A stretch of 64,000 bases of DNA. It comes from an uncultured Synergistales bacterium (GTDB lineage Bacteria > Synergistota > Synergistia > Synergistales > Aminobacteriaceae). The position numbers and the translations under genes are program-made. The notes under the pieces are model-generated. The model was not told the origin of the DNA and did no database searches. It saw only the letters and a list, made by a program, of their open reading frames with translations. Position 1 is the stretch's first letter, and the number at the start of each line of letters is the position of its first letter. Where the stretch lies: NCBI GenBank assembly GCA_905234075.1, contig CAJOGI010000003.1, positions 1 to 64,000 on the forward strand, in the 5' to 3' direction. Shown here piece after piece: positions 1 through 64,000 of this stretch.

Positions 1-282
1 GCCGAAGAACGCTGCGGAGAAGTTCTCGAATTTCAAAGCGAAATAGCAGACGACAGGAGCAGGTTATTTGAAGGCCAAGAGCTTGAAATTTTAGTTGAGA
101 GCATTGAAAAAGACGAAGGCGAAATTTTAGCTTACGGACGAAGTTACAGGGACGCTCCCGAAGTTGACGGAGTTGTAAGCGTGTCGGGGATTGACGAAAA
201 AAAATTAAAGCCAGGCGATAAAATCCGCGCAAAAATTGAAAGCAGTATAGAAAATGATTTATTCGGAAAGGTGATTGATTAA
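1..282 (+). CDS. rimO: RimO, ribosomal protein S12 methylthiotransferase, C-terminal end (partial)
   Basis: Only the last 93 codons are present; the gene begins before the window. The fragment reads as the end of the radical SAM region followed by a TRAM domain. The stretch GRSYRDAPEVDG, followed by a closing Asp-Leu-Phe-Gly, is typical of RimO, the enzyme that adds a methylthio group to an aspartate of ribosomal protein S12. The sister enzyme MiaB has a different TRAM sequence, so RimO is preferred. The stop lies three bases before the pgpA start, which suggests one transcript. The radical SAM cysteines lie outside the window and cannot be checked. Confidence 0.8.
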   Translation, partial: AEERCGEVLEFQSEIADDRSRLFEGQELEILVESIEKDEGEILAYGRSYRDAPEVDGVVSVSGIDEKKLKPGDKIRAKIESSIENDLFGKVID

Positions 283-285
283 GTA

Positions 286-786
286 ATGCCGAAAATTAGC
301 GAAATGAAAAATTATCCTTATTATGTATGGCTTGCGAGCGTGTTCGGGCTCGGTTTTCTGCCGTCAGGAATGCCCGGAACTGTCAGCTCTGCTGCTGCGT
401 GTGTCGTGAGCATGTTTGTTGACGTTCCTATGTGGGCAATAATTCTTGTAATTTTTGTCGGCGTTTACGTAACGGGAAAATCAGAAAAATTTTTCAACAT
501 GAAAGACCCTAGCTTCTTAAATATTGACGAAGTTCCGGGAATGTGGCTGAGTATTTTTATGCTCCCGAAGAGTTTTATAATTCCGGGATTTTTTTTGTTC
601 AGGCTGATTGACATTCTCAAGCCGTTCCCTGTCTCAACGATGGAAAAATTGCCCGGCGGCTGGGGAATAATGGCTGATGACGTTGTCGGCGGAATAATGG
701 CAAATTTTCTTTTACAGCTTTATAACTCTTATTTTCATCAGGCCGGCTGGGTCTATGAGTTAATTACGTGGGCGGCCGGAAAATGA
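286..786 (+). CDS. pgpA: Phosphatidylglycerophosphatase A
   Basis: Integral membrane enzyme of 166 residues, the usual size, which removes phosphate from phosphatidylglycerophosphate to make phosphatidylglycerol. Family motifs are present: the GxxPxGMPGTV segment near residue 21, the acidic IDEVPG motif near residues 80-85, FRLIDILKPFP near 105-115, and GWGIMADDVVGG near 125-136. Several hydrophobic segments fit the inner membrane location. A Shine-Dalgarno AAGGTGAT overlaps the end of rimO. The stop TGA overlaps the start of the next gene in an ATGA arrangement, so the two are probably translationally coupled. Confidence 0.9.
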   Translation: MPKISEMKNYPYYVWLASVFGLGFLPSGMPGTVSSAAACVVSMFVDVPMWAIILVIFVGVYVTGKSEKFFNMKDPSFLNIDEVPGMWLSIFMLPKSFIIPGFFLFRLIDILKPFPVSTMEKLPGGWGIMADDVVGGIMANFLLQLYNSYFHQAGWVYELITWAAGK

Positions 787-1247
787 TTTCGGAAATATTA
801 AAAACTGCCGGAGAAAAAAAATTAAAAATTGCCTGCGCTGAATCATGTACGGGCGGACTTGTCGGAGCAGCATTGACTGAACTTCCCGGAAGCTCTGAAA
901 TTTTCAACGGCAGTGCGGTAACTTACAGCAACGAGGCCAAGAAAAATATTTTAGGAGTAAAAGAAGATACCCTAAAAATTTTCGGTGCTGTCAGCGAACA
1001 ATGCGCTCTCGAAATGGCGCAGGGAGCATTGAAAATTTATGATGCCGACATAGCCGTATCTGTAACCGGCATAGCAGGCCCGGACGGCGGAAGCGAATTA
1101 AAGCCCGTCGGAACTGTCTGCTTCGGCGTTGCGTCAAAGAATGAAGTAAAAACTTTCACAGAAAAGTTTTCGGGCAGCCGCTCCGATATTAGAGGAGAGG
1201 CTGTAAATTTTGCGCTGAAGAAAATTTTGGAAGAAATTAGGAATTAA
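783..1247 (+). CDS. pncC: CinA C-terminal-type nicotinamide-nucleotide amidohydrolase (PncC)
   Basis: Single-domain CinA C-terminal family protein of 154 residues; such proteins deamidate nicotinamide mononucleotide in pyridine nucleotide recycling. AESCTGG near residue 19 holds the expected serine nucleophile, and TGIAGPDGG near residue 100 is the second signature. I chose the ATG that overlaps the pgpA stop (ATGA) over a GTG 15 bases upstream. The N-terminal molybdopterin-like domain of full-length CinA is absent, so this is the stand-alone enzyme and not a competence protein. Confidence 0.87.
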   Translation: MISEILKTAGEKKLKIACAESCTGGLVGAALTELPGSSEIFNGSAVTYSNEAKKNILGVKEDTLKIFGAVSEQCALEMAQGALKIYDADIAVSVTGIAGPDGGSELKPVGTVCFGVASKNEVKTFTEKFSGSRSDIRGEAVNFALKKILEEIRN

Positions 1248-1269
1248 GAAAGCGAGGACTTTTTTTATT

Positions 1270-1608
1270 ATGAAAAGAAAATTATTTGTACTCATGCTCG
1301 CCTCATTACTGTTTGCTCTTGCTGCTCAGGCATTCGCCGATGACGGATATTATGTCCGTGAAGAAGCCTCACGCAGAGGCATGAAATTAATCTCGACCGA
1401 AGAGGTCAGAAGCATCGCCTCAAAGCACATCGGAGCCAACAACATCAGCTTCAAAGATTTTGACCTCGACAACGAAGCACACGACTACCCCAACGGCTCG
1501 GACTTCAGGCCGGTCTATGAGTTTGAGTGCTACGCAAGCGGCAACGAATATGACTGCAAAATTGACGCTGTAACAGGCGAAGTTTTGAAATTCAAACTCG
1601 ATGATTAA
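1270..1608 (+). CDS. Small exported PepSY-domain protein
   Basis: A 112-residue protein with a clear signal peptide (basic start, hydrophobic residues 5-20, likely cleavage after AFA near residue 23). The mature part reads as one PepSY domain: a helix with EVRSIASKHIG, a strand PVYEFECYASGNEYDCKID, and the closing AVTGEVLKF typical of the family. PepSY proteins are often inhibitors or chaperones of secreted proteases, but the target cannot be deduced here. Two cysteines in the domain (about residues 87 and 95) could form a disulphide in the envelope. It follows the pncC-type gene by 22 bases. Confidence 0.72.
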   Translation: MKRKLFVLMLASLLFALAAQAFADDGYYVREEASRRGMKLISTEEVRSIASKHIGANNISFKDFDLDNEAHDYPNGSDFRPVYEFECYASGNEYDCKIDAVTGEVLKFKLDD

Positions 1609-1632
1609 ATAAGCGAAGGAGAAAAAATTTTT

Positions 1633-2187
1633 ATGGCCTCTCAAAATAATTCAATCGGCTATATCTTAATCGAAGGCTCGGAAACTCAGATACGCGGCGC
1701 GGCTTTGATAACGGACGCTAAAGGCTTTCCGCTTGACTTTGCACGCACCGAGCCTCTGAGACCGGATCACTTGGCGCGAATACTTTACGGCGATTCTTTT
1801 GGAAAATACGCGAAAGAAAAACTAATTCTTGAAAGTCTGCTTGACGCTATAGAAATTCAGCCGCAGTTATGGATTTGTACTGACAGCGATATTCTTGAGC
1901 CGTTAAGAGCGGACAGCAAAATTAAAACAGTCTTACTTGAGGAGTCTCCTCACGTTCCTTTAGAGGCCGCCGGCCATATCGAAACGACAGCGGAGCCCGG
2001 AGTGTTTTTTATTCAGGCTAATGCAAACGGCGCACCATTCAGGGCGGAATTTCCAAACGGCATACGGCCCGAAGAAATACAGCAGGCTGCGGCGTGCTTA
2101 GCAGAAGCTGCGCAGTCAATGAATATTCTTGAGCCTTTCACAAGACTTCAAAAAGCTTTGAATTTTTTAGCGACCGGAAGGAGTTAA
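1633..2187 (+). CDS. Conserved protein of unknown function
   Basis: A 184-residue soluble protein behind a good ribosome site (GAAGGAG). I do not recognise the family. It has no signal peptide or membrane segment. The composition (alternating strands near the N-terminus such as IGYILIEGS and GAALITDAKG, then helices) suggests a compact alpha/beta domain. The stop is followed after 9 bases by the next unknown gene, so the pair probably works together. Confidence 0.6.
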   Translation: MASQNNSIGYILIEGSETQIRGAALITDAKGFPLDFARTEPLRPDHLARILYGDSFGKYAKEKLILESLLDAIEIQPQLWICTDSDILEPLRADSKIKTVLLEESPHVPLEAAGHIETTAEPGVFFIQANANGAPFRAEFPNGIRPEEIQQAAACLAEAAQSMNILEPFTRLQKALNFLATGRS

Positions 2188-2196
2188 TAAAACTAA

Positions 2197-2784
2197 ATGC
2201 CGTTCGGGGGAGTTCGTGATTTTATTGCGCGTCATGTTGTAGGGGACGTGAAAGTTTATAAAATAGATGACTTCAATATGGACCCGCCGGAGATTATAAA
2301 AACTCAAGAACATATAGAGACTTTCTCCATGCGCCCTAAAATAGAAATAGAAGTCTCAAAGCCGTTTGATTTTGAAAAAAAGATCGAATGTGTTGCCCGG
2401 CGCGTGAAATTTTTAAGAGAGCCGGTCTCATCACGGAATATAAAAATAAAATATTTCGTTAAACAGGACGTTAAGACGCAAAAATTATCATTCAACAAAA
2501 AAATAAAAACGTATTCACAGTTAAAACAAATTCAAGCATTGCCGCAGGAACGTCAGAATGTTATAAAACTTCAGCGAAAAAAGCCCGATGTCGCAAGCAA
2601 CGAAATTATTTTAGCGTGCTACGGGCCCATTGTTGAAGGTGCCGTAGAAAAAATAGTTTTGAATAAACAAAACGGAACTCTCTTAGTATGGTACAAAAAG
2701 GGAAGCCGTCAATTTAAGGCCCGGTTCGTTTATTTAATCAGGCGGCTAGGCATGGGGTCAAAGCCTGAATGGCGGTGGATATAG
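2197..2784 (+). CDS. Conserved basic protein of unknown function
   Basis: A 195-residue protein rich in lysine and arginine, with no signal peptide or membrane helix. No family is recognised. The C-terminal third (ILACYGPIVEGAVEKIVLN, then a strongly basic end) looks folded; the middle is lysine-rich and may be extended, which would fit nucleic acid or ribosome contact, though this is only inference. The likely ribosome site (GGAAGGAG) overlaps the previous gene. An A/T-rich gap with a possible -10 element (TAAAAT near 2803) follows before the S1 gene. Confidence 0.58.
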   Translation: MPFGGVRDFIARHVVGDVKVYKIDDFNMDPPEIIKTQEHIETFSMRPKIEIEVSKPFDFEKKIECVARRVKFLREPVSSRNIKIKYFVKQDVKTQKLSFNKKIKTYSQLKQIQALPQERQNVIKLQRKKPDVASNEIILACYGPIVEGAVEKIVLNKQNGTLLVWYKKGSRQFKARFVYLIRRLGMGSKPEWRWI

Positions 2785-2853
2785 AAAAAAAATTTTTTTT
2801 TGCGGTAAAATATTCAGACTAAATTTTTTTCGAGGGAGTTAAAGTTTTCAAAA

Positions 2854-3435
2854 ATGGCTACGGTTAATAGCGCAGACCTTTCAGCCGGATTAAACACAGG
2901 AGACATCGTTGAATGTACTGTAGAGCAGATAATGCCTTACGGTGCTTTCGTCAGAATTTCGGAGAATGGCCGCAAGGGAATGATACATATTTCCGAGCTG
3001 TCATACGCTTTTGTCAAAGACATTAACGAAATTCTGAAAGTGCAGGACAAAATTAAAGCGAAAATTATTAAAATTGACGAGCGAGGGCGCATAGACCTCT
3101 CGATCAAGCAGACAATGAACCCTCCGGCACCGCAGCAGCCTAAAAAAACTTCTAACTACACTTCACGACCGGGCAGGGAAAATTTCAGACCTCAAGTGCG
3201 AAATTTTGACAGAGAGCAAAATACTAATAAATCGCGTGAGGTTCATGAAGTAAAAGATTTTTACGCAATGAGGGAAGCTTACAGAGAAAATAACCCCGAA
3301 GAAGCCGACTCGTTTGAAAAAAAGATGGCCTCATTCCTAAAGACCAGCGAGGCCAAAATTACGGACCTGAACACGCGGAACTCAGCACGCACAGGCCGAA
3401 GCACGAGACGCAGAAATAACAGCAGAGACTTTTAA
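2854..3435 (+). CDS. S1 RNA-binding domain protein (YabR/general stress protein 13-like)
   Basis: A 193-residue protein with one S1 OB-fold at about residues 14-86. The signature runs GDIVECTVEQIMPYGAFVRI, GMIHISELS, then KVQDKIKAKIIKIDERGRIDLSIKQ. The remaining hundred residues are polar and arginine-rich, ending in a basic ARTGRSTRRRNNSRD tail, probably disordered and RNA-contacting. Single-S1 proteins of this type (YabR, GSP13) bind RNA or ribosomes; the exact role is not set by sequence. The stop TAA shares its last base with the ATG of the next gene, and a terminator-like hairpin lies just beyond. Confidence 0.8.
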   Translation: MATVNSADLSAGLNTGDIVECTVEQIMPYGAFVRISENGRKGMIHISELSYAFVKDINEILKVQDKIKAKIIKIDERGRIDLSIKQTMNPPAPQQPKKTSNYTSRPGRENFRPQVRNFDREQNTNKSREVHEVKDFYAMREAYRENNPEEADSFEKKMASFLKTSEAKITDLNTRNSARTGRSTRRRNNSRDF

Positions 3436-4019
3436 TGCTCATGAATAAAATTTTTTTTGTGAATGCCGGGAGATCTGAAAAAGCATCTCCCGTTTTTAAT
3501 ATATCGCCGGATAAACAACGGCGTTTTGATTCCTCTCTAATAATATCCGTAAAAAAATGCGAATTTAATCACGTTCAAGTTATAATTTGCAGACCGCTGT
3601 CAAAAAAATTGAGGCCGTTCCCGACAACTTTCTGGCTCATGTGCCCGTATTTAATAAAACTTGCCGGGACTGTCGAATCTCAAGGCGGAGTTAATAAACT
3701 CGAAGAATTTTTGCGGAGTAAAAAACTTTTTCACGAATGGCACGAATATAATTTTTTGCATCAGATTTTAAGATTAAAGCTCATTAATAAAAATCAAAGT
3801 AATTTTATGAGAAAGCATAACGGAAAAATTTTTAAGTCTTTAATTCGCGGCGGTGTCGGCGGAATTAAATACGACGCTGAAAATATTAACGTTAAGTGCC
3901 TGCACCTTCAGACGGCTTCGTTTTTAGCTTTAGGCTTTCATCCGGGCAGCGAGTGGCTGAAATTGAAAGGGCTTTGCGGCGGCTGTAAAAAAAATTTATG
4001 TTCAAAACGGCCTGTATAA
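3435..4019 (+). CDS. DUF501 family protein
   Basis: The C-terminal part matches DUF501: VIICRP followed by PFPTTFWLMCPYLIK near residues 50-75, TVESQGGV, and the late RGGVGGIKYDAENINVKCLHLQTASFLAL block. The biochemical role is unknown. A conserved Cys-Leu-His and two further cysteine pairs near the end (CGGC, then a single Cys) could bind metal. The first 35-40 residues do not look conserved, and their coding DNA holds a strong terminator-like hairpin at 3466..3498. I see no clear internal start before the conserved part, so the true N-terminus is uncertain. Confidence 0.7.
   Translation: MLMNKIFFVNAGRSEKASPVFNISPDKQRRFDSSLIISVKKCEFNHVQVIICRPLSKKLRPFPTTFWLMCPYLIKLAGTVESQGGVNKLEEFLRSKKLFHEWHEYNFLHQILRLKLINKNQSNFMRKHNGKIFKSLIRGGVGGIKYDAENINVKCLHLQTASFLALGFHPGSEWLKLKGLCGGCKKNLCSKRPV
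3466..3498 (+). terminator. Intrinsic terminator-like hairpin after the S1 gene
   Basis: CGGGAGAT and ATCTCCCG form a perfect 8-bp stem around a 10-base loop, followed by five T and further A/T. It lies about 30 bases after the S1-gene stop and inside the 5' end of the DUF501 reading frame. It probably ends or attenuates the upstream transcript. Confidence 0.7.
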
Positions 4020-4058
4020 TTAGAGTTAGGAATTAGGAGTTAGGAGTTAAAAATTAGG
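4020..4058 (+). repeat. Heptamer tandem repeat (GTTAGGA type), intergenic
   Basis: Four imperfect units of GTTAGGA/ATTAGGA in a row, starting at the DUF501 stop and ending just before comB. It is one of about 15 copies of the same family in the window. On the + strand it resembles weak Shine-Dalgarno sequence (AGGAG), so it may affect comB translation. Confidence 0.85.
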
Positions 4059-4063
4059 TAAAA

Positions 4064-4957
4064 ATGTTTGAAGCTGATTTAGTTTTTTCGTGCGGAGAAA
4101 ATAATTTTCTTCCCGTTGCTGACGTGTGGCTGGTGATTGATGTTTTGAGGGCCACTACTGTTATAACCCGATGGTTTGAGCTTGGCGGCACTGAATTATA
4201 TCCCGTTCAAAGTCCTGACGAGGCACGGCGTTTAGTTCTTGAATTAAGGGAGCGCGGCTCTTCTCCGTTGTTAATGGGCGAGGTGAACGGAATACCGCCG
4301 GAAGGTTTTGATTTAGGCAACTCGCCTTTAGAATTAAATTACGAGTTAATTCAAGAGCATTACTGCGGCGTTATGTCAACAACTAACGGAACTGTAGCAT
4401 TAAATGAGGCTTCGTCTTCTGGAAGTCCCGTAATCGCCGTGAGTTTTAGAAACGTCTCGGCATGTCTTGACCACGCGCTGAAAATCGGGAACAGAATAGG
4501 AATTTTATGTTCGGGGCGAAAAAATAGGCCGTCTTGGGAAGATACTTTATGTGCCGGAGCTGTGATTGAAAGTTTGCAGGCACGGGGCGAAGTCCTTTTG
4601 ACTGACAGTGCAAGAATAGCCCTGACCGTTTGGAAAAACCGCGAGAATAGTCTGCTCTCATGCGTCGAAAAATCTAATCACGCCGAATATTTGAAGCATA
4701 TAGGCTACGGACGCGATATTATTTTTGCCTGCGAAGTTGACGCTTCAACGGTCGTGCCGATGCTCGTGAATGATAATACAGGCCGCATAATTTTACAGAG
4801 CGTTGACGGCAGCGCGAGACCGTACGCAACTCCAAGATTTGAGCGCATAAAACCTGAACCTGTTACGAATACGAAAACTTCAGAAACTTCAGACCCGTTT
4901 GAAGAATTATTAAGCTACACAAAAAAACCGCCGCAATATTTTTCAACGCAAAAATGA
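4064..4957 (+). CDS. comB: ComB-family 2-phosphosulfolactate phosphatase
   Basis: A 297-residue member of the ComB family, Mg-dependent acid phosphatases acting on 2-phosphosulfolactate in coenzyme M synthesis in methanogens. The family is widespread in bacteria that do not make coenzyme M, so the native substrate here is uncertain. The signature is clear: VWLVIDVLRATTVI near residue 22, GEVNG near 76, FDLGNSPLE near 85, STTNGT near 105, and the CSGR plus ED..CAGA block near 150-165. The last 40 residues are a polar extension. Confidence 0.82.
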   Translation: MFEADLVFSCGENNFLPVADVWLVIDVLRATTVITRWFELGGTELYPVQSPDEARRLVLELRERGSSPLLMGEVNGIPPEGFDLGNSPLELNYELIQEHYCGVMSTTNGTVALNEASSSGSPVIAVSFRNVSACLDHALKIGNRIGILCSGRKNRPSWEDTLCAGAVIESLQARGEVLLTDSARIALTVWKNRENSLLSCVEKSNHAEYLKHIGYGRDIIFACEVDASTVVPMLVNDNTGRIILQSVDGSARPYATPRFERIKPEPVTNTKTSETSDPFEELLSYTKKPPQYFSTQK

Positions 4958-4963
4958 TTTTTT

Positions 4964-5005
4964 AGCTCCCTATGTTTTTATAAGGCAAGGGAGTATATTT
5001 TTATT
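4964..5005 (+). terminator. Intrinsic terminator after comB
   Basis: CTCCCT at 4966-4971 pairs with AGGGAG at 4988-4993 across a 16-base loop, followed by a T-rich run. It separates comB from the purL transcription unit. Confidence 0.65.
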
Positions 5006-5018
5006 TTTAATTTTTTTA

Positions 5019-5128
5019 TGAGGCCGAAAAAATTTTTGCGATTCTATTTTTTTTAATTGCTTCGTGAAAATTTTTGAGGACTGAAAATTTTTTAGATTTT
5101 TGTAATCGTAAAAGTAGTTGCAAAAAAA
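5019..5128 (-). repeat. Dispersed A+T-rich intergenic element, copy A (possible small RNA)
   Basis: Copy A of a four-copy element. On the + strand it reads GATTCTATTTTTTTTAAT at 5040, a variable middle, and GTAAAAGTAGTTGCAAAA ending at 5128. The - strand is taken as the sense strand because other copies have an extended -10 before the GCAACTAC end. Here a - strand TATAAT lies at 5161-5166, about 32 bases before the core. The matching T-run after TAGAATC is present on the - strand. No open reading frame is conserved among the copies. Confidence 0.6.
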
Positions 5129-5211
5129 ATTCCCCAGCGTCGGGAACTAAAGACGATAATATTATACAATATAGCTTTGCAAAAATTCATTTAAGGAGAA
5201 ATTTTTATTAA

Positions 5212-8200
5212 ATGCCAAAAGTATACAGGCTTTACACGGAACGCAAAGACCGTGAAAATTTTGAAGTTACTTCACTGCTCAACGAAATTAAAAATATTCA
5301 AGGCAACGAAAATATTTCACAAGTAAGAATATTAAACCGCTACGACGTTGAAGGACTTAATGACGAAATGTTCGCTACGTGCAGGCACGCGATTTTTGCC
5401 GAGCCCTTCACTGACGAAATATTAGAAAAATTACCTGATGACTCTGAAAAAATTTTAGCTGTCGAGTTTTTGCCCGGACAGTATGACCAGAGAGCAGACG
5501 CGGCTGAGCAATGCGCCATGCTTTTATTAGGATTCAGGCCGATTGTAAAAACTGCGAGAGTTTATTTATTTTACGGAGATATAAATAATTTTGATGGCAT
5601 TAAGAAATTTTTAATTAACCCTGTCGAAGCGAGAGAAGCAAGTTTAGAATTAGTAGTTAGAGACGGGGGATTAGGGGTTAAAGATATTAAATTCATTGAA
5701 CTTGAAAAACTTACAGAATTAAAAAATCTCGCTATGAGCCGTGAAGATTTAGAGTGCTGCAAAAAATATTTTGAATCTGAAAAAAGAAATCCTACCGAAA
5801 CAGAAATTAAAGTCCTCGACACTTACTGGTCAGACCACTGCCGGCACACAACTTTTTCAACGCATATTGAAGAGCCGGAAATTAACGACGAAAAAATTTT
5901 AGAAGTCTACGAAAATTATTTATCAATCCGAAAAAAATTAGGCTATCCTGAAAATAAACCTGTAACTTTAATGGACATCGCCACAATCGGCGCAAAATAT
6001 TTGAAGTCTCAAGGCAAGCTCCCCGATTTAGTAAGCTCCGAAGAAAATAACGCCTGCACCGTAAAAATTAATGTTGATGTTGACGGCGAAGAGCAATCTT
6101 GGCTTTTATTATTCAAGAATGAAACCCATAACCACCCTACAGAAATAGAACCCTTCGGAGGTGCGGCGACTTGTATCGGCGGAGCTATCAGAGACCCTCT
6201 GAGCGGACGTGCTTACGTTTATCAGGCAATGAGGATAACGGGCGCGGCTAGTCCTTTCAATCCCACAATGCCGGGAAAATTATCACAGCGTTCAATTATT
6301 ACGAAGGCTGCCGCAGGTTACAGCTCTTATGGAAATCAAATCGGAATACCTACGGGATTAGTTGACGAAATTTATCACGAGGGCTACAAGGCCAAGCGTC
6401 TTGAGGTAGGCGCGGTCATCGCGGCAGTGCCTGAAAAAAACGTGATACGCGAAAAACCTTCGGACGGCGATTTAATTTTATTATTAGGCGGCAAAACAGG
6501 ACGGGACGGCATCGGAGGCGCGACGGGCTCTTCAGTTTCTCATAATTCGAGCTTCATTGAGACAAGGGGCGCGGAAGTTCAGAAGGGCAACGCTCCCGAA
6601 GAAAGAAAATTACAGAGGCTTTTCAGAAATCCCGACTTCACGAAATTAATTAAACGCTGTAACGATTTCGGAGCAGGCGGAGTCAGTGTCGCGGTCGGCG
6701 AACTTGCTGACGGATTAGATATAAATCTTGACGCAGTGCCTTTGAAATATGCCGGGCTTGACGGGACTGAAATTGCAGTGAGTGAAAGCCAAGAGCGCAT
6801 GGCCGTCGTAGTCGCTGAAAAAGACGCGGAGCGCGTGAAAAATTTAGCTCTCTCTGAGGACGTTCAGGCAACTGTCATTGCTCGTGTGAATAATTCAGGG
6901 CGAATGAGAATGACTTGGCGCGGCAAAGAAATTGTAAATCTCTCACGCGAATTTATAAACAGCAACGGAGCAGCAAGACGCATAAGCGTCAGAGTTAGGA
7001 GTGAGGAGTTAGGAGTTAGGAGTGAGAAGACAAAAGATAAAAATTTTCTATCCGACTTAAATATCTGCTCGAAGCGCGGACTTGCTGAAAGATTTGACTC
7101 GACTGTCGGGGCTCACAGCGTTTTAATGCCGTTCGGGGGAAAATTTCAGAAGACCCCTGCACAGGCTATGGCCGCAAAAATTCCCGTCGGCAATCACGAA
7201 ACAGAGACATGCTCTGTAATGTCATGGGGCTTTGACCCTTGCATCTCTGAAAAAAATACTTTTAATGGCGCATATCTTGCAGTTCTTGAATCTCTCTGCA
7301 AAATTATCGCAACGGGCGCGGACTTGAAAAAATGCTGGCTGACTTTTCAAGAATATTTCGGCAAGCCCGGAGAAAATCCCGAACGATGGGGGCTTCCGTT
7401 CGGTGCGCTGCTCGGAGCTTTGAAGGCTCAATTAGATTTTGAGGTCGCTGCTATCGGCGGAAAGGACTCAATGAGCGGCTCTTTCACTGACATTAACGGC
7501 AAAAATTTTGACGTTCCGCCGACTTTAATTTCATTCGCTGTTGCTGTAACGGACGTGAAGAAAATTTTATCGCCGGAATTTAAGTGCGCAGGCTCAAAAG
7601 TAATTTTGCTTGAGCCTTCTTACGATGAGCGTGGACTGCCCGAAAAAAAATCAATGCTGAAAATTTTTGACACAATCGGCAAATTAAATTCTGACGGAAA
7701 AATTTTAGCGTGTTCAGTTCCGACGTTCGGAGGAGTTAAAGCCGCAATTTTCAAAATGTGCTTGGGAAATAATCTCGGCTTTGAGTTCACACGAACAGAT
7801 TTTGATGAGAGGCGCGGGAAATTTATTATTGAAATTTCTGACGATGTAAATGATTTTCCAGTTCTTGGCCGCGTGATTGAAGAGCCTGAAATAATTTTTG
7901 ACGGTGAAAAAATAATTTTGTCCGAAGCCGAAGAAATTTATAATTCGCCGCTTGAAAATATTTTCCCGACAGAAATAACTAGGAACGAGGAATTAGGGAT
8001 TAGGAATGAAGTTGCGAAAAATAATTTTTCCCCTCTAACTCCTACCTCCTACCTCCTAACTCCTGCCTGCTTTTTAATTCCCGTTTTCGCCGGAACTAAC
8101 TGCGAGTACGAGACGGCGAAGGCAATCGAAAAAGCCGGAGGCCGCGCAAAAATTTTTGTCGTTAGAACTTTAACGCCCGACCTAATGAAAAGTTCAGCCG

Positions 8201-8862
8201 AAGAATTTGCGGACGCTCTGAAAAAATCTCAAGCCCTCGTTCTGCCCGGAGGCTTCTCAAACGGCGACGAACCTGACGGCTCAGGAAAATTCATCGCTAT
8301 ATTTTTACGAAGTCCCGCAGTCCGTGAGGCTCTTGAAAATTTAATCGATAAAAAAGGCGGTTTAGTCTGCGGAATTTGCAACGGCTTTCAGGCTCTTATT
8401 AAAACAGGTCTGCTTCCTTTCGGGCGTATCTGCGAACCTGACGAACTTTCAGCAACTTTGACTTTTAATAGAATTGGCCGTCATCAGTCAAGAATAATTT
8501 TCTCGCGGGTAATTCAAAATCATTCGGCTTGGCTAAGAAAAACAAAAATCGGCGAGGTTTATTCAATTCCTATTTCACACGGCGAGGGACGTTTTGCATG
8601 TTCTCAAGAGACGCTCGAAAAATTAATGTGTAACGGTCAGATCGCCGGACAGTACGCGGACATTGACGGCAATCCTTCAATGCTGACGCAGTATAATCCT
8701 TCGGGTTCATTCGGAGCGGTCGAGTGTCTTACTTCGCCGGACGGCCGCATAATCGGAAGAATGGGACATGTTGAACGCAACGGGCTTGGCCTTTATAAAA
8801 ATGTTCCCGGAAATTACGGAATAAAATTTTTTGAATCAGCCGTTGAATTTTTGAAGAATTAA
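5212..8862 (+). CDS. purL: Phosphoribosylformylglycinamidine synthase, single-chain type
   Basis: A 1216-residue enzyme that converts FGAR, glutamine and ATP to FGAM in purine synthesis. One chain carries everything that PurS, PurL and PurQ do elsewhere: an N-terminal PurS-like region (about 1-150), a linker with SDHCRHTTF near 205, two synthetase halves, and a glutaminase. In the glutaminase, Cys1056 in GICNGFQ is the nucleophile and SHGEGRF holds the partner His and Glu. This is the clostridial single-chain size. Two heptamer repeats have entered the frame at about residues 593-605 and 922-952, both between domains. The start follows AAGGAG at 12 bases. Confidence 0.95.
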   Translation: MPKVYRLYTERKDRENFEVTSLLNEIKNIQGNENISQVRILNRYDVEGLNDEMFATCRHAIFAEPFTDEILEKLPDDSEKILAVEFLPGQYDQRADAAEQCAMLLLGFRPIVKTARVYLFYGDINNFDGIKKFLINPVEAREASLELVVRDGGLGVKDIKFIELEKLTELKNLAMSREDLECCKKYFESEKRNPTETEIKVLDTYWSDHCRHTTFSTHIEEPEINDEKILEVYENYLSIRKKLGYPENKPVTLMDIATIGAKYLKSQGKLPDLVSSEENNACTVKINVDVDGEEQSWLLLFKNETHNHPTEIEPFGGAATCIGGAIRDPLSGRAYVYQAMRITGAASPFNPTMPGKLSQRSIITKAAAGYSSYGNQIGIPTGLVDEIYHEGYKAKRLEVGAVIAAVPEKNVIREKPSDGDLILLLGGKTGRDGIGGATGSSVSHNSSFIETRGAEVQKGNAPEERKLQRLFRNPDFTKLIKRCNDFGAGGVSVAVGELADGLDINLDAVPLKYAGLDGTEIAVSESQERMAVVVAEKDAERVKNLALSEDVQATVIARVNNSGRMRMTWRGKEIVNLSREFINSNGAARRISVRVRSEELGVRSEKTKDKNFLSDLNICSKRGLAERFDSTVGAHSVLMPFGGKFQKTPAQAMAAKIPVGNHETETCSVMSWGFDPCISEKNTFNGAYLAVLESLCKIIATGADLKKCWLTFQEYFGKPGENPERWGLPFGALLGALKAQLDFEVAAIGGKDSMSGSFTDINGKNFDVPPTLISFAVAVTDVKKILSPEFKCAGSKVILLEPSYDERGLPEKKSMLKIFDTIGKLNSDGKILACSVPTFGGVKAAIFKMCLGNNLGFEFTRTDFDERRGKFIIEISDDVNDFPVLGRVIEEPEIIFDGEKIILSEAEEIYNSPLENIFPTEITRNEELGIRNEVAKNNFSPLTPTSYLLTPACFLIPVFAGTNCEYETAKAIEKAGGRAKIFVVRTLTPDLMKSSAEEFADALKKSQALVLPGGFSNGDEPDGSGKFIAIFLRSPAVREALENLIDKKGGLVCGICNGFQALIKTGLLPFGRICEPDELSATLTFNRIGRHQSRIIFSRVIQNHSAWLRKTKIGEVYSIPISHGEGRFACSQETLEKLMCNGQIAGQYADIDGNPSMLTQYNPSGSFGAVECLTSPDGRIIGRMGHVERNGLGLYKNVPGNYGIKFFESAVEFLKN
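6992..7029 (+). repeat. Heptamer repeat inside purL, first in-frame insertion
   Basis: Five GTTAGGA/GTGAGGA units lie inside purL and are read in frame as a seven-residue periodic peptide (RSEELGV, repeated). The position matches the linker between the two synthetase halves, just after RRISVR and before a run of lysines that leads into conserved sequence. Confidence 0.85.
7979..8068 (+). repeat. Heptamer repeat inside purL, second in-frame insertion (inverted pair)
   Basis: A forward array (ATTAGGGATTAGGAATGA) and an inverted array (CTCCTACCTCCTACCTCCTAACTCC) face each other and can fold into a hairpin. They are translated as RNEELGIRNE and then LTPTSYLLTP. The insertion lies between the synthetase part and the glutaminase, which starts with VFAGTNCEYE. 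The frame stays open throughout. Confidence 0.87.
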
Positions 8863-8868
8863 AAAAAA

Positions 8869-8899
8869 CTCCTAACTCCTCATTCCTAATTCCTAACTG
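8869..8899 (+). repeat. Heptamer repeat after purL
   Basis: Four units of CTCCTAA/TTCCTAA immediately follow the purL stop. They precede the AAGGAG ribosome site of the next gene. Confidence 0.85.
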
Positions 8900-8923
8900 A
8901 AAATATAAAAGGAGTGTTAAATT

Positions 8924-11900
8924 TTGGATCGTAAAAATCTTGAACAATATCTTGGAAAAAATATTGAGATCATGTTAATGCCGGACGGGCGGAAAACTTC
9001 CGGCGTTCTTCTAAAATGCGAAGATGATCATATAGCTTTAGGCGATGAGTTATGGGTCTATCCCATGATATGGGGCGTGAAGCCTATAGCAGGGGCAGTT
9101 GAAGAAAAAATCCCTGAGCCCGTTGCCGAAGCTGCGCCTGCCATAGAAATAAAACCGGAGCCTGAGCCTGACGTTATAAAGTTTCAAAACGAGCTCGAAA
9201 AAATTTTCGACAATATGCGCGTGTCCTTAGAAACTTACACGTTAAATGCCGATTATGTTAGAAAATTTAGGACTAAAGGCCAAAGCAAAATTCAAACCAT
9301 AATTGAAAGTATCCTCACTAAATATCAATACGCTGTGAAGACTCACGAGGATAGGCCGTATTCTATGCGTATGCGCGAAATTCTCAACACAGCTTATAAC
9401 TTATGGAAAAACAATAAAAATATAATCGCTGCTTCAGAAATTTATGCGTTTGTTCTTTATCTGACGGGAGAAAGCGAACGAAGCGTAAAACTTTACATGA
9501 AAATTCATGATTTTCACGGAGCTTTTATGGCCTCATCGTCTGCCGCGTCAAAAATGCTTGCAAGCGTCTGCATAGCTGTGAGCGAACCTCTAACGCCTAA
9601 AAATTTAGCCGTGCTTTTGAAACTTGAGCCCCCACAGTTAGCTGCAGTCTTAAAATGGATACTCGATAACGCCTTAAAACCTGAAAGCGAGGTCGAATTT
9701 AATCACGCTGCCGCACTTGCATGGAAAATTCTAGGCTTTTCTTCGTGGGAAAATAAAGAGACTTTATGCAGCGAAGAAAATATTAAGGCGTTAAAAGAAT
9801 GGCTCGAAAATCAGCCGGCGGACGATAAAATTATTGAAGACGCTGTAAAAATTTCAGCAAAAGAAAATTTGCCGAAGCCCGAAGAAAAAGACCCCGTAAT
9901 AGACTGGAGCGAACAAAGACTTGACGGCGAATTTGAATTTTTTAACCTAAACCGCGATAAATTATACGGCTTCATAAAATGTCCAGTGCTGAAAAAATAT
10001 AATATCCCGTTAAGTTCTGAAAATTCCGTTTTCGTTCACTTCTATCAAATTCAAGACAGAGAACTCCGCAGAAAATTATTGACCGGCAAAAAAATGCACC
10101 CGCTTTTGCAAGTTAATTTCAAACTCGGAAGTAACACGCTGGGCCCGGCGGCTTATGATGTCCGCGAAAAAAATTACGACATTGAAAATATTTTGAAAGT
10201 AGATATGCAGTCGGCTTTATCTGAAGAGGGCGAGATAGATTTTTTTCGGCGGCATGACGAGATACCTTTCGGCAAAGTCAGAACGAAAAGCGGCGAGCTG
10301 TTCACTTTCAATGAAAATAATATTTCAGACCCGTTATTATTAGTTTTTCTTGAATATACCCCATCATCAGAAGGCCACCCCGTTCGTTTTACTCGCGGCG
10401 TTCTTAATAACGAGAGAGTACAAATTCATAATCTTGAATCCGCCGTGCCTTTCCCTGAAGATAAAGTAAAAGCGTGGCAGGCCGGAGGACTTATTGAGAA
10501 GGCACGCAGGCGAATGAATTTGCCGTCAGATGACAAAGAAATGAGCGAAGAAAATAACGCCGATTTTTACGACGAAATCACGCCTGAAATTGAAGAGCTT
10601 ATTAATCGCAGCTACGTTCCTTTAGAGCCTTATAATCCGGCCGGAGGAAATACTCAAGCCAGTCCGGTTGAAAATAAAATTCCTGAACAAACTCAAAACG
10701 GCGTAGAAACTTTCAACGAGCTTCCGAAATTTTTGCAGGATAAAATTTTAAGCGTCTCCATAGCCGGTAAATGCAGCACGGAATTTTTGGGCGATACTTT
10801 TTACAGGCGCGGCCATTTTAAGGAAGTCAAAGCAACTTATTTACAGCTCGTCAGCAGATTTAACAGCGAGGACTCACTATTAACTAACGCCGAACGTGCT
10901 GAAAGATGTTTTTTAATTGCGCGTTATGTCTATAATTTTTTCGCACTTGCCGACGATGTTGACATAAGGCTGTATTCTGCCGCCGACGAAGAAAATATAC
11001 GCATCATGGCATATAAAGGGCTTGAGTATTTAATTTATGCGGAGCTTGACGGCGCAAAAAAGAATGACGAAAATTACGACACAGCCCGACGCTACTGCCT
11101 TTTAAGAATTAACGAGGAGATACAAGTTGCCCGGCGCATCGATGACGACAACACGTGGTTTAGAATTTATATCTGCTCTTATTTTGTGAACGGCTTGAGA
11201 GTTCACCGCTCCGGCAAATGGTCTCCACAGGATATTTCGCTTGCAGGCAGCAGCCTTCTTGAGTGCAACGACTTCAAAAAATTTTTCGAGGGGCTCTTGG
11301 CTCTTGCTTACGTTACCGAGCCGACACTGCTTGAAGATACAATAATCTCTCTCATGTACAATCCAGAATATTCCGGTAGCCTCTTGAAAGAACTCGGAAT
11401 GAACTCAAGCGACGGAATATTATCTGAAAATCCCGGCGAATGCTTTGAAAAAGCTGTCGAAGAATATGCAAAGCGTAAAGATATTTTCTCGCTCGATCCT
11501 GACGTAAAACTTTCACCTGAAATCTTCAAAATTTTAAGTATTCAGTCCGCGCTCATTCGTTTAATTAAAAGGGAACTGCCCTACGTTTTGAGGACGAGCC
11601 CGGAAAAACTCGACGACGCTCTGAGAAAAGCAAACCCCATTCTCGATACAGAAGAGTATCAAAATTCTTTGGCCAAGACACGGAAAAAATATAACCCCGA
11701 TGCGGGGCTTCTTGATATTCTGCCGATTAATATACTCGGAAAAATTTTGGGGCAGTATTGGTGGCGGTTCTCTGTATTTTTTGACAACAAGCCTTTCGCT
11801 TCATATTGGGAAGAACGTTTCGAGAAGCTTCACTGGGTCAGAAATCCTGTCTTTCATGCGCACCCCGAGTACGTTAAAAAAGAGGACGTTGAAAAAGTTA

Positions 11901-11953
11901 AGGCAATCTGCCAAGAACTTACAACATGCCTCAGCAATGCCTTTAGAAGTTAG
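8924..11953 (+). CDS. Large RNA-associated protein: Sm-like, cold-shock-like and C-terminal HEPN regions
   Basis: A 1009-residue soluble protein that I do not recognise as one named family. Residues 6-53 read as an Sm-like fold (YLGKNIEIMLMPDGR, then GVLLKCEDDHIALG). Residues 332-413 resemble a cold-shock OB-fold (FFNLNRDKLYGFI, SVFVHF, LGPAAYDV), and 435-510 may be a degraded second copy. The middle is helical and TPR-like. The last 140 residues resemble Swt1-type HEPN domains, with R973 and H978 giving the RxxxxH motif in a WVRNPVFH segment. RNA binding or cleavage is inference. It starts with TTG behind AAGGAG. The last codons and stop merge with a heptamer repeat. Confidence 0.6.
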   Translation: MDRKNLEQYLGKNIEIMLMPDGRKTSGVLLKCEDDHIALGDELWVYPMIWGVKPIAGAVEEKIPEPVAEAAPAIEIKPEPEPDVIKFQNELEKIFDNMRVSLETYTLNADYVRKFRTKGQSKIQTIIESILTKYQYAVKTHEDRPYSMRMREILNTAYNLWKNNKNIIAASEIYAFVLYLTGESERSVKLYMKIHDFHGAFMASSSAASKMLASVCIAVSEPLTPKNLAVLLKLEPPQLAAVLKWILDNALKPESEVEFNHAAALAWKILGFSSWENKETLCSEENIKALKEWLENQPADDKIIEDAVKISAKENLPKPEEKDPVIDWSEQRLDGEFEFFNLNRDKLYGFIKCPVLKKYNIPLSSENSVFVHFYQIQDRELRRKLLTGKKMHPLLQVNFKLGSNTLGPAAYDVREKNYDIENILKVDMQSALSEEGEIDFFRRHDEIPFGKVRTKSGELFTFNENNISDPLLLVFLEYTPSSEGHPVRFTRGVLNNERVQIHNLESAVPFPEDKVKAWQAGGLIEKARRRMNLPSDDKEMSEENNADFYDEITPEIEELINRSYVPLEPYNPAGGNTQASPVENKIPEQTQNGVETFNELPKFLQDKILSVSIAGKCSTEFLGDTFYRRGHFKEVKATYLQLVSRFNSEDSLLTNAERAERCFLIARYVYNFFALADDVDIRLYSAADEENIRIMAYKGLEYLIYAELDGAKKNDENYDTARRYCLLRINEEIQVARRIDDDNTWFRIYICSYFVNGLRVHRSGKWSPQDISLAGSSLLECNDFKKFFEGLLALAYVTEPTLLEDTIISLMYNPEYSGSLLKELGMNSSDGILSENPGECFEKAVEEYAKRKDIFSLDPDVKLSPEIFKILSIQSALIRLIKRELPYVLRTSPEKLDDALRKANPILDTEEYQNSLAKTRKKYNPDAGLLDILPINILGKILGQYWWRFSVFFDNKPFASYWEERFEKLHWVRNPVFHAHPEYVKKEDVEKVKAICQELTTCLSNAFRS

Positions 11954-11993
11954 GAGTTAGGAAGTTTTTTTGTTCCTAATTCCTATTTGTTCC
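11947..11993. terminator. Heptamer repeat hairpin acting as a bidirectional terminator
   Basis: TTAGGAGTTAGGAA and TTCCTAATTCCTA form a 13-bp stem with one mismatch around a loop of seven T. It lies between two converging genes and covers the last codons of waaA, whose TAA stop is part of the repeat. The loop T-run supports a terminator role on the + strand; read-out on the - strand is less clear. Confidence 0.6.
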
Positions 11994-13267
11994 TCAATTT
12001 CGCTCCATGTTTTTTTTGCCGCGCCTCCGAGCGTCTTGAAATATTCGTCGCAATCCCTCAGAGCTTTGCTTGCTGCTCCTGCGTCAAGACGTTCTTCCCA
12101 TGCTTTTGCTAGTTCCGTGTCGCTGCTCACGCGCACGGCCGCGCCCATGTCGTCCATTCTTTCAGTGTCGGGAAAATCCGTCATGCAGGGCCCGTGAATT
12201 GCAGGTAGTCCGAACAAAGCCGGCTCAAAAGGATTTTGTCCGCCCTTCTCGACAAGGCTTCCACCGATAAAAACGGCATCAGCGACTGCGTAAAGCTCAA
12301 ATAAAATTCCTATCCTGTCAACAGCAATTACGTCAACGTCATTTAATTTTCTTTTGTCATTCTCAATTTGAGATAACAATTCCGCGTTAAGTTCCTGATA
12401 AGGCAGAACGGACGCGACTGTCATCAAAGCCCTTTCCGGGTGTCTGGGAACTATTATTAATCTCGCGTCGGGAAATTTTCTGCGGACAATCCTAAATGCT
12501 GAAATAACTATTTCATCTTCGCCCTGATGGGTACTACCTGCGACGAATAAAGGAGCATCGTTACGCCTAAGCCATTCCCATCTTTCCGGGCCCGTAATTT
12601 TTCTGCGGTCAAGCAGCGCGTCAACTTTACAGTCTCCTGTTACGATTATTTTTTCAGGCGGAACTCCCAACGCAATAAATTTTTCTTTGTCCTCTTCAAA
12701 ACGCACCATTAATTTTGTGAGCGCGTCAAGAACTCCGCGCCAAAACCATTTTGTGCGGCGAAGCCGTTTGAAACTTTTTTCGGATATTCTCCCGTTAGCA
12801 AGGAACGCCGGAATTTTTCTGGCTTTCAATTCTGCAAACATTTCCGGCCACAATTCCGTCTCCATTGAAATATAAATTAAAGGCTTAATATTATCGAGGG
12901 CCTGCGTTACGAATTTTTTTGTGTCAAACGGGCTGTAAAAAATTTTTTCGACGGCCCCCGACGCTAATAATCTTAATGCCATGTCGCGCCCGGTTATAGT
13001 TACCGTTGACAATACGCAGGGAAGAGGGCTCTTGCGTTTTATTCTCCGTATCAAAGAACTTGCCGATTGAACTTCGCCGACCGAGACGGCATGAATCCAC
13101 ACCGCGCCTTCAGGAACTCCGGAGATCTGTCCGAGTCTTTCTGAAATATCGTTTTTATATTTACGCTTTAAGATTTTAAGGCCGCCCAGCCTAAAAAATA
13201 TTCCGCCTAAAAATCTGTATAGAGCCATTCCGATTTTATATGAAGTAAATTTTTCTCTAAGAGCCAT
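11957..13267 (-). CDS. waaA: 3-deoxy-D-manno-octulosonic acid (Kdo) transferase
   Basis: A GT30-family enzyme that moves Kdo from CMP-Kdo to lipid IVA at the inner membrane. An N-terminal membrane-associating helix is followed by GAVWIHAVSVGEV near residues 55-67, the AFLANGRIS block near 135, VAGSTHQGEDEIV near 245, and the C-terminal SLVEKGGQNPFEPALFG donor-site block near 340. About 436 residues is the usual length. I chose ATG at 13267 because AAAGGA stands 7 bases upstream; an in-frame GTG lies 15 bases further out. The final residues (IGIRNKKTS) are encoded by the heptamer repeat. Confidence 0.92.
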   Translation of the reverse strand: MALREKFTSYKIGMALYRFLGGIFFRLGGLKILKRKYKNDISERLGQISGVPEGAVWIHAVSVGEVQSASSLIRRIKRKSPLPCVLSTVTITGRDMALRLLASGAVEKIFYSPFDTKKFVTQALDNIKPLIYISMETELWPEMFAELKARKIPAFLANGRISEKSFKRLRRTKWFWRGVLDALTKLMVRFEEDKEKFIALGVPPEKIIVTGDCKVDALLDRRKITGPERWEWLRRNDAPLFVAGSTHQGEDEIVISAFRIVRRKFPDARLIIVPRHPERALMTVASVLPYQELNAELLSQIENDKRKLNDVDVIAVDRIGILFELYAVADAVFIGGSLVEKGGQNPFEPALFGLPAIHGPCMTDFPDTERMDDMGAAVRVSSDTELAKAWEERLDAGAASKALRDCDEYFKTLGGAAKKTWSEIEEQIGIRNKKTS

Positions 13268-13430
13268 GATTTTTCCTTTCACGCTGAATTTTTTATAATT
13301 GCATATGGATTATAACGCACGGCGCGAAAAATAATTGCGGACGAAAATTATAAATCTCAACATAAAATATGATAAGATATAAAAACATGTCAGCTTTGTT
13401 AATAAAATAAAAGCGGAGGCCTTATAAAAA

Positions 13431-14357
13431 ATGCAGGAAGTCAAAAAAGTAACGACTGAAGTCGGAACAAATGAATGGCAGTTAGTTGTTTTTGTCTTGG
13501 GCGATCAGTCTTTTGCTATCAATGTCGATAAAACTCGCGAAATTTTACGCTGGCCCGGAGTCCGCTCAATTCCGGACGCGCCGGTTGCTCTTATAGGTAT
13601 AACGTCCGTGCGTGGCGAAGTTCTCCCTATGGTGGATTTGAGAATATTTTTAGGTATTCCCCCCGTTACGCCTATGGAGCAGAGCAAAGTTATAATAGCA
13701 GAGTTCAATGAAGTAAAATTAGGTTTTGTCGTTGACGCTGTAGAAAGAATTTACAGAATAAAATCAGAAGACCTTGACGCAAGCATGACAGGAAAGTATT
13801 TAGGCGACTGGATACTTTACGTCATAAAGCGCGACTCAAGAAATGTTCTTCTGCTTGATTATGAAGCGATCGTTCAGACAATCAGTCCGCAGTTAGTCAT
13901 TCAGCACAGCGGAGATCCAGGAAAAGCCGTAACGATGATGGAAGGCGTTGGACACCCCGGCGATTATCATATTATCGTGGCGGAAGACTCGCCGTTGATC
14001 CGCAAACAGGTTGAAGATGCTCTAATGGCCAGTGGCTTTACCGACCTTCATATATGCCAGGACGGAAAAGTTGCCTATGACGCAATAGTCGGGGCCGGCG
14101 AACGCTGCGACTTGTTAATTACAGACGTTGAAATGCCGCGTCTTGACGGCTTGACGCTTACAAGAAGAATAAAAGAAAATCCGGAAACGAAAAATATTCC
14201 GGTGATAGTTTTCTCCTCAATCATGGCTAACGATATAAAGAACAAGGCCGCCAGCGTCGGCGCAAACTATCAGGTAACGAAGCCCGAAATTACTCAGCTC
14301 GTCGAGTGCGTGGTTAAAGTTATCAGAGAAAAACAAGCAGTGGAGGAAGCAGTTTAA
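13431..14357 (+). CDS. cheV: CheV chemotaxis protein (CheW domain plus receiver)
   Basis: A 308-residue protein with a CheW-like domain (about residues 15-155) and a receiver domain (about 180-300). The CheW part has FVLGDQSFAINVDKTREIL and GITSVRGEVLPMVDLR; the receiver has the acidic EDS pocket and phospho-acceptor Asp232 in LLITDVEMPRLDG, with the conserved Ser and Lys after it. CheV couples chemoreceptors to CheA and adapts by phosphorylation. No other che gene is nearby. A -10-like TGATAAGAT at 13370 may be the promoter. Confidence 0.9.
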   Translation: MQEVKKVTTEVGTNEWQLVVFVLGDQSFAINVDKTREILRWPGVRSIPDAPVALIGITSVRGEVLPMVDLRIFLGIPPVTPMEQSKVIIAEFNEVKLGFVVDAVERIYRIKSEDLDASMTGKYLGDWILYVIKRDSRNVLLLDYEAIVQTISPQLVIQHSGDPGKAVTMMEGVGHPGDYHIIVAEDSPLIRKQVEDALMASGFTDLHICQDGKVAYDAIVGAGERCDLLITDVEMPRLDGLTLTRRIKENPETKNIPVIVFSSIMANDIKNKAASVGANYQVTKPEITQLVECVVKVIREKQAVEEAV

Positions 14358-14358
14358 T

Positions 14359-15048
14359 TTGTATTTGCCTTTTTGGAGTTCAGAACTTCAGGTAGAAATT
14401 TCTTCATGGTTCCCGTGGGGTAAAGATTATCAGCCCGTTTCTGTGAATAGATTTCATAGTAGCACGCTCCGAAGTATAGCCGCTTCCTGTTTGGATCTGG
14501 ATAGCGAGTTTCTTTTCGCGGCTTCTCCTCTTATGGGCTGCGTCGGCAATCTTTCGCGTGAAAAATTTTTTCGCTATGGTTCTGACAACATTTTACATCT
14601 TGGATTTTTAATGATTTTCGGCTTTTCTGAAAAAATTGAAAACGCTCTCACGTTTTCGCTTGCTACACTTAAGTCAGCGAAGGGCTTGAATATCGGCATA
14701 ACCTTCTGCACTTTTTTACGCGGAGGTGTCTTTGAGGGAAAAATGAAAGTTATAGCTATTGCCAGCGACGAGCCTTTTTATGACTGCTCAGGCTATCTCG
14801 AGGGACTTGACGGAGTTCTGGGTGAAATAAAAAAATTTTATCGTACTCCGAATATTTCATATTATGCCGAAAAATTTGGCTACGACAGATTTCTAATGGA
14901 CTGGGAAAATATTAATCCGTATGATCTTAGGATAAATCAGATTATGTCTGAGCTTCAAGACAACGGCGCACGGGAAATTGTCGGAGGTTCTCCCAAAATA
15001 GATTTTCCGTCGTTCTTCGGCCTTGCGATTGCGACAGTTGAAAAATAA
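14359..15048 (+). CDS. Conserved protein of unknown function next to cheV
   Basis: A 229-residue protein that starts with TTG 11 bases after the GGAGG that overlaps the end of cheV, so it is probably co-translated. No family is recognised. It lacks a signal peptide; hydrophobic stretches such as HLGFLMIFGF look like core strands, not membrane helices. Position between cheV and rpoD gives no firm function, although a link to signalling is possible. Confidence 0.55.
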   Translation: MYLPFWSSELQVEISSWFPWGKDYQPVSVNRFHSSTLRSIAASCLDLDSEFLFAASPLMGCVGNLSREKFFRYGSDNILHLGFLMIFGFSEKIENALTFSLATLKSAKGLNIGITFCTFLRGGVFEGKMKVIAIASDEPFYDCSGYLEGLDGVLGEIKKFYRTPNISYYAEKFGYDRFLMDWENINPYDLRINQIMSELQDNGAREIVGGSPKIDFPSFFGLAIATVEK

Positions 15049-15087
15049 TTTATAAAACTAAAATTTCAGAAAGGAGAAATGAATATT

Positions 15088-16392
15088 TTGGCTCCTAAAA
15101 AAAGCAGCGGCAGAAAAAAGAAAAACAAAGAGGTAGTCAACCAGAAAAAGGAAAATGAATTTGGCCTCGATACAGGGCAGGATATTGAAGCCGGTAATTA
15201 CATTGGAGGCGATTTTGAGGGCGAACCTTTTGTGGACGACGTGGAAGGAGTCGGAGCCGAATTTGATCTGGACGAAGATAAAATTGGGAAATCTGGCAGT
15301 TCTTCCCCTGCCGGGCGTAGCAACGCCGATGTCAACGATCTCATAGATGAAGGACGCGGCAGAGGCTATGTTACAGCAGACGACATAGAGCGGCATATTC
15401 CTGTAGAAAAATGGGACGCTGATACTCTCGACAGCATATTCACGAATTTGCAGGAAATGGGAGTTGATCTTGTTGACAAGGCTAATATCGGCAATATTCC
15501 CACGCCCAACGATTCACGCGAGGAATTTATCCCGACGATTGACAGCGAACTTTCAAAACTTGATGACATACCATTAACCGATCCAGTTAGAATGTATTTA
15601 AGAGAGATCGGCAAAGTTTCGCTCCTGACAGCCGCCGAAGAAGTCGAATTGGCAAAGAAAATGGAAGCAGGCGATGTTGCGGCCAAGCAGCGTTTAATTG
15701 ACGCTAATTTGAGACTTGTCGTAAGCATCGCAAAAAAATATATAGGACGCGGCATGTTATTTCTTGATTTAATTCAAGAGGGAAATTTAGGCTTAATTCG
15801 CGCCGTTGAAAAATTCGATTACAGACGCGGCTTCAAGTTCAGTACTTACGCAACATGGTGGATACGTCAGGCAATTACGCGAGCCATTGCTGACCAAGCG
15901 AGGACTATACGTGTCCCCGTTCACATGGTCGAGACGATTAATAAAATGGTTAGAGTTTCGCGTCTGCTAGTCCAAGAACTTGGACGCGAACCCTCAGACG
16001 AAGAGATAGCAAGAAAAATGGGCATAGACCCTTCTCGCGTTGAAGAAATACGCAGAATTTCACAGCTTCCCGTCTCGCTTGAAACGCCTATAGGCGAAGA
16101 AGAAGACAGCCAGCTTGGAGATTTTATTGAAGATCACGAACTGCCAAGTCCGGACGAGGCAGCTGCAGGACATTTGCTGCATGAACAGATTGAAGACATG
16201 CTCGACACCCTTTCAGACCGCGAGAGGGAAGTTTTGCACTATAGATTTGGACTTGAGGACGGGCACTCTTACACACTTGAGGAAGTCGGGAAAAAATTTA
16301 ACGTAACACGCGAAAGAATAAGACAGATAGAGGCAAAGGCACTCCGAAAACTGCGCCAGCCGAGCAAAAAATTAAAAGATTATTTAGATTAA
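15088..16392 (+). CDS. rpoD: Housekeeping sigma factor, sigma-70
   Basis: A primary sigma factor of about 434 residues. Region 1.1-like sequence ([20 protein letters not shown]) follows an acidic, lysine-started tail. Region 1.2 has [17 protein letters not shown]; region 2 has [37 protein letters not shown] and [12 protein letters not shown]; regions 3 and 4 end with [24 protein letters not shown] stands only 2 bases before the ATG at 15079, but 11 bases before TTG at 15088, so I prefer the TTG. Either start changes only three residues. Confidence 0.95.
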
Positions 16393-16401
16393 TTTAATAA
16401 A

Positions 16402-17493
16402 ATGTCGGCAAAAAAATTTGTAAAAACAGTAAAGAATGCCAAGCGCGGAATAGCCTTCTCGAAAAAATTTAAGCACAGGCTCTTAGGCTCATTAATTTTA
16501 TTTTTCGGGTTGCTTTTCGGCTGTGCTTTGCTTGTATGGTGGCAGGAGAAGAATTTTACGGGCTCCTATGTTGATTCGCTGTGGAGCGTCCTTTTTACGT
16601 TGATCGGTCAAGGGGAATTTGCCTCTTCGCCAAGAACTTTCGGCGGAAGGATAATAGTTTTTCTTTTATCAATTTTTGGCGTGGCTTTGTTCGGAGTTAT
16701 TTTTGCCGAAGTCATGCAGAGATTAATTAACAGTCAGCTAAAAAAAATGTTAGGGGAGATGATGGGAATAAATAACTGCAAATTTGAAGGCCACGTTTTA
16801 ATTTGTGGCTGGAACGGACGTGGGCCCTATTTAGTTCGCGAGCTGCTTGCTTCAAGCCGTCAGGTTGCTTTAATCGCAAAAGAACGGCCAAATAATTTAG
16901 ATGCAGGCATTTTTTACGTTCAAGGCAACCCGTCGGAGCGAGACGCTTTAATTAAGGGCGGCGTTGAAAAGGCTCAGGGCGCGATAATTTTGGGCGATCC
17001 CGATTTTGGCAACGATGATTCTCATACAATACTAACCGGCCTCGCCATCGAAGCCATAGCTCCTGATGTCTACACAGTCATGGAACTTCATGACCCCGAA
17101 AATGAACGATATGCACGTTATGCCCACGTTGACGATATTTTATATACTGACAGCCTTATTGCCGACATAACTGCAATGTGTACGCATAACGAAGGAATTT
17201 CGGCATTTATCCGCGATGTTTTATCTACAGCCGACGACGGCCACAGCTTCGCTTCTTTTGATGTAACACGCGAATTTGACGGCAGAACGATAAAAGAACT
17301 CTTTGAGCATTTCAGCGAACATGACGCGATACCGATTGCAACGATAACACCGCCTGAACATAAAGACGGCGAACACGTCCCGGTCTCCGAGTGGATTTCA
17401 ACGGTCATGCCCGAACGAGACAAGGTCATAAAACTTCCGATGAAGGTAGTATGTCTTGTAAAAGATAATTATTCGGAAATGGTTAAAAAATAA
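16402..17493 (+). CDS. Ion-channel-like protein with TrkA-N (RCK) domain
   Basis: A 363-residue membrane protein. Residues 25-110 hold two membrane helices around a pore-loop-like segment, then an RCK/TrkA-N Rossmann domain (VLICGWNGRGPYLVREL near 133) and a C-terminal domain. In ordinary potassium channels the pore loop has a TxGYG filter; here it reads TLIGQGEF, so selectivity is doubtful. This recalls channel-like proteins of the CASTOR/POLLUX group. It follows rpoD by 9 bases and has no clear ribosome site. Confidence 0.75.
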   Translation: MSAKKFVKTVKNAKRGIAFSKKFKHRLLGSLILFFGLLFGCALLVWWQEKNFTGSYVDSLWSVLFTLIGQGEFASSPRTFGGRIIVFLLSIFGVALFGVIFAEVMQRLINSQLKKMLGEMMGINNCKFEGHVLICGWNGRGPYLVRELLASSRQVALIAKERPNNLDAGIFYVQGNPSERDALIKGGVEKAQGAIILGDPDFGNDDSHTILTGLAIEAIAPDVYTVMELHDPENERYARYAHVDDILYTDSLIADITAMCTHNEGISAFIRDVLSTADDGHSFASFDVTREFDGRTIKELFEHFSEHDAIPIATITPPEHKDGEHVPVSEWISTVMPERDKVIKLPMKVVCLVKDNYSEMVKK

Positions 17494-17504
17494 AAAAAAA
17501 ATAG

Positions 17505-17560
17505 AGCGGGGAGTTAGAAGGTTCGATAAATTTCAGAAATGACTAGCTCCTCGTATTTTA
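17505..17560. terminator. Hairpin between converging channel and lysC genes
   Basis: CGGGGAGTTAG near 17508 pairs imperfectly with CTAGCTCCTCG near 17543, flanked by A-run and TATTTT. It lies between two converging genes and probably stops transcription from both sides. The left arm resembles one heptamer unit. Confidence 0.5.
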
Positions 17561-18874
17561 AGAAATCATTTCTTTATAAAGCGCATTGACTGCCTTTTCG
17601 TAATCAGCTTCATTAAGGCCGATGATGATATTTAACTCGTCCGAACCCTGATCAATCATTCTGATATTAATTCCAGCCTTCGCTATGGCTGAGAAAATTT
17701 TTGCGGCCATTCCCTTAACGCTGACCATGCCTTCCCCGACTATGGCAATAGAGGCGAGATTTTTTTCAATCGTTATGAAATCGGGATTAAGTTCGTTTTT
17801 AATTTCACGTAAAATAATTTCGCGCCTGTTATCAAATAATTCACTGTTCACAACTACCGAAATAGTATCAATGCCGCTCGGACAATGTTCAAAAGGTATT
17901 CCGTTGCGTGAAAAAATATAAAGCAGTCTCGCTCCGAAACCTGTCTCGCTGTTCATCATAGTCTTTTCGACGCGGATACTTGTAAAACCTTTTCGCCCTG
18001 CTATGCCTGTTACCGGGCTTTTAGTAATATTTTTGGGAAGCGAAGCAGTTATTAAAGTCCCTTTATCGTCAGGCTTGTTAGTGTTGCGAATGTTAATAGG
18101 AATACCGGCCTTTCTCACAGGGAACACAGCGTCTTCATGCAAAACGCTTGCGCCCATGTAACTTAATTCTCTTAATTCAGTATAAGTTATATATTCAATG
18201 ACTTTCGGTGCGTTCACAATTCTAGGATCTGCGCTCAACATTCCTGAAACGTCCGTCCAATTTTCGTATAAATCAGCATTGACCGAACGCGCAATTATTG
18301 AGCCCGTAACGTCAGAGCCTCCGCGTGAAAAAGTTTTTATGCTCCCGTCAGGCATTGAGCCGTAAAAACCCGGAATTACAGCATAATTTAATTCTTTTAA
18401 TTTTTCTCCGGCAGTCTTGAAAGTTTTTTCCTCGTTCAAAATTCCTTTTTCATCAAAGAAAATTATTTCAGCTGCGTCAACAAAAGGCCAGCCCAAAAAT
18501 TTCGCGATTATCTTTGAATTTATATATTCGCCCCTGCTCGCAGGATAATCGGGCGTTGTCCCGGCTTCTAAATTTTTTTTAATAGTCTCGATTTCTGCGG
18601 CAATATCAAAATTTATTCCAAGCTCTTTAATAATTTCTTCGTAACGGTCAGAAATTTTTTTGAGGGTTTCAGAAAAATCTTCATTATTTTTGCTTTGAGC
18701 GTGGCATTTATAGAGCAAGTCTGTAATTTTTATGTCATCGCTAAATCTTTTTCCCGGAGCTGAAGCGACGACGAACCTACGCGCCGGATTATCTTTAATA
18801 ATTTTGACGGCCTTTTTAATCTGCGAAGCGTCAGCCAGTGAAGTACCGCCGAATTTTGCAGTTATTACATTCAA
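17558..18874 (-). CDS. lysC: Aspartate kinase
   Basis: A 438-residue aspartokinase, the first step of the aspartate pathway. KFGGTSLADASQI at the N-terminus, the SRGGSDVTGS block near residue 185 and DVSGMLSADPRIV near 210 are family signatures. Two ACT regulatory domains follow (about 300-438); the last has ASIAIVGEGMVSVKGMAAKIF and NIRMIDQGSDELNIIIGL, so feedback control by lysine or threonine is likely. It is the last gene of the dapA-dapB-dapH-deacetylase-lysC run. Confidence 0.93.
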   Translation of the reverse strand: MNVITAKFGGTSLADASQIKKAVKIIKDNPARRFVVASAPGKRFSDDIKITDLLYKCHAQSKNNEDFSETLKKISDRYEEIIKELGINFDIAAEIETIKKNLEAGTTPDYPASRGEYINSKIIAKFLGWPFVDAAEIIFFDEKGILNEEKTFKTAGEKLKELNYAVIPGFYGSMPDGSIKTFSRGGSDVTGSIIARSVNADLYENWTDVSGMLSADPRIVNAPKVIEYITYTELRELSYMGASVLHEDAVFPVRKAGIPINIRNTNKPDDKGTLITASLPKNITKSPVTGIAGRKGFTSIRVEKTMMNSETGFGARLLYIFSRNGIPFEHCPSGIDTISVVVNSELFDNRREIILREIKNELNPDFITIEKNLASIAIVGEGMVSVKGMAAKIFSAIAKAGINIRMIDQGSDELNIIIGLNEADYEKAVNALYKEMIS

Positions 18875-18883
18875 ATTAAAACA

Positions 18884-20026
18884 CTATCCTAAATTAAATT
18901 TATATACGACAGCAGAATGAACTGCCGAAGCTGTTATTATAGCGTCAGGAACGGGCAAAAATTTATCGCTGTGCAAGGGATACTCACAGCCTGCGCCTAT
19001 GTGATAAAAATTCCCAGTCGTAGCCATTATGAAAAATCCGAAATCCTCGCTTATAAATAAAGGCCTCTCTATTATATTGACATTCTCAAGGCCTAAAGCC
19101 TCACGCGCTGTATTTTCAACGAATGAAGTTAAAGCGTCATTGTCATTGATAACACCCGGCGTGCTTAAATTAAAATCACATTCGCATTTAGCCCCGAATG
19201 AGGCCGAAATTTTTTCGCAGATGTCCTGAAATTTTTTGACCATTCGTGCGCGTTCGTCAATTCCGTAAGTTCTGATTATACCGTTAAATTCTGCGCGTCC
19301 TGCCAAGATATTTCCTGCTGTGCCTGCGTTAAACTTCCCGACAGTTACAACACCGTCAGGATTATTCATTTTCAAAATTTCGGTGATTATGTTCGCAGCA
19401 GCCTGAATCGCGTCAATGCCCTTGTCCCTCTGCGCACCGTGCGCGGACTTGCCGATGATAGTAACCTTAAACATGCCTGAAGCTGCGTAAAAATTCCCGT
19501 ACTTAATTCCCACGTGCCCGGCAGGCAACGCAGGGTCAACATGACAGCCGAAAACAGCGTCAATATTTTCGAGGCAGCCCGCTTTAATCATTCTGTCAGC
19601 TCCGCCGCTGCCCTCTTCGTCGGGCTGAAACAAAAAAGTAACGGAGCCGCTTAAATCTTTTTCGTGCTTCTTCAAAATCATTGCCGCGCCCAACGCCCCT
19701 GTTATATGAACGTCATGACCGCAGGCGTGCATAAAGCCCTTATTTTGAGAAGCAAATTCTGCGCCCGTTGCCTCGTCAATCGGTAAAGCGTCAATGTCGG
19801 CACGAAGAGCGGAATTTTTTCCGGGCAAACTTCCTTCAAGCCTCGCTATTATTCCCGTGTCTAAAATTCTTTTATGAGGAATTTTTAAGCCGTCTAAAGT
19901 TTTTTCGATTAACTCCGCCGTTTTATATTCATGATTTCCGATTTCGGGAATTTTATGAAATTCTTGACGCAGCGAAATTAATTTTTCTTTTAATTCCTGA
20001 GCCTCGCGCAAAAAATCAATTTTCAT
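18884..20026 (-). CDS. N-acetyldiaminopimelate deacetylase (M20 family)
   Basis: A 380-residue M20-type amidohydrolase. HACGHDVH near residue 100 supplies zinc ligands and EEGSGGADRMIKAG near 137-150 the catalytic glutamate; ISEDFGFF near 347 holds the final metal-side residues. The generic family covers hippurate and IAA-amino acid hydrolases as well. Its position between dapH and lysC makes N-acetyl-LL-diaminopimelate the likely substrate, which would complete the acetylase branch. It begins 3 bases after the dapH stop. Confidence 0.83.
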   Translation of the reverse strand: MKIDFLREAQELKEKLISLRQEFHKIPEIGNHEYKTAELIEKTLDGLKIPHKRILDTGIIARLEGSLPGKNSALRADIDALPIDEATGAEFASQNKGFMHACGHDVHITGALGAAMILKKHEKDLSGSVTFLFQPDEEGSGGADRMIKAGCLENIDAVFGCHVDPALPAGHVGIKYGNFYAASGMFKVTIIGKSAHGAQRDKGIDAIQAAANIITEILKMNNPDGVVTVGKFNAGTAGNILAGRAEFNGIIRTYGIDERARMVKKFQDICEKISASFGAKCECDFNLSTPGVINDNDALTSFVENTAREALGLENVNIIERPLFISEDFGFFIMATTGNFYHIGAGCEYPLHSDKFLPVPDAIITASAVHSAVVYKFNLG

Positions 20027-20029
20027 TTT

Positions 20030-20749
20030 TTATATTTTTCGTAACGAAGCCTCAAGAGCCGTCTTTAACGTAGTGCCTTCGTCCTTGTCCTTAATGACGC
20101 GGGCCGGGCAGCCTGCAACGACTTTTCCGGGCGGAACGTCTTGAATTACGACAGCTCCGGCAGCGACGACAGAATTTTCTCCGATGTGAACGCCCTCAAT
20201 GACAACGGCGTTAGCTCCGATTAAGACGTTATCTTCAACGATGACGGGCTTTGCGCTTGCTGGTTCAATCACACCTGCGAGGACGGCTCCTGCTCCGACG
20301 TGGCAATTTTTTCCGACGGTTGCACGGCCTCCCAGTATTGCGCCCATGTCAATCATAGTTCCGTCTCCGATTACAGCTCCGATGTTAATAACCGCGCCCA
20401 TCATGATAACAGCGTTCTTTCCGATTGAGACGTTGTCGCGGATAATTGCGCCGGGCTCGATACGCGCCTGAATATTTTTCAAGTCCAGTAACGGAATTGC
20501 GCTGTTGCGTGAAGAATTTTCGATGACTATCTCGTCAATTTTATTTTCATTTTCTTTTATGACCGGCTCAAGTTCTGCCCAGTCCCCGAAAATAATTTTG
20601 TCGCCTGCTCCGAAAATTTTTGCGTTAGTTTTCGAGAAGTCAATATTTTCCTGCCTACCGTCAGGCATGGCTTTCTCGCGCAAAAAAATTTTTACGGGCG
20701 TAACTTTTTTCGCGTCAGCTATGAATTTTATAATTTCCTGTGCATTCAT
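20030..20749 (-). CDS. dapH: Tetrahydrodipicolinate N-acetyltransferase
   Basis: A 239-residue left-handed beta-helix acetyltransferase. The first 85 residues are the N-terminal DapH domain ([20 protein letters not shown]); the rest is hexapeptide repeats with [30 protein letters not shown] and the closing [19 protein letters not shown]. It acetylates tetrahydrodipicolinate, so this organism uses the acetylase and not the succinylase route. A heptamer inverted repeat separates it from dapB. Confidence 0.92.
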
Positions 20750-20756
20750 GTTTATT

Positions 20757-20829
20757 CAGGTAGGAGTTAGGAATTAGGAGGCAGGAAGTAAAAAAATAAC
20801 TCCTAACTCCTACCTCCTACCTCCTAACT
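20757..20829. repeat. Heptamer inverted repeat between dapB and dapH
   Basis: A forward array (GTAGGAGTTAGGAATTAGGAGG) and an inverted array (CTCCTAACTCCTACCTCCTACC) face each other across a short A-rich loop and fold into a long hairpin. The dapB stop TAG at 20824 is made by the repeat. The hairpin could set the ratio of upstream to downstream expression within the operon. Confidence 0.87.
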
Positions 20830-21552
20830 GTCAATAAAGTCTTTCATGTTGTAAAGGCCCGCGCTCCGATTTACTAGCCACTTGACCGCCGATAACGCGC
20901 CCTTTGCAAATAAAGCCCTGTTCTTTGCGTCATGCTTTAATGTAATAGTCTCAAGTCCGTTTGAAAAAATTATTTCATGCGTTCCGACTTCAGAGCCGTA
21001 TCTCAAAGAATGAATACCGATTTCATTTTCCGGGCGTTTTCCGTTTTCATGACGGCCTATATTGAATTTTAATTCGGGCTTGGCCCCCTGTAATCTTTTC
21101 GCGAGCATTAAAGCAGTTCCGCTGGGGACATCTAATTTTTGATTGTGATGAGCCTCGATTAATTCAATGTCGCAGTCTCCGAAAACTTTTGCAACCCTCT
21201 CGGCAATGTCAGCGAGCAGAGCAACTCCGATTGACATGTTAGGCGACTGAAAGACGGGAATTTTTTTCGCGGCCTCTTTAATCAAATTTAACTCTTCGTC
21301 AGTGTGTCCCGTTGAGGCGATTAATACGGGCAGATTTTTTTTCACGCAGTAACTTAATAAACCCTCGACCGCTTTATGATTGGAGAAGTCCACTACGCAG
21401 TCAGCAACGCCGTTAAAATCTTCAAGGGATTTATATTTTCCTCCGCCGGTCTCAAAAGTAATGTCAACGAGAGCGGCAATGTTTTCGCTTCCTGCCATTT
21501 CCGTGAGTATATGACCCATTTTGCCGTTCGCGCCGTTAATAATTAACTTCAT
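20824..21552 (-). CDS. dapB: 4-hydroxy-tetrahydrodipicolinate reductase
   Basis: A 242-residue reductase. The N-terminal nucleotide site reads INGANGKMGHIL, and the catalytic block EAHHNQKLDVPSGTA near residue 133 carries the paired histidines, lysine and substrate-binding SGTA. It reduces the DapA product with NAD(P)H. It lies 39 bases after dapA, with a heptamer repeat in between. Confidence 0.94.
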   Translation of the reverse strand: MKLIINGANGKMGHILTEMAGSENIAALVDITFETGGGKYKSLEDFNGVADCVVDFSNHKAVEGLLSYCVKKNLPVLIASTGHTDEELNLIKEAAKKIPVFQSPNMSIGVALLADIAERVAKVFGDCDIELIEAHHNQKLDVPSGTALMLAKRLQGAKPELKFNIGRHENGKRPENEIGIHSLRYGSEVGTHEIIFSNGLETITLKHDAKNRALFAKGALSAVKWLVNRSAGLYNMKDFIDS

Positions 21553-21560
21553 ATTTACTT

Positions 21561-21592
21561 TACCTCCTACCTCCTAATTCCTAACTCCTACC
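21561..21592. repeat. Heptamer repeat between dapA and dapB
   Basis: About four units of CTCCTAC/CTCCTAA on the + strand. Read on the - strand (direction of the operon) the array offers several AGGAG motifs upstream of dapB and contributes the TAG stop of dapA. Confidence 0.85.
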
Positions 21593-22479
21593 TAAATCAG
21601 CCCCTGCTCTTTCATAATTGCTTCGAGCTTCAGCCAGTGAGCCTCTTCCATCGGAACTAAAGGAAGCCTCAAATAATTTTCGCAGAAGCCCATAGCCGAC
21701 ATGGCCGCTTTGACCGGAATTGGGTTGACTTCGGAGAACAGAGCATTAATCAACGGAAGCATTTCGCACTGAAGAGCAGCCGCGCCTTTTACATCGCCTG
21801 CAAAAAATCTGTCGCAGATCTCTACGGTTTTTTTAGGCGCAGGATTTGAAAGCACGGAGATAACTCCCTTGCCGCCCATTGAAAGAATAGGGACAATCTG
21901 ATCATCGTTGCCTGAATAAATATCGAGCTTGTCGCCGACTAACTGCGCGGTCTGAACAATTTTTGAAATATTGCCGTTAGCCTCTTTAATTCCTGAAATC
22001 ATAGGGTGGTCTGCTAATTTCGCGTAGGTCTCCGGCTCAATATTAACGCCTGTTCTTGAAGGAACGTTATAAAGAATTAACGGCTTTGTTGAAGCGTCAG
22101 CGATGGCCGTGTACATTTTTACGAGGCCGTTCTGTGTGGCTTTATTGTAATAGGGAGTTACTGCCAAAATTCCGTCAGCTCCGGCATCGCAGGCAAACTT
22201 AGTCAAATAAATAGCGTGTGCCGTATCGTTCGAGCCTGTCGAAGCTACAACGGGACATCTTCCCGCGACTCTCTTGACTGAAAACTCAATGACTTTTTCA
22301 TGTTCCGGGTCAGTGAGCGTTGAGCCTTCGCCTGTCGTTCCTGCAATGACGAGGGCATTAATTCCTTCTTCGAGCTGCCAGTCGAGCAGTTTTGCAAGTG
22401 AATTATAATCGACTCCGCTTGCGTTCATGGGTGTTATAAGAGCAGTAGCAGCACCTTTGAAAATATGACTTGATGCCAT
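21592..22479 (-). CDS. dapA: 4-hydroxy-tetrahydrodipicolinate synthase
   Basis: A 295-residue TIM-barrel aldolase that condenses pyruvate with aspartate semialdehyde. GTTGEGSTL near residue 48, the tyrosine in YNVPSRTG near 137, and the Schiff-base lysine in ISGIKEANG near 165 are all present. It is the first gene of the lysine/DAP run. Its start is preceded by AAAGGAGAG and by a long structured leader, described separately. Confidence 0.95.
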   Translation of the reverse strand: MASSHIFKGAATALITPMNASGVDYNSLAKLLDWQLEEGINALVIAGTTGEGSTLTDPEHEKVIEFSVKRVAGRCPVVASTGSNDTAHAIYLTKFACDAGADGILAVTPYYNKATQNGLVKMYTAIADASTKPLILYNVPSRTGVNIEPETYAKLADHPMISGIKEANGNISKIVQTAQLVGDKLDIYSGNDDQIVPILSMGGKGVISVLSNPAPKKTVEICDRFFAGDVKGAAALQCEMLPLINALFSEVNPIPVKAAMSAMGFCENYLRLPLVPMEEAHWLKLEAIMKEQGLI

Positions 22480-22515
22480 GATTTTTTCTCTCCTTTACTT
22501 TATAAATATTAGTAA

Positions 22516-22547
22516 TAAAAAAACCGCCCTGTGAATGAGCGGTTTAT
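22516..22547 (-). terminator. Intrinsic terminator in the dapA leader (attenuator)
   Basis: On the - strand AAACCGC and GCGGTTT form a 7-bp stem around an 11-base loop, followed directly by a run of T. It ends about 37 bases before dapA, so it would stop transcription ahead of the operon unless prevented. Confidence 0.75.
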
Positions 22548-22591
22548 TTAATCTATGCAATATAAATATATATTTGTGTCCGTCATTCACA

Positions 22592-22678
22592 CTAAGGCAT
22601 AAATATATACTCACGCTTTATCTTGAGTGAGGACATGCAAGGAGACACAAAAAGTTTATAGGTAAAATTCACTAACAT
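22592..22678 (-). CDS. Possible leader peptide of the dapA operon (28 residues)
   Basis: A short frame in the dapA leader. It has AGGAG ten bases before its ATG and encodes 28 residues with Lys codons at 8, 19 and 21, including a Leu-Lys-Ile-Lys-Arg stretch. The stop TAG adjoins the sequence able to form the antiterminator. Position and ribosome site suggest ribosome-mediated attenuation, but lysine codons are few, and A+T-rich DNA gives short frames by chance. It may not be translated. Confidence 0.4.
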   Translation of the reverse strand: MLVNFTYKLFVSPCMSSLKIKREYIFMP

Positions 22679-22731
22679 TATTTTCTATCTCCTCTCAAAT
22701 TTTTTTAATATTCTTTAATATCGCGTATGAA

Positions 22732-22760
22732 ATAATAAACGCGAAAATTAATTCTGTCAA
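22732..22760 (-). promoter_or_regulatory. Sigma-70 promoter of the dapA operon
   Basis: On the - strand TTGACA (22755-22760) and TATTAT (22732-22737) are separated by exactly 17 bases. It starts right after the cdsA stop, placing the start of transcription near 22724. Confidence 0.75.
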
Positions 22761-22767
22761 ACGAGTT

Positions 22768-23616
22768 TTATAAAATCACACGAAGAATTAAATATGTCAG
22801 TAGACCGTTAAATAAAATGCTGTCGAAACGGTCTAACATTCCGCCGTGTCCCGGAATTAACTGCCCGGAGTCTTTTTGTCCTGTCTCGCGTTTGATTAAA
22901 GATTCAGCAAGATCTCCGGCTTGTCCTGCAATGCCGCAGATAAATCCGATACTTATCATTTCTCTTGGAAGGCTGAAAAAATAAATCGCCGCCGCGCTTA
23001 CAATAAGACTTCCGATTATTCCTGCGACAAAGCCTTGAACAGTCTTGCCCGGACTTACATGTTCGCAGAGTTTTACGGAACCGAATAATTTTCCGCCGAT
23101 ATAAGCTCCGACATCGCAGCCCCATGTGCAGAAAAATAAAGTCATTAAAATCTCACGGCCTATTATGTAATCCCTAAGCATTATCATGCAGACCCAAGGG
23201 ACGGTGATATAAAGCACGCCCGAAATTATTCCGCCGGTGTTGAAAACTGCGCTGCTGTTGCCTTTTGAGAATTGACGCTTGAAAATTTCGACAGTGAAAA
23301 CTCCGCAGACGCATAAAGATAAAATCATTGCCAAAACTATCGGCTGTGCGCTTTCACGTGTTGCTGCAATTAAAAGAATCAGAGAAAAAATATATCCCAC
23401 GCCCGGAGAAATTTTCATGCTTTTTATTTTCGCGTAACGCTCCAGCATTCTGTAATACTCTGAAAGCGAAATCAGAGCGATTAACGATGCTGTGAGCGTC
23501 CAAATAATTTCGCCGTAGTGGATTGCTCCCAAAATTATCGCAACTATAAAAATGCTGCTGAAAGTTCTAAGCTGAAGTTCAGCTCTTTCGGCTCTGTCAA
23601 TTTTTGAGACCGCCAT
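22768..23616 (-). CDS. cdsA: Phosphatidate cytidylyltransferase
   Basis: A 282-residue multi-helix membrane enzyme making CDP-diacylglycerol. The C-terminal signature is clear: KRETGQKDSGQLIPGHGGMLDRFDS near residues 240-265, with the conserved Asp residues, and the earlier GKTVQGFVAGIIGS segment. It overlaps the end of uppS by 20 bases, the common uppS-cdsA order. Confidence 0.93.
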   Translation of the reverse strand: MAVSKIDRAERAELQLRTFSSIFIVAIILGAIHYGEIIWTLTASLIALISLSEYYRMLERYAKIKSMKISPGVGYIFSLILLIAATRESAQPIVLAMILSLCVCGVFTVEIFKRQFSKGNSSAVFNTGGIISGVLYITVPWVCMIMLRDYIIGREILMTLFFCTWGCDVGAYIGGKLFGSVKLCEHVSPGKTVQGFVAGIIGSLIVSAAAIYFFSLPREMISIGFICGIAGQAGDLAESLIKRETGQKDSGQLIPGHGGMLDRFDSILFNGLLTYLILRVIL

Positions 23617-24310
23617 AGCGTCTTTCCCTCCCAGCGTAATTTTCTAGTGCCTTGTCGAGTTCATTTTCATCGAAGTCAGGCCAGTGAATGTCCGTGAAAT
23701 AATATTCGCTGTACGCGCTCTCCCACAGCCAAAAATTACTAAGCCTTAATTCTCCGCTCGTCCTGATTATTAAATCGGGGTCGGGGACATCGGGCAGGTA
23801 AAAATATTTCCGCAAGTCTTCTTCAGTAACGGGCTTTTCAGGCTTTGAAGCGATCAGCGAGTTCACAGCGTCAAGAATTTCAGCGCGTCCGCCGTAATTT
23901 ATGCAGAGAATAAAATCTAAAATATTTTGATCTTTCGTGTAGTCTTCGGCCCATTGCATTTGCTTTAATAAATCTTCGGGGAGTTTGTCTTTACGTCCGC
24001 AAAATCTTATTCTTGCCCCTTCGGATTTAACCTCGTCAACTTTTTTGCGGATATAATATCTGAACAAACTCATGAGCCCTGTAACTTCCATAGCCGGCCT
24101 GTTCCAGTTTTCAGTCGAGAAAGCATAAACTGAAAAGTAACGAATGCCGCGAGCTTTTACGAGCCTGACCATGTTTTCAAGTTTTCGCAGTCCTGCTCTG
24201 TGTCCCATGAGGCGCGGAAGATTTCTTTTCTTTGCCCATCGCCCGTTGCCGTCAAGAATTATTGCCAAGTGTGTCGGAACTTTCTTTTCTAATTTTTTTT
24301 CTTCTGTCAT
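23597..24310 (-). CDS. uppS: Undecaprenyl diphosphate synthase (di-trans,poly-cis type)
   Basis: A 237-residue cis-prenyltransferase that makes the C55 lipid carrier for peptidoglycan and O-units. AIILDGNGRWAKKRNLPR near residue 17 holds the catalytic aspartate; YAFSTENWNRP near 63 and RTSGELRLSNF near 183 are the other signatures. It overlaps cdsA, so lipid carrier and phospholipid synthesis are coupled here. Confidence 0.94.
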   Translation of the reverse strand: MTEEKKLEKKVPTHLAIILDGNGRWAKKRNLPRLMGHRAGLRKLENMVRLVKARGIRYFSVYAFSTENWNRPAMEVTGLMSLFRYYIRKKVDEVKSEGARIRFCGRKDKLPEDLLKQMQWAEDYTKDQNILDFILCINYGGRAEILDAVNSLIASKPEKPVTEEDLRKYFYLPDVPDPDLIIRTSGELRLSNFWLWESAYSEYYFTDIHWPDFDENELDKALENYAGRERRYGGLKN

Positions 24311-24327
24311 AAATTTTTTTCTCCCTT

Positions 24328-24927
24328 TTAATTTTTTTCATCAAGTTCGTCAATTTTTAATTTTAATGCTTTTATGTCCTGCCACGTTAAATCTTTCGGG
24401 CTGCCCTTTGCGCGTGAGGCGTTCCGTAATAAATAACTCGGGTGGAACATAGGAAATAATTTTATACCGCGCCAATCCAGCCATTGACCGCGCAATTTTG
24501 TAATTCCCTGCTTGCTCTTTAAGAGCCACTGCGCGGAAATACTTCCCATAGCAACGACTATTTTAGGACGCAATAATAATAACTGCGCTTCAATATATTC
24601 GTTGCACGCCAGCATTTCTTCCTGAGCAGGATTTCTGTTATTAGGCGGACGGCATTTAACAATGTTCGCAATATAGACAGAGTTTCGCGGAATGCCTCCG
24701 CCCTGCTCTAAAATTTTAGTCAACAGCTGACCGGCCGGCCCTACAAAAGGTCTTCCGCTGAGGTCTTCTTCTTCGCCAGGCCCCTCGCCGATTATCATCA
24801 CTTTGCAATTTTCTACAGGCCCTTCGCCAAAAACCGTATTATGCCGATTTTCGCAGAGTTTGCACTTTTGACAGTTCTGTACGCGGTTTTTTAATTCTTC
24901 CCACGCTGAATTAATATCAATGCTCAT
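24328..24927 (-). CDS. Type 4 (family 4) uracil-DNA glycosylase
   Basis: A 199-residue iron-sulfur uracil-DNA glycosylase that removes uracil from DNA. CQKCKLC near residue 19 supplies two of the cluster cysteines; others lie near 90 and 106. GEGPGEEEDLSGRPFVGPAG near residue 48 is the active-site motif, and the late FHPSYLL (near 165) is the second. Its start overlaps the end of the preceding gene by 11 bases. Confidence 0.92.
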   Translation of the reverse strand: MSIDINSAWEELKNRVQNCQKCKLCENRHNTVFGEGPVENCKVMIIGEGPGEEEDLSGRPFVGPAGQLLTKILEQGGGIPRNSVYIANIVKCRPPNNRNPAQEEMLACNEYIEAQLLLLRPKIVVAMGSISAQWLLKSKQGITKLRGQWLDWRGIKLFPMFHPSYLLRNASRAKGSPKDLTWQDIKALKLKIDELDEKN

Positions 24928-25765
24928 AAAATATCTCGTTTACTTTTATATTAACCTGCTTAATTTCCATGCCCGTGAGATAGCTGAGACCTTTTAATAA
25001 TTTTCTCTGCAATGCACGGGCGATTGAAAGTGCGCTTTTATTTCCTAAGTTCAAATCTATTTCGATATCAATGCTGATTTTGTCATCATAAATTTCAATA
25101 TCAAGCTCGCGGATTTTTTTTATGTGATTTCCAAGCTCTAATAATTTTCTGCTGATCTCGACGAGCGCGTCATGTTCAATCGTAACTTTTCCGTTGAAGC
25201 TGAATAAAGGTTTTACGATTGTGTTTCGCGATTCGTCTTTTTCCCTGCCCCTAAAGAAACCGCGTATCTGACTGACTAACTTTCCCGCAAAATTTTGCTG
25301 AACTTGAGCTTTTGCGACCGGAACTACATGCTGTTTTTTTTCACGGCGTTCGCGCAGGGCGGCTTCAATTTCTTCGGGCGATGAAATTTCTTCTATGCTT
25401 ATGAATTTTGACGGAGGATTGAGGCCAAGACGTTTAACGATTTTATTAATCATTCCCTCCGACGTAGCCAAGATCATTAAATTATTCGGAGGATTTTTTG
25501 TGAGGTATCTTATGACTTCATCTCTGTGATCTTCATATTCAAAGATGGCGCGTTTAATAGCACGCAGCCTGTTGACTTCTGATTTAGCACTGCGTCCGGC
25601 TAAAATTCTTCCGCGTGAAATTACAAGACCGTCATCAATGATAACGTCTATTCCGTTTTGCTTTGCTACATGCGTAGCTCTGTGGCTCTTGCCAGTGCCT
25701 GCCGGGCCGACGAAAGCAAAAATTTTTATTTTTGAAAGTCCTTCGGAATTTTTAGATGAGTTCAA
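24917..25765 (-). CDS. P-loop ATPase-like protein with Asp23/Gls24-like C-terminus
   Basis: A 282-residue protein. Residues 14-23 are a Walker A motif (GPAGTGKSHR), followed by an ATP-cone-like start region with IIDDGLVISRGRILAG, which fits a small AAA-like or kinase-like domain. The last 95 residues (VTIEHDALVEISRKL..., KISIDIEIDLNLG, INIKVNEI) resemble the Asp23/Gls24 (DUF322) fold. The combination is not one I can name. It overlaps murA by 14 bases and the DNA glycosylase by 11. Confidence 0.62.
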   Translation of the reverse strand: MNSSKNSEGLSKIKIFAFVGPAGTGKSHRATHVAKQNGIDVIIDDGLVISRGRILAGRSAKSEVNRLRAIKRAIFEYEDHRDEVIRYLTKNPPNNLMILATSEGMINKIVKRLGLNPPSKFISIEEISSPEEIEAALRERREKKQHVVPVAKAQVQQNFAGKLVSQIRGFFRGREKDESRNTIVKPLFSFNGKVTIEHDALVEISRKLLELGNHIKKIRELDIEIYDDKISIDIEIDLNLGNKSALSIARALQRKLLKGLSYLTGMEIKQVNIKVNEIFYEH

Positions 25766-27011
25766 CCTGCGCCCCCAATGATGTTAATTTTTTGTCAATG
25801 GCTTCATAGCCGCGCCATACGTGAACCATATCATCGACTGTTGTTTCGCCTTCAGCCGCCAGCCCTGCCATTATTAACGCCGCGCCTGCTCTCAAGTCCG
25901 TAGCTCTTACCGGTGCGCCCTGTAATTTTTGAACGCCTCGAATTACAGCTACGTCTCGTGCAATTTTTATATCCGCCCCCATTCGGTTTAATTCCTGAGC
26001 ATAGAGAAACCGCGCCTGAAAAACACTCTCTTCAATCGTGCTGACACCTTGACCAAGCGAGAGAGCCGCCGCCATTTGAGGCTGGGCATCAGTCGGAAAA
26101 CCGGGATACGGTAAAGTTTTTATTGAGATCGGGTGAAGACGTTTTTTGGATGGGAATGTTTCAACAGTATTTTTTTTAACTTTGAATTTTGCTCCGCTTT
26201 CCTCGAGTTTTGCTAAGATAGCGTCAATGTGTCGTGGCACAACGTCCTCAACTTTAATATGACCGTTAGTCATTACGCCGGCTAAAATATAAGTACATGC
26301 TTCGATTCTATCCGGTATAACACGCTCGCGCCCCGAATGAACTTTATCAACGCCCTGTATTCTAACGCCGCCGGTGCCTTCAAGTTCAACAGGAACGCCG
26401 ATAGAGCGCAGAACGTCCGCAAGATTATCAATTTCGGGTTCACGCGCTATGTTTTCAAGTATTGTTTCGCCTTGTGCAAGCGAAGCCGCCATCATTAAAT
26501 TTTCAGTCGCTCCGACTGACGGGAAGTCAAGATAAATTCTTCGGCCTCTCAAACGCCCTTTTACTTTTGCATGAACGACACCGTTTTGAACGTCAATTTC
26601 CGCGCCCATTTGTTTTAAGCCTTTCAAGTGTAAATCAATCGGCCTTGCGCCTATTGAACAGCCGCCGGGCAACGGCAAAGAAATTTGACCGCAACTCGCG
26701 AGCAGCGGACCAAGCAGCAAAGACGAGCCACGCATTTTTCGGGCTAAAGTCTCAGAGACTTCCCATTTAATCTCATCAGGAACTTTGAAAATCATTTGAG
26801 GGTCTTTAAGTTCACGGTTAATTTCAACTTCAACGCCCAAGTCCCTCAAAATTTCAATCATTGTATTAATGTCGTATAGATCCGGCACGTTGTCCAGCGT
26901 CAAAATTCCGCCCCGCAGTAATAAGCAGACAGGCATGACAGTCAGAGCGGCGTTTTTAGCCCCTTGAGTTTTAACCGTGCCTTTTAACGGAATGCCGCCG
27001 ATAATTTTCAT
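25752..27011 (-). CDS. murA: UDP-N-acetylglucosamine 1-carboxyvinyltransferase
   Basis: A 419-residue EPSP-synthase-fold enzyme for the first committed step of peptidoglycan synthesis. KTQGAKNAAL near the N-terminus and LPGGCSIGARPIDLHLKGL near residues 113-131, with the PEP-binding cysteine (the fosfomycin target), are conserved. The later PYPGFPTDAQPQMAA block holds the catalytic aspartate. Gram-positive-like genomes often have two; only one is in this window. Confidence 0.94.
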   Translation of the reverse strand: MKIIGGIPLKGTVKTQGAKNAALTVMPVCLLLRGGILTLDNVPDLYDINTMIEILRDLGVEVEINRELKDPQMIFKVPDEIKWEVSETLARKMRGSSLLLGPLLASCGQISLPLPGGCSIGARPIDLHLKGLKQMGAEIDVQNGVVHAKVKGRLRGRRIYLDFPSVGATENLMMAASLAQGETILENIAREPEIDNLADVLRSIGVPVELEGTGGVRIQGVDKVHSGRERVIPDRIEACTYILAGVMTNGHIKVEDVVPRHIDAILAKLEESGAKFKVKKNTVETFPSKKRLHPISIKTLPYPGFPTDAQPQMAAALSLGQGVSTIEESVFQARFLYAQELNRMGADIKIARDVAVIRGVQKLQGAPVRATDLRAGAALIMAGLAAEGETTVDDMVHVWRGYEAIDKKLTSLGAQVELI

Positions 27012-27059
27012 TATATTTTTTATAGTGCGGTACCTCCTTTCGATTAAAGATATATAGTA

Positions 27060-28172
27060 TCATTTCAAAAATTCTTTCACAGCCTCGTGAATTTTTTTGC
27101 TAGCCGTGCCGTTTCCGAAGGGCATTTTATTTTTTGCGATTATGGCTTTCAAATATTCAGGCTCGTTCAAAATTTTTAACGATTCACTGCGGATATTATC
27201 GCGATCAGTGCCGACTAAAATACAAGTCCCGTGAGTTATTGCTTCCGGCCGTTCTGATAGAGTACGCATAATTAAAACAGGCTTGTTAATCGCGCTGGCT
27301 TCTTCCTGTACTCCTCCGCTGTCGGATAAAATAAAAATACTTTTGTTCATAGCGTAAACAAATTCAGGATAATTCAAAGGCTCCGTGAAAATTATATTTT
27401 CATTAAAATCTTTCAGAGAGTTTTTTATAACGTCCCGGACAACGGGATTTTTATGCAACGGCATTAAAAATATAACATCATTGCGATTTTTTATAACGTC
27501 GGCAACAGCAGCGCAAATTCCCTCAAGAGTTTTTCCCCACGACTCGCGCCGGTGAGCAGTCATTAAAATCATCGGCCTGTCATTAATTTTTTGCATGTAT
27601 TCAGGTTCGCTCTTGGCCTTGCTGCGTTCGAGAATATTATACAGAGCGTCAATGACGGTGTTGCCCGTGATAAAAATATTTTTGCTCTTGCCCTCGCTCC
27701 GTAAATTTTCCGCGTCTCCTTCGGTCGGCGCAAAAAATAAATCTGCTATTCCGTCCGTCAAAATTCTGTTAGCTTCTTCAGGAAACGGCAACGCTAAATT
27801 ATGGCTTCTTAATCCTGCCTCAACATGACCGACGGGAACATGACGATAAAACCCTGCTAGAGCCGCCGCAAATGTCGTTGAAGTATCTCCGTGTACTAAA
27901 ATCATATCCTGCGGATTTTCGTCCAGAAATTTTCCAACGCCCTGAAGTACGCTTGAAGTTATGTAATCAAGTGTCTGCGCCTGCTTCATTATATTTAAGT
28001 CAACGTCAGGAGTTATTCCGAAATCTTTTAATGCCTGTCTTAACATGTCCGTGTGCTGTCCTGTCGCAAGCGTTGTAACTTTGAAGTCAGGATTTTTTTT
28101 AAGTTCTAAGATCACAGGAGCCATTTTTATAGCTTCAGGCCGTGTGCCTGTTACGCATGTAATATTTTTCAT
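27060..28172 (-). CDS. wecB: UDP-N-acetylglucosamine 2-epimerase (non-hydrolysing)
   Basis: A 370-residue epimerase converting UDP-GlcNAc to UDP-ManNAc. It has the GTRPEAIKMAPV start, GDTSTTFAAALAGF near residue 95, HVEAGLRS near 116, and SDSGGVQEEA near 282. UDP-ManNAc feeds surface polysaccharide or enterobacterial-antigen-like polymers. The following WecA-like transferase, 4 bases away, fits that use. Confidence 0.93.
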   Translation of the reverse strand: MKNITCVTGTRPEAIKMAPVILELKKNPDFKVTTLATGQHTDMLRQALKDFGITPDVDLNIMKQAQTLDYITSSVLQGVGKFLDENPQDMILVHGDTSTTFAAALAGFYRHVPVGHVEAGLRSHNLALPFPEEANRILTDGIADLFFAPTEGDAENLRSEGKSKNIFITGNTVIDALYNILERSKAKSEPEYMQKINDRPMILMTAHRRESWGKTLEGICAAVADVIKNRNDVIFLMPLHKNPVVRDVIKNSLKDFNENIIFTEPLNYPEFVYAMNKSIFILSDSGGVQEEASAINKPVLIMRTLSERPEAITHGTCILVGTDRDNIRSESLKILNEPEYLKAIIAKNKMPFGNGTASKKIHEAVKEFLK

Positions 28173-28176
28173 TTTT

Positions 28177-29061
28177 TTATTTCAGCCTCAAATATAATTG
28201 TATTCCGGCAAAAAGCATTAAAACCTGCAACGTTAAAATTATGCTCACGGTTAAAATATTCGAGCCGGTCAAAGAAATTAAAATATGATGTAAATGTTTT
28301 TTGTCAGGATAAAAAGGAGATTTTCCCGACAACATTCGCCGCGTGAAAGCCGTCAATGTATCGACAACTGGAATGCCTCCGAATAAAACAAGCAGCAAAA
28401 TAAATTCATAAACTTTGACACTTTGCAAGTTCGGGAGTGCTGAAGTCATGAAGTGCGATGCGAATAAATATCCAAGCAGAGTGCTTCCGCCGTCACCTAA
28501 AAAAGTCTGGGCAGCAGGAAAATTCCAGCATAAAATCCCTAAAGCCATAGCCCCCGTATAAATTATCGCGTAATCATTGCCAAGCAAAAATAAAGTTACT
28601 GATGAAGCAATAAAAAGCGAAATACACAGCCCGTTCATTCCGTCAATTAAATTATATGCGCTTGTCAATCCTGCTATCCAAAGAATAGCAAAAAAACTCA
28701 CGGCTATATTAAAATTCATCGGCAGCACAACAATAGACGAAGCCATTAAGTGCAGGCCAAGCCTTAAAAACGGACTTAGCGAACACATATCATCAAGATA
28801 GCCGCAGAAAAATATTAATGTTCCGCCGGTTGCTATATAACGGAGCGATGGCATTTTCTCTGATATTATCACAGCCATTAATAAATATCCCAGCCACAGG
28901 CCAAGACCTGCTCCACGCGGCATTTGTCCTTTATGAATTTTTCTAGCATCGGGAATGTCAATTATTCCGTAAAGTCCAGCAAGTTTTATTGATATGGGAG
29001 CGGTAAGTCCTCCCCAGAAAAAGCCAACAATGATAAATAAAAATAATTTTACGTCAAGCAT
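28177..29061 (-). CDS. WecA/TagO-like undecaprenyl-phosphate sugar-1-phosphate transferase
   Basis: A 294-residue multi-helix membrane enzyme of the MraY/WecA family that starts a lipid-linked polymer with a GlcNAc-1-phosphate-type sugar. DIPDARKIHKGQMPRGAG near residue 35, the Asp-Asp in FFCGYLDD, and NLIDGMNGL plus FLGDGGSTLLG (near 180-190) are present; the HLHH motif near the C-terminus is typical of the WecA branch. It begins 4 bases before wecB, giving a surface-polymer initiation pair. Confidence 0.87.
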   Translation of the reverse strand: MLDVKLFLFIIVGFFWGGLTAPISIKLAGLYGIIDIPDARKIHKGQMPRGAGLGLWLGYLLMAVIISEKMPSLRYIATGGTLIFFCGYLDDMCSLSPFLRLGLHLMASSIVVLPMNFNIAVSFFAILWIAGLTSAYNLIDGMNGLCISLFIASSVTLFLLGNDYAIIYTGAMALGILCWNFPAAQTFLGDGGSTLLGYLFASHFMTSALPNLQSVKVYEFILLLVLFGGIPVVDTLTAFTRRMLSGKSPFYPDKKHLHHILISLTGSNILTVSIILTLQVLMLFAGIQLYLRLK

Positions 29062-29066
29062 TTTTT

Positions 29067-29143
29067 TAGTTAGGAGTTAGGAGTTAGGAGTTAGAAGGCA
29101 GGGGTTAGAAAAAACTCCTCACTCCTCACTCCTCACTCCTACC
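29067..29143. repeat. Heptamer inverted repeat after the RpiB-Upp gene
   Basis: Four GTTAGGA units, a short A-rich spacer, and an inverted array of CTCCTCA/CTCCTAC fold into a long hairpin. It separates the RpiB-Upp gene from the WecA-like gene downstream on the - strand. Confidence 0.87.
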
Positions 29144-29149
29144 TGATTT

Positions 29150-30247
29150 TTATTTCGTTCCGAAAAGTCTGTCTCCTGCGTCGCCAAGTCCGGGCACTAT
29201 GTAACCGTGATCGTTGAGATGAGAATCAAGAGCCGCAATAAAAATCGAAGCGTCAGGGTGATCTTTTTGTACTCTTTCAATTCCGTCAGGAGCGGCGATT
29301 AAGCACACAAGTGAAATTTTACGGCCTCCGCGTTTCTTAATGAGGCTTATTGCCGCGCTCGCGCTTCCTCCGGTCGCTAACATTGGGTCAAGCACAAAAA
29401 TTTCGCGCTCCTCAATGTCAAAAGGCAGCTTGCAATAATATTCAACCGGCTCGAGAGTCTTCGGGTCTCTATAAAGTCCGATATGTCCGACTTTAGCGTT
29501 AGGGACGACCTGCAAAATTCCGTCGACCATTCCTAAGCCTGCCCTTAAAACAGGAACTATTGCGAGCTTCTTGCCTTCGATAGTTTTTACCGTAGTTTTT
29601 TCGATAGGTGTCTGAACTTCTTTGTCAGTGAGAGGCAGGTTGCGCGTTATTTCATAGACCATAAGGCCAGCGATTTCCTGAAGAAGCTCACGGAACTGCT
29701 TAACGCTCGTGTTAATGTCGCGGATAATTCCAACTTTGTGCTGTACTAACGGGTGATTGAATATCACAACGCGCCCGCCGCCCTGATAGATGACATTCAA
29801 CGTAGATTTTTCAATCTGAGCAATTTTATTAATCCTGCGTATATGTCTGCCGCCCTCAAATTCAGTTGACAGCCACGTCTCAAGAATTTCAGGAACTTCT
29901 TCCGGCTTGAGTAAAGTTCCGCCTAACGTGATGACGTTTGCATTGTTGTGAGCCTTTGCCATTTTTGCATAATGCACATGGTTGCACGGCACAGCACGAA
30001 CGCCGGGAACTTTATTTGCGGCGATTGCTATTCCGAAACCTGTTCCGCATAATAAAACTCCTGCGTCGGCCTCTTCATCGAGAATAGCCCTGCCGACTTT
30101 GAGAGCCGGGCCTGTATAATCATCGTCATGATTATATTCATATGCTCCGAAATCAATAAGCTCGATGTTTTCTTTTGAGCGCAAAAAGTTGATAACTGCG
30201 TCTCTTAAAACATATCCTGCGTGGTCGCAGCCGAATGCTATTTTCAT
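29150..30247 (-). CDS. RpiB-Upp fusion: ribose-5-phosphate isomerase B / uracil phosphoribosyltransferase
   Basis: A single 365-residue chain from two usually separate enzymes. Residues 1 to about 145 are RpiB (FGCDHAGY near the start, [12 protein letters not shown] near 70, plus the catalytic Cys in LLCGTG). Residues 155-365 are uracil phosphoribosyltransferase: [37 protein letters not shown], and [12 protein letters not shown] at the end. RpiB makes ribose 5-phosphate, the precursor of the PRPP used by Upp, so the fusion joins related steps. ATG at 30247 is preferred; AAAGGAG lies about 12 bases upstream. Confidence 0.92.
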
Positions 30248-30301
30248 GTTAGAGTACAACTCCTTTTCTAAATGGATTCATTCATATGGAAAATTTTTTA
30301 T

Positions 30302-30331
30302 ATTATACCAAGTCAAGACTTAGCCGCGCAA
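30302..30331 (-). promoter_or_regulatory. Promoter of the RpiB-Upp gene
   Basis: On the - strand TTGCGC (30326-30331) and TATAAT (30302-30307) are 18 bases apart, about 55 bases before the start codon. The -10 matches consensus; the -35 is weak. Confidence 0.5.
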
Positions 30332-30359
30332 AAAAATGAGGAGCTTTGAGCCCCTCATT
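30330..30359 (-). terminator. Intrinsic terminator after the acidic ParA-partner gene
   Basis: ATGAGGGGCTC and GAGCTCCTCAT form a stem with one mismatch and a short loop, followed on the - strand by six or seven T. It lies about 24 bases after the stop of the gene at 30383 and separates it from the RpiB-Upp promoter. Confidence 0.8.
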
Positions 30360-30382
30360 CATAATTTTTAACTTGTGAATTT

Positions 30383-31531
30383 TTATTCGCCTAATTCAAG
30401 CCTTATAATTTCCTCGTTATCGCCTTCATGCTCCTCTTCAGATGGTGAATCTAATTTATTATTAGCAGCTTCGTGCTCTTCAAAAATTTCATCATCTTCT
30501 AGGTCGTCAAGCGGAGCTAATTCTTCCTTTTCGTTTTCGTTTGTCTCGTCGAGCCGGACGGGCTCGTCAGGATTATTCTCGGGCGTAATTTCTTCTATGA
30601 CATCTTCAACTTCAACCGGCGCGTCCGTTTCTTCTTCCTTTATGACCGGAAATTCTTCAAACTCTAAAACTTCTTTTGCAGGAACTTCAAGAACATCTGA
30701 TGTTATTTCGTTTTCAGCTGCTTCAGCTTCAGGCTCCGGCTCGGCAATAGAAAATTCCGGCTCTTCCTGTAAAACTTCTTGGACAGTATCGGGCTCCTGC
30801 TCTTTATTTTCGCTCAAAGCCTCGTCTAATTTTTCTTCCATTACGCTGAAGGCTTCGGCGAGTTCTGCGTCCGGCTTATCTTGACTTTCGGGAATTAAAT
30901 TAAATTCTTCGGATAATTTCGGCTGTTCCTCCGGCTCTGAAATTTCTTCAGCGGCTTCGAGCGGCTCCTGTTCCTGCAAAATTTCCGGCTTGGCCTCTTC
31001 TGTTTCCTGCGCTTCTTGTTCTATCTGTGCTTTGCCTTCGTTGTCATCGCTTGAAATTTTCGGTTCAGGCTCTGAATTTTCGATTAAGTCCTTGAAATTT
31101 ATATCTTCTTCATCGACAGGCGGCAGTGTTACGCTGGCATCGACCGGCAAGTCTTCAAATTCTTTGCCGTTCTGAACAACGGGAATAAAAACAGCAACAA
31201 TCTTTGTGTTTTTGTTATTGTCTGCTGCGTCCTGAATAGCCTTGAGAACTTCATTATAAAGCCAAGAGTGGGGCTTGCCGTCCTTCTGCTTGATAACGTC
31301 AACGACTTCAACGTTAGTCTTGTTCTTTTTTAGAGCCGACGCGCCTAAAAATCTGTCAGCAGAAAATTTTCCAGAGCCTTCCGCAGTGCTCTTCGTCAAA
31401 CGCCTTCTGACTGATTCCTCAATGCTGAACTCCGGCAAATCTTCAACAGGCTCGCCCTGTTCTCTGCGCCATTCTATTTCGTGCCTGTCAATTACGGAAT
31501 GAATATTCTCAAGTCCCTTAAATATCCGCAT
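30383..31531 (-). CDS. Acidic protein of unknown function coupled to ParA
   Basis: A 382-residue protein. The first 130 residues look folded: a helix with ENIHSVIDRHEIEWRRE, a region with EVVDVIKQKDGKPHSWLYNEVLKAIQ, and a strand VAVFIPVV. From about residue 135 on it is almost pure Glu/Asp/Pro/Ser low complexity, so probably disordered and highly negative. Its start overlaps the end of parA by 14 bases, which suggests it is the partner or cargo adaptor of this ParA. No ParB-like motif is visible. Confidence 0.6.
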   Translation of the reverse strand: MRIFKGLENIHSVIDRHEIEWRREQGEPVEDLPEFSIEESVRRRLTKSTAEGSGKFSADRFLGASALKKNKTNVEVVDVIKQKDGKPHSWLYNEVLKAIQDAADNNKNTKIVAVFIPVVQNGKEFEDLPVDASVTLPPVDEEDINFKDLIENSEPEPKISSDDNEGKAQIEQEAQETEEAKPEILQEQEPLEAAEEISEPEEQPKLSEEFNLIPESQDKPDAELAEAFSVMEEKLDEALSENKEQEPDTVQEVLQEEPEFSIAEPEPEAEAAENEITSDVLEVPAKEVLEFEEFPVIKEEETDAPVEVEDVIEEITPENNPDEPVRLDETNENEKEELAPLDDLEDDEIFEEHEAANNKLDSPSEEEHEGDNEEIIRLELGE

Positions 31532-32207
31532 TATCTAATTCTTCCTCTTTTCTTTCGGTCCAGACCTCGTTAATGTCGGCGATACCGTCATTTAATTTTT
31601 CAACGGCCTTGAGAATTTTGTCATAAAGTTTTTCGTACGGTCTTCTCGAATTTGCAATTAAACCTGTTGACCATACAACGCCCGAAGTCAAATTATACGG
31701 TATCCTTTTATGAAGCGGCAGGTCTGCGGCGACGGGATAATCTCTGTCCGCGATAAGCTGATTTGCAATTTTTGCCATTGAGGACGTGTCATAACCTACT
31801 TTTACCAGCGGAAGCTGCGCTCTTTCTTTGCCGGCCTTCTGAGCAACGGAATACATTAAGCCGAGATTTGACAGCGAGAAAAAATCCGGCCTGACAGGAA
31901 CGACAACGACATCAGCAAAATCGATCGCGTGTTTAGATGCGTCCTCAAGGTTCGGGGGGCAGTCAATGACGATCCATTCTTCGGGCGCGTCCGCGTCGCT
32001 GTCCTCAAGAGTTTTTTTAATTCTTAATGAGCCTTTGAAGTAATTTTTCATGAAGCCTAAAGCGTCAGAAAAATTGTTCGAGGGGTCAAGGTCAACGGCA
32101 AGAACTTTATTATGTCTGACTAAAGCTATCTGCGCAAGAATAACCGATATGGTGGTCTTTCCTACTCCGCCCTTGCGGTTCAGTACCGCTACTGCAATTT
32201 TCGACAT
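31518..32207 (-). CDS. ParA/MinD-family ATPase
   Basis: A 229-residue deviant-Walker ATPase. NRKGGVGKTTIS at residues 8-19 is the ParA Walker A with the signature lysine, VDLDPSNNFSDAL near 40 and IDCPPNLEDAS near 80 are the Walker A' and B sites. ParA and MinD act by dimerisation on DNA or membrane to place cargo. This one lacks a DNA-binding N-terminal domain and has no ParB beside it. I chose MSKIA at 32207, which has GGTGAT 7 bases upstream, over an upstream GTG. A TGC-TATAAT extended -10 lies at 32256..32264. Confidence 0.83.
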   Translation of the reverse strand: MSKIAVAVLNRKGGVGKTTISVILAQIALVRHNKVLAVDLDPSNNFSDALGFMKNYFKGSLRIKKTLEDSDADAPEEWIVIDCPPNLEDASKHAIDFADVVVVPVRPDFFSLSNLGLMYSVAQKAGKERAQLPLVKVGYDTSSMAKIANQLIADRDYPVAADLPLHKRIPYNLTSGVVWSTGLIANSRRPYEKLYDKILKAVEKLNDGIADINEVWTERKEEELDNADI

Positions 32208-32295
32208 GTTATCTATCACCTGTTTATAAATTTTATTCTTTCATAATTTTTTAATATTATAGCAACAAGCCGCGACCCTCTGAAAAAAATTTTTA

Positions 32296-32440
32296 TGCTA
32301 AAATATTTTTATTAGCATTATAAAAATTATAGAAGATAAATTTTTACAACTACTTTTACACCTACAAAAATTTCAAAAATTTTTAATTCCCATAAATTTT
32401 TACAGAGCTGATAAAAAAATTAGAATCAAAAATTTTTTGT
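32296..32440 (+). repeat. Dispersed A+T-rich intergenic element, copy B, with upstream extended -10
   Basis: Copy B, sense on the + strand. TGCTAAAAT at 32296-32304 is an extended -10; 38 bases on, the core begins with TTTTACAACTACTTTTACACCTAC at 32341 and ends in TAGAATC (32421-32427), then a T-run. This is the same order as in copy C. It fills most of the gap between parA and citX. Confidence 0.65.
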
Positions 32441-32448
32441 GCTACAAT
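32440..32448 (+). promoter_or_regulatory. Extended -10 promoter of citX
   Basis: TGCTACAAT ends 7 bases before the citX ATG, so the start of transcription would fall at or next to the start codon. That fits a leaderless or near-leaderless messenger. The T-run of repeat copy B forms its upstream half. Confidence 0.5.
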
Positions 32449-32455
32449 AATTTTT

Positions 32456-32953
32456 ATGAAAGGACACGAAATTAATTTATCCCAAATGCTTTTGAGGCGC
32501 GAAAAACGAGCGGACGAGCAAAAATTTTTTCTCGAAAAATATAACGCGCCGTTAATTTCTTTTACTATGAACATTCCCGGCCCGGTCAAAACTAATGAAT
32601 TAATTTATAACGCTTTTGAGACCGGCAGAAATTTAATTCTCGATGCTCTGAAAAATATCAACGCCGAAATTAATAATTCAATCGAAATTCATGAGGACAC
32701 CGGCGACGAAATTTTATTATCGATTAAAAATATAAGCCCGGAAAAATTAAAAGACATTGCAATAAAAATTGAAAACGAAAATAGATTCGGACGGCTATTC
32801 GATATTGACGTTATAGACGCGGAAGGAAATAAATTATCGCGAAAAAATTTCAGAAAATGTTTAATATGCGGAAAACAAGCTCAAGAGTGCGCACGCTCCC
32901 GGACACATTCAGTAAAAGAAATGCAGGAGGCGGTAGAAAAATTACTCTCCTAA
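32456..32953 (+). CDS. citX: CitX, apo-citrate lyase phosphoribosyl-dephospho-CoA transferase
   Basis: A 165-residue enzyme that attaches the dephospho-CoA-derived prosthetic group to the acyl carrier subunit of citrate lyase. The signatures are FTMNIPGPVK near residue 37, GRLFDIDVID near 113, and the ending RKNFRKCLICGKQAQECARSRTHS with its Cys pair. No citrate lyase subunit (citC, D, E, F, G) is in the window, so it is an orphan here. It has no ribosome site. Its end overlaps the converging gene by 12 bases. Confidence 0.88.
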   Translation: MKGHEINLSQMLLRREKRADEQKFFLEKYNAPLISFTMNIPGPVKTNELIYNAFETGRNLILDALKNINAEINNSIEIHEDTGDEILLSIKNISPEKLKDIAIKIENENRFGRLFDIDVIDAEGNKLSRKNFRKCLICGKQAQECARSRTHSVKEMQEAVEKLLS

Positions 32954-33985
32954 TTTCCAAAACGGAAAATAAATTCTCAAGTGAGTTATATTTTCTAACG
33001 CGCCGTTATAAAGCCCCGAAAATTCCGGTAATTTTTGCCATTCGCCGCCATCAATCCTGCATAGAATTAAAGATTTCCGCCCGTACTGGCTCCAAACGTC
33101 CGGCATTTTTTCATTGTCATTTAACTGCGTGCCGGGCACAAAAGAATTTTTATACAAGGGCTCGCGGCCTTCTAAGTCCGGCATATTTGGCAAAGGCGAA
33201 ATTATAAGCCATTGAGTTAATTTCCAAGCGTTAAACATTTCTTTTGAAGTCAAAGCGTGTTTTAACGGCATTATTTGAAAGCCTCCAATCCTGTCGCGCC
33301 TCGAAGTCGATATGTCTATAACGCCTGAATGTGAAGCTCGTATCCTGCCCACGCTTTGAAATTTTGTTCCCTCGAAGCGTCCCACGCCTGAAACTCTGTG
33401 AATTACTCTGGCAATAATTTTTTTGCCTTCAGTGCCGTGAATTATTACACGTCCGCCGGGCCTGTTCTCGATGTCAAGCATGAAAAATTTTTGATTTTCA
33501 GGAAGTCTTGTCCTGATTATTAAAATATCTTTTTCCTGCGGAACATCATTCAAAGGAATTTCAACGCCGTCGCGCTCAATCGTAACTTTTGAACCCGTCA
33601 ACGGCGCGAAGCCTCCGAAAATGCCCGTTCCTGCCGGAGCGTCAATCGAAAAAAACGAGCCTCTCTCAGCTGCCGGAGCGATCGTTACGGAAGGCACAAG
33701 GCTTATAATCCGGCCTCTATTATTTTCAACGTTAATTAAAATGTGAACAGCATTGACCGCAGACGCACAGACCGTAGAATTTTCGCTCCACTTGCTTGCG
33801 GTGTAAGCGGGCCAATTAGTTTTTGAAGGGGTCATGAAAACTTTTCCGAGTGAAATTTTTTCACCGCCGGGCAAAATTGCTTCGACTTCAGAATTTTCTT
33901 TGCAGGGTATGCGAATTTCTATTAACTCTTCAGCGTAGGCGCATGACGCAAATAAAAAAAATACTAGCATAAAAATTTTTTTCAT
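32942..33985 (-). CDS. Exported protein of unknown function
   Basis: A 347-residue protein with a signal peptide (MKKIF, hydrophobic 5-15, cleavage likely after AYA near 18). The mature part is mostly beta-rich, with repeated short strands and no recognised catalytic motif. SVGRIRASHSGVIDISTSRRDRIGGFQIMP near the middle gives no family I can name. The protein is probably periplasmic. It runs opposite to citX and overlaps it at the 3' ends. Confidence 0.6.
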   Translation of the reverse strand: MKKIFMLVFFLFASCAYAEELIEIRIPCKENSEVEAILPGGEKISLGKVFMTPSKTNWPAYTASKWSENSTVCASAVNAVHILINVENNRGRIISLVPSVTIAPAAERGSFFSIDAPAGTGIFGGFAPLTGSKVTIERDGVEIPLNDVPQEKDILIIRTRLPENQKFFMLDIENRPGGRVIIHGTEGKKIIARVIHRVSGVGRFEGTKFQSVGRIRASHSGVIDISTSRRDRIGGFQIMPLKHALTSKEMFNAWKLTQWLIISPLPNMPDLEGREPLYKNSFVPGTQLNDNEKMPDVWSQYGRKSLILCRIDGGEWQKLPEFSGLYNGALENITHLRIYFPFWKLGE

Positions 33986-34014
33986 TCCTACCTCCTACCT
34001 CCTAACTCCTACCT
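33984..34014. repeat. Heptamer repeat between the exported protein and the CPBP gene
   Basis: Four CTCCTAC/CTCCTAA units between two - strand genes. On the transcribed strand they read as AGGAG motifs right before the next ATG, so they may serve as its ribosome site. Confidence 0.85.
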
Positions 34015-34018
34015 GAAA

Positions 34019-34567
34019 TCACGGTATCGGGGCAAGCCAGACGGCCCAAACGTTGCAGACAGCGTGATAAATTATTGACGGAAGCACCGAGCCTCCGCGA
34101 TGTCTTAAAATTCCCATGACTAGGCCCGGAACAAACGTAGCAACCCGAAGCCAGCCCGTTAAGACGATTAAATGACTTAATGCAAATATAAGAGTCGCAA
34201 AAAAAATTCCGAAATAAACTCCGAATTTTTTTACCGTCAAAGTTTGAAGCCAGCCGCGAAAAAATGTTTCTTCAATGAACGCCGCCGCTATTCCTCCGCC
34301 GAGCGCGTCAAGAGCGTTTAACAATGAAGGGTGCTTCAGGCCGCGTCCTCCCCATTCTTCGGGCCAGTAAAAAGTTATAACCGTCAGCGGAATTAAAGTT
34401 ATTAAGAGCGCGATTATTACGTCAAGTTTTGATTTTTTCGTCAAAAACCATTTAAGCCCGTAAATTTTTTCGTCCTCGTGTCTGCGCCGGCACCATTCAT
34501 ACGGAAAATAAAGCATGAACGCCGCGACGATAAGCCCGATAATTTCTTTATAAAACCTTGACAGCAT
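34019..34567 (-). CDS. CPBP-family intramembrane metalloprotease
   Basis: A 182-residue multi-helix membrane protein. The CPBP (Abi) motifs are in order: EETFFRG near residue 102, a second-block histidine in FALSHLIVLTGW near 133, and a late HAVCNVW near 170. These residues coordinate a metal and place it in the membrane protease family of CAAX/bacteriocin-processing type. Substrate unknown. It overlaps the preceding small membrane protein by 20 bases. Confidence 0.85.
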   Translation of the reverse strand: MLSRFYKEIIGLIVAAFMLYFPYEWCRRRHEDEKIYGLKWFLTKKSKLDVIIALLITLIPLTVITFYWPEEWGGRGLKHPSLLNALDALGGGIAAAFIEETFFRGWLQTLTVKKFGVYFGIFFATLIFALSHLIVLTGWLRVATFVPGLVMGILRHRGGSVLPSIIYHAVCNVWAVWLAPIP

Positions 34568-34823
34568 CGCTTATAAATTGCAGCGTGTTATTGATGTATG
34601 AAGAAATATAAAATCTATTTACGTAAAGATACGCCGAACTCTTCCATAATAAAATTATTACGGGCACAGCGACGATCACCGCGCCTATTCTGTAAATAAT
34701 TTTGCCGGGAAGTTTAGTCCAGCTATCCGAAAGTTCTCCGACAAGCCAGCCCGTTACCATAAATGCAAAGCCTAAAATCCATATTGAAAGGCCAAGAACA
34801 ATTTTAGTGTTCACGATATGCAA
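34548..34823 (-). CDS. Small membrane protein of unknown function
   Basis: A 91-residue protein with two probable membrane helices (residues about 8-28 and 38-58). It starts with TTG, preceded by GGAG about 10 bases away. It overlaps the CPBP gene by 20 bases, so the two are probably co-translated and may form a complex. No family is recognised. Confidence 0.6.
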   Translation of the reverse strand: MHIVNTKIVLGLSIWILGFAFMVTGWLVGELSDSWTKLPGKIIYRIGAVIVAVPVIILLWKSSAYLYVNRFYISSYINNTLQFISDAVKVL

Positions 34824-34895
34824 AAAAAATCAGCTCCATGAAAAAATAAAAATGAAAAATAAATCAAGATTATTATACGTTATATTTTTCCTTGT

Positions 34896-34904
34896 GATAC
34901 ACTT
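34896..34904 (+). promoter_or_regulatory. Extended -10 promoter before the parvulin isomerase gene
   Basis: TGATACACT reads as TG-A-TACACT. Start of transcription would fall near 34911, leaving a 33-base leader with an ACGGAGGA ribosome site before the ATG at 34944. Confidence 0.45.
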
Positions 34905-34943
34905 TAGCGCATGAAAAATAAAACTTACGGAGGATTTTTATTA

Positions 34944-35759
34944 ATGGCTAAAAAATTTTTAGCGGCTTTAATTTTTATCGTGCTCTTTTCATCTTTTGCG
35001 TGCGGTGCTGAAAATAACAAAGTGCTTGCCCGCGTCGGAAGTCATGACATCACAGAAAGCGAAGTTCTGGAATTTATTAAGCCCTTTGGACAGCAGGCGG
35101 CTATGCTCTATGGCTCGGAGCAGGGCAAAAAAATGATCATTGATGACGTTATTTCAATGAGGCTTTACGCTCTTGACGCTCTCGATGCTAAACTCGATCA
35201 GACACCGGAATTTCAACAGAACTTAGAAAATATTAAGAGAACTATGCTTGCTCAGGCAGCTATGCGCGAAGCCATAAAGGACTTGGCAATCACTGACGAA
35301 GAAGCAAAGAAATATTATGACGAGAACCCGAAATTATTTACGCAGCCCGAAAGAGTCAGAGCGAGTCACATTTTAGTAAGCGGCGATGAAAATTTAGCAA
35401 AAGTTCAAGCTGAATTAAAGGCCGGAAAATCTTTTGACGTTGTAGCGAAAGAATTTTCAACGGATCCCGGCAGCGCGGCGAACGGCGGAGACTTGGGCGA
35501 ATTTCCTAAGGGAGTTATGGTGCCGGAATTTGAGAAGGCAGCCTTTGAACTTAAAGAGCCGGGCGACGTTTCAGAACCTGTTAAATCTAAATTCGGCTGG
35601 CACATTATAAAACTCGGCGGACATATCCCGGAGAGCGCAACGCCTTTTGAGCAGGTGAAAGCGAATATCGTTGAGGAACTTAAAAATCAAAAGACCCAAG
35701 AGCTTTTACAGAATAAAGCTAAAGAACTTGAAGGAAAATATAAAGTCGAGAGATTTTAG
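34944..35759 (+). CDS. Parvulin-type peptidyl-prolyl isomerase (PrsA/SurA-like)
   Basis: A 271-residue exported folding factor. The signal peptide ends near CGA (residues 18-22); the cysteine there lacks a proper lipobox, so a soluble periplasmic form is preferred to a lipoprotein. A SurA/PrsA-like N-terminal helical domain (about 25-130) precedes the parvulin domain: RVRASHILVSG, FSTDPGSAANGGDLGEF and FGWHIIKL. I chose ATG at 34944 over 34911 since ACGGAGG lies 8-11 bases upstream. It likely folds outer membrane or periplasmic proteins. Confidence 0.88.
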   Translation: MAKKFLAALIFIVLFSSFACGAENNKVLARVGSHDITESEVLEFIKPFGQQAAMLYGSEQGKKMIIDDVISMRLYALDALDAKLDQTPEFQQNLENIKRTMLAQAAMREAIKDLAITDEEAKKYYDENPKLFTQPERVRASHILVSGDENLAKVQAELKAGKSFDVVAKEFSTDPGSAANGGDLGEFPKGVMVPEFEKAAFELKEPGDVSEPVKSKFGWHIIKLGGHIPESATPFEQVKANIVEELKNQKTQELLQNKAKELEGKYKVERF

Positions 35760-35782
35760 AGCGCAGTAAAGAATTTTAGAGA

Positions 35783-35816
35783 AATGAGGAGTGAAGAGTT
35801 TTTCTTCATTCCTTTT
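35783..35816. terminator. Heptamer-like hairpin between converging genes
   Basis: GAAATGAGGAGTGAAGAG and CTTCATTCC form a short hairpin around TTTTT, followed by a T-run on the + strand. It falls between the parvulin gene and the converging cupin gene and can end either transcript. Confidence 0.5.
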
Positions 35817-35821
35817 TTATT

Positions 35822-36235
35822 TTATGGCAGCTTCGCGTATTCTTCGGGCAATACGGCCTCGCACCACTCATTAGAAGTTTTTTCGCCGGCTACTTCAACG
35901 GCCAAGTGCTGAAACCATGAGTCCCTTGCTGCTCCGTGCCAGTGCTTGACGTTCGCAGGAATGTTCACGACATCGCCGGGTTTTAATTCTCTCGCGTCCC
36001 TGCCCCATTCCTGATACCAGCCCCGGCCTGCAAGACATACTAAAATCTGTCCGCCGCCCTTTTCAGCGTGATGAATGTGCCAATGATTCCGGCAGCCCGG
36101 CTCAAAAGTTACGTTAGCAATAATTACCTGCTCTCTTGAGAGCATTGCGAGATAGCTCTGGCCGTCAAAGTACTGTGCATATGCTTCGTTCTTTTCACCA
36201 ACTGGAAACGCGCTCAAATTTTTTTCGATTGACAT
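35822..36235 (-). CDS. Cupin-domain protein (possible carboxymuconolactone/quercetinase-like)
   Basis: A 137-residue single-cupin protein. The metal-binding motif 1 is HWHIHHAEKGGGQILVCLAG near residue 58, and motif 2 PGDVVNIPANVKHWHGA near 95-110. Those histidines bind a metal. Many such small cupins sit near carboxymuconolactone decarboxylase-type reductases; none is adjacent here, so the reaction is unknown. Confidence 0.83.
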   Translation of the reverse strand: MSIEKNLSAFPVGEKNEAYAQYFDGQSYLAMLSREQVIIANVTFEPGCRNHWHIHHAEKGGGQILVCLAGRGWYQEWGRDARELKPGDVVNIPANVKHWHGAARDSWFQHLAVEVAGEKTSNEWCEAVLPEEYAKLP

Positions 36236-36318
36236 TATTAAAGATAACTCCTTTATTTATAATTAAGAACTAATTATAATCGAAAGAGTTATTTTGAGGA
36301 GTTATGGAATTTGATGAA

Positions 36319-36741
36319 TTACGCTAATTTTGCTCCGAAGGCTTTGCACTCGGCTATAGCGTCATCATCAGGTTCAAGATGCGCTTTCAGTCCTTCTGCA
36401 GCGATGACCGCGTCGGCTTCTTTGCATCTTGCTTCCCATGTTCTCAGCCACTCGCCGTCGCCCCAATCATATGAGCCGAATACAGCAACTTTTTTGCCCT
36501 TCAAACTTCCTGCGGCCTCACTGAAGAACGGTTCCATTTCAGCTTCTTCGATAACTTCCGCGCCCATTGCCGGCGAACCGAACGCAACAACATCATAATC
36601 TGCAAGCTCCGAGACTGAAGCGTCCCCGACAGTTTTCAGCGTTACATCAGCTCCTGCTCCCTTTGCTCCGTCGGCGATAGCATTCGCCATTTTCTCAGTG
36701 TTGCCCGTCGTCGTTACATAGACGATTAAAATTTTTGACAT
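36319..36741 (-). CDS. Flavodoxin
   Basis: A 140-residue flavodoxin. VYVTTTGNTEKMANAI near residue 8 is the FMN phosphate loop, and PAMGAEVIEEAEMEPF plus GSYDWGDGEWLRTW carry the aromatic residues flanking the isoalloxazine ring. It is a soluble one-electron carrier, probably for anaerobic reductases. Confidence 0.92.
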   Translation of the reverse strand: MSKILIVYVTTTGNTEKMANAIADGAKGAGADVTLKTVGDASVSELADYDVVAFGSPAMGAEVIEEAEMEPFFSEAAGSLKGKKVAVFGSYDWGDGEWLRTWEARCKEADAVIAAEGLKAHLEPDDDAIAECKAFGAKLA

Positions 36742-36867
36742 GATAAAAAAACCTCCGTTATTAAAAAATTATTTGACCGTACAAACTTATAACAAGAAAT
36801 TTTTTTTGTCAAGCATACGCAAACCTTATAGAAGGCTTAATTAAAGTAAGATAGATAAAATTAATTT

Positions 36868-37305
36868 TTAATCTTCAAAAACGGATCTCGCGGCCTTGAG
36901 TGAAAAGCCCCGGCTTAAAAGCCTGTTTATAATTTTTCGCTGATCGAGCCCAAGATTCACCCAGCCTTTTGAAACTTCATAGGCCCTTGAGCTTTCTTCT
37001 TCTGTTTCTTCAAGGGCTTCATTAATTTTTTCGCGTGATATCCCTTTATTTGAAAGTTCGTAGATTATTTTTGCATTGCCCCAAGACAAATGACCGTCTA
37101 CGAATAATTTTGCGTAGACTAGGTCATTAATTAAGTCCATATTTTCGGCTTCGGTGAGCAATAATTCTTTTGCTTTGTCGGAAATTTCGTATCGGGATAA
37201 ATACTCCTCAGCTTGCTTGAAAGTACACGGCCTTTTTAGGAGGAAGCTGAAGAAATTTTCACGCGCCTGCGCTTGTTTCTGAGCCTCCGTTATTTTCGAG
37301 GTCAT
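36868..37305 (-). CDS. recX: RecX-family regulatory protein
   Basis: A helical protein of about 145 residues that fits RecX, which inhibits RecA filaments. NFFSFLLKRPCTFKQAEEYLSR and GWVNLGLDQRKIINRLLSRGFS are the characteristic RecX repeats. The listed frame reaches further up, but the conserved part begins with MTSKIT at 37305, preceded by GGGAG at 10 bases. The gene overlaps divIVA by 47 bases. No recA is in the window. Confidence 0.75.
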   Translation of the reverse strand: MTSKITEAQKQAQARENFFSFLLKRPCTFKQAEEYLSRYEISDKAKELLLTEAENMDLINDLVYAKLFVDGHLSWGNAKIIYELSNKGISREKINEALEETEEESSRAYEVSKGWVNLGLDQRKIINRLLSRGFSLKAARSVFED

Positions 37306-37996
37306 TCGGAATTGCTCCCATTTCGTCGTCAATTTCCTGCTGAGCTTTGTCCATGATGCGGCCGAAATCGAAGAGCAGAGACACTGTATTTTTAACAAAC
37401 TGCTGTTTCTGAAGACTCAAAAATTTTATTTGATTTTCGTAATTTTCTACTTCTCTTTCTGCATCGGTCATAAGTCTTTTTGCTTCGGCTCTGGCATTAT
37501 TCAAAATTTCATCAGCTTCATGACGTGCCTGCTGCCGGGAACTTTCAAGTTCCTGCTCGATATTTTCTTTCGAGTGAACAAGCTCTGAGGCTTTATTTTG
37601 AGCCTGAGCTAAAACTTCAGCGGCTTTTCTGTCAGCTTCGTTGATTCGTGCCTGAACGTTTCCCTCAGCGTCTTTAATATACTGAGCGGCTTCAGCTTTT
37701 GCTTCGGCGATTATTTTTTCGGTGTTGACCTTCGCCTGTTCTTCCATGTCCTTAGCAGCTTTGCGAGCCTGAATTAAAGCATCTTTTATAGCGTCAGTCA
37801 TGGCCTCCTGCTTTTTAACAAATGCTTCAAGCTCTTGTATTCGTGCCTCTTTCTCATCTAACTGCATAGTGTAGGCTTCAATGTCGTCGGCAACCTGATT
37901 CAAAAAATCCTCGACATCTGGAATATAATAGCCGCCGAATTTTACTTTTTTGAAGGCTTTGACTTCAACGTCCTTTGCCGTTAATAACTCGCTCAT
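37259..37996 (-). CDS. divIVA: DivIVA-like cell division/polarity protein
   Basis: A 245-residue coiled-coil protein. The N-terminus (TAKDVEVKAFKKVKFGGYYIPDVEDFLNQVADD) is the DivIVA lipid-binding domain. Residues 40-220 are long heptad coiled coil. DivIVA binds curved membrane and organises septum or poles. Its ATG overlaps the sepF stop, and it overlaps recX at its own end, so the three are one unit. Confidence 0.9.
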   Translation of the reverse strand: MSELLTAKDVEVKAFKKVKFGGYYIPDVEDFLNQVADDIEAYTMQLDEKEARIQELEAFVKKQEAMTDAIKDALIQARKAAKDMEEQAKVNTEKIIAEAKAEAAQYIKDAEGNVQARINEADRKAAEVLAQAQNKASELVHSKENIEQELESSRQQARHEADEILNNARAEAKRLMTDAEREVENYENQIKFLSLQKQQFVKNTVSLLFDFGRIMDKAQQEIDDEMGAIPNDLENNGGSETSAGA

Positions 37997-38397
37997 TCCT
38001 TGTCGCTCCCCTCAGGCCACACTTCACACATGCCCTGTCCGGGCGTAAAAAGATACTGAGCAGGCTCGATGAACGTCGTAACCCCGTCGCGGGCAAACGC
38101 AACGCCGTTCATAAAAGTTATAAAAGCCTTGCCCTCTTCTTCATATTGACGCTGATTTAATTCGTGAAGGTCCACAAGTATCATTGCGCCCTTATTAAAT
38201 TCCTCGCGCAGGTGTATTTTATCCGTGCTCAGCGTCTCGCTTCTGTAGTTATATATTATTAATTTTCCGGCGGAATTTGAATCGCCCGATGAATGTGAGC
38301 CGCGCCCGGATTTTCTCTTTTTTCTTTCCTCGATGTAGTCGTCGCTGTCGTCGTAATCGTCCTCGCCGTCAAAGCCGAAGAAACGCATTATATTCAA
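37993..38397 (-). CDS. sepF: SepF-like cell division protein
   Basis: About 135 residues. An acidic, basic-tailed N-terminal linker (DGEDDYDDSDDYIEERKKRK) is followed by the SepF core: GAMILVDLHELNQRQYEEEGKAFITFMNGVAFA and a final TFIEPAQYLFTPG. SepF anchors FtsZ to the membrane; it is typical of Gram-positives but also of some diderms. TTG at 38397 has AGGAGG 9 bases upstream. The ATG three codons later (38388) is the alternative. Confidence 0.85.
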   Translation of the reverse strand: MNIMRFFGFDGEDDYDDSDDYIEERKKRKSGRGSHSSGDSNSAGKLIIYNYRSETLSTDKIHLREEFNKGAMILVDLHELNQRQYEEEGKAFITFMNGVAFARDGVTTFIEPAQYLFTPGQGMCEVWPEGSDKE

Positions 38398-38445
38398 AAC
38401 GAAATTCCTCCTAAAAAAAATATTCATTAATATATCATATTTTTC

Positions 38446-38477
38446 AGTTAGGAGTTAGGAGTTAGGAATTAGGAGGC
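38446..38477 (+). repeat. Heptamer repeat before the purine permease gene
   Basis: Four units of GTTAGGA/ATTAGGA in the divergent gap between sepF and the permease. They end in a run of A. Confidence 0.85.
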
Positions 38478-38537
38478 AAAAAAAAATTCTTATGAGATAA
38501 TTATAAAAAATTTAATTCTTATGGAGTGTGATGCTAG

Positions 38538-39836
38538 ATGTTCAAAATACGCGAGACGGGCAGTACCGTAACAACTGAAATTCTCGCAGGGATTACGACT
38601 TTTGTAACGATGTCGTATATTATTTTCGTCAACCCGGATATTTTGAGTAGGGCCGGAATGGACAAAAACGCTCTGATTGCCGCGACGTGTTTTTCAGCGG
38701 CTTTGGCTACGTTCTTGATGGCATTCATGGCTAACTACCCCATAGCACTTGCGCCCGGTATGGGATTAAACGCTTTCTTCACTTTCAGCGTTGTCTTGAC
38801 GATGCAGGTCAACGGTGCGCCGGTTACGTGGCAGATGGCACTAGCCGCTGTCTTCGTTGACGGAGCGATATTTGCTGTCCTGACCCTTACTAATATTCGT
38901 GAGGCGATAATGAACGGTATTCCCAAGTCGTTAAAAATCGGAATTTCAGCCGGCATAGGATTATTTATTGCTTTTATCGGCCTTCAGAGTGCTGGAATAG
39001 TCGTCGATAATCCTGCGACGCTGCTGGGACTTGGAAGCATTAAAAATAATATGCCCATGATGCTGGCACTTGGCGGATTATTTATAATGTCGGTCTTAAC
39101 TGCTCTCAACGTTCAAGGCGCGTTATTAATCGGGATCGTTCTTGTAACTGCGGCGGCGGCCGGGCTTGGCCTCGTTGAAGTTCCGACAACATTTGTTTCC
39201 GAGCCTCCTTCGGTTGTTCCGCTGCTCTTCAAGTTCGACTTTTCATTAATTAAAACGCCGGAGTTTTGGATTATCGTGTTCACATTCTTCTTTGTTGACT
39301 TCTTCGACACGCTTGGAACTCTTGTCGGAGTTTGCAACAGAAGCGGACTCCTTGACGAAAACGGAAATCTTCCGAGAGCAAAGGGCGCGTTACTGGCTGA
39401 CGCAATCGGAACAATGGCCGGAGCCGCTATGGGAACTTCGACCGTTACATCATACGTAGAAAGCTCTGCTGGTGTTGCTCAGGGCGGACGCACGGGACTT
39501 ACCGCAGTTACAACGGCCCTGCTTTTCCTTGCTGCTCTGTTCTTCACGCCGCTAATCGGAATGGTGCCGGGTTACGCAACCGCACCGGCGTTAATAATAG
39601 TCGGAGTTTACATGATGGTCAGTCTGCGCGACTTGAATTATGATGACTGGACGGAGTTTATTCCTTCATTGCTCGGCTTCTTCATGATGCCGCTGGCCTA
39701 TAGTATTTCCGTTGGTATCGAGTTCGCTATCGTCTCATACGTCATAATTAAAATCCTAACCGGAAAATTTAAGGACGTTTCATTCTTGATGGTTGCTCTT
39801 GCGGTCGTCTTTATCCTCAAAGAATTTTTGGCATAG
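38538..39836 (+). CDS. NCS2/AzgA-family purine permease
   Basis: A 432-residue membrane transporter. TEILAGITTFVTMSYIIFVNP near the N-terminus and LAPGMGLNAFFTFSVV near 77 are typical of the AzgA (hypoxanthine/guanine/adenine) branch; FFVDFFDTLGTLVGVC near 258 and SVTSYVESSAGVAQGGRTG near 298 carry the substrate-binding acidic residues. It takes up purine bases, fitting the salvage enzyme Upp elsewhere in the window only loosely. Confidence 0.92.
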   Translation: MFKIRETGSTVTTEILAGITTFVTMSYIIFVNPDILSRAGMDKNALIAATCFSAALATFLMAFMANYPIALAPGMGLNAFFTFSVVLTMQVNGAPVTWQMALAAVFVDGAIFAVLTLTNIREAIMNGIPKSLKIGISAGIGLFIAFIGLQSAGIVVDNPATLLGLGSIKNNMPMMLALGGLFIMSVLTALNVQGALLIGIVLVTAAAAGLGLVEVPTTFVSEPPSVVPLLFKFDFSLIKTPEFWIIVFTFFFVDFFDTLGTLVGVCNRSGLLDENGNLPRAKGALLADAIGTMAGAAMGTSTVTSYVESSAGVAQGGRTGLTAVTTALLFLAALFFTPLIGMVPGYATAPALIIVGVYMMVSLRDLNYDDWTEFIPSLLGFFMMPLAYSISVGIEFAIVSYVIIKILTGKFKDVSFLMVALAVVFILKEFLA

Positions 39837-39837
39837 C

Positions 39838-39861
39838 ATGAACTCCTAACTCCTCCCTCTA
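39838..39861. repeat. Heptamer repeat at the deacetylase stop
   Basis: CTCCTAACTCCTCC overlaps the last codons and the TAG stop of the converging deacetylase gene, so the end of that protein (RGRS) is repeat-derived. Confidence 0.8.
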
Positions 39862-40526
39862 AAATAAAGCTCATCAAGCCTCACAAAAGTAAATCCGCGT
39901 TCTTTTAATTTTTGAATAATTTCCGGCAGTGCTTCAACAGTGTTCGGCGTGCCTGAGTGCATTAAAATAATGTCGCCGTTGCGTACGCTGCTGAGGACAA
40001 GCCGGACTATTTCTTCAGACGGTCTGCCGGTATAGTCTGCGGTGTTTAAGCTCCAAAGTCCTAGCTTTTTATTCATTCGCCTCATAGCGTTAAATATTTT
40101 CATGTTGAAGCCTCCGCCGGGCGGACGAAGGAAGGCGGTTTTCTTTATTGAGAGGCTCTCAAAAACTTCATCGCAGCGTTCTGCTTCCCTCATAATCTTT
40201 TCGACCCATAACTTATACAAGCGCGGGTGTGTGAAAGAATGATTTTCGAGTTCATGCCCGGCATCATGAAGCATTAAAGTAATATTTGAATAGCGGTCCG
40301 CGAACTTGCCGACAAGAAAAAAAGTAGCGCGTACGCCGTTATTAGTTAGAACGGTGTTAAGTTCCTGCATTCCATGTTCTCTTGGTCCGTCATCAAAAGT
40401 CAGTGCAATTTCATGGACAAATGGATCGCCGGCAGCGATACCGTACTTGGCTCTTTCTGATGTCAAAGGGCCGTGCTCAATGAATAAAAAAATTATTAAA
40501 GCCAGAGTCATTAATCTGTGAAGCAT
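39846..40526 (-). CDS. Exported polysaccharide deacetylase
   Basis: A 226-residue protein with an N-terminal signal or anchor segment. NodB-homology motifs are in order: TFDDGP near residue 42, HSFTHP near 97, and RPPGGGFN near 133, with the metal-binding Asp and His pair. It probably deacetylates peptidoglycan or a surface polymer in the envelope. Confidence 0.9.
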   Translation of the reverse strand: MLHRLMTLALIIFLFIEHGPLTSERAKYGIAAGDPFVHEIALTFDDGPREHGMQELNTVLTNNGVRATFFLVGKFADRYSNITLMLHDAGHELENHSFTHPRLYKLWVEKIMREAERCDEVFESLSIKKTAFLRPPGGGFNMKIFNAMRRMNKKLGLWSLNTADYTGRPSEEIVRLVLSSVRNGDIILMHSGTPNTVEALPEIIQKLKERGFTFVRLDELYFRGRS

Positions 40527-40610
40527 TTTTTTCTCCTGATTAAGAAATAAAATTAAATGAAGTTAAATTATATGACAAAAATTGAGAGAGTGCCGCCGAT
40601 AAAAATTTTG

Positions 40611-40775
40611 TGCTAAAATATTTTTATCCCAGTTTGAAAAAATTTTTAAGAGAGGAAATTTTTGCAACTACTTTTACACTTACAAAAACTTCAAAAATTT
40701 TTACTGTCCGCAAAATTTTACAGAGCAGATTAAAAAAATAGAATCACGATTTTTTTTTTCGTGAAGCCTCAAAAA
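40611..40775 (+). repeat. Dispersed A+T-rich intergenic element, copy C, with upstream extended -10
   Basis: TGCTAAAAT at 40611-40619 precedes, after 42 bases, the core TTTGCAACTACTTTTACACTTAC (40661), which ends in ATAGAATCACGA and ten T. No coding gene lies downstream on the + strand before the converging lpxK, so a transcript from here would be the element itself. The CACGA/TCGTG pair spans the T-run. Confidence 0.65.
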
Positions 40776-40801
40776 AATTTTCTTCCCGAATTTTTATTTT
40801 T

Positions 40802-43006
40802 TTATTGCCGGAGGAGTCTATAAATTTTTTCTTTCATGCCCCAGCCAAGACGATCGCAGGAGAAATTTACAATGTCATCGAGTGCGCCCGGACTTCCCAT
40901 TCTTTCACGGCCTGCACTGCTCATAAAGTCATAAAGTTTTTTATCGCCCAAGACCTTCAGCGCACATTCAGCCAATGCCTGCGAAGTCGGAGACACTAAA
41001 ATTTCAGCGTCGCCCAGCAATTTTTTTTGCACCCTCTTGCCCTTCTCATCAATCGAAATTACAGGAATACCGAGCCCTGCGCATAATTGATTAGCGGTGC
41101 CGCCGAGCCCTAAAAGAATTTTCACGCCGTTCACTGATTTAGCGATGCTGTCATAACTTAAATCGATAGAAATATTATTTTTTGTTAAAGCGTCTGAATT
41201 TTTTTTCCAGCCGTAAGACGCACATGCCTCGAAAAATTTTTCATAATTCAGCGTCGGAGCTAAAATCATTCTAAAAAGATTTTCGCCCGAAGCACTCATG
41301 ATTTCGACAGCGTCAAGCAGTAATTTAACGTCGTTATTAGCACGGGCACGGCTTCCGGGCAGAAGCAAAATAAATTCTCCGCGTTCATACAAATTTTTAT
41401 TTGTTTTTTCGTACAGCAGATCCATTATCGGACTTCCCGAATATATTGCGTTATTTCCGAGCTGTTCCGCGCTTTTAGCGTCCCTTGTCCAAGTCCTGAG
41501 AGTGAATTTATTAATCAAAAATCTTTCAAGCCGCCAGTGTCCGCTTAAATATACTGTCTTAGCAGTCGCGGCGAACATCGGCCTCATGCCGGATCCCCAA
41601 AGGGTATGAAGAATCAAATAAACATCGCCGACGCATACGGGAGTTTTAATTTTTGCTGCAATTTTTTTCCAGTCGTGAAGCTGTGCCCGGACGTGCTTTA
41701 ACAGACCTGCCCTCATGTCTCCGAATAAATCTTTGAGGCTGTATTTCAGTACGCCTCCCGAAGGAGTTACAGACGGCGCAGATTTTATTTCAAAGCCTTC
41801 TTTTACGTAAGCGTCTCCCCTGCCCACTAAAGGAAACGCAAAAATTTTTGAGTGCGGCAATTTTTCGCGGAACTTTTTTGCAAGTATAACGCCTATAGCG
41901 TCCTCGCCGTAACCATTTGAAGCTATTACAATTCTAGGCTGAAGAGTTCTTGACAACGCATCAAAAAATTCTTTGCTTTCATTGACAGCTGCCTTGACTT
42001 TGGGAATAATCATCGGAATATCTTTAACTCCTAACTCTTTAGGCATATTGTACAAATCTTTTTCCGTGCATGTAATATAATCTGCGTGCAATTTTCTTGC
42101 TTGGGAATATAAATTATCTAAATCCTTTTGTGAATAATTATGATGGTCCCGGAACATCGCGGAGCCTGCTACGTTTAATCCGAGTTCTTTCAAGGTATAA
42201 ATAAAACTTTCCGGGCTCCCGATAGCAGAGAATGCAAAAACTTTTGAATTAACTTTTATTTCATTGAGATTATTAAATAAGATCCAGCCGTCATAGTTAA
42301 TTTCTGATGTAAAAATTTTTTCGGGCGCGATATATTTGCTGACAATGGCTTTTAATTTTTCAAGTTCTTCCTGCGGTATTCTTTTCGATTTTGTTAAAAC
42401 TACGATGTCAGCACGCCTCAAGGCCGAAATTTTTTCACGCAGCATTCCTGCCGGGATTAATTTTCCTGAACCGAAAGGGCATACAGCGTCAATTAAAACT
42501 ATATCAGCATCGCGTGTCATGCTTCTGTGTTGAAAAGCGTCATCGGCTATGACAAGCTCAACGCCTTGAGATTTAAGCGCATTTATTCCGTCCATTCTGC
42601 GCCGTGCGACAGCAACGGGGATATTAGGCAGTTTTTTTGATAATAATAACGGCTCGTCGCCTGTTACTGCGCGTTCTCCCTGACCGTTTTGAATTATTAA
42701 AACTTCATTGGATTTTCCCGAATATCCGCGTGTAACTATGCCGACCTTGATATTTTTTGAAGCCGCGTATTCAGCTAACATTCTCACGAAAGGCGTTTTA
42801 TTTGTGCCTCCGTAAGTCAAATTTCCAACGCTGATTAAAGGCAGGGGCGGCTCTTCAGTTTTCAAAAAGCCGTGAATATAAAAAAAATCTATGATTGAAG
42901 TTACCGCGCCGATAAGCCAGGAAAACGGAGTAAAAATGGAATTAATTACAAAATTATTTTTTTCCCCTTTCACGTACAGCATATAATTATTAAGCAATGT
43001 CCCCAT
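40802..43006 (-). CDS. lpxK: LpxK fused to an LpxB-like glycosyltransferase domain
   Basis: A 734-residue fusion. Residues 1 to about 345 are tetraacyldisaccharide 4'-kinase (LpxK), which phosphorylates lipid A precursor: SVGNLTYGGTNKTPFV near 58 is the nucleotide site (GTNK in place of the usual GTGK), and DDAFQHR near 155 the catalytic region. Residues 350-734 resemble LpxB-related glycosyltransferases: ASNGYGEDAIG, LLPGSRARANND, and a late GLGGTANQLCAGLGIPVI. Its start overlaps the msbA end by 17 bases, forming one lipid A unit. Native LpxB function of the C-terminus is doubtful. Confidence 0.85.
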   Translation of the reverse strand: MGTLLNNYMLYVKGEKNNFVINSIFTPFSWLIGAVTSIIDFFYIHGFLKTEEPPLPLISVGNLTYGGTNKTPFVRMLAEYAASKNIKVGIVTRGYSGKSNEVLIIQNGQGERAVTGDEPLLLSKKLPNIPVAVARRRMDGINALKSQGVELVIADDAFQHRSMTRDADIVLIDAVCPFGSGKLIPAGMLREKISALRRADIVVLTKSKRIPQEELEKLKAIVSKYIAPEKIFTSEINYDGWILFNNLNEIKVNSKVFAFSAIGSPESFIYTLKELGLNVAGSAMFRDHHNYSQKDLDNLYSQARKLHADYITCTEKDLYNMPKELGVKDIPMIIPKVKAAVNESKEFFDALSRTLQPRIVIASNGYGEDAIGVILAKKFREKLPHSKIFAFPLVGRGDAYVKEGFEIKSAPSVTPSGGVLKYSLKDLFGDMRAGLLKHVRAQLHDWKKIAAKIKTPVCVGDVYLILHTLWGSGMRPMFAATAKTVYLSGHWRLERFLINKFTLRTWTRDAKSAEQLGNNAIYSGSPIMDLLYEKTNKNLYERGEFILLLPGSRARANNDVKLLLDAVEIMSASGENLFRMILAPTLNYEKFFEACASYGWKKNSDALTKNNISIDLSYDSIAKSVNGVKILLGLGGTANQLCAGLGIPVISIDEKGKRVQKKLLGDAEILVSPTSQALAECALKVLGDKKLYDFMSSAGRERMGSPGALDDIVNFSCDRLGWGMKEKIYRLLRQ

Positions 43007-44732
43007 ACTGCATTCTCCATAAGTCAGCGTAAAGTCCGCCTGATTTTATTAATTCATTGTGCGTGCCGGATTGTATGAAATTTCCGTCTTTTAGTACTAA
43101 AATTCTGTCAGCCTCGCGTATCGTTGAAAGCCTGTGAGCTATAATTAATGACGTTCGCCCTCTCATGGCTTGGTTCATGGCTTTTTGTACCTGCCGTTCA
43201 ACAGCCGTGTCAAGAGAGCTCGTAGCCTCATCTAAGATTAAAATTCTTGGGTCTCTGATTACAGCGCGTGCTATTGCAACTCTTTGACGCTGCCCCCCTG
43301 ATAAAGTAACTCCGCGTTCACCGACTTCGGTGTCATATTTGTTAGGAAGGCTCTCAATAAATTCGCGAATATCTGCAATTTCAGCGGCTTCCATAATTTT
43401 TTTGATGTCAATATCTTTCAGGCCGTATGCAATATTAAAAGCTATCGTGCCGCGCATTAAAACACATTCCTGAGGCACAATGCCGATCTGTCGGCGCAAT
43501 TCTTTGAGATTAAATTCTTTTATGTCGTGATCGTCAATTAAAATTCTTCCTGACAGAGGCTCGTAAAATCTTGGTATCAAGTCAGCAAGCGTTGACTTTC
43601 CTGCGCCCGTTGAGCCTACGAAGGCAACTTTTTCACCGGCTTTTATTTCGAGATTTATATCTTTCAAAACTTCCTGATCTTTTTCATAGCTGAAATATAC
43701 GTGCTCAAATTTTATACTGCCTGAAATTTTTTTGGCTGCTATGCCGGCATTGGAGCTTGAGTCTTCAACGGGAATTTTCAGCATTTCCGCAATTCGTTCG
43801 GCTGAAGCTAATCCGGTCTGAAGCGTTCCCATTTCGTTCATAATGCTTCGTATCGGTTGGACCATGAAAGCTATGTAGCCCGTGAATGATATTAACTCGC
43901 CCGGCGTTAATGTTCCGCTGATGACACTTTGACCTCCGAACCAAAATACAACAGCAAGAGCAAATATCAAAAATACTTCAATAACTCCGGCTAAAATTCC
44001 CTGCACTGACACGGCCTGCAATAAAGCCCTGTAATTTTCTTTGTTGGCTTTGGTAAATCTTTCAAGCTCTTCATCTTCCGTAGCAAACGAACGCACAACC
44101 CTGATCGCCGAGAAGGCCTCCTGCGCCGTCGCTGTGATGTCTGCTAAATGTTCTTGGACGTTGTGTCCTGCTTTGCGTAATTTTTTTGCCGCGAATGAAA
44201 GCAAAAACGCTACAACAGGCAGAACTAAAATTATTAAGCATGTTAATTTCCAGTTGATGTACAAAATAAATGCAAACATGCCGAAAAAAGTTACGAGATT
44301 AAACATTAAATCTATCAATGTTCCCGTAACGATGTTCTGCAAAATTGCAGCGTCGCCCGTTATACGGCTCATTAACTCGCCTATTCTTGAAGCATAAATT
44401 TTTTTCAGGCTCATTCGCTGCATATGGTCATATAAATCTATTCTTATTTCCATGACGACGGACTGCCCGGCAACGTTCATAAAGTAACGCTGGAAATATG
44501 TAGTAACGGCTTTTAATCCAAAAATTATTACGACGGAGATGCAAATTAAATTCAGCATAAAAATATTTTTTGAGATTAAAACGTCGTCAACGATGCTCTT
44601 AAATAAATACGGCGGAAGGACATTCAGGCCCGATGACGTGAACATAAATAAAACTGCCAGAAATAATTTAAGCGAATTTTTTTTCGTATATCCAAAAAGA
44701 AATTTAATCGGGGAAGAATTTTTTTTATTCAT
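42990..44732 (-). CDS. msbA: MsbA-like ABC transporter (lipid A flippase type)
   Basis: A 580-residue ABC half-transporter with six membrane helices (about 20-310) and a nucleotide-binding domain. GSTGAGKST (Walker A), VTLSGGQRQRVAIARA (signature) and RILILDEATSSLD (Walker B) are intact. The lipid A neighbours on both sides indicate MsbA, which flips lipid A-core across the inner membrane; the general family also covers drug exporters. It overlaps the next gene in an ATGA manner. Confidence 0.88.
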   Translation of the reverse strand: MNKKNSSPIKFLFGYTKKNSLKLFLAVLFMFTSSGLNVLPPYLFKSIVDDVLISKNIFMLNLICISVVIIFGLKAVTTYFQRYFMNVAGQSVVMEIRIDLYDHMQRMSLKKIYASRIGELMSRITGDAAILQNIVTGTLIDLMFNLVTFFGMFAFILYINWKLTCLIILVLPVVAFLLSFAAKKLRKAGHNVQEHLADITATAQEAFSAIRVVRSFATEDEELERFTKANKENYRALLQAVSVQGILAGVIEVFLIFALAVVFWFGGQSVISGTLTPGELISFTGYIAFMVQPIRSIMNEMGTLQTGLASAERIAEMLKIPVEDSSSNAGIAAKKISGSIKFEHVYFSYEKDQEVLKDINLEIKAGEKVAFVGSTGAGKSTLADLIPRFYEPLSGRILIDDHDIKEFNLKELRRQIGIVPQECVLMRGTIAFNIAYGLKDIDIKKIMEAAEIADIREFIESLPNKYDTEVGERGVTLSGGQRQRVAIARAVIRDPRILILDEATSSLDTAVERQVQKAMNQAMRGRTSLIIAHRLSTIREADRILVLKDGNFIQSGTHNELIKSGGLYADLWRMQYGDIA

Positions 44733-45844
44733 AGCTTAGTACCCACCCCCCAATTTAGGGCAATATCGCAAAGTCTTGAAGCCGCTCCGTTTTCTCCTGA
44801 CATATTTAATAACTCATCGTGAATATTTGATAACTTTTCGGGGCTGCTTAAATCATTAAAAATAGCTTCTGCCGCGTCTTTAGGAGTAATATTTCCGTAA
44901 AGTTCGCTGAGAATTTTTTTATTTGCCGTTCTGTTTGGAAGCGAGATAAAACCGTTCCAGCGGTCGATAATTCTCATTGCTCCGATTTTCCGCAGCTTCA
45001 AACCGATCAGCGGAAGGTTTGCCAAAATTCCCAACGCTCCCGAAATTGGTACAAACTTCAAAAATTTTTCCGGTGCAGCAACAAGTCCCGGAAGTCCGCA
45101 GTGCATTAGCTCAAAATTATTTGTGCCGGGCTGTGTCAAAGCGTAATCGGCGTTTCTCATCGCTATTCCTGCTCCGGCTCGAACAGGCTCAAGTCCGGCC
45201 TCACGCCACTTTTGAATTTCACTTTCGGGCATGAACTGCGAAAATAAAGTTCTAACACGAACATCAGGAATTTTTTTGCGCAATGCCGTGTTGACCTCGC
45301 AAAGCCATTCAAGAGCCGCTGAACGTATCGCCGGACGGCTGCCCGGTAAAAATAAAACTCTCGGAGAATTTTCAGCTTTCGGCCAATCCCACTGAAGATC
45401 TCCCGTAGGCGTTATATCCATGCTTAAAGAGTCTTTTACTAAATCGCCGATAGCTTCAACGTCCTCAACGCCGTTCACCTGCGACGGATAAGCAACGAGA
45501 ATTTTTACGCCATGAATTTTTTTTACGGCTCTGTATGAATAAACAGTTAAAGCAACTTTTGCTGACTTTGACATTTTAAGGCCGAACATAATATCTCCGC
45601 CGAGCTGAATAATTTTGTCGGTGTTCTCGTGTTCAATTTCCTGCCATGTCCGGGCGGCTCCTGAAGGTCCTTCAAGTTTATCAACGCCCAAAAATGACGC
45701 GGCTTCCCTTTCATGCCCGGACGAAAACTGGCACGGAAGAAGCCATAAAGAAATCGTGTGTCCTCTCTTTCTAAGTTCTGAAACAACAGGCCGAACCCAG
45801 CCCCATAATTCTCCAGGCCCGTTCGTTAAGATCGTAACTTTCAT
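44729..45844 (-). CDS. LpxB-like glycosyltransferase
   Basis: A 371-residue protein of the lipid-A-disaccharide-synthase fold: TNGPGELWGWVRPVVSEL near the start is the LpxB-like GxGExxG motif, and VLFLPGSRPAIRSAALEW near 189 and QPGTNNFELMHCGLPGLVA near 263 are donor-site blocks. It is shorter in the acceptor part than E. coli LpxB. Together with the LpxK fusion there are two LpxB-like domains at one locus, so which makes the disaccharide is open. First gene of the unit. Confidence 0.75.
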   Translation of the reverse strand: MKVTILTNGPGELWGWVRPVVSELRKRGHTISLWLLPCQFSSGHEREAASFLGVDKLEGPSGAARTWQEIEHENTDKIIQLGGDIMFGLKMSKSAKVALTVYSYRAVKKIHGVKILVAYPSQVNGVEDVEAIGDLVKDSLSMDITPTGDLQWDWPKAENSPRVLFLPGSRPAIRSAALEWLCEVNTALRKKIPDVRVRTLFSQFMPESEIQKWREAGLEPVRAGAGIAMRNADYALTQPGTNNFELMHCGLPGLVAAPEKFLKFVPISGALGILANLPLIGLKLRKIGAMRIIDRWNGFISLPNRTANKKILSELYGNITPKDAAEAIFNDLSSPEKLSNIHDELLNMSGENGAASRLCDIALNWGVGTKL

Positions 45845-46016
45845 AAAAATTTTTCATACTCCTTTTAACTTTGCAGAATATTTTATAATAATTATGAAAT
45901 TTTTTAGCAGTACACAAAATCTTCACACATTTTTTTTATTATAAATATAAAATTAATTAATCATGGACGAAATTATTAATGGCAGTAAAAATTTTCAGGG
46001 AGGAGAAGTGATTTTT

Positions 46017-47261
46017 ATGAGCAAAAAATTTTTTGCAGGTTTAGTTTTAGTTTTTATGCTTTGCGGCAGCGCGTATGCTTCGGACTGGACAAGCTACTTC
46101 AAAATTAATCTTGACGGCGTAGGCGAATACATTTCCGGCTTGTTCGGCAAAGAGAAGAAAAATAACACAGCTTCAGATGAAATTTTGCCCCAGCATTTAG
46201 CATCGGACTGGGACAGCCTGACAGGAAATCTTACGGACGCTCTCAAGCTAAGGGACAAGAACGACAGCCTGCCGAAAAATTCATGGCTGCCTTTCAAAGA
46301 AGACCAGCAGAGCAACGCGAAAAAAATCAATGCGCTACTTGATTCAGCCATGAAAATTTTAGTGAACGGCGAGGCCGGAGACATGAGACGCGAGGCTGGA
46401 GAACTGCGCGAAAAACTTTCATCGCAGAGAATTGAGCTTGACGAACTCCGCAACAAAAGGATCAACGCGCCGGAGAGTTCTTACGCTTTCTGGAGAATGA
46501 CTAAGGACAAGGCCGACAAAAAAATTTCTGAGCTTGAGGACGAAATTAAAAGCGGCGAGCAAAGATTGAAGGACATTAACGAAAATTTAGCTTCAGCCTT
46601 AAAAAATATCGGGCTTGATCTTGACGGGAAGCAGACGGAAATTTTATTAAACTCCGTAACGGGCGACGACCTGCTGAAAAACACGGTAATATTTTCAAAT
46701 GTTAAGAGCGTCGTAACGAAACTCGAAGCACTTTCTCAAAACGAGACGAACAGCCTCGAAATAACGCGCAGATATACGGGAATGTATTTAGTGCTGAATG
46801 ACCTTTTAATTCACACTCAAGAGGAGCTTGTCAGAAAAATTGACGGCGAGTATAAACCGAAATTAAATTTAATAACCGCTGAGGCTCAAACTTTGAAGAA
46901 AGAAGCTCTTTCAAGAAGCAATCAAAAAGCCTATAGTGCCGAGCAGAGAAAATCTTTTGCGGCCAATGCTAAATCAAACGAAATGACAATACAGGTTGCT
47001 AATCTTTACGGAAAATTATTAAATTCACAGCGTGAAAGCACGATGACCGCGATTAAAAATCTGAAGCTCAACCGCGATTTAGCTGAGAATACTTATAGAA
47101 CTGTCAGAAGTTCGGGAGAACTGCGCGGGCTAATTCATTCCGGGCTGTCATTGTTTGACGCGCTTGACGGCAATCTGTCAATGCCGGAGCTGAAAATTTT
47201 TGAGAGTGAAGTCATGCGGCTTGAGTTCGAGGAAATTAACAGAAGGCTGAAAAATAGTTAG
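46017..47261 (+). CDS. Exported coiled-coil protein of unknown function
   Basis: About 414 residues. I chose ATG at 46017 (MSKKFF) since GGAGGAG stands 10 bases upstream; the longer frame adds 18 unlikely residues. A signal peptide (hydrophobic 5-18, AYA site) is followed by long helical, charged sequence with heptad character (ELREKLSSQRIELDELRNKR; KISELEDEIKSGEQRLKDIN). It is probably periplasmic. No family is recognised. Confidence 0.62.
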   Translation: MSKKFFAGLVLVFMLCGSAYASDWTSYFKINLDGVGEYISGLFGKEKKNNTASDEILPQHLASDWDSLTGNLTDALKLRDKNDSLPKNSWLPFKEDQQSNAKKINALLDSAMKILVNGEAGDMRREAGELREKLSSQRIELDELRNKRINAPESSYAFWRMTKDKADKKISELEDEIKSGEQRLKDINENLASALKNIGLDLDGKQTEILLNSVTGDDLLKNTVIFSNVKSVVTKLEALSQNETNSLEITRRYTGMYLVLNDLLIHTQEELVRKIDGEYKPKLNLITAEAQTLKKEALSRSNQKAYSAEQRKSFAANAKSNEMTIQVANLYGKLLNSQRESTMTAIKNLKLNRDLAENTYRTVRSSGELRGLIHSGLSLFDALDGNLSMPELKIFESEVMRLEFEEINRRLKNS

Positions 47262-47279
47262 GAGTTAAAAAAGATACTT

Positions 47280-47312
47280 AACTCTCTGAATTTTTCGGGG
47301 AGTTATTTTTTT
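47280..47312 (+). terminator. Intrinsic terminator after the coiled-coil gene
   Basis: AACTCTC (47280-47286) and GGGAGTT (47298-47304) form a stem with a T-rich loop, followed by seven T. A single heptamer unit lies just before. Confidence 0.6.
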
Positions 47313-47395
47313 GCGCTGAATTAATTTCTATGATATTCTAAATTCTAAAATTTATCGAGCTTAACATAAACACAAAAAGGAGGAGCTTAACGAAT

Positions 47396-48955
47396 ATGGG
47401 ATTTCGTACGATTGAAGAGCTTTGCGCGGAACTTGAAGAGAAACGCTCGAAGGCTCTCGCAGGCGGCGGAAATGAAGCCGTTGAAAAACAGAAGTCCAAA
47501 GGCAAGGGAACTGCCCGTGAACGTATTGCGCAGTTGCTTGACCCTAATTCATTCGTAGAGATTGACGAGTTTGTAACTCATCGCTGCAACAATTTCGGAC
47601 TTGACGAAAGAAAAATTTTAGGCGATGGTGTTGTTACAGGCTGGGGAACTATTGAAGGAAGAAAAGTTTTTGTTTTCAGTCAGGACTTCACGGTCTTGGG
47701 AGGGTCTTTAGGAGAGAAGCACGCCGATAAAATTTGCAAAGTTATGGACATGGCTATGCAGATGGGCTGCCCCGTGATCGGCATCAACGACAGCGGCGGC
47801 GCAAGAATACAGGAAGCAGTTGACGCTCTGAACGGTTACGGAAAAATTTTCAAGCGCAACACTTTAGCGAGCGGAGTAATCCCTCAATTTTCGGTCATAA
47901 TGGGACCAACGGCAGGCGGCGCGGTTTACAGCCCTGCACTTACTGATTTTATTTTCATGGTCGATAAAGAAAGCGTCATGCACATCACCGGCCCTGAAGT
48001 TATTAAAGCCGTAACGGGCGAGGAAGTAACGGGCGAGGAACTCGGAGGAGCGGCGGCTCATAATAACATCAGCGGAGTAGCTCACTTTGAAGCTAAGGAC
48101 GAGGCCGAATGTTTTGCTCAGGTCCGCAAAGTTTTATCATATCTTCCGTTAAATAATCTTGATGACGCTCCGATGAAGCCGACTAATGACGACATTAACC
48201 GCGCTGATTTTTCGTTAAGAGAGATTGTCCCGGTTAATCCGAATAAAGGCTATGACGTTCACGAAGTTTTGAATAAAGTCTTTGATGACGGAGAGTTCAC
48301 GGAAGTTCAGGCAGGTTTCGCAAAAAATATAATCACCGGCTACGCTAGAATAGGCGGACGTTCTGTCGGAGTTATCGCAAATAACGCTGACGTTATGGCC
48401 GGCTGCCTTGACATTAACGCTTCGGACAAAGCCTCAAGATTTATCAGACATTGCGACGCATTTAATTTACCTATCGTAACATTCGTAGATGTTCCCGGAT
48501 ATTTGCCCGGAGCTGATCAGGAACACGGCGGAATTATTCGCAAGGGAGCAAAATTGCTTTATGCTTACAGTGAGGCGACGGTGCCGTTAATCAGCGTAAT
48601 CATGCGCAAGGCTTACGGCGGAGCTTATCTCGCAATGAGCAGCAAATCGCTTGGAGCTGATGTCGTTCTTGCTTGGCCTCAGGCTGAAATCGCAGTCATG
48701 GGAGCAGAGGGCGCGGCAAGTATAGTTTTCAAGAAAGAAATTAACGACGCTGAAAACCCGTCCGCAAAGAGGCTTGAAAAAATCGAAGAGTACCGCGAAG
48801 CTTTTGCAAATCCCTACAGAGCAGCAGAGCGCGGATATGTTGACCGCGTAATCATGCCCGAAGAGACACGCAAAGCAATCTTCATGGCTCTTGAAGGAAT
48901 TGAAAGCAAACGCGACACAAGACCGGCGAAAAAACACGGAGTTATACCTCATTAA
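47396..48955 (+). CDS. mmdA: Methylmalonyl-CoA decarboxylase/propionyl-CoA carboxylase carboxyltransferase subunit
   Basis: A 519-residue carboxyltransferase of the PccB/MmdA type. The two crotonase-like halves are complete: GGSLGEKHADKICKVMD near 103, NDSGGARIQEAVDAL near 128, PTAGGAVYSPA near 175, and in the second half FVDVPGYLPGADQEHGG and AYGGAYLAMSSK. It moves the carboxyl group between acyl-CoA and biotin. The neighbouring gamma and biotin subunits indicate the Na+-pumping decarboxylase complex, probably methylmalonyl-CoA. Confidence 0.92.
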   Translation: MGFRTIEELCAELEEKRSKALAGGGNEAVEKQKSKGKGTARERIAQLLDPNSFVEIDEFVTHRCNNFGLDERKILGDGVVTGWGTIEGRKVFVFSQDFTVLGGSLGEKHADKICKVMDMAMQMGCPVIGINDSGGARIQEAVDALNGYGKIFKRNTLASGVIPQFSVIMGPTAGGAVYSPALTDFIFMVDKESVMHITGPEVIKAVTGEEVTGEELGGAAAHNNISGVAHFEAKDEAECFAQVRKVLSYLPLNNLDDAPMKPTNDDINRADFSLREIVPVNPNKGYDVHEVLNKVFDDGEFTEVQAGFAKNIITGYARIGGRSVGVIANNADVMAGCLDINASDKASRFIRHCDAFNLPIVTFVDVPGYLPGADQEHGGIIRKGAKLLYAYSEATVPLISVIMRKAYGGAYLAMSSKSLGADVVLAWPQAEIAVMGAEGAASIVFKKEINDAENPSAKRLEKIEEYREAFANPYRAAERGYVDRVIMPEETRKAIFMALEGIESKRDTRPAKKHGVIPH

Positions 48956-48981
48956 AAAAATATAAACAGGAGGAAAAAATT

Positions 48982-49359
48982 ATGCACTTTGAAGGACTTT
49001 CAGGGGCAATCAGCGTCAGCATAGTGGCGTTCTCAATCGTCTTCGGCGTTCTCTTAGTTCTCACTGCCGTAATTTACGGAATGAGATTATTTGCAGGCGG
49101 CGGAGACGAAAAAAAAAATGATGTAGCTGCTAAACCTTCAGCTCCGGCAAAACCCGTACAGGCCGCAAAAAATGCAACTGCTGACAAAGCTAAAATCGTT
49201 GCGGCAATCACGGCGGCCATAATTGAGTTCACGGGAAGTTCTAATTTTAGAATTTTATCTGTCGAGGCTGAACACGGGCGCGACTATTGGACATCAAGAT
49301 GGAAAGCTGCGGGAATGATTAATCTTAATTCAAACAGATTAAACCGCAGTTGGCATTAA
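48982..49359 (+). CDS. OadG-type gamma subunit of Na+-pumping decarboxylase
   Basis: A 125-residue small membrane protein. One membrane helix (about residues 12-37) is followed by an Ala/Lys/Pro linker and a C-terminal domain with AAITAAIIEFTGSSNFRILS. This layout is the gamma (OadG/MmdD) subunit, which stabilises the complex and helps anchor it. GAGGAAAAAATT provides the ribosome site. Confidence 0.8.
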   Translation: MHFEGLSGAISVSIVAFSIVFGVLLVLTAVIYGMRLFAGGGDEKKNDVAAKPSAPAKPVQAAKNATADKAKIVAAITAAIIEFTGSSNFRILSVEAEHGRDYWTSRWKAAGMINLNSNRLNRSWH

Positions 49360-49365
49360 TAAAAC

Positions 49366-49397
49366 AGGTAGGAGTTAGGAAGTAGGAGGTAGGAGTG
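49366..49397 (+). repeat. Heptamer repeat between gamma and biotin-carrier genes
   Basis: Units GTAGGAGTTAGGAAGTAGGAG in the 103-base gap within the decarboxylase cluster. Confidence 0.85.
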
Positions 49398-49462
49398 AAA
49401 AACTTTTTGCCTTTTGTATCTAACTCTCATTAATAAAAAAACTTGAAAGGAGAAATTTTAAC

Positions 49463-49858
49463 GTGAGTAATAAATATAGAGTAATAGTTGACGGAACGGC
49501 CTACACTGTTGAGGTCGAAAATCTCGGTGCGGGTGCTTCAATGCCTGCTCCTGTTGCTGCACCTGCAGCGTCTGCCCCTGCTGCACCGGCGGCGGCTCCT
49601 GCTGCTGCTCCGGCTCCCGAAGCACCGGCGGCAGTTGCTGAAGGAGCGACGACAGTAACGGCTCCGATGCCCGGAAAAATTTTGAGCATAAAAGTAAACG
49701 TAGGCGACAGTGTAAATAACGGCGACTTAGTTTTACTTCTCGAGGCCATGAAAATGGAGAACGAAGTTTTTGCTACAGCGTCAGGAAAAATTACGGAAGT
49801 CCGCGTAAAATCCGGCGATAGTGTAAACACCGGCGACGTTCTTTTAGTTATCGCGTAA
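49463..49858 (+). CDS. mmdC: Biotin carboxyl carrier protein of the decarboxylase
   Basis: A 131-residue biotinyl carrier. It starts with GTG after GAAAGGAG. An Ala/Pro-rich flexible linker (about 25-60) precedes the biotinyl domain with PMPGKILSIKVNVGDSV and LLEAMKMENEV, whose Lys in AMKM carries biotin. The long linker lets biotin travel between MmdA and the membrane subunit. The membrane beta subunit does not follow; the next gene is ychF on the other strand. Confidence 0.9.
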   Translation: MSNKYRVIVDGTAYTVEVENLGAGASMPAPVAAPAASAPAAPAAAPAAAPAPEAPAAVAEGATTVTAPMPGKILSIKVNVGDSVNNGDLVLLLEAMKMENEVFATASGKITEVRVKSGDSVNTGDVLLVIA

Positions 49859-49867
49859 ATATAAAAA

Positions 49868-49906
49868 ATTCCCTCTGTCATTAAACGGCAGGGGGAACTT
49901 TTTTTT
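49868..49906. terminator. Bidirectional intrinsic terminator
   Basis: TTCCCTCTGTC and GGCAGGGGGAA form an 11-bp stem (with G-T pairs) followed by eight T on the + strand; the A-run before the stem gives a T-run on the - strand too. It lies between mmdC and converging ychF. Confidence 0.85.
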
Positions 49907-49924
49907 AATGAGGTGTTCTAAAAA

Positions 49925-51022
49925 TTAGACGTTAAATCTGATTTCTATCATGTCTCCGTCTTTAACGATATATTCTTTTCCTTCAAGACGCAAAACGCCC
50001 TTTTCGCGGCATTGCGCCATTGAAGCGTTATTCGCTATAAAATCATCGTAAGCAACAACCTGCGCCCTTATAAATCCACGCGCTAAATCCGAATGAATTG
50101 TCCCGGCAGCGTCAACGGCGTTCGAGCCTTCGCGCAGAGTCCACGCTCTAACTTCATCAGTACCACTCGTGAAAAATGAAATTAATCCTAAAAGTTTATA
50201 GGCCTCGTGAATTAATCTGTCGCGTCCTGGCTCTGTAATCGATAAATCTTTCATAAATTCAGCTCTGTCTTCGGGGTCAAGCTGCTCTAATTCCATTTCA
50301 GTAGCTCCGTAAACTTTCACGGACTTTAAGCCCTTTTGCGCCATTTCGCTTTCAAGCTCTTTTAATTCAGGCACGTCGCCCGTCTGCGTGTCGTCAAGAT
50401 TTAAGACAATTAATTCAGGCTTCAAAGTTAAAAAAGCAAAGCCCGATAAAATTCTTTTTTGCTCGTCAGTCAAATTTAATTCACGCAAGGGACGCTCATT
50501 TAATAACTGCGATTCAAGTTCCTTTATTAATTCAAGCTCTGAACTTTCCTGCGGCGTTAATTTTTTCTTGGCCTGCTTCTCTTCAAGTTTCGTCAGCCTG
50601 TTGCTGATTACTCCCAAGTCCCTATAAATTAATTCAGCTTCGACTATGCGCCAGTCGCGTAACGGGTCAATGGAGTTTTCCGGGTGAGGCACTGAAGAAT
50701 TTTTGAACACCCTGATGACATGCAGGAGAGCTTCTGATTCCGACACGAACGACAAAAAAGAATTACCGAGCCCCGCGCCTTTTCCGGCATCGCGTGAAAG
50801 TCCGGCGAGGTCAACAAATTCAACGTCAGCCGGCTTTTCGCTCTTAGGCTTAAAAATTTCGACGAGCTTGTCGAATCTTTTATCCGGCACGCTCACGAGA
50901 GCCCTGTTAGGTTCTGTCTTGCCTCCTGCGTAGGGTTTCACTTCTGCTCCTGCCCGCGTGATTACATTAAAAACTGTGGATTTGCCGGAGAGCGGCAGTC
51001 CTACTATTCCGCATTTAAGCAT
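49925..51022 (-). CDS. ychF: YchF/OLA1-family ATPase/GTPase
   Basis: A 365-residue P-loop NTPase. The G1 loop reads GLPLSGKSTVFNVIT (family usual form has Asn-Val before GKS), with VEFVDLAGLSRDAGKGAGLGN as the switch and LNLDD at the NxxE-like base motif, and a TGS domain at the C-terminus ending in KDGDMIEIRFNV. YchF binds the ribosome and prefers ATP. The position beside mmdC is probably accidental. Confidence 0.92.
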   Translation of the reverse strand: MLKCGIVGLPLSGKSTVFNVITRAGAEVKPYAGGKTEPNRALVSVPDKRFDKLVEIFKPKSEKPADVEFVDLAGLSRDAGKGAGLGNSFLSFVSESEALLHVIRVFKNSSVPHPENSIDPLRDWRIVEAELIYRDLGVISNRLTKLEEKQAKKKLTPQESSELELIKELESQLLNERPLRELNLTDEQKRILSGFAFLTLKPELIVLNLDDTQTGDVPELKELESEMAQKGLKSVKVYGATEMELEQLDPEDRAEFMKDLSITEPGRDRLIHEAYKLLGLISFFTSGTDEVRAWTLREGSNAVDAAGTIHSDLARGFIRAQVVAYDDFIANNASMAQCREKGVLRLEGKEYIVKDGDMIEIRFNV

Positions 51023-51040
51023 TTTATTTTTCTCCTCAAA

Positions 51041-51889
51041 TTATTCTTGAATTTCAACGGGCATGTTTCTATAGGCGTATTTTTCTCTAAGCTCGGCGAT
51101 GTCTTCGTTGCTGAGCCTGATACAGCCTTCGGTCGCGTTCGTCCCTCGCGAGTCGGGGTCGTGTGTCCCGTGAATGCCGATGCCCTTCCAGCCCTTAGCA
51201 TCGAGCCTCAAGAAATAAGGCCCGTAAGCTCCGGCGATTTTTCCTTTTCCGTCATGAAAATCATGAGACCATGACGAAGCATTTTCCATAGAGACAATCT
51301 TAAATTTTCCGATAGGGGTTCTGTTGTCGCCGACGCGCTCTTTGTCGCCCTTATTCCTTCCGACAGCGACTGGATAAATTTTCACAAGCTCATCGCCTTT
51401 TAATAACGACAGAGTATATTTTGATTTATCAATTAAAATTCTGTACTTGTCAGAAATTTTTTTATTCGTTTTAACCGGCGCGATTATTCTGTCCGTTTGA
51501 GGATTTGCTTCGGACGGCAAAATTATTTCGCGTTTTTTTGCAGTTTTTTTATTATTGCTCAACGGAATGATTACAGGCTCGCTTTTTTTCTCGTTGTCTT
51601 TAGCTTTCATTGCGACAGGCTCTGACATTTTAATCGGCGGCAATTCCATTTTAACAGGCGATGGAAGTTTCGCCGTGATTATTTCCTGAGGATTTTCCGT
51701 AACCGCTTCGGCGTTGTTAGCGCGTATAGTCCCGGAACTTACATAGACGCCGGCGCATAAAATTAAAAACAACAACGACAACACACCGCGCATAAAAGGG
51801 TGAAGGCGTTTCTTCGTTGCCCAGCGTCCGGAGCCTTTATCTATATAGACAGTTTTCAGCGTAAAAATATTTTTTAGAAAATCGCGCAT
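51041..51889 (-). CDS. L,D-transpeptidase (YkuD) with N-terminal membrane anchor
   Basis: A 282-residue protein. A membrane helix at about 34-52 is followed by a polar Pro/Lys linker and a YkuD domain from about residue 150. The active-site block has GIHGTHDPD (near 238), then GCIRLSNEDI with the nucleophilic Cys. Such enzymes form 3-3 cross-links in peptidoglycan or attach lipoprotein. It follows ychF in the opposite order by 18 bases. Confidence 0.9.
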   Translation of the reverse strand: MRDFLKNIFTLKTVYIDKGSGRWATKKRLHPFMRGVLSLLFLILCAGVYVSSGTIRANNAEAVTENPQEIITAKLPSPVKMELPPIKMSEPVAMKAKDNEKKSEPVIIPLSNNKKTAKKREIILPSEANPQTDRIIAPVKTNKKISDKYRILIDKSKYTLSLLKGDELVKIYPVAVGRNKGDKERVGDNRTPIGKFKIVSMENASSWSHDFHDGKGKIAGAYGPYFLRLDAKGWKGIGIHGTHDPDSRGTNATEGCIRLSNEDIAELREKYAYRNMPVEIQE

Positions 51890-51950
51890 AAAATTATTTT
51901 TCTCTCCCGTAAGATTTATTTGTATTTCGATAATATTAGCACGAAAATGA

Positions 51951-51980
51951 ATTAGGAGTTAGAGAAGTAGGAGTTAAGAA
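51951..51980. repeat. Heptamer repeat at the end of the S37 peptidase gene
   Basis: Units GTTAGGAG-like (AATTAGGAGTTAGAGAAGTAGG) overlap the stop of the peptidase gene on the - strand; the TAA stop at 51974 is repeat-derived. Confidence 0.8.
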
Positions 51981-53512
51981 TGAAATTTTTTCTTCAGCAA
52001 AATCACGAGGCCGAGAGCAAATAATGAAATCCCTGAGTTACAGCCGCTTCCCGAAGAACTTAAAATATTTTTACTTTCTTCATCAGCGTCCTGCATGAGC
52101 CATTCGCTTAATAATGCTTTTATCTCCGTGCTTAACTCTTCTTCCATTTTATTTATCGTAACCCCGTGAGAGTTCGTTGAAGATATAAACACATGAATAT
52201 TTTGATTGTCCGTCTCCGGAAGCCTCATAAAATACCAAGGGTCGGAATCGCCGTAAATCATTATTACATTGCTCGTGTTTGTCTGTGTCCATTCAAGCAT
52301 TTTATTCCGCGTGGCAGGATTGAATTTGAATGTGTCTAACTGTTCTTGAGTGAAATCTGAGAGAGCTATATAATTTTTTTCCGTTTCTGCCGTGAAATCC
52401 ATTGAAAGCCCTATCTTTGCTAACTCATCGCGCAGAGGCTGTAAACGCATACCGTAATTTCCGTTCTCTGTAACCGCATGTACCACATAAGGAAAAGATA
52501 ATTCTTTATTTTCCGAAAGAGGGTTATCATTTACGCGAATTAAAATTAAAGTTAAAAGCGCGTCCAAGAATTTTTGATTTTCTTTAACGTCAGGCGTAGA
52601 AAGATCATCACTGCGCGGAGTAATTTTCATGACTTCATCAAACGAGGCAAAATTTTGCTCATACTGCCATTCTACGAACACTAAATCTGCAATATCTACT
52701 TCAAAATCAAGAGAGGCAGTTTTAAGCGGATATTTATTGTCTAAATATAAATCGTTTGAAATAATAAGCGGCTGTAAATAATCGCGGTTTTTTATAGCCT
52801 CAACCTGAAAATCAAGCATTAAATCGCGGTATTCTTTTGCTTTTTCTTCACCGTAGCGTTCATTTCCGATTGTGTTATAAATTGCATTGAAGGCGCGGTC
52901 GTCATCTATGCCGTCGCAGAACGGCGCAACATACGAAACATAAGCGTCTGCATCATTCGGGAAATAATAAGCGAAAACGTTTGTTGCCTGTCCTCCCTTG
53001 CTTGCTCCAGTGAAGACCCAGCGGCCTGAAAGAATTTCTTTTAACTGCTCAATTATGTTATGAAAATCATTCGAGGCGTTTTCGTCAGTTAAATATTCCC
53101 ATAAAGCTGTGCTTTCGCTTGAAAGTCCTTCAGGTTTTGACTTTGAAAAAAATCTATATTCGACATTAATAAAATTTCCGTTGTACATTTTAGAAATTTC
53201 ATGCTCGTCATCTTTTTCAAAATTTTTCTCATAAAGTTCATAGCCGCTGGTGTAGATTACATTGACATTGTCATAACCTTTGAATCCTATCTCAACGCGC
53301 TGTGTGAAAGTTCCTAAATCAGGATTGTTCCAGTCAAGATACTGCGCAAAAGTTACAACATATTTTTCTGCAAAAGGCTTTGAGTCTCCGCTCTGCACTA
53401 TCTCATCAACAGAAACAACTCCATCAAGTGTTAATAAATCATCTTTGAATGAGGCCGCTGACGTTCCGCAAAACGATAAAAGCAAAAATAATAATAAAAA
53501 AATTTTTTTCAT
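51974..53512 (-). CDS. S37 (PS-10)-type secreted peptidase with Synergist-CTERM anchor
   Basis: A 512-residue exported protein. A signal peptide (1-20) precedes an alpha/beta-hydrolase-like PS-10 domain: GASKGGQ near residue 169 with nucleophile Ser171, VAPFCDGIDDDRAF near 195, and later MIYGDSDPW and SSTNSHG for the acid and histidine. The last 28 residues (SGSGCNSG, a hydrophobic helix, then KKKF) match the Synergist-CTERM sorting signal, which would hold the protein at the outer surface. Family members are amino- or tripeptidyl-peptidases; substrate unknown here. Confidence 0.83.
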   Translation of the reverse strand: MKKIFLLLFLLLSFCGTSAASFKDDLLTLDGVVSVDEIVQSGDSKPFAEKYVVTFAQYLDWNNPDLGTFTQRVEIGFKGYDNVNVIYTSGYELYEKNFEKDDEHEISKMYNGNFINVEYRFFSKSKPEGLSSESTALWEYLTDENASNDFHNIIEQLKEILSGRWVFTGASKGGQATNVFAYYFPNDADAYVSYVAPFCDGIDDDRAFNAIYNTIGNERYGEEKAKEYRDLMLDFQVEAIKNRDYLQPLIISNDLYLDNKYPLKTASLDFEVDIADLVFVEWQYEQNFASFDEVMKITPRSDDLSTPDVKENQKFLDALLTLILIRVNDNPLSENKELSFPYVVHAVTENGNYGMRLQPLRDELAKIGLSMDFTAETEKNYIALSDFTQEQLDTFKFNPATRNKMLEWTQTNTSNVIMIYGDSDPWYFMRLPETDNQNIHVFISSTNSHGVTINKMEEELSTEIKALLSEWLMQDADEESKNILSSSGSGCNSGISLFALGLVILLKKKFHS

Positions 53513-53531
53513 GAAAATATATTTACTCCTA

Positions 53532-55007
53532 TTAACTTTTAGCTAATTTTGTTAAATTTTCTTCAACGTCTGAAAGTTTTTCGCGCTCTCCGAATAATAA
53601 TAAAGTGTCGTCAGCCTGCAGTATAGTGTTGCCCTTTGGAATTAAAAATTTAGAGCCGCGATTAATTAATAAAATTGCAACTCCTTCCGGGAATTTTAAT
53701 TCGCTGACCGTATGACCGACTACAGCAGCTTCGGGCATAATGTCAACTTCGCGTGTTTCTTCACTGCCGCTGCCGGGCGTAATGTCAAAAGCTAACGGGT
53801 AAGTTTTCGCCTCTCTTACAACCGCGTCGAGCTTCAATAATTTTGCAACGTAGGCAAGAGTTTTTCCCTGTAACATTACCGAAGTTAAGACAACAAAGAA
53901 AATTAAATTGAACATATATTTTGCCTGCGGGTGTCCGTCAGTCAGCGGATAAGTCGCTAAAATGATCGGCACTGCTCCGCGCAGACCCGTCCACGAAACA
54001 AATAATTTTTCGCGGAAATTATAGCGGCTGAATAAACTCCCTATAAAGACAGCTAAAGGCCGGGCAACGAACATTAACGCGAATGAGATTAAAAGTCCGA
54101 CGTTTATAACTGAAAAATTAATTAACTCTTTAGGATTTACGAGAAGTCCAAGAACTAAGAACATTATTATCTGCATGAGCCAAGCGAAGCCGTCGTGAAA
54201 TTTCTGAAGGCTGTATTTATAGAGAAAATCTCCCTCGCACATGACAATTCCGCAGACATAAACAGCTAAGTAGCCGTTGCCGTAAACTGTCTCGGTAATT
54301 CCGAAAGTCGTTAAGACTATGCAGATTCCCCAGACGGGATATAGAGCCTCGTTAGCAACTTCTAATCGTTGTATCATGTAACACGCAAAGCGTCCCATTA
54401 AAAAGCCCATAGCTCCGCCCGCGAGCATTTGAACGACAAATTTTATAGCCAGTTCAATTACAGGCACGTCGGGAGTACTTAGCCAGCTCAACGCCGTCAA
54501 AGTTAAGAAAACCGCCATAGGGTCGTTGCTGCCTGACTCAAATTCGAGCAGAGGCTTCAATGTTCCCTGAAGGCCGACTTTTTGAGTCCTCAAGATTGAA
54601 AAAACCGCAGCCGCGTCCGTCGATGAAATTATCGCGCCCAATAAAAATGCGTCCTTGAAATTAAACTGCGGAAGCATGAAAATTATTAACGCTGCGAAAA
54701 TTGCTGTCAATAGCACTCCTAAAGTTGAAAGCACAACTCCTTGAGTTACTATGGGCTTGACGTCCGACCACTTAGTTTGAAAACCGCCCGAAAAAAGAAT
54801 AAACGCGAGCGCGAAGCTTCCGACCTGATTGGCCGCATTAGCGTCGCTGAAGTCCAGACCTCCCGGCCCGTCAACTCCGGCCAACATTCCTATAGCTAAA
54901 AATAAAATTAACGCAGGCACTTTGATTTTTTCTGACAGCGTACCTGCAACAAGGCTCATAAAAAATAAAAGACCTGCAACTAGAAAAGGATTGATTACCT
55001 GAAGCAA
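53532..55007 (-). CDS. CPA1-family cation/proton antiporter (NhaP2/CvrA-type)
   Basis: A 491-residue protein with about a dozen membrane helices, then a C-terminal TrkA-C domain (about 405-490, with GHTVSELKFPEGVAILLINR). IISSTDAAAVFS near 128 is the ion-binding Asp-Asp-type motif of this family, and FVSWTGLRGAVPI near 338 is the other signature. The TrkA-C suggests K+(or Na+)/H+ exchange gated by ligand. TTG start with AGGAGG nine bases upstream. Confidence 0.9.
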   Translation of the reverse strand: MLQVINPFLVAGLLFFMSLVAGTLSEKIKVPALILFLAIGMLAGVDGPGGLDFSDANAANQVGSFALAFILFSGGFQTKWSDVKPIVTQGVVLSTLGVLLTAIFAALIIFMLPQFNFKDAFLLGAIISSTDAAAVFSILRTQKVGLQGTLKPLLEFESGSNDPMAVFLTLTALSWLSTPDVPVIELAIKFVVQMLAGGAMGFLMGRFACYMIQRLEVANEALYPVWGICIVLTTFGITETVYGNGYLAVYVCGIVMCEGDFLYKYSLQKFHDGFAWLMQIIMFLVLGLLVNPKELINFSVINVGLLISFALMFVARPLAVFIGSLFSRYNFREKLFVSWTGLRGAVPIILATYPLTDGHPQAKYMFNLIFFVVLTSVMLQGKTLAYVAKLLKLDAVVREAKTYPLAFDITPGSGSEETREVDIMPEAAVVGHTVSELKFPEGVAILLINRGSKFLIPKGNTILQADDTLLLFGEREKLSDVEENLTKLAKS

Positions 55008-55056
55008 AGAAAATTTTCCTCCTAAATTTTATTATTTTTATATTCTATTCTACATT

Positions 55057-55560
55057 CTATATTTTAAGTTTTGCGATAAGCTGGGAATTATTTTCTTCAA
55101 TAAGCCGCCTGACATCTTCGAGAGTAACGGCGTGCATTTTCTCTTCATGTCTCTCCCACCACCTGTTGACGAACAGCAGAAGCAGCAGCGCACCGAATAA
55201 AACTAAAAGCCAGTATAAAAAATTATGAACATCGCCTACTCGTTTTTCTAAGCTGTCAATGCGGTTTGATAAATCCCTGTAACTTACGTCAATACGGCCA
55301 GACAAGTCCTTATAATTCCCGTCAATACGGCTCGACAGTTCCTTATAATTTCCGTCGATTCGTTCGGATAACGCTTTAATGTTGCCATCAATTCTATTTC
55401 CAAGATTTTCTATTTCGTTATGCAGTCTTAGAAATAGAGCCTCCATTTTCGCGTCAAAAACATCTTGCCGCACATATACGCTCATGTCCTCCGAGACAGC
55501 CCCGTAAGATAATGAAGGCACTAAAAATATTAATAACGCTGTTAAAAATATTTTTTTCAT
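55057..55560 (-). CDS. Exported coiled-coil protein with 11-residue tandem repeats
   Basis: A protein of about 167 residues. MKKIF at 55560 is the likely start (GGAG nine bases upstream); a signal peptide ends near SYG-AVS. Residues about 45-105 hold four to five copies of an 11-residue unit (RIDGNYKELSS and variants), a right-handed coiled-coil pattern; a membrane helix (about 115-135, YWLLVLFGALLLLLF) and a C-terminal polar tail follow. It resembles phage hemolysin-XhlA-like membrane coiled coils but is not clearly one. The 33-bp DNA repeat is also visible. Confidence 0.65.
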   Translation of the reverse strand: MKKIFLTALLIFLVPSLSYGAVSEDMSVYVRQDVFDAKMEALFLRLHNEIENLGNRIDGNIKALSERIDGNYKELSSRIDGNYKDLSGRIDVSYRDLSNRIDSLEKRVGDVHNFLYWLLVLFGALLLLLFVNRWWERHEEKMHAVTLEDVRRLIEENNSQLIAKLKI

Positions 55561-55643
55561 CAGCAGACACTCCATTCTTAAAATTATTATTGCTGCGTGA
55601 ATTAAAGCAGTTTTTCTATTTTAAGGCAAGGGCATAAAAAATC

Positions 55644-55671
55644 TTGACAGATAATTTTTTTTTATTATAAT
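55644..55671 (+). promoter_or_regulatory. Consensus sigma-70 promoter of a candidate small RNA
   Basis: TTGACA (55644-55649) and TATAAT (55666-55671) are exact consensus hexamers 16 bases apart. No protein gene follows within 500 bases on the + strand, and a terminator follows at 55817. Confidence 0.75.
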
Positions 55672-55677
55672 GTTTGA

Positions 55678-55850
55678 CATAACGAACAAATATAGAATAA
55701 AAAATTACTCAAAAACTTTTTCCTGCAAGAAAGTTTTTTGAAAGTAAAAATGAAATTATAAAACTTGTTCTTGTTCGATCGTTTTAGTTTTACCCCCCTC
55801 AAATAATGAAATAAATCTGCGGAAGCTCAAAGGGTTTTCGCAGTTTTTTT
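55678..55850 (+). ncRNA. Candidate small regulatory RNA (about 173 nt)
   Basis: Bounded by a consensus promoter and an intrinsic terminator. CGAACAA (55683-55689) pairs with TTGTTCG (55771-55777); inside it TCAAAAACTTT (55709-55719) pairs with the AAAGTTTTTTGA end near 55741, giving a long hairpin. A single-stranded ACCCCCCTC segment (55792-55800) lies before the terminator and is complementary to Shine-Dalgarno GAGGGGGG-like sequence, which suggests a base-pairing regulator. I see no tmRNA, SRP, 6S or RNase P features. Expression is inferred only. Confidence 0.55.
55817..55850 (+). terminator. Intrinsic terminator of the candidate small RNA
   Basis: CTGCGGAA (55817-55824) pairs with TTTCGCAG (55836-55843, one G-T pair), followed by seven T (55844-55850). 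Confidence 0.75.
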
Positions 55851-55899
55851 ATTGCGTAAAAATTTTCATGGACACTCAGAAAAAAATTAAATCATTTTT

Positions 55900-56065
55900 T
55901 CGGAAGCTCTCAAAAAATTTTTGATTCTATTTTTTTAATCAGCTCTGAAAAATTTTATAAGCACAAAAAAATTTTGAAATTTCTGTAGGTGTAAATGTAG
56001 TTGCAAAAATATTTTTCTCTGGAATTTTTTGAATGAATAGAAAAATGAACGTAAATATTTTATCA
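55900..56065 (-). repeat. Dispersed A+T-rich intergenic element, copy D, with upstream extended -10
   Basis: On the - strand TGATAAAAT (56057-56065) is an extended -10; the core then begins at about 56010 with TTTTGCAACTAC and ends with TAGAATC at 55923-55929, then a T-run. Copy D faces the opposite direction from copies B and C. Confidence 0.63.
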
Positions 56066-56176
56066 CAAAAACTTTTTTTTTGAGATAAAATTAAAAAATA
56101 AAAAAATTTTGCTCGCATTGCGGCTGATATATAATAGGCAGGATGAAATTTAATTTTTATGGAAGGAGTAATTTTT

Positions 56177-56761
56177 ATGTCAAAAAAATTCGCGTTTATG
56201 TCAGTAATTTTTGCCTTGCTGCTTGTCTGCGCTTCCGTTGCTTTTGCTTACGTTGCCAGCCCCGTGCCGCCATCAAAAGGCCAATGGGGGTTTGCGCTTG
56301 AAAGTTCTTTGCCTCTCTACGAAAAAGCCGACTCTAATTCAGATTCAGAATATGTTGATTTTGATGACGAATGGTTCAAAGTTCCCAGTGCTGTCCGGGA
56401 CGATAACAATATGTTATGGTACAAAGTAAAGATCGGCAAAAAAAGCGGCTGGCTCGCTCAAAACGGCATTAGATTAAAATTACAGGCCGGGAAAAGTAAA
56501 TCGGCTACAAATCTTTATAAATCATACAGAAAAAATAAAAGTGCTCTTCAGCCGCTGCTCGGACTTGATCAGGACGAAATACGCTCGAAGCTCGGAACGC
56601 CGACAATGCGCGAGACACCGTATGAAGAAGCCGACGTTAATATTCTTTCATACGAGCTTTCCGACAGAAATATGACGCTTGTTGTAACTCTGCGCGACGG
56701 TGAAGTCGAAGAAGCAAGATTTTTTGACGGACGTGCCGGTCAGACAGATACAGATAATTAA
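56177..56761 (+). CDS. Exported SH3-like protein, first of a tandem pair
   Basis: About 194 residues. ATG at 56177 is preferred: GGAAGGAG lies 9 bases upstream and overlaps the longer frame's start. A signal peptide ends at AFA (near 24). Residues about 35-90 are an SH3-like domain (ALESSLPLYEKAD..., WYKVKIGKKSGWLAQNG), and a C-terminal SmpA/OmlA-like part has DEIRSKLGTPTMRETP. It probably sits in the periplasm. Its neighbour is a clear paralogue. Confidence 0.68.
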   Translation: MSKKFAFMSVIFALLLVCASVAFAYVASPVPPSKGQWGFALESSLPLYEKADSNSDSEYVDFDDEWFKVPSAVRDDNNMLWYKVKIGKKSGWLAQNGIRLKLQAGKSKSATNLYKSYRKNKSALQPLLGLDQDEIRSKLGTPTMRETPYEEADVNILSYELSDRNMTLVVTLRDGEVEEARFFDGRAGQTDTDN

Positions 56762-56801
56762 TTTCTATTATTAATTTTTAAAAATTTTTTTAAGGAGTTT
56801 T

Positions 56802-57452
56802 ATGTTAAGTATGTCAAAGAAATTTTTATTATTATTCGTGTTGAGTGCCTGTGTATTAAATTTTCCGTTTAGTCTTGACGCTCAAGAGCGTACGATGCAG
56901 CCTGTTCCCTCAAAAGGCCAGTGGGCATTCGCGCTTGAAAATTCTCTTCCGGTTTATGAACAGCCTGACGCAAAGGCGGACGCTGAGACCGTCGAATTTC
57001 CTGAATCGTGGCTGAAACTTCTTGGCTCTCGAAGAGACGAAGAGGGCTCTTTATGGTACAAAGTTAAGATCGGTAAAAAGATCGGCTGGCTTGCACAGAA
57101 CGGCGTTTTGTTGAAGATAGGCCCGAAAAGCAAAACAGCGTCGGATCTTTACGACACTTACACAAAAAATACGAAGAAGGCCAAGAAAAATCCCGAACTT
57201 TTTGCCAGCGAAGACCCTGCGGAATGTAAAGCCTTTTTAGGTTTCAATCCTTTGGGAATGAGCGAGGCTTCCATTCAAAAAAGGCTGGGCACGCCGACAG
57301 CACGCTACACGGATTTCATAGAAAGTCAGTTCACAACTTTTTCATACGAACTTCCTACAAAAAATATTACGTTTGATGTCTGTATGCAGGACGGAAAAGT
57401 TTACGCTATTGAGCTCAGAAGCGGACGCGCCGGAGACATAAAATTAAATTAA
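56802..57452 (+). CDS. Exported SH3-like protein, second of a tandem pair
   Basis: A 216-residue paralogue of the preceding gene. A signal peptide ends near LDA-QE; the SH3-like region has VPSKGQWAFALENSLPVYEQPDA and KVKIGKKIGWLAQNG, and the C-terminal part GMSEASIQKRLGTPTARYTDF. Sequence and order match its neighbour, so they arose by tandem duplication. ATG at 56802 lies four bases after AAGGAG; ATG at 56811 is possible. Confidence 0.68.
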   Translation: MLSMSKKFLLLFVLSACVLNFPFSLDAQERTMQPVPSKGQWAFALENSLPVYEQPDAKADAETVEFPESWLKLLGSRRDEEGSLWYKVKIGKKIGWLAQNGVLLKIGPKSKTASDLYDTYTKNTKKAKKNPELFASEDPAECKAFLGFNPLGMSEASIQKRLGTPTARYTDFIESQFTTFSYELPTKNITFDVCMQDGKVYAIELRSGRAGDIKLN

Positions 57453-57464
57453 ATTTAAGTTAAA

Positions 57465-58388
57465 TTGAATTTCGCGCTTGTTCTAAGTCTTGCGGTATTG
57501 ACCGACAGAATTTTAGGCGACCCGAAAAATTTTCCTCACCCCGTAAAATTAATCGGGCGCGTTATAAATTTCTGGCAAAAAATTTTATTTACCGATAAAG
57601 ATTCATTTATTCGCGGCCTCGCTCTGTGTGTTTTGACTTTATGCACGGCGGGGCTTTTTGTTTTTGCGCTGCTTTATCTGTCGAAAAATAATTTTTTTGT
57701 TCAAGTTTATTTGATTTATTCGGCTCTTGCGTGGCGCGACCTGAAGGACGAGACTGAAAAAATTTTTTTTGCCCTGTTGAAAAATAATTTAGACGAGGCG
57801 CGAAAATTTTTATCGTTCGTTGTCGGCCGGGACACTGAAAAATTAAACGCAGCTGAAATAATTTGCGCGGTCATTGAGACAATTTCAGAGAACTCTATTG
57901 ACGGAGTAATCTCAGTGATTTTTTTTGCGGCCTTAGGAAATTTTTTCTTCAGCTCTTACGGAATGATTTTAAGCGTATGGCTCTTCAAAGCTGCCAGCAC
58001 ATTAGACTCAATGGTCGGTTATGAGAGCTATGAAAAATTCGGCTTTGCTTCGGCAAAACTTGATGACGTTCTAAATTTTATTCCTGCCCGTCTCGGAGGT
58101 TTGATTATCGTAATGTCGGGCGGAAATTTTTTCAGTGCTCTCAAAATTTTTTTACAGGACCGAAAAAAACATAAAAGTCCCAACAGTGCGCACGGTGAAA
58201 GCGCGTTCGCCGGAACATTAAATATAAAACTGGGCGGAGGAGCTTTTTATGATGGAATTTTTGAGCCGCGTCCGTTCATTAATGAAAATGCACGCGAGCC
58301 GGAAATTTTTGATATTGTAAGAGCTTGGAACTTGTTGGATATTTCCTGCGCTTTGTTCGCGTTGCTGATGATTATTATAGAAATTTAG
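57465..58388 (+). CDS. cbiB: Adenosylcobinamide-phosphate synthase (CbiB/CobD)
   Basis: A 307-residue membrane enzyme joining cobyric acid with aminopropanol (phosphate) in cobalamin synthesis. TDRILGDPKNFPHPVKLIGR near the N-terminus is the family signature, with ENSIDGVISVIFF near 143, ALVWLFKAASTLDSMVGY near 175, and NSAHGESAFAGTL near 243. It starts with TTG; no clear ribosome site. No other cobalamin gene is in the window. Methylmalonyl-CoA chemistry nearby may use its product. Confidence 0.9.
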   Translation: MNFALVLSLAVLTDRILGDPKNFPHPVKLIGRVINFWQKILFTDKDSFIRGLALCVLTLCTAGLFVFALLYLSKNNFFVQVYLIYSALAWRDLKDETEKIFFALLKNNLDEARKFLSFVVGRDTEKLNAAEIICAVIETISENSIDGVISVIFFAALGNFFFSSYGMILSVWLFKAASTLDSMVGYESYEKFGFASAKLDDVLNFIPARLGGLIIVMSGGNFFSALKIFLQDRKKHKSPNSAHGESAFAGTLNIKLGGGAFYDGIFEPRPFINENAREPEIFDIVRAWNLLDISCALFALLMIIIEI

Positions 58389-58439
58389 GGATCAGGAAAA
58401 AAATCCCAACCCCTAAATTTTAATTTTTTAGCTTAAATC

Positions 58440-59909
58440 TTAAATATCTTCTTCAGGAGCAAGTTCGGTCGTTCTTGTTTTCGGAGGCATGATTACCGAG
58501 AAAATGATGAAGAAGATAAAACCTGCGACAAGTCCCGGAATTATTGGCTGATTTATGTGCATTCCGAAAATATTTCCGCCTGAGAATCTCTCAAGATAAA
58601 CTACAATGACAGTTCCTGCGATTAACGAAGCTATAGTGCCGGCCTTAGAAGCTCCCGTCCAGTACATGCCCATGATATACGGGAACAACGAGCCTGCGGC
58701 GCGGAGAGTGAAGCTGAACATCAAGATAGATACAATGCTTTGAGTGTTGTAAAGCGCGATGAACATAGACACAGCTCCGACGAGGAACATTGAAATCTGT
58801 GTAACGCGCATAACTTCTTTGCTGCTTGCGTTCTTTCTGATGAACTGCTTATAAATATCGTTGGCAAAAATTGCGCCTGCTCCGAGCATGTCAGAATCTG
58901 CCGAAGACATTGTAGCCGATATAATGCCGGCGAAAAGAAGTCCGCATATTATCGGAGGCATGACTTCCATAGCGAGGACAGGAAGGGCGTATCTTGCTCC
59001 GACATTCGCAAAATCTGACGCTGAAAATTTTCCCATGTTAATGAGAGCAAGCATGATAATTCCCAAAATCGTCGGGATAAACGCATAAACGAAATTAATA
59101 ACAGCTGCCCAGAATGATCCGATTGTTGCGGCCTTAGTATCTTTTGCGGCGTAGTAACGCGACACGGCCTCCTGACCTACTGCGAAAGTAGCGACATACA
59201 TTATAGTTAATGATATTATGTCAATAATGCCGTAGCTTTTTCCAGGCCCGTCCAGAAGTTTCAAAGTGCCCTCAGGAATATTCGCAACTACAGCGTCCCA
59301 GCCGCCTGCAAAATTCAAGGCGAAGGGCACCGCGATAATCATTCCTGCCACGATTAAAAACACCTGAACGTTATCAGTTATAGTTACGCTCCACAAGCCG
59401 CCCATGATCGAATACAGAGTGATTACTATCGAAATTATAATTACGGCTGTCTTGTAGCTTATTCCGAGCATTGTCGAGCAGATTACTGCTGAGGCTATAA
59501 TCTGTCCTGCCGTAAGCCCGATAAGGGGCAGCAGCATAATTATTGAAGTTATGCCCCCGCAAGCCTGTCCGTAGCGTCTCCTGAAATATTCTGGAACGGT
59601 CTTGACTTCTGAAAGACGGAACTTCGGAGCAAGGAAGCACAAAATTATAAAGGCAAGTCCCATCGTAGCGATGTACCATGAAGCACTAAGCCCGAAGCCC
59701 GACATTCCGTTTTGAACAACGCCGAGCGAACTTCCTCCGCCGATTTCCGTCGCCGCTAATGTTCCGGCCATCATCAACGGGCCAAGCCTTCTGCCTGCAA
59801 CAACAAAATCGGTGTTGTTCTTGACTTTTGTCGATGAGTACCAGCCGATCCAGAGCATGAAGAGCATGTAAGCAACTACTATAACAACTACAGTTAAGTT
59901 AGCCTGCAT
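58440..59909 (-). CDS. Sodium:solute symporter (SSS family)
   Basis: A 489-residue transporter with about 13 membrane helices. VAGRRLGPLMMAGTLAATEIGGG near 40-60 and PEYFRRRYGQACGGITSI near 105 are SSS signatures; AGIISATMSSADSDMLGAGAIF near 320 is the sodium-site helix. The family covers proline, pantothenate, sialate and sugar carriers; substrate cannot be told from sequence. As the last gene after the FMN/rhodanese, propeller and UlaE-like genes it may carry the locus substrate, though a terminator intervenes. Confidence 0.88.
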   Translation of the reverse strand: MQANLTVVVIVVAYMLFMLWIGWYSSTKVKNNTDFVVAGRRLGPLMMAGTLAATEIGGGSSLGVVQNGMSGFGLSASWYIATMGLAFIILCFLAPKFRLSEVKTVPEYFRRRYGQACGGITSIIMLLPLIGLTAGQIIASAVICSTMLGISYKTAVIIISIVITLYSIMGGLWSVTITDNVQVFLIVAGMIIAVPFALNFAGGWDAVVANIPEGTLKLLDGPGKSYGIIDIISLTIMYVATFAVGQEAVSRYYAAKDTKAATIGSFWAAVINFVYAFIPTILGIIMLALINMGKFSASDFANVGARYALPVLAMEVMPPIICGLLFAGIISATMSSADSDMLGAGAIFANDIYKQFIRKNASSKEVMRVTQISMFLVGAVSMFIALYNTQSIVSILMFSFTLRAAGSLFPYIMGMYWTGASKAGTIASLIAGTVIVVYLERFSGGNIFGMHINQPIIPGLVAGFIFFIIFSVIMPPKTRTTELAPEEDI

Positions 59910-60041
59910 AAATAAACAATCCTTTCTTTGCTGTAAATTTTTATAAAAGCAAATATATTATACTTGCTGCTTATTTTACCGTGAATATTAAAAATTTTTT
60001 TTGAGAGAAAATTTTGAGAGAGAGAAAATTTTGAAAGAAAT

Positions 60042-60077
60042 AAAAAAAAGGTGAAAGAAAAAATTTTCTCCCACCTC
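60042..60077 (-). terminator. Intrinsic terminator after the FMN/rhodanese gene
   Basis: On the - strand GAGGTGGGAGAAAATTT and its near complement ending in CACCT form a long stem, followed by eight T. It separates the FMN/rhodanese gene from the symporter, so the symporter may have its own promoter or depend on read-through. Confidence 0.7.
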
Positions 60078-60092
60078 AAAAATTTTTAGATT

Positions 60093-61424
60093 TTATTTTG
60101 CAATTCTCGTCAAGCCTTCAAAGTTGTATGTAGCTTTGACAACTATTTCGGGCGTGTCTGTCGTGATGCTCTTGTAAGCAGGGCCGGCGTAGTGCGCCAT
60201 TCCGCCGATGTTGTAAACCTTGCTCATGTCCCAGCCGCGAGCCTTGAGAATTTTCATCATGTTGTTGACTCGGCCTCCGCCCTGACACATTAAGAAAATG
60301 TTTTTATTTTTCGGGAAGAGTGCCTGAAGTATCTCGTCAGACTCTTTGTAAACCGGGATAGGCTCGTCCGTCGTTCCGCCGTAGAGCTGGGGCAGTGAAG
60401 AATCTTTATGAGCGTCAGCATTAAATATCAACGAGAGATAAGGAATACACTCAAAGTTGCGTAAATGTTTCTTTGCGTAGTCCTCGAAGTCGCGGAGGTC
60501 GATATACATAACGTCGCTGCGTCCGAGATACTGAAGGAGATTTTCATTATTAATCGATGAGCATGTCGGCCCGAAGTTGCCCGGAGCGCAGACCGTCTCT
60601 TCTGTGTCGTCCTTGTTGGCCTTGTAAGTTTTTTTAGTGTCAACAGGCGCAGGAAGTTCCGTTCCTTCTTTTGCCGCTGACGCGGTTGCAACGGCCGCCG
60701 CTACAGCTTTCTTGCTCTCAAAAACTTTTCTCATCTCGACAGCTTTTGGATCGCCGTCAAAGAATTGATCCGTAGCGTGATACACAAACATAGCTTCAAG
60801 TATTCGGAGAACATTATTTGACGAGACTGTCGCGCCCGTCCAGCCATCAAGCGTTAAATTTTCGCGCCCTTCGCCGACGTTATAGTCTTTGATGTCGTCA
60901 ATCGTGCCGAGCTTCATTATCTGAGCGCAGGTCTTGCCGACATAGTACGGCAGCATTTCAGCCTTAAATTTTTCAAACGTTGACTTCGGCGACGTAGGAG
61001 GGGGATCGCTGTCTCCCCAGAAACCTCCGAGATAATGGCCTGTCGAGTCTCTGTCAAAGCTGAAAGTTTTTACGGCTGCGTCTTCAATTTTTCCGCTTGA
61101 AGGCAGAGTTAATTCAAGATACGCGGTTGACCATACGTTGAGGTCAGCGGGGCGGCATGTGCATGAAATGAAGGTAACCTGATACTTGACGTAATTGCGC
61201 GCAACATACTTGAAGGGCACAAAGGCATAGAACAAATCTTCTTCCTTCGGGCCGTCGATGTGATTGAACGGGATCACGGCGACTGCGTTGGCTTTGCTTC
61301 CCTCTCCAAGTTTTGCCGAAGAGTTGAGGAACCTGTTTACTTCGCCCAGTGAGAGTTCATCTGCTGACGCGGCAGACAAAATCATCGCTGAAAGAAGCAA
61401 GCACACTAACAATTTTTTGGACAT
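60093..61424 (-). CDS. Periplasmic FMN-binding plus rhodanese fusion protein
   Basis: A 443-residue exported protein; the signal peptide ends at ASA (near residue 21). An FMN-binding domain has the covalent-flavinylation-type motif DGWTGATVSS with Thr199 as the expected attachment site. An Ala-rich spacer (240-265) leads to a rhodanese domain (about 285-443) with VMYIDLRDFEDY and active-site CQGGGR, whose Cys380 should be the persulfide carrier. The combination suggests redox or sulfur chemistry in the periplasm. The flavin transferase ApbE is not in the window. AGGAGG lies 9 bases before the ATG. Confidence 0.75.
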   Translation of the reverse strand: MSKKLLVCLLLSAMILSAASADELSLGEVNRFLNSSAKLGEGSKANAVAVIPFNHIDGPKEEDLFYAFVPFKYVARNYVKYQVTFISCTCRPADLNVWSTAYLELTLPSSGKIEDAAVKTFSFDRDSTGHYLGGFWGDSDPPPTSPKSTFEKFKAEMLPYYVGKTCAQIMKLGTIDDIKDYNVGEGRENLTLDGWTGATVSSNNVLRILEAMFVYHATDQFFDGDPKAVEMRKVFESKKAVAAAVATASAAKEGTELPAPVDTKKTYKANKDDTEETVCAPGNFGPTCSSINNENLLQYLGRSDVMYIDLRDFEDYAKKHLRNFECIPYLSLIFNADAHKDSSLPQLYGGTTDEPIPVYKESDEILQALFPKNKNIFLMCQGGGRVNNMMKILKARGWDMSKVYNIGGMAHYAGPAYKSITTDTPEIVVKATYNFEGLTRIAK

Positions 61425-61460
61425 GTAAAATCCTCCTTTTTAATTAAATTTCTAAATTAA

Positions 61461-62525
61461 TTACTCTGTAATTGTGTACATCGCTACTTCGTCAATTTCG
61501 CGGTTGGTAGCGACGATTACATCCTGCCCCTTGCTGTTCTTAAAGTGCATCGCGTTGGCACAGCCGGTGTCTTTGTCAATCAGTTCTGTTTTATAGTCGC
61601 CGGCTCCGCTGTCCCATGAAATTGCGATAGTCTGCTTAGTTCCTTTTCTCCAGCCTATAATCCATGTAGGAACGCCGAGAAGCTCACATGTCCAAGTCGC
61701 GTGGATCATCTCAGTTTCTTTTTCAGGGCGCGGATATTTCCATTGAGGGACATATTTATTATGCTCGTCAAGGTGATAAATCGTGAGAGAATTTCCGTGA
61801 AACGGGCTTATACAGCCTAGCTCTAATTTTCCGTCGCCGTCGAAGTCAAGCAAAATTGAATCGCTTGAAGGAACGGTGCTGACCTGTTCAACTTCCCAAG
61901 ACGCTCCGAGAACGGCAGGGGGCGAGACAATGAACGTGCCCTCTTCACATGCAACAAGAGCCGCGTCGTGTCCTGCGTGGGAAATTTTGCAGTAGCCGTG
62001 ATTTTTCAACATGCCGTTTGCAATTAATTTCATCTCTAATAAATTGTCATCGTTGTAGCCTGAAAGGTCATTAGGAAGGACTGCACCGAAGCACGCGCCC
62101 GGATAACGCCAATCATTTTTATATTCGTGTCCTGTTTTCAAAGCGCAGGCAATGAGATAATTTACTCCGCCCCTGTTGAGAATGCCGAAGCGGTGAACGA
62201 AAGGAACTTTGCAGAGCGTGCGGATCTCCCAATTATCTTTTGACTTTGGTGTTGCGATTACAATCTTTGCATTAATTGAGTCATTCGGTGAATAAAATTT
62301 GTGTGTCGCAAGGAACTGGCCGCCGCCGTCCGGGACTGGGGTCATCGTCATAACGCCGCCGGGCTGTGTCCAAACTGTTTCGAGGCACTCGCCGTCCTCT
62401 GAAAAGAGATAGCACGGGTCAGTTTTTTCAGCCGCTACGAGAAAACATTTCTGCCCTTTGAAATCAAGAGCTGAAATCGCGTAACATTTGTTGAGGTTGG
62501 AAATAACTTTCTTTTCGACCTTCAT
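61461..62525 (-). CDS. Beta-propeller-like (FG-GAP/VCBS) protein of unknown function
   Basis: A 354-residue soluble protein without a signal peptide. Repeating short strands with FDGDGKLELGC near 230 (a calcium-loop-like FG-GAP pattern) and recurring Trp/Pro blade ends suggest a propeller with six or seven blades. Function unknown. It follows the UlaE-like gene by 23 bases and precedes the FMN/rhodanese gene by 36, so it belongs to that unit. AGGAG provides the ribosome site. Confidence 0.6.
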   Translation of the reverse strand: MKVEKKVISNLNKCYAISALDFKGQKCFLVAAEKTDPCYLFSEDGECLETVWTQPGGVMTMTPVPDGGGQFLATHKFYSPNDSINAKIVIATPKSKDNWEIRTLCKVPFVHRFGILNRGGVNYLIACALKTGHEYKNDWRYPGACFGAVLPNDLSGYNDDNLLEMKLIANGMLKNHGYCKISHAGHDAALVACEEGTFIVSPPAVLGASWEVEQVSTVPSSDSILLDFDGDGKLELGCISPFHGNSLTIYHLDEHNKYVPQWKYPRPEKETEMIHATWTCELLGVPTWIIGWRKGTKQTIAISWDSGAGDYKTELIDKDTGCANAMHFKNSKGQDVIVATNREIDEVAMYTITE

Positions 62526-62548
62526 AAATAAATCACTCCTAAAAAAAT

Positions 62549-63391
62549 TTATATTTGCTTGTCAATTTTTTCTGACATCGAACGGCAAGCGAATTTGATA
62601 TCGTCCTTCCATTCTGCCCTGCCTACGTCCCACATCTCCGTTACAAAACGCCTGATGCCCATCTCCCACGCTTTTTTAATTACAGCGTCAAAATCAACGT
62701 GTCCCGTTAAAAATGGGATCTCGCGGAATTTTCCCGGCACCGTCTCTTTGAGATGAAGTGCGATAATATGTCCCCTGCCCGTCTCCATGTCATCAAGCAC
62801 GCTGGTTCCGTAAGTTTTTGCGGCGTTCGTTAAATTTCCTGCGTCGGGATAAACTCCGAGATAAGGGCTGTTAATTAAAGAAACGTAGTGCATGGATTTT
62901 TGCGTGGTGTTCATAAATTCCGTTTCCATTGTCTCGAAGCCGAGCAGAACGCCTTTATCAGCCGCCATTAAAGTTGCCTTAGCAAGATTTTCGCGGAAAA
63001 ATTTTTCGCTCTCGGCTGTGCTCTTTTCGTAATAAACGTCATAGCCGGCAAGCTGTATTATTCTCACGCCTAAGTCGTCGGCGAGCTGTACGGCCTTCTC
63101 CATAATTTCAAGACTGCGTTCGCGGATCTTAGGGTCGGACGCGCCGAAGGGGTATTTGCGGTGCCCTGAAAGACACATGCTGCGAATGGGCATATTAATT
63201 TCTTTCATGAGTTTCAAAATTTCAAAGCGTTCGTCCTGCGACCATTCGAGACGCGATAATTTTTTGTCCGTCTCGTCAATGCTGATTTCAACAAAATCGT
63301 AGCCGCATTCCTTAGCGCATTCTAACTTTTCACGCCACGACATAGACTCAGGCATGGCCTTTTCATACAGGCCGATAGAGTATGGCTTCAC
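62549..63391 (-). CDS. UlaE-like L-ribulose/L-xylulose-5-phosphate 3-epimerase
   Basis: A 280-residue TIM-barrel isomerase-like enzyme. LAGYDVYYEKST near 125, GFETMETEFMN near 158, GVYPDAGNLTNAAK near 188, IALHLKET near 213, and FVTEMW near 258 give the metal-binding Glu, Asp, His and Glu of the UlaE/SgbU family. It converts sugar 5-phosphates in L-ascorbate or related sugar breakdown. The GTG start at 63391 has AAAGGAG about 10 bases before it. First gene of the - strand unit. Confidence 0.85.
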   Translation of the reverse strand: MKPYSIGLYEKAMPESMSWREKLECAKECGYDFVEISIDETDKKLSRLEWSQDERFEILKLMKEINMPIRSMCLSGHRKYPFGASDPKIRERSLEIMEKAVQLADDLGVRIIQLAGYDVYYEKSTAESEKFFRENLAKATLMAADKGVLLGFETMETEFMNTTQKSMHYVSLINSPYLGVYPDAGNLTNAAKTYGTSVLDDMETGRGHIIALHLKETVPGKFREIPFLTGHVDFDAVIKKAWEMGIRRFVTEMWDVGRAEWKDDIKFACRSMSEKIDKQI

Positions 63392-63496
63392 AAGTCAACA
63401 GCTCCTTTGCGTTGATATAGTTTTTATTTTTTATAAAATCTTTAATGAAAAATCTGGCTAGTAAAATTTTTTTGATTATAGCAAAACTTTTTGAAA

Positions 63497-63541
63497 ATGT
63501 ATACATATATATTTGACTTTTCACAAGCGTTAATGTATATT
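63497..63541 (+). promoter_or_regulatory. Promoter and palindrome before the UlaG-like gene
   Basis: TTGACT (63513-63518) and TATATT (63536-63541) are 17 bases apart. The perfect palindrome ATGTATACAT (63497-63506) lies just upstream and resembles GntR-type operators; the regulator is unknown. Confidence 0.5.
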
Positions 63542-63651
63542 CTAACTTAATTTAGTAAACATTTCTCAAAATAATTTCTAAAAAAAAGATTTTAGCAGTT
63601 ATCTTTCGCTTTAGGTTTCAAAATTTTTGTACTAAGGAGGTTTCTATAGAG

Positions 63652-64000
63652 ATGAGCAAAATATCTGAAATGACTCGTGAAAAATGGATTATGAGCACTT
63701 TTCCTGAATGGGGAACGTGGCTAGTTGAAGACATTGAAAACGAAGTCGTAGCTCCGGGCAACGTTGCCATGTGGTGGCTCGGCTGCACTGGTATCTGGTT
63801 CAAAACTCCCGGCGGTGCCAACATCACGATTGATTTATGGTGCGGCAACGGCAAGAGAACTCATGGCAACGGAAAAATGGCGGTCGGTCATCAAATGGCG
63901 AACATGTGCGGCGGCCGTGCAATGCAGCCTAATTTGCGCAACGTTCCGTTTGTAATTGACCCGTTTGCTTTCAAGCAGGTTGACGCAGTTCTGGCAACTC
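63652..64000 (+). CDS. UlaG-like L-ascorbate-6-phosphate lactonase, N-terminal part (partial)
   Basis: The first 116 codons of a gene cut by the window end. The start has AAGGAGG 13 bases upstream. [51 protein letters not shown]-type sequence and [20 protein letters not shown] match UlaG, a metallo-beta-lactamase-fold lactonase opening L-ascorbate 6-phosphate. The metal-binding histidines lie beyond the window. It is divergent from the UlaE-like gene, sharing their promoter region. Confidence 0.85.

Follow-up and report, generated by a model that had tools for sequence, protein, structure and literature searches.

The gene that directly follows purL in an uncultured Synergistales bacterium encodes a 1009-residue protein and raises two questions: whether a single chain may here combine the capture of RNA with its cleavage, and, if so, whether it serves defence or the routine turnover of RNA. 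The gene occupies positions 8924..11953 of the window (by which we mean the whole stretch of 64,000 nucleotides that was analysed); this gene, its features and purL lie on the forward strand. The reading frame is open along its entire length and begins with a TTG codon behind a GGAG ribosome-binding site (8911..8914), both being kept in nearly all orthologues. Upstream lies a gene that we take, by sequence recognition, to be purL (5212..8862), the constant neighbour and the anchor of a variable site; downstream is a convergent, presumably kdtA-like gene (11957-13282). As no promoter-like or terminator-like site was found in the 61-nt gap after purL, co-transcription with purL appears plausible.

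The protein consists of an Sm/SH3-like barrel, a helical region, two OB folds (OB1 and OB2), a second helical stretch called M and, at the C-terminus, a HEPN-like domain. Both helical regions had been missed in the preliminary description of this DNA: a solenoid-like one at residues 88-311 (9185..9856), delineated by the AlphaFold2 model and by conservation, and M at residues 595-824 (10706..11395), which is the best conserved part of the protein and in the sister species G021 precedes a STAND-type ATPase. The full-length AlphaFold2 model, built on 33 aligned relatives, has a mean pLDDT of 75 and a pTM of 0.33; the single domains are readable, but, on account of the latter value, their mutual packing is not. 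A Pfam search of the window protein found no STAND NTPase with Walker motifs, and neither a McrB-like GTPase nor a McrC partner is present in the protein or among the adjacent genes. Searches of PDB sequences with the whole protein and with profiles returned nothing relevant; weak matches of the window protein to Cyclin_C and to a rabbitpox chemokine inhibitor were rejected.

As to the capture of RNA, the N-terminus (residues 3-54, 8930..9085), described earlier as Sm-like over residues 6-53, was modelled by AlphaFold2 as a helix (3-9) followed by five strands spanning 13-54. The same part of a relative (L023) matches the C-terminal SH3/Sm domain of RimP (DUF150_C) at 3.9e-7, which passes the Pfam cut-off, and one orthologue matches it at 6.6e-4; the hhalign comparison of the Sm part with RimP of Synergistota is in register but marginal (score 20.5 versus 19.8 for the best shuffle). 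DUF150_C is the nearest Pfam family of the barrel, and the barrel is all that the window protein has in common with RimP, a 30S assembly factor.

OB1 (residues 332-415, 9917..10168) is a canonical cold-shock fold, in agreement with the cold-shock-like block formerly placed at 332-413. The Pfam CSD family (PF00313) covers residues 342-414 of the window protein with an E-value of 0.0018, below the curated cut-off, and is found in 9 of 16 orthologues. In the orthologue alignment OB1 keeps both RNP motifs, the RNP1-like YGFI (348-351, 9965..9976) and the RNP2-like VFVH (369-372, 10028..10039), F370 and H372 of the latter being invariant. When the whole model was compared with solved structures in Foldseek, the CSD1-CSD2 pair of Drosophila Unr ranked first (6y6m, E 2.6e-4); single cold-shock proteins came next, their target TM-scores being 0.72-0.82. 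Since the modelled strands that match the Unr pair fall at 332-415 and 434-506, the second OB fold, previously offered as a possibility at 435-510, is real (OB2, 434-506, 10223..10441; alignment, AlphaFold2 model and Foldseek). It is non-canonical: the alignment has FGKV instead of the RNP motif, and no FFH/FVH motif or corresponding histidine. The RNA-binding residues of Unr are FGF and (F/Y)FH, and a non-canonical CSD is one without them (PMC7383231). Drosophila Unr/CSDE1 likewise contains a canonical CSD and then a non-canonical one devoid of RNA-binding residues; unlike the window protein, it is a eukaryotic translation regulator and has no nuclease (PMC7383231, 6y6m).

The capacity for cleavage is to be sought in the C-terminal HEPN-like domain (residues 859-1008, 11498..11947), which we assign to the Swt1 type from profile-profile comparison, the motif and a model of the domain. 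Its RxxxxH active motif, R973-N-P-V-F-H978 (11840..11857), had already been pointed out; R973 and H978 proved invariant in the 16 full-length orthologues and in all HEPN-complete rows from the genome contigs and the window. The window protein itself does not match Pfam HEPN_Swt1 (PF18731), and three relatives match it at 1.4e-3, 6.4e-3 and 1.7e-4 (the last with 22.4 of 27.5 bits), all below the curated cut-off. In the hhalign comparison with a profile of Swt1-HEPN domains from other Synergistota the score was 33.7, with motif aligned on motif, while the best of 100 column shuffles scored 20.9 and the best of four further helical segments of the window protein 15.6. Modelled alone, the region forms a confident all-helical bundle (pLDDT 88, pTM 0.81). 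The structure-prediction check proposed earlier has thus borne out the RNA-binding folds and a helical bundle at the C-terminus, but Foldseek found for this bundle no significant PDB or viral match and no solved HEPN, so the HEPN fold rests on the profiles and the motif, by which the Swt1-type assignment is well supported. Large HEPN_Swt1 proteins (about 1100-1190 aa; L181-L189) are also encoded by other Synergistota.

Considering that some HEPN families have lost catalysis (PMC3710099) and that the model has no structural HEPN match, the domain might be a non-catalytic RNA-binding or dimerisation module and the whole protein a pure RNA-binding scaffold. We regard this as improbable, as neither the arginine nor the histidine varies among the full-length, the short and the two-gene forms, whose identities are as low as 24-42%. 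The dN/dS of the HEPN block in the closest pair is 0.015, and such purifying selection argues that the domain is used. The earlier observation of these domains is confirmed, and the proposal that capture and cleavage of RNA may be joined in one chain is supported.

The survey of neighbours in other Synergistota, which had been recommended, revealed that, among the Synergistota genomes searched, the gene is confined to one genus and that the purL site is modular. The HEPN-bearing form directly follows purL in all 23 genome-contig loci that reach upstream, and its downstream neighbour is kdtA or a permease gene (the names of the permease, DUF362-like, glycosyltransferase-like and LicD-like genes at these sites are, again, our assignments by recognition). 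In G023 and G081 the site is empty, purL being followed at once by the permease and a DUF362-like gene; in G082 it carries glycosyltransferase-like genes and in G087 LicD-like genes. G091 has at the purL-permease site a 215-aa Sm-TPR protein lacking both OB fold and HEPN (L177:1-7284). Shorter HEPN-bearing forms, composed of Sm, helical, OB, OB and HEPN modules without M, are found in G090 at the purL site (725 aa) and in G018 adjoining the same permease (722 aa). G018 also encodes a 447-aa OB-OB-HEPN protein; it stands in a row (L024:2-3909) behind an IetA-like AAA ATPase, matching IetA at 2.2e-28, and a 476-aa glycine-rich C19orf12-like protein, and this row is possibly a separate conflict operon. 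The same neighbourhoods bear on the idea that the HEPN acts as a toxin which an antitoxin with its own gene neutralises, in the HEPN/MNT manner. The active HEPN motif and the weak TTG start would suit such a toxin, but there is no gene for a small partner or MNT antitoxin, the neighbours being purL upstream and kdtA or the permease downstream, and we consider this explanation highly improbable.

Another occupant of the site is a two-gene set found in one species only, G021 (L022:4914-11449). Its first gene encodes 1683 aa with Sm, helical, OB, OB, TPR and M modules followed by an AAA_16/nSTAND-like ATPase, and the second 523 aa with an AAA_16-like ATPase and HEPN; the AAA_16-type matches in both genes are below the Pfam cut-off. 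Identity with the window family is 43-46% in M, 42% in HEPN and about 33% in the Sm-OB part. Given this layout and these identities, the window protein is what would remain if TPR and everything between M and HEPN were removed. Because the same Sm-CSD-CSD-M and HEPN parts sit on ATPases in the sister species, the window protein looks like, and probably is, a STAND-HEPN system fused into one chain and devoid of its ATPases. That the ATPases were lost, and not gained by the reverse event, an insertion, is inferred by parsimony in a family without a rooting outgroup.

On these grounds we consider it rather probable that the window protein is a single-chain RNA-binding endoribonuclease, an ATPase-less relative of the two-gene STAND-HEPN system. 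From the computed modules, the conservation of the motif and the modular purL site we infer RNA binding, dimerisation, cleavage, a trigger and a direction of the fusion as follows. The Sm-like barrel and the canonical OB1 would hold single-stranded RNA, and the non-canonical OB2 would fix the geometry of the barrel and OB1, by analogy with Unr; the helical region 88-311 and block M could serve as a platform or a regulatory surface. The HEPN domains of two chains would pair, R973 and H978 of each contributing to a metal-independent active site, which is the usual arrangement of paired HEPN domains. The protein would most likely have originated by deletion and fusion from the two-gene system kept intact in the one sister species. 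In the two-gene form ATP binding may gate cleavage, and in the window form another signal should take its place: since the ATPase is absent, the trigger would be an RNA or a protein partner, not a nucleotide-driven switch.

What this nuclease is used for may be judged from its distribution and evolution. Within the genus the OB profile matched 30 of 43 genomes, and beyond it none of 145 further Synergistota genomes; the HEPN profile matched 29 of the 43 and none outside the genus among the Synergistota searched. By open-frame count, the six-module form is present in 26 of 43 species of this single genus of Synergistaceae, two copies being broken or cut: that of G084 runs off its contig, and that of G093 (L180:2255-5283) has its frame broken immediately ahead of the HEPN core, through either pseudogene formation or an assembly error. 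The HEPN-bearing form is missing in 14 of the 43 species. The carriers are, by their organism titles, Synergistaceae MAGs from rumen and gut, some labelled Fretibacterium. No relatives were found among plasmids, phages and IMG/VR viral contigs, and a scan of all genome contigs with a single narrow peptide pattern returned Synergistaceae only.

In the closest pair the dN/dS of the whole 1009-aa gene is 0.049 and that of purL 0.113; in more distant pairs with unsaturated dS the two genes have similar values. Mapped onto the purL tree, the six-module form requires 3 changes versus 10 for shuffled labels, and 9 of 13 splits are common to the gene tree and the purL tree. Because of these few changes and common splits, inheritance is, judging by the trees, mostly vertical, the gene having been gained or lost on a few occasions. 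The distances of the two genes correlate at 0.69, a value reached in none of 2000 permutations.

Such slow, vertical evolution, together with the housekeeping neighbours, points to a role in RNA turnover. The protein could accordingly be a housekeeping factor of RNA processing or decay, i.e., a conserved RNA chaperone-endonuclease co-transcribed with purL, which matures or clears particular cellular RNAs; the purL-like dN/dS, the mostly vertical inheritance and the site-free gap after purL are all in line with this. It is nevertheless a somewhat doubtful explanation, since in 14 of the 43 species the HEPN-bearing form is absent, with clean empty sites, and nothing similar occurs in the searched genomes of the rest of the phylum.

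The architecture and the variability of the site, by contrast, point to defence. That the protein is an anti-phage RNase of abortive infection, silent until it senses RNA or a protein of the phage, is a realistic possibility, though short of a probable one: the sister form carries STAND-type ATPases, an IetA-like ATPase gene stands beside the shorter relative in G018, the HEPN of relatives matches the candidate defence model PDC-M34B (6e-5 to 2e-4), the purL site is variably occupied, and the combination of CSD with HEPN is typical of the RNA-targeting CoCoNuT systems (PMC11090510). Phage defence had been suggested in the preliminary description, and the ATPases of the relatives speak only indirectly in its favour; however, the window gene matches no PADLOC model, its neighbours are housekeeping genes, no copies were detected among the plasmids, phages and viral contigs, and the gene evolves slowly, like purL, and mostly vertically. 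Weighing both sides, we lean slightly and only tentatively towards a stress- or infection-responsive RNase over one of routine RNA turnover, the latter being conceivable though open to some doubt. A further scenario, which we find rather unlikely, is the domestication of an immune effector. A STAND-HEPN defence system would have shed its NTPases, its RNA-recognition chain having fused directly to the HEPN RNase, and would now persist in most of the genus as an endoribonuclease that is triggered by RNA and stably inherited; the shorter and longer forms at the one chromosomal site would be surviving stages of this rearrangement.

As for known systems, active HEPN domains of the Swt1 family fused to STAND-ATPase, TPR and S1, as well as HEPN-STAND proteins with cold-shock-like OB folds, were catalogued by Anantharaman et al. 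2013 (PMC3710099). The Swt1/Abi2-family fusions Npun_F6454, MED222_16016 and Desac_1927 (PMC3710099) likewise join a Swt1-type HEPN with an active motif to RNA-binding OB folds and helical repeats, and the G021 form shares with the STAND fusions of this family the ATPases as well. The window protein, compared with their published description, differs in that it lacks an NTPase, carries an Sm-like head as well as a CSD-ncCSD tandem, and has its HEPN at the C-terminal end of a single chain. The CoCoNuT RNA-targeting Type IV restriction systems (PMC11090510) also combine CSD-like OB folds with a HEPN RNase effector, but they are operons with a McrB-like GTPase, coiled coils, McrC and a helicase, whereas here a single gene lacks all of these. 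In literature titles, abstracts and term counts we came across neither this domain order nor any fusion of an Sm-like domain to HEPN. The former statement that no protein with this order is described holds to this extent, although combinations of HEPN, STAND and OB folds are already published; what is new is the modular purL site, and the two-gene Sm-CSD-CSD-TPR-M-ATPase plus ATPase-HEPN set of G021 is apparently undescribed.

NTPase switches, those of the STAND type among them, are regarded as restraints on effectors that cut RNA. At a single site, sister species have the same RNA-recognition chain and HEPN either accompanied by two ATPases or free of them, and also in shortened versions. This natural series invites the questions of what controls such a nuclease after the ATPase has disappeared and whether components of immunity turn into housekeeping RNases.

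The genome of the window also encodes, on another contig (C4, L035:5129-6325), a 398-aa Sm-linker-OB-OB paralogue without HEPN. Its neighbours are an EcoRV-like endonuclease gene (Pfam, 1e-63) and a D12 methyltransferase gene. Many of the same species have relatives of this paralogue, scattered over unrelated loci, and a search of the sister species for shared neighbours showed that the context is not conserved. Elsewhere in the window, at 3435-4019, a 194-aa ORF of no recognised kind is flanked by an S1-domain gene and a comB-like gene; its identity in the nearest relative is 93%.
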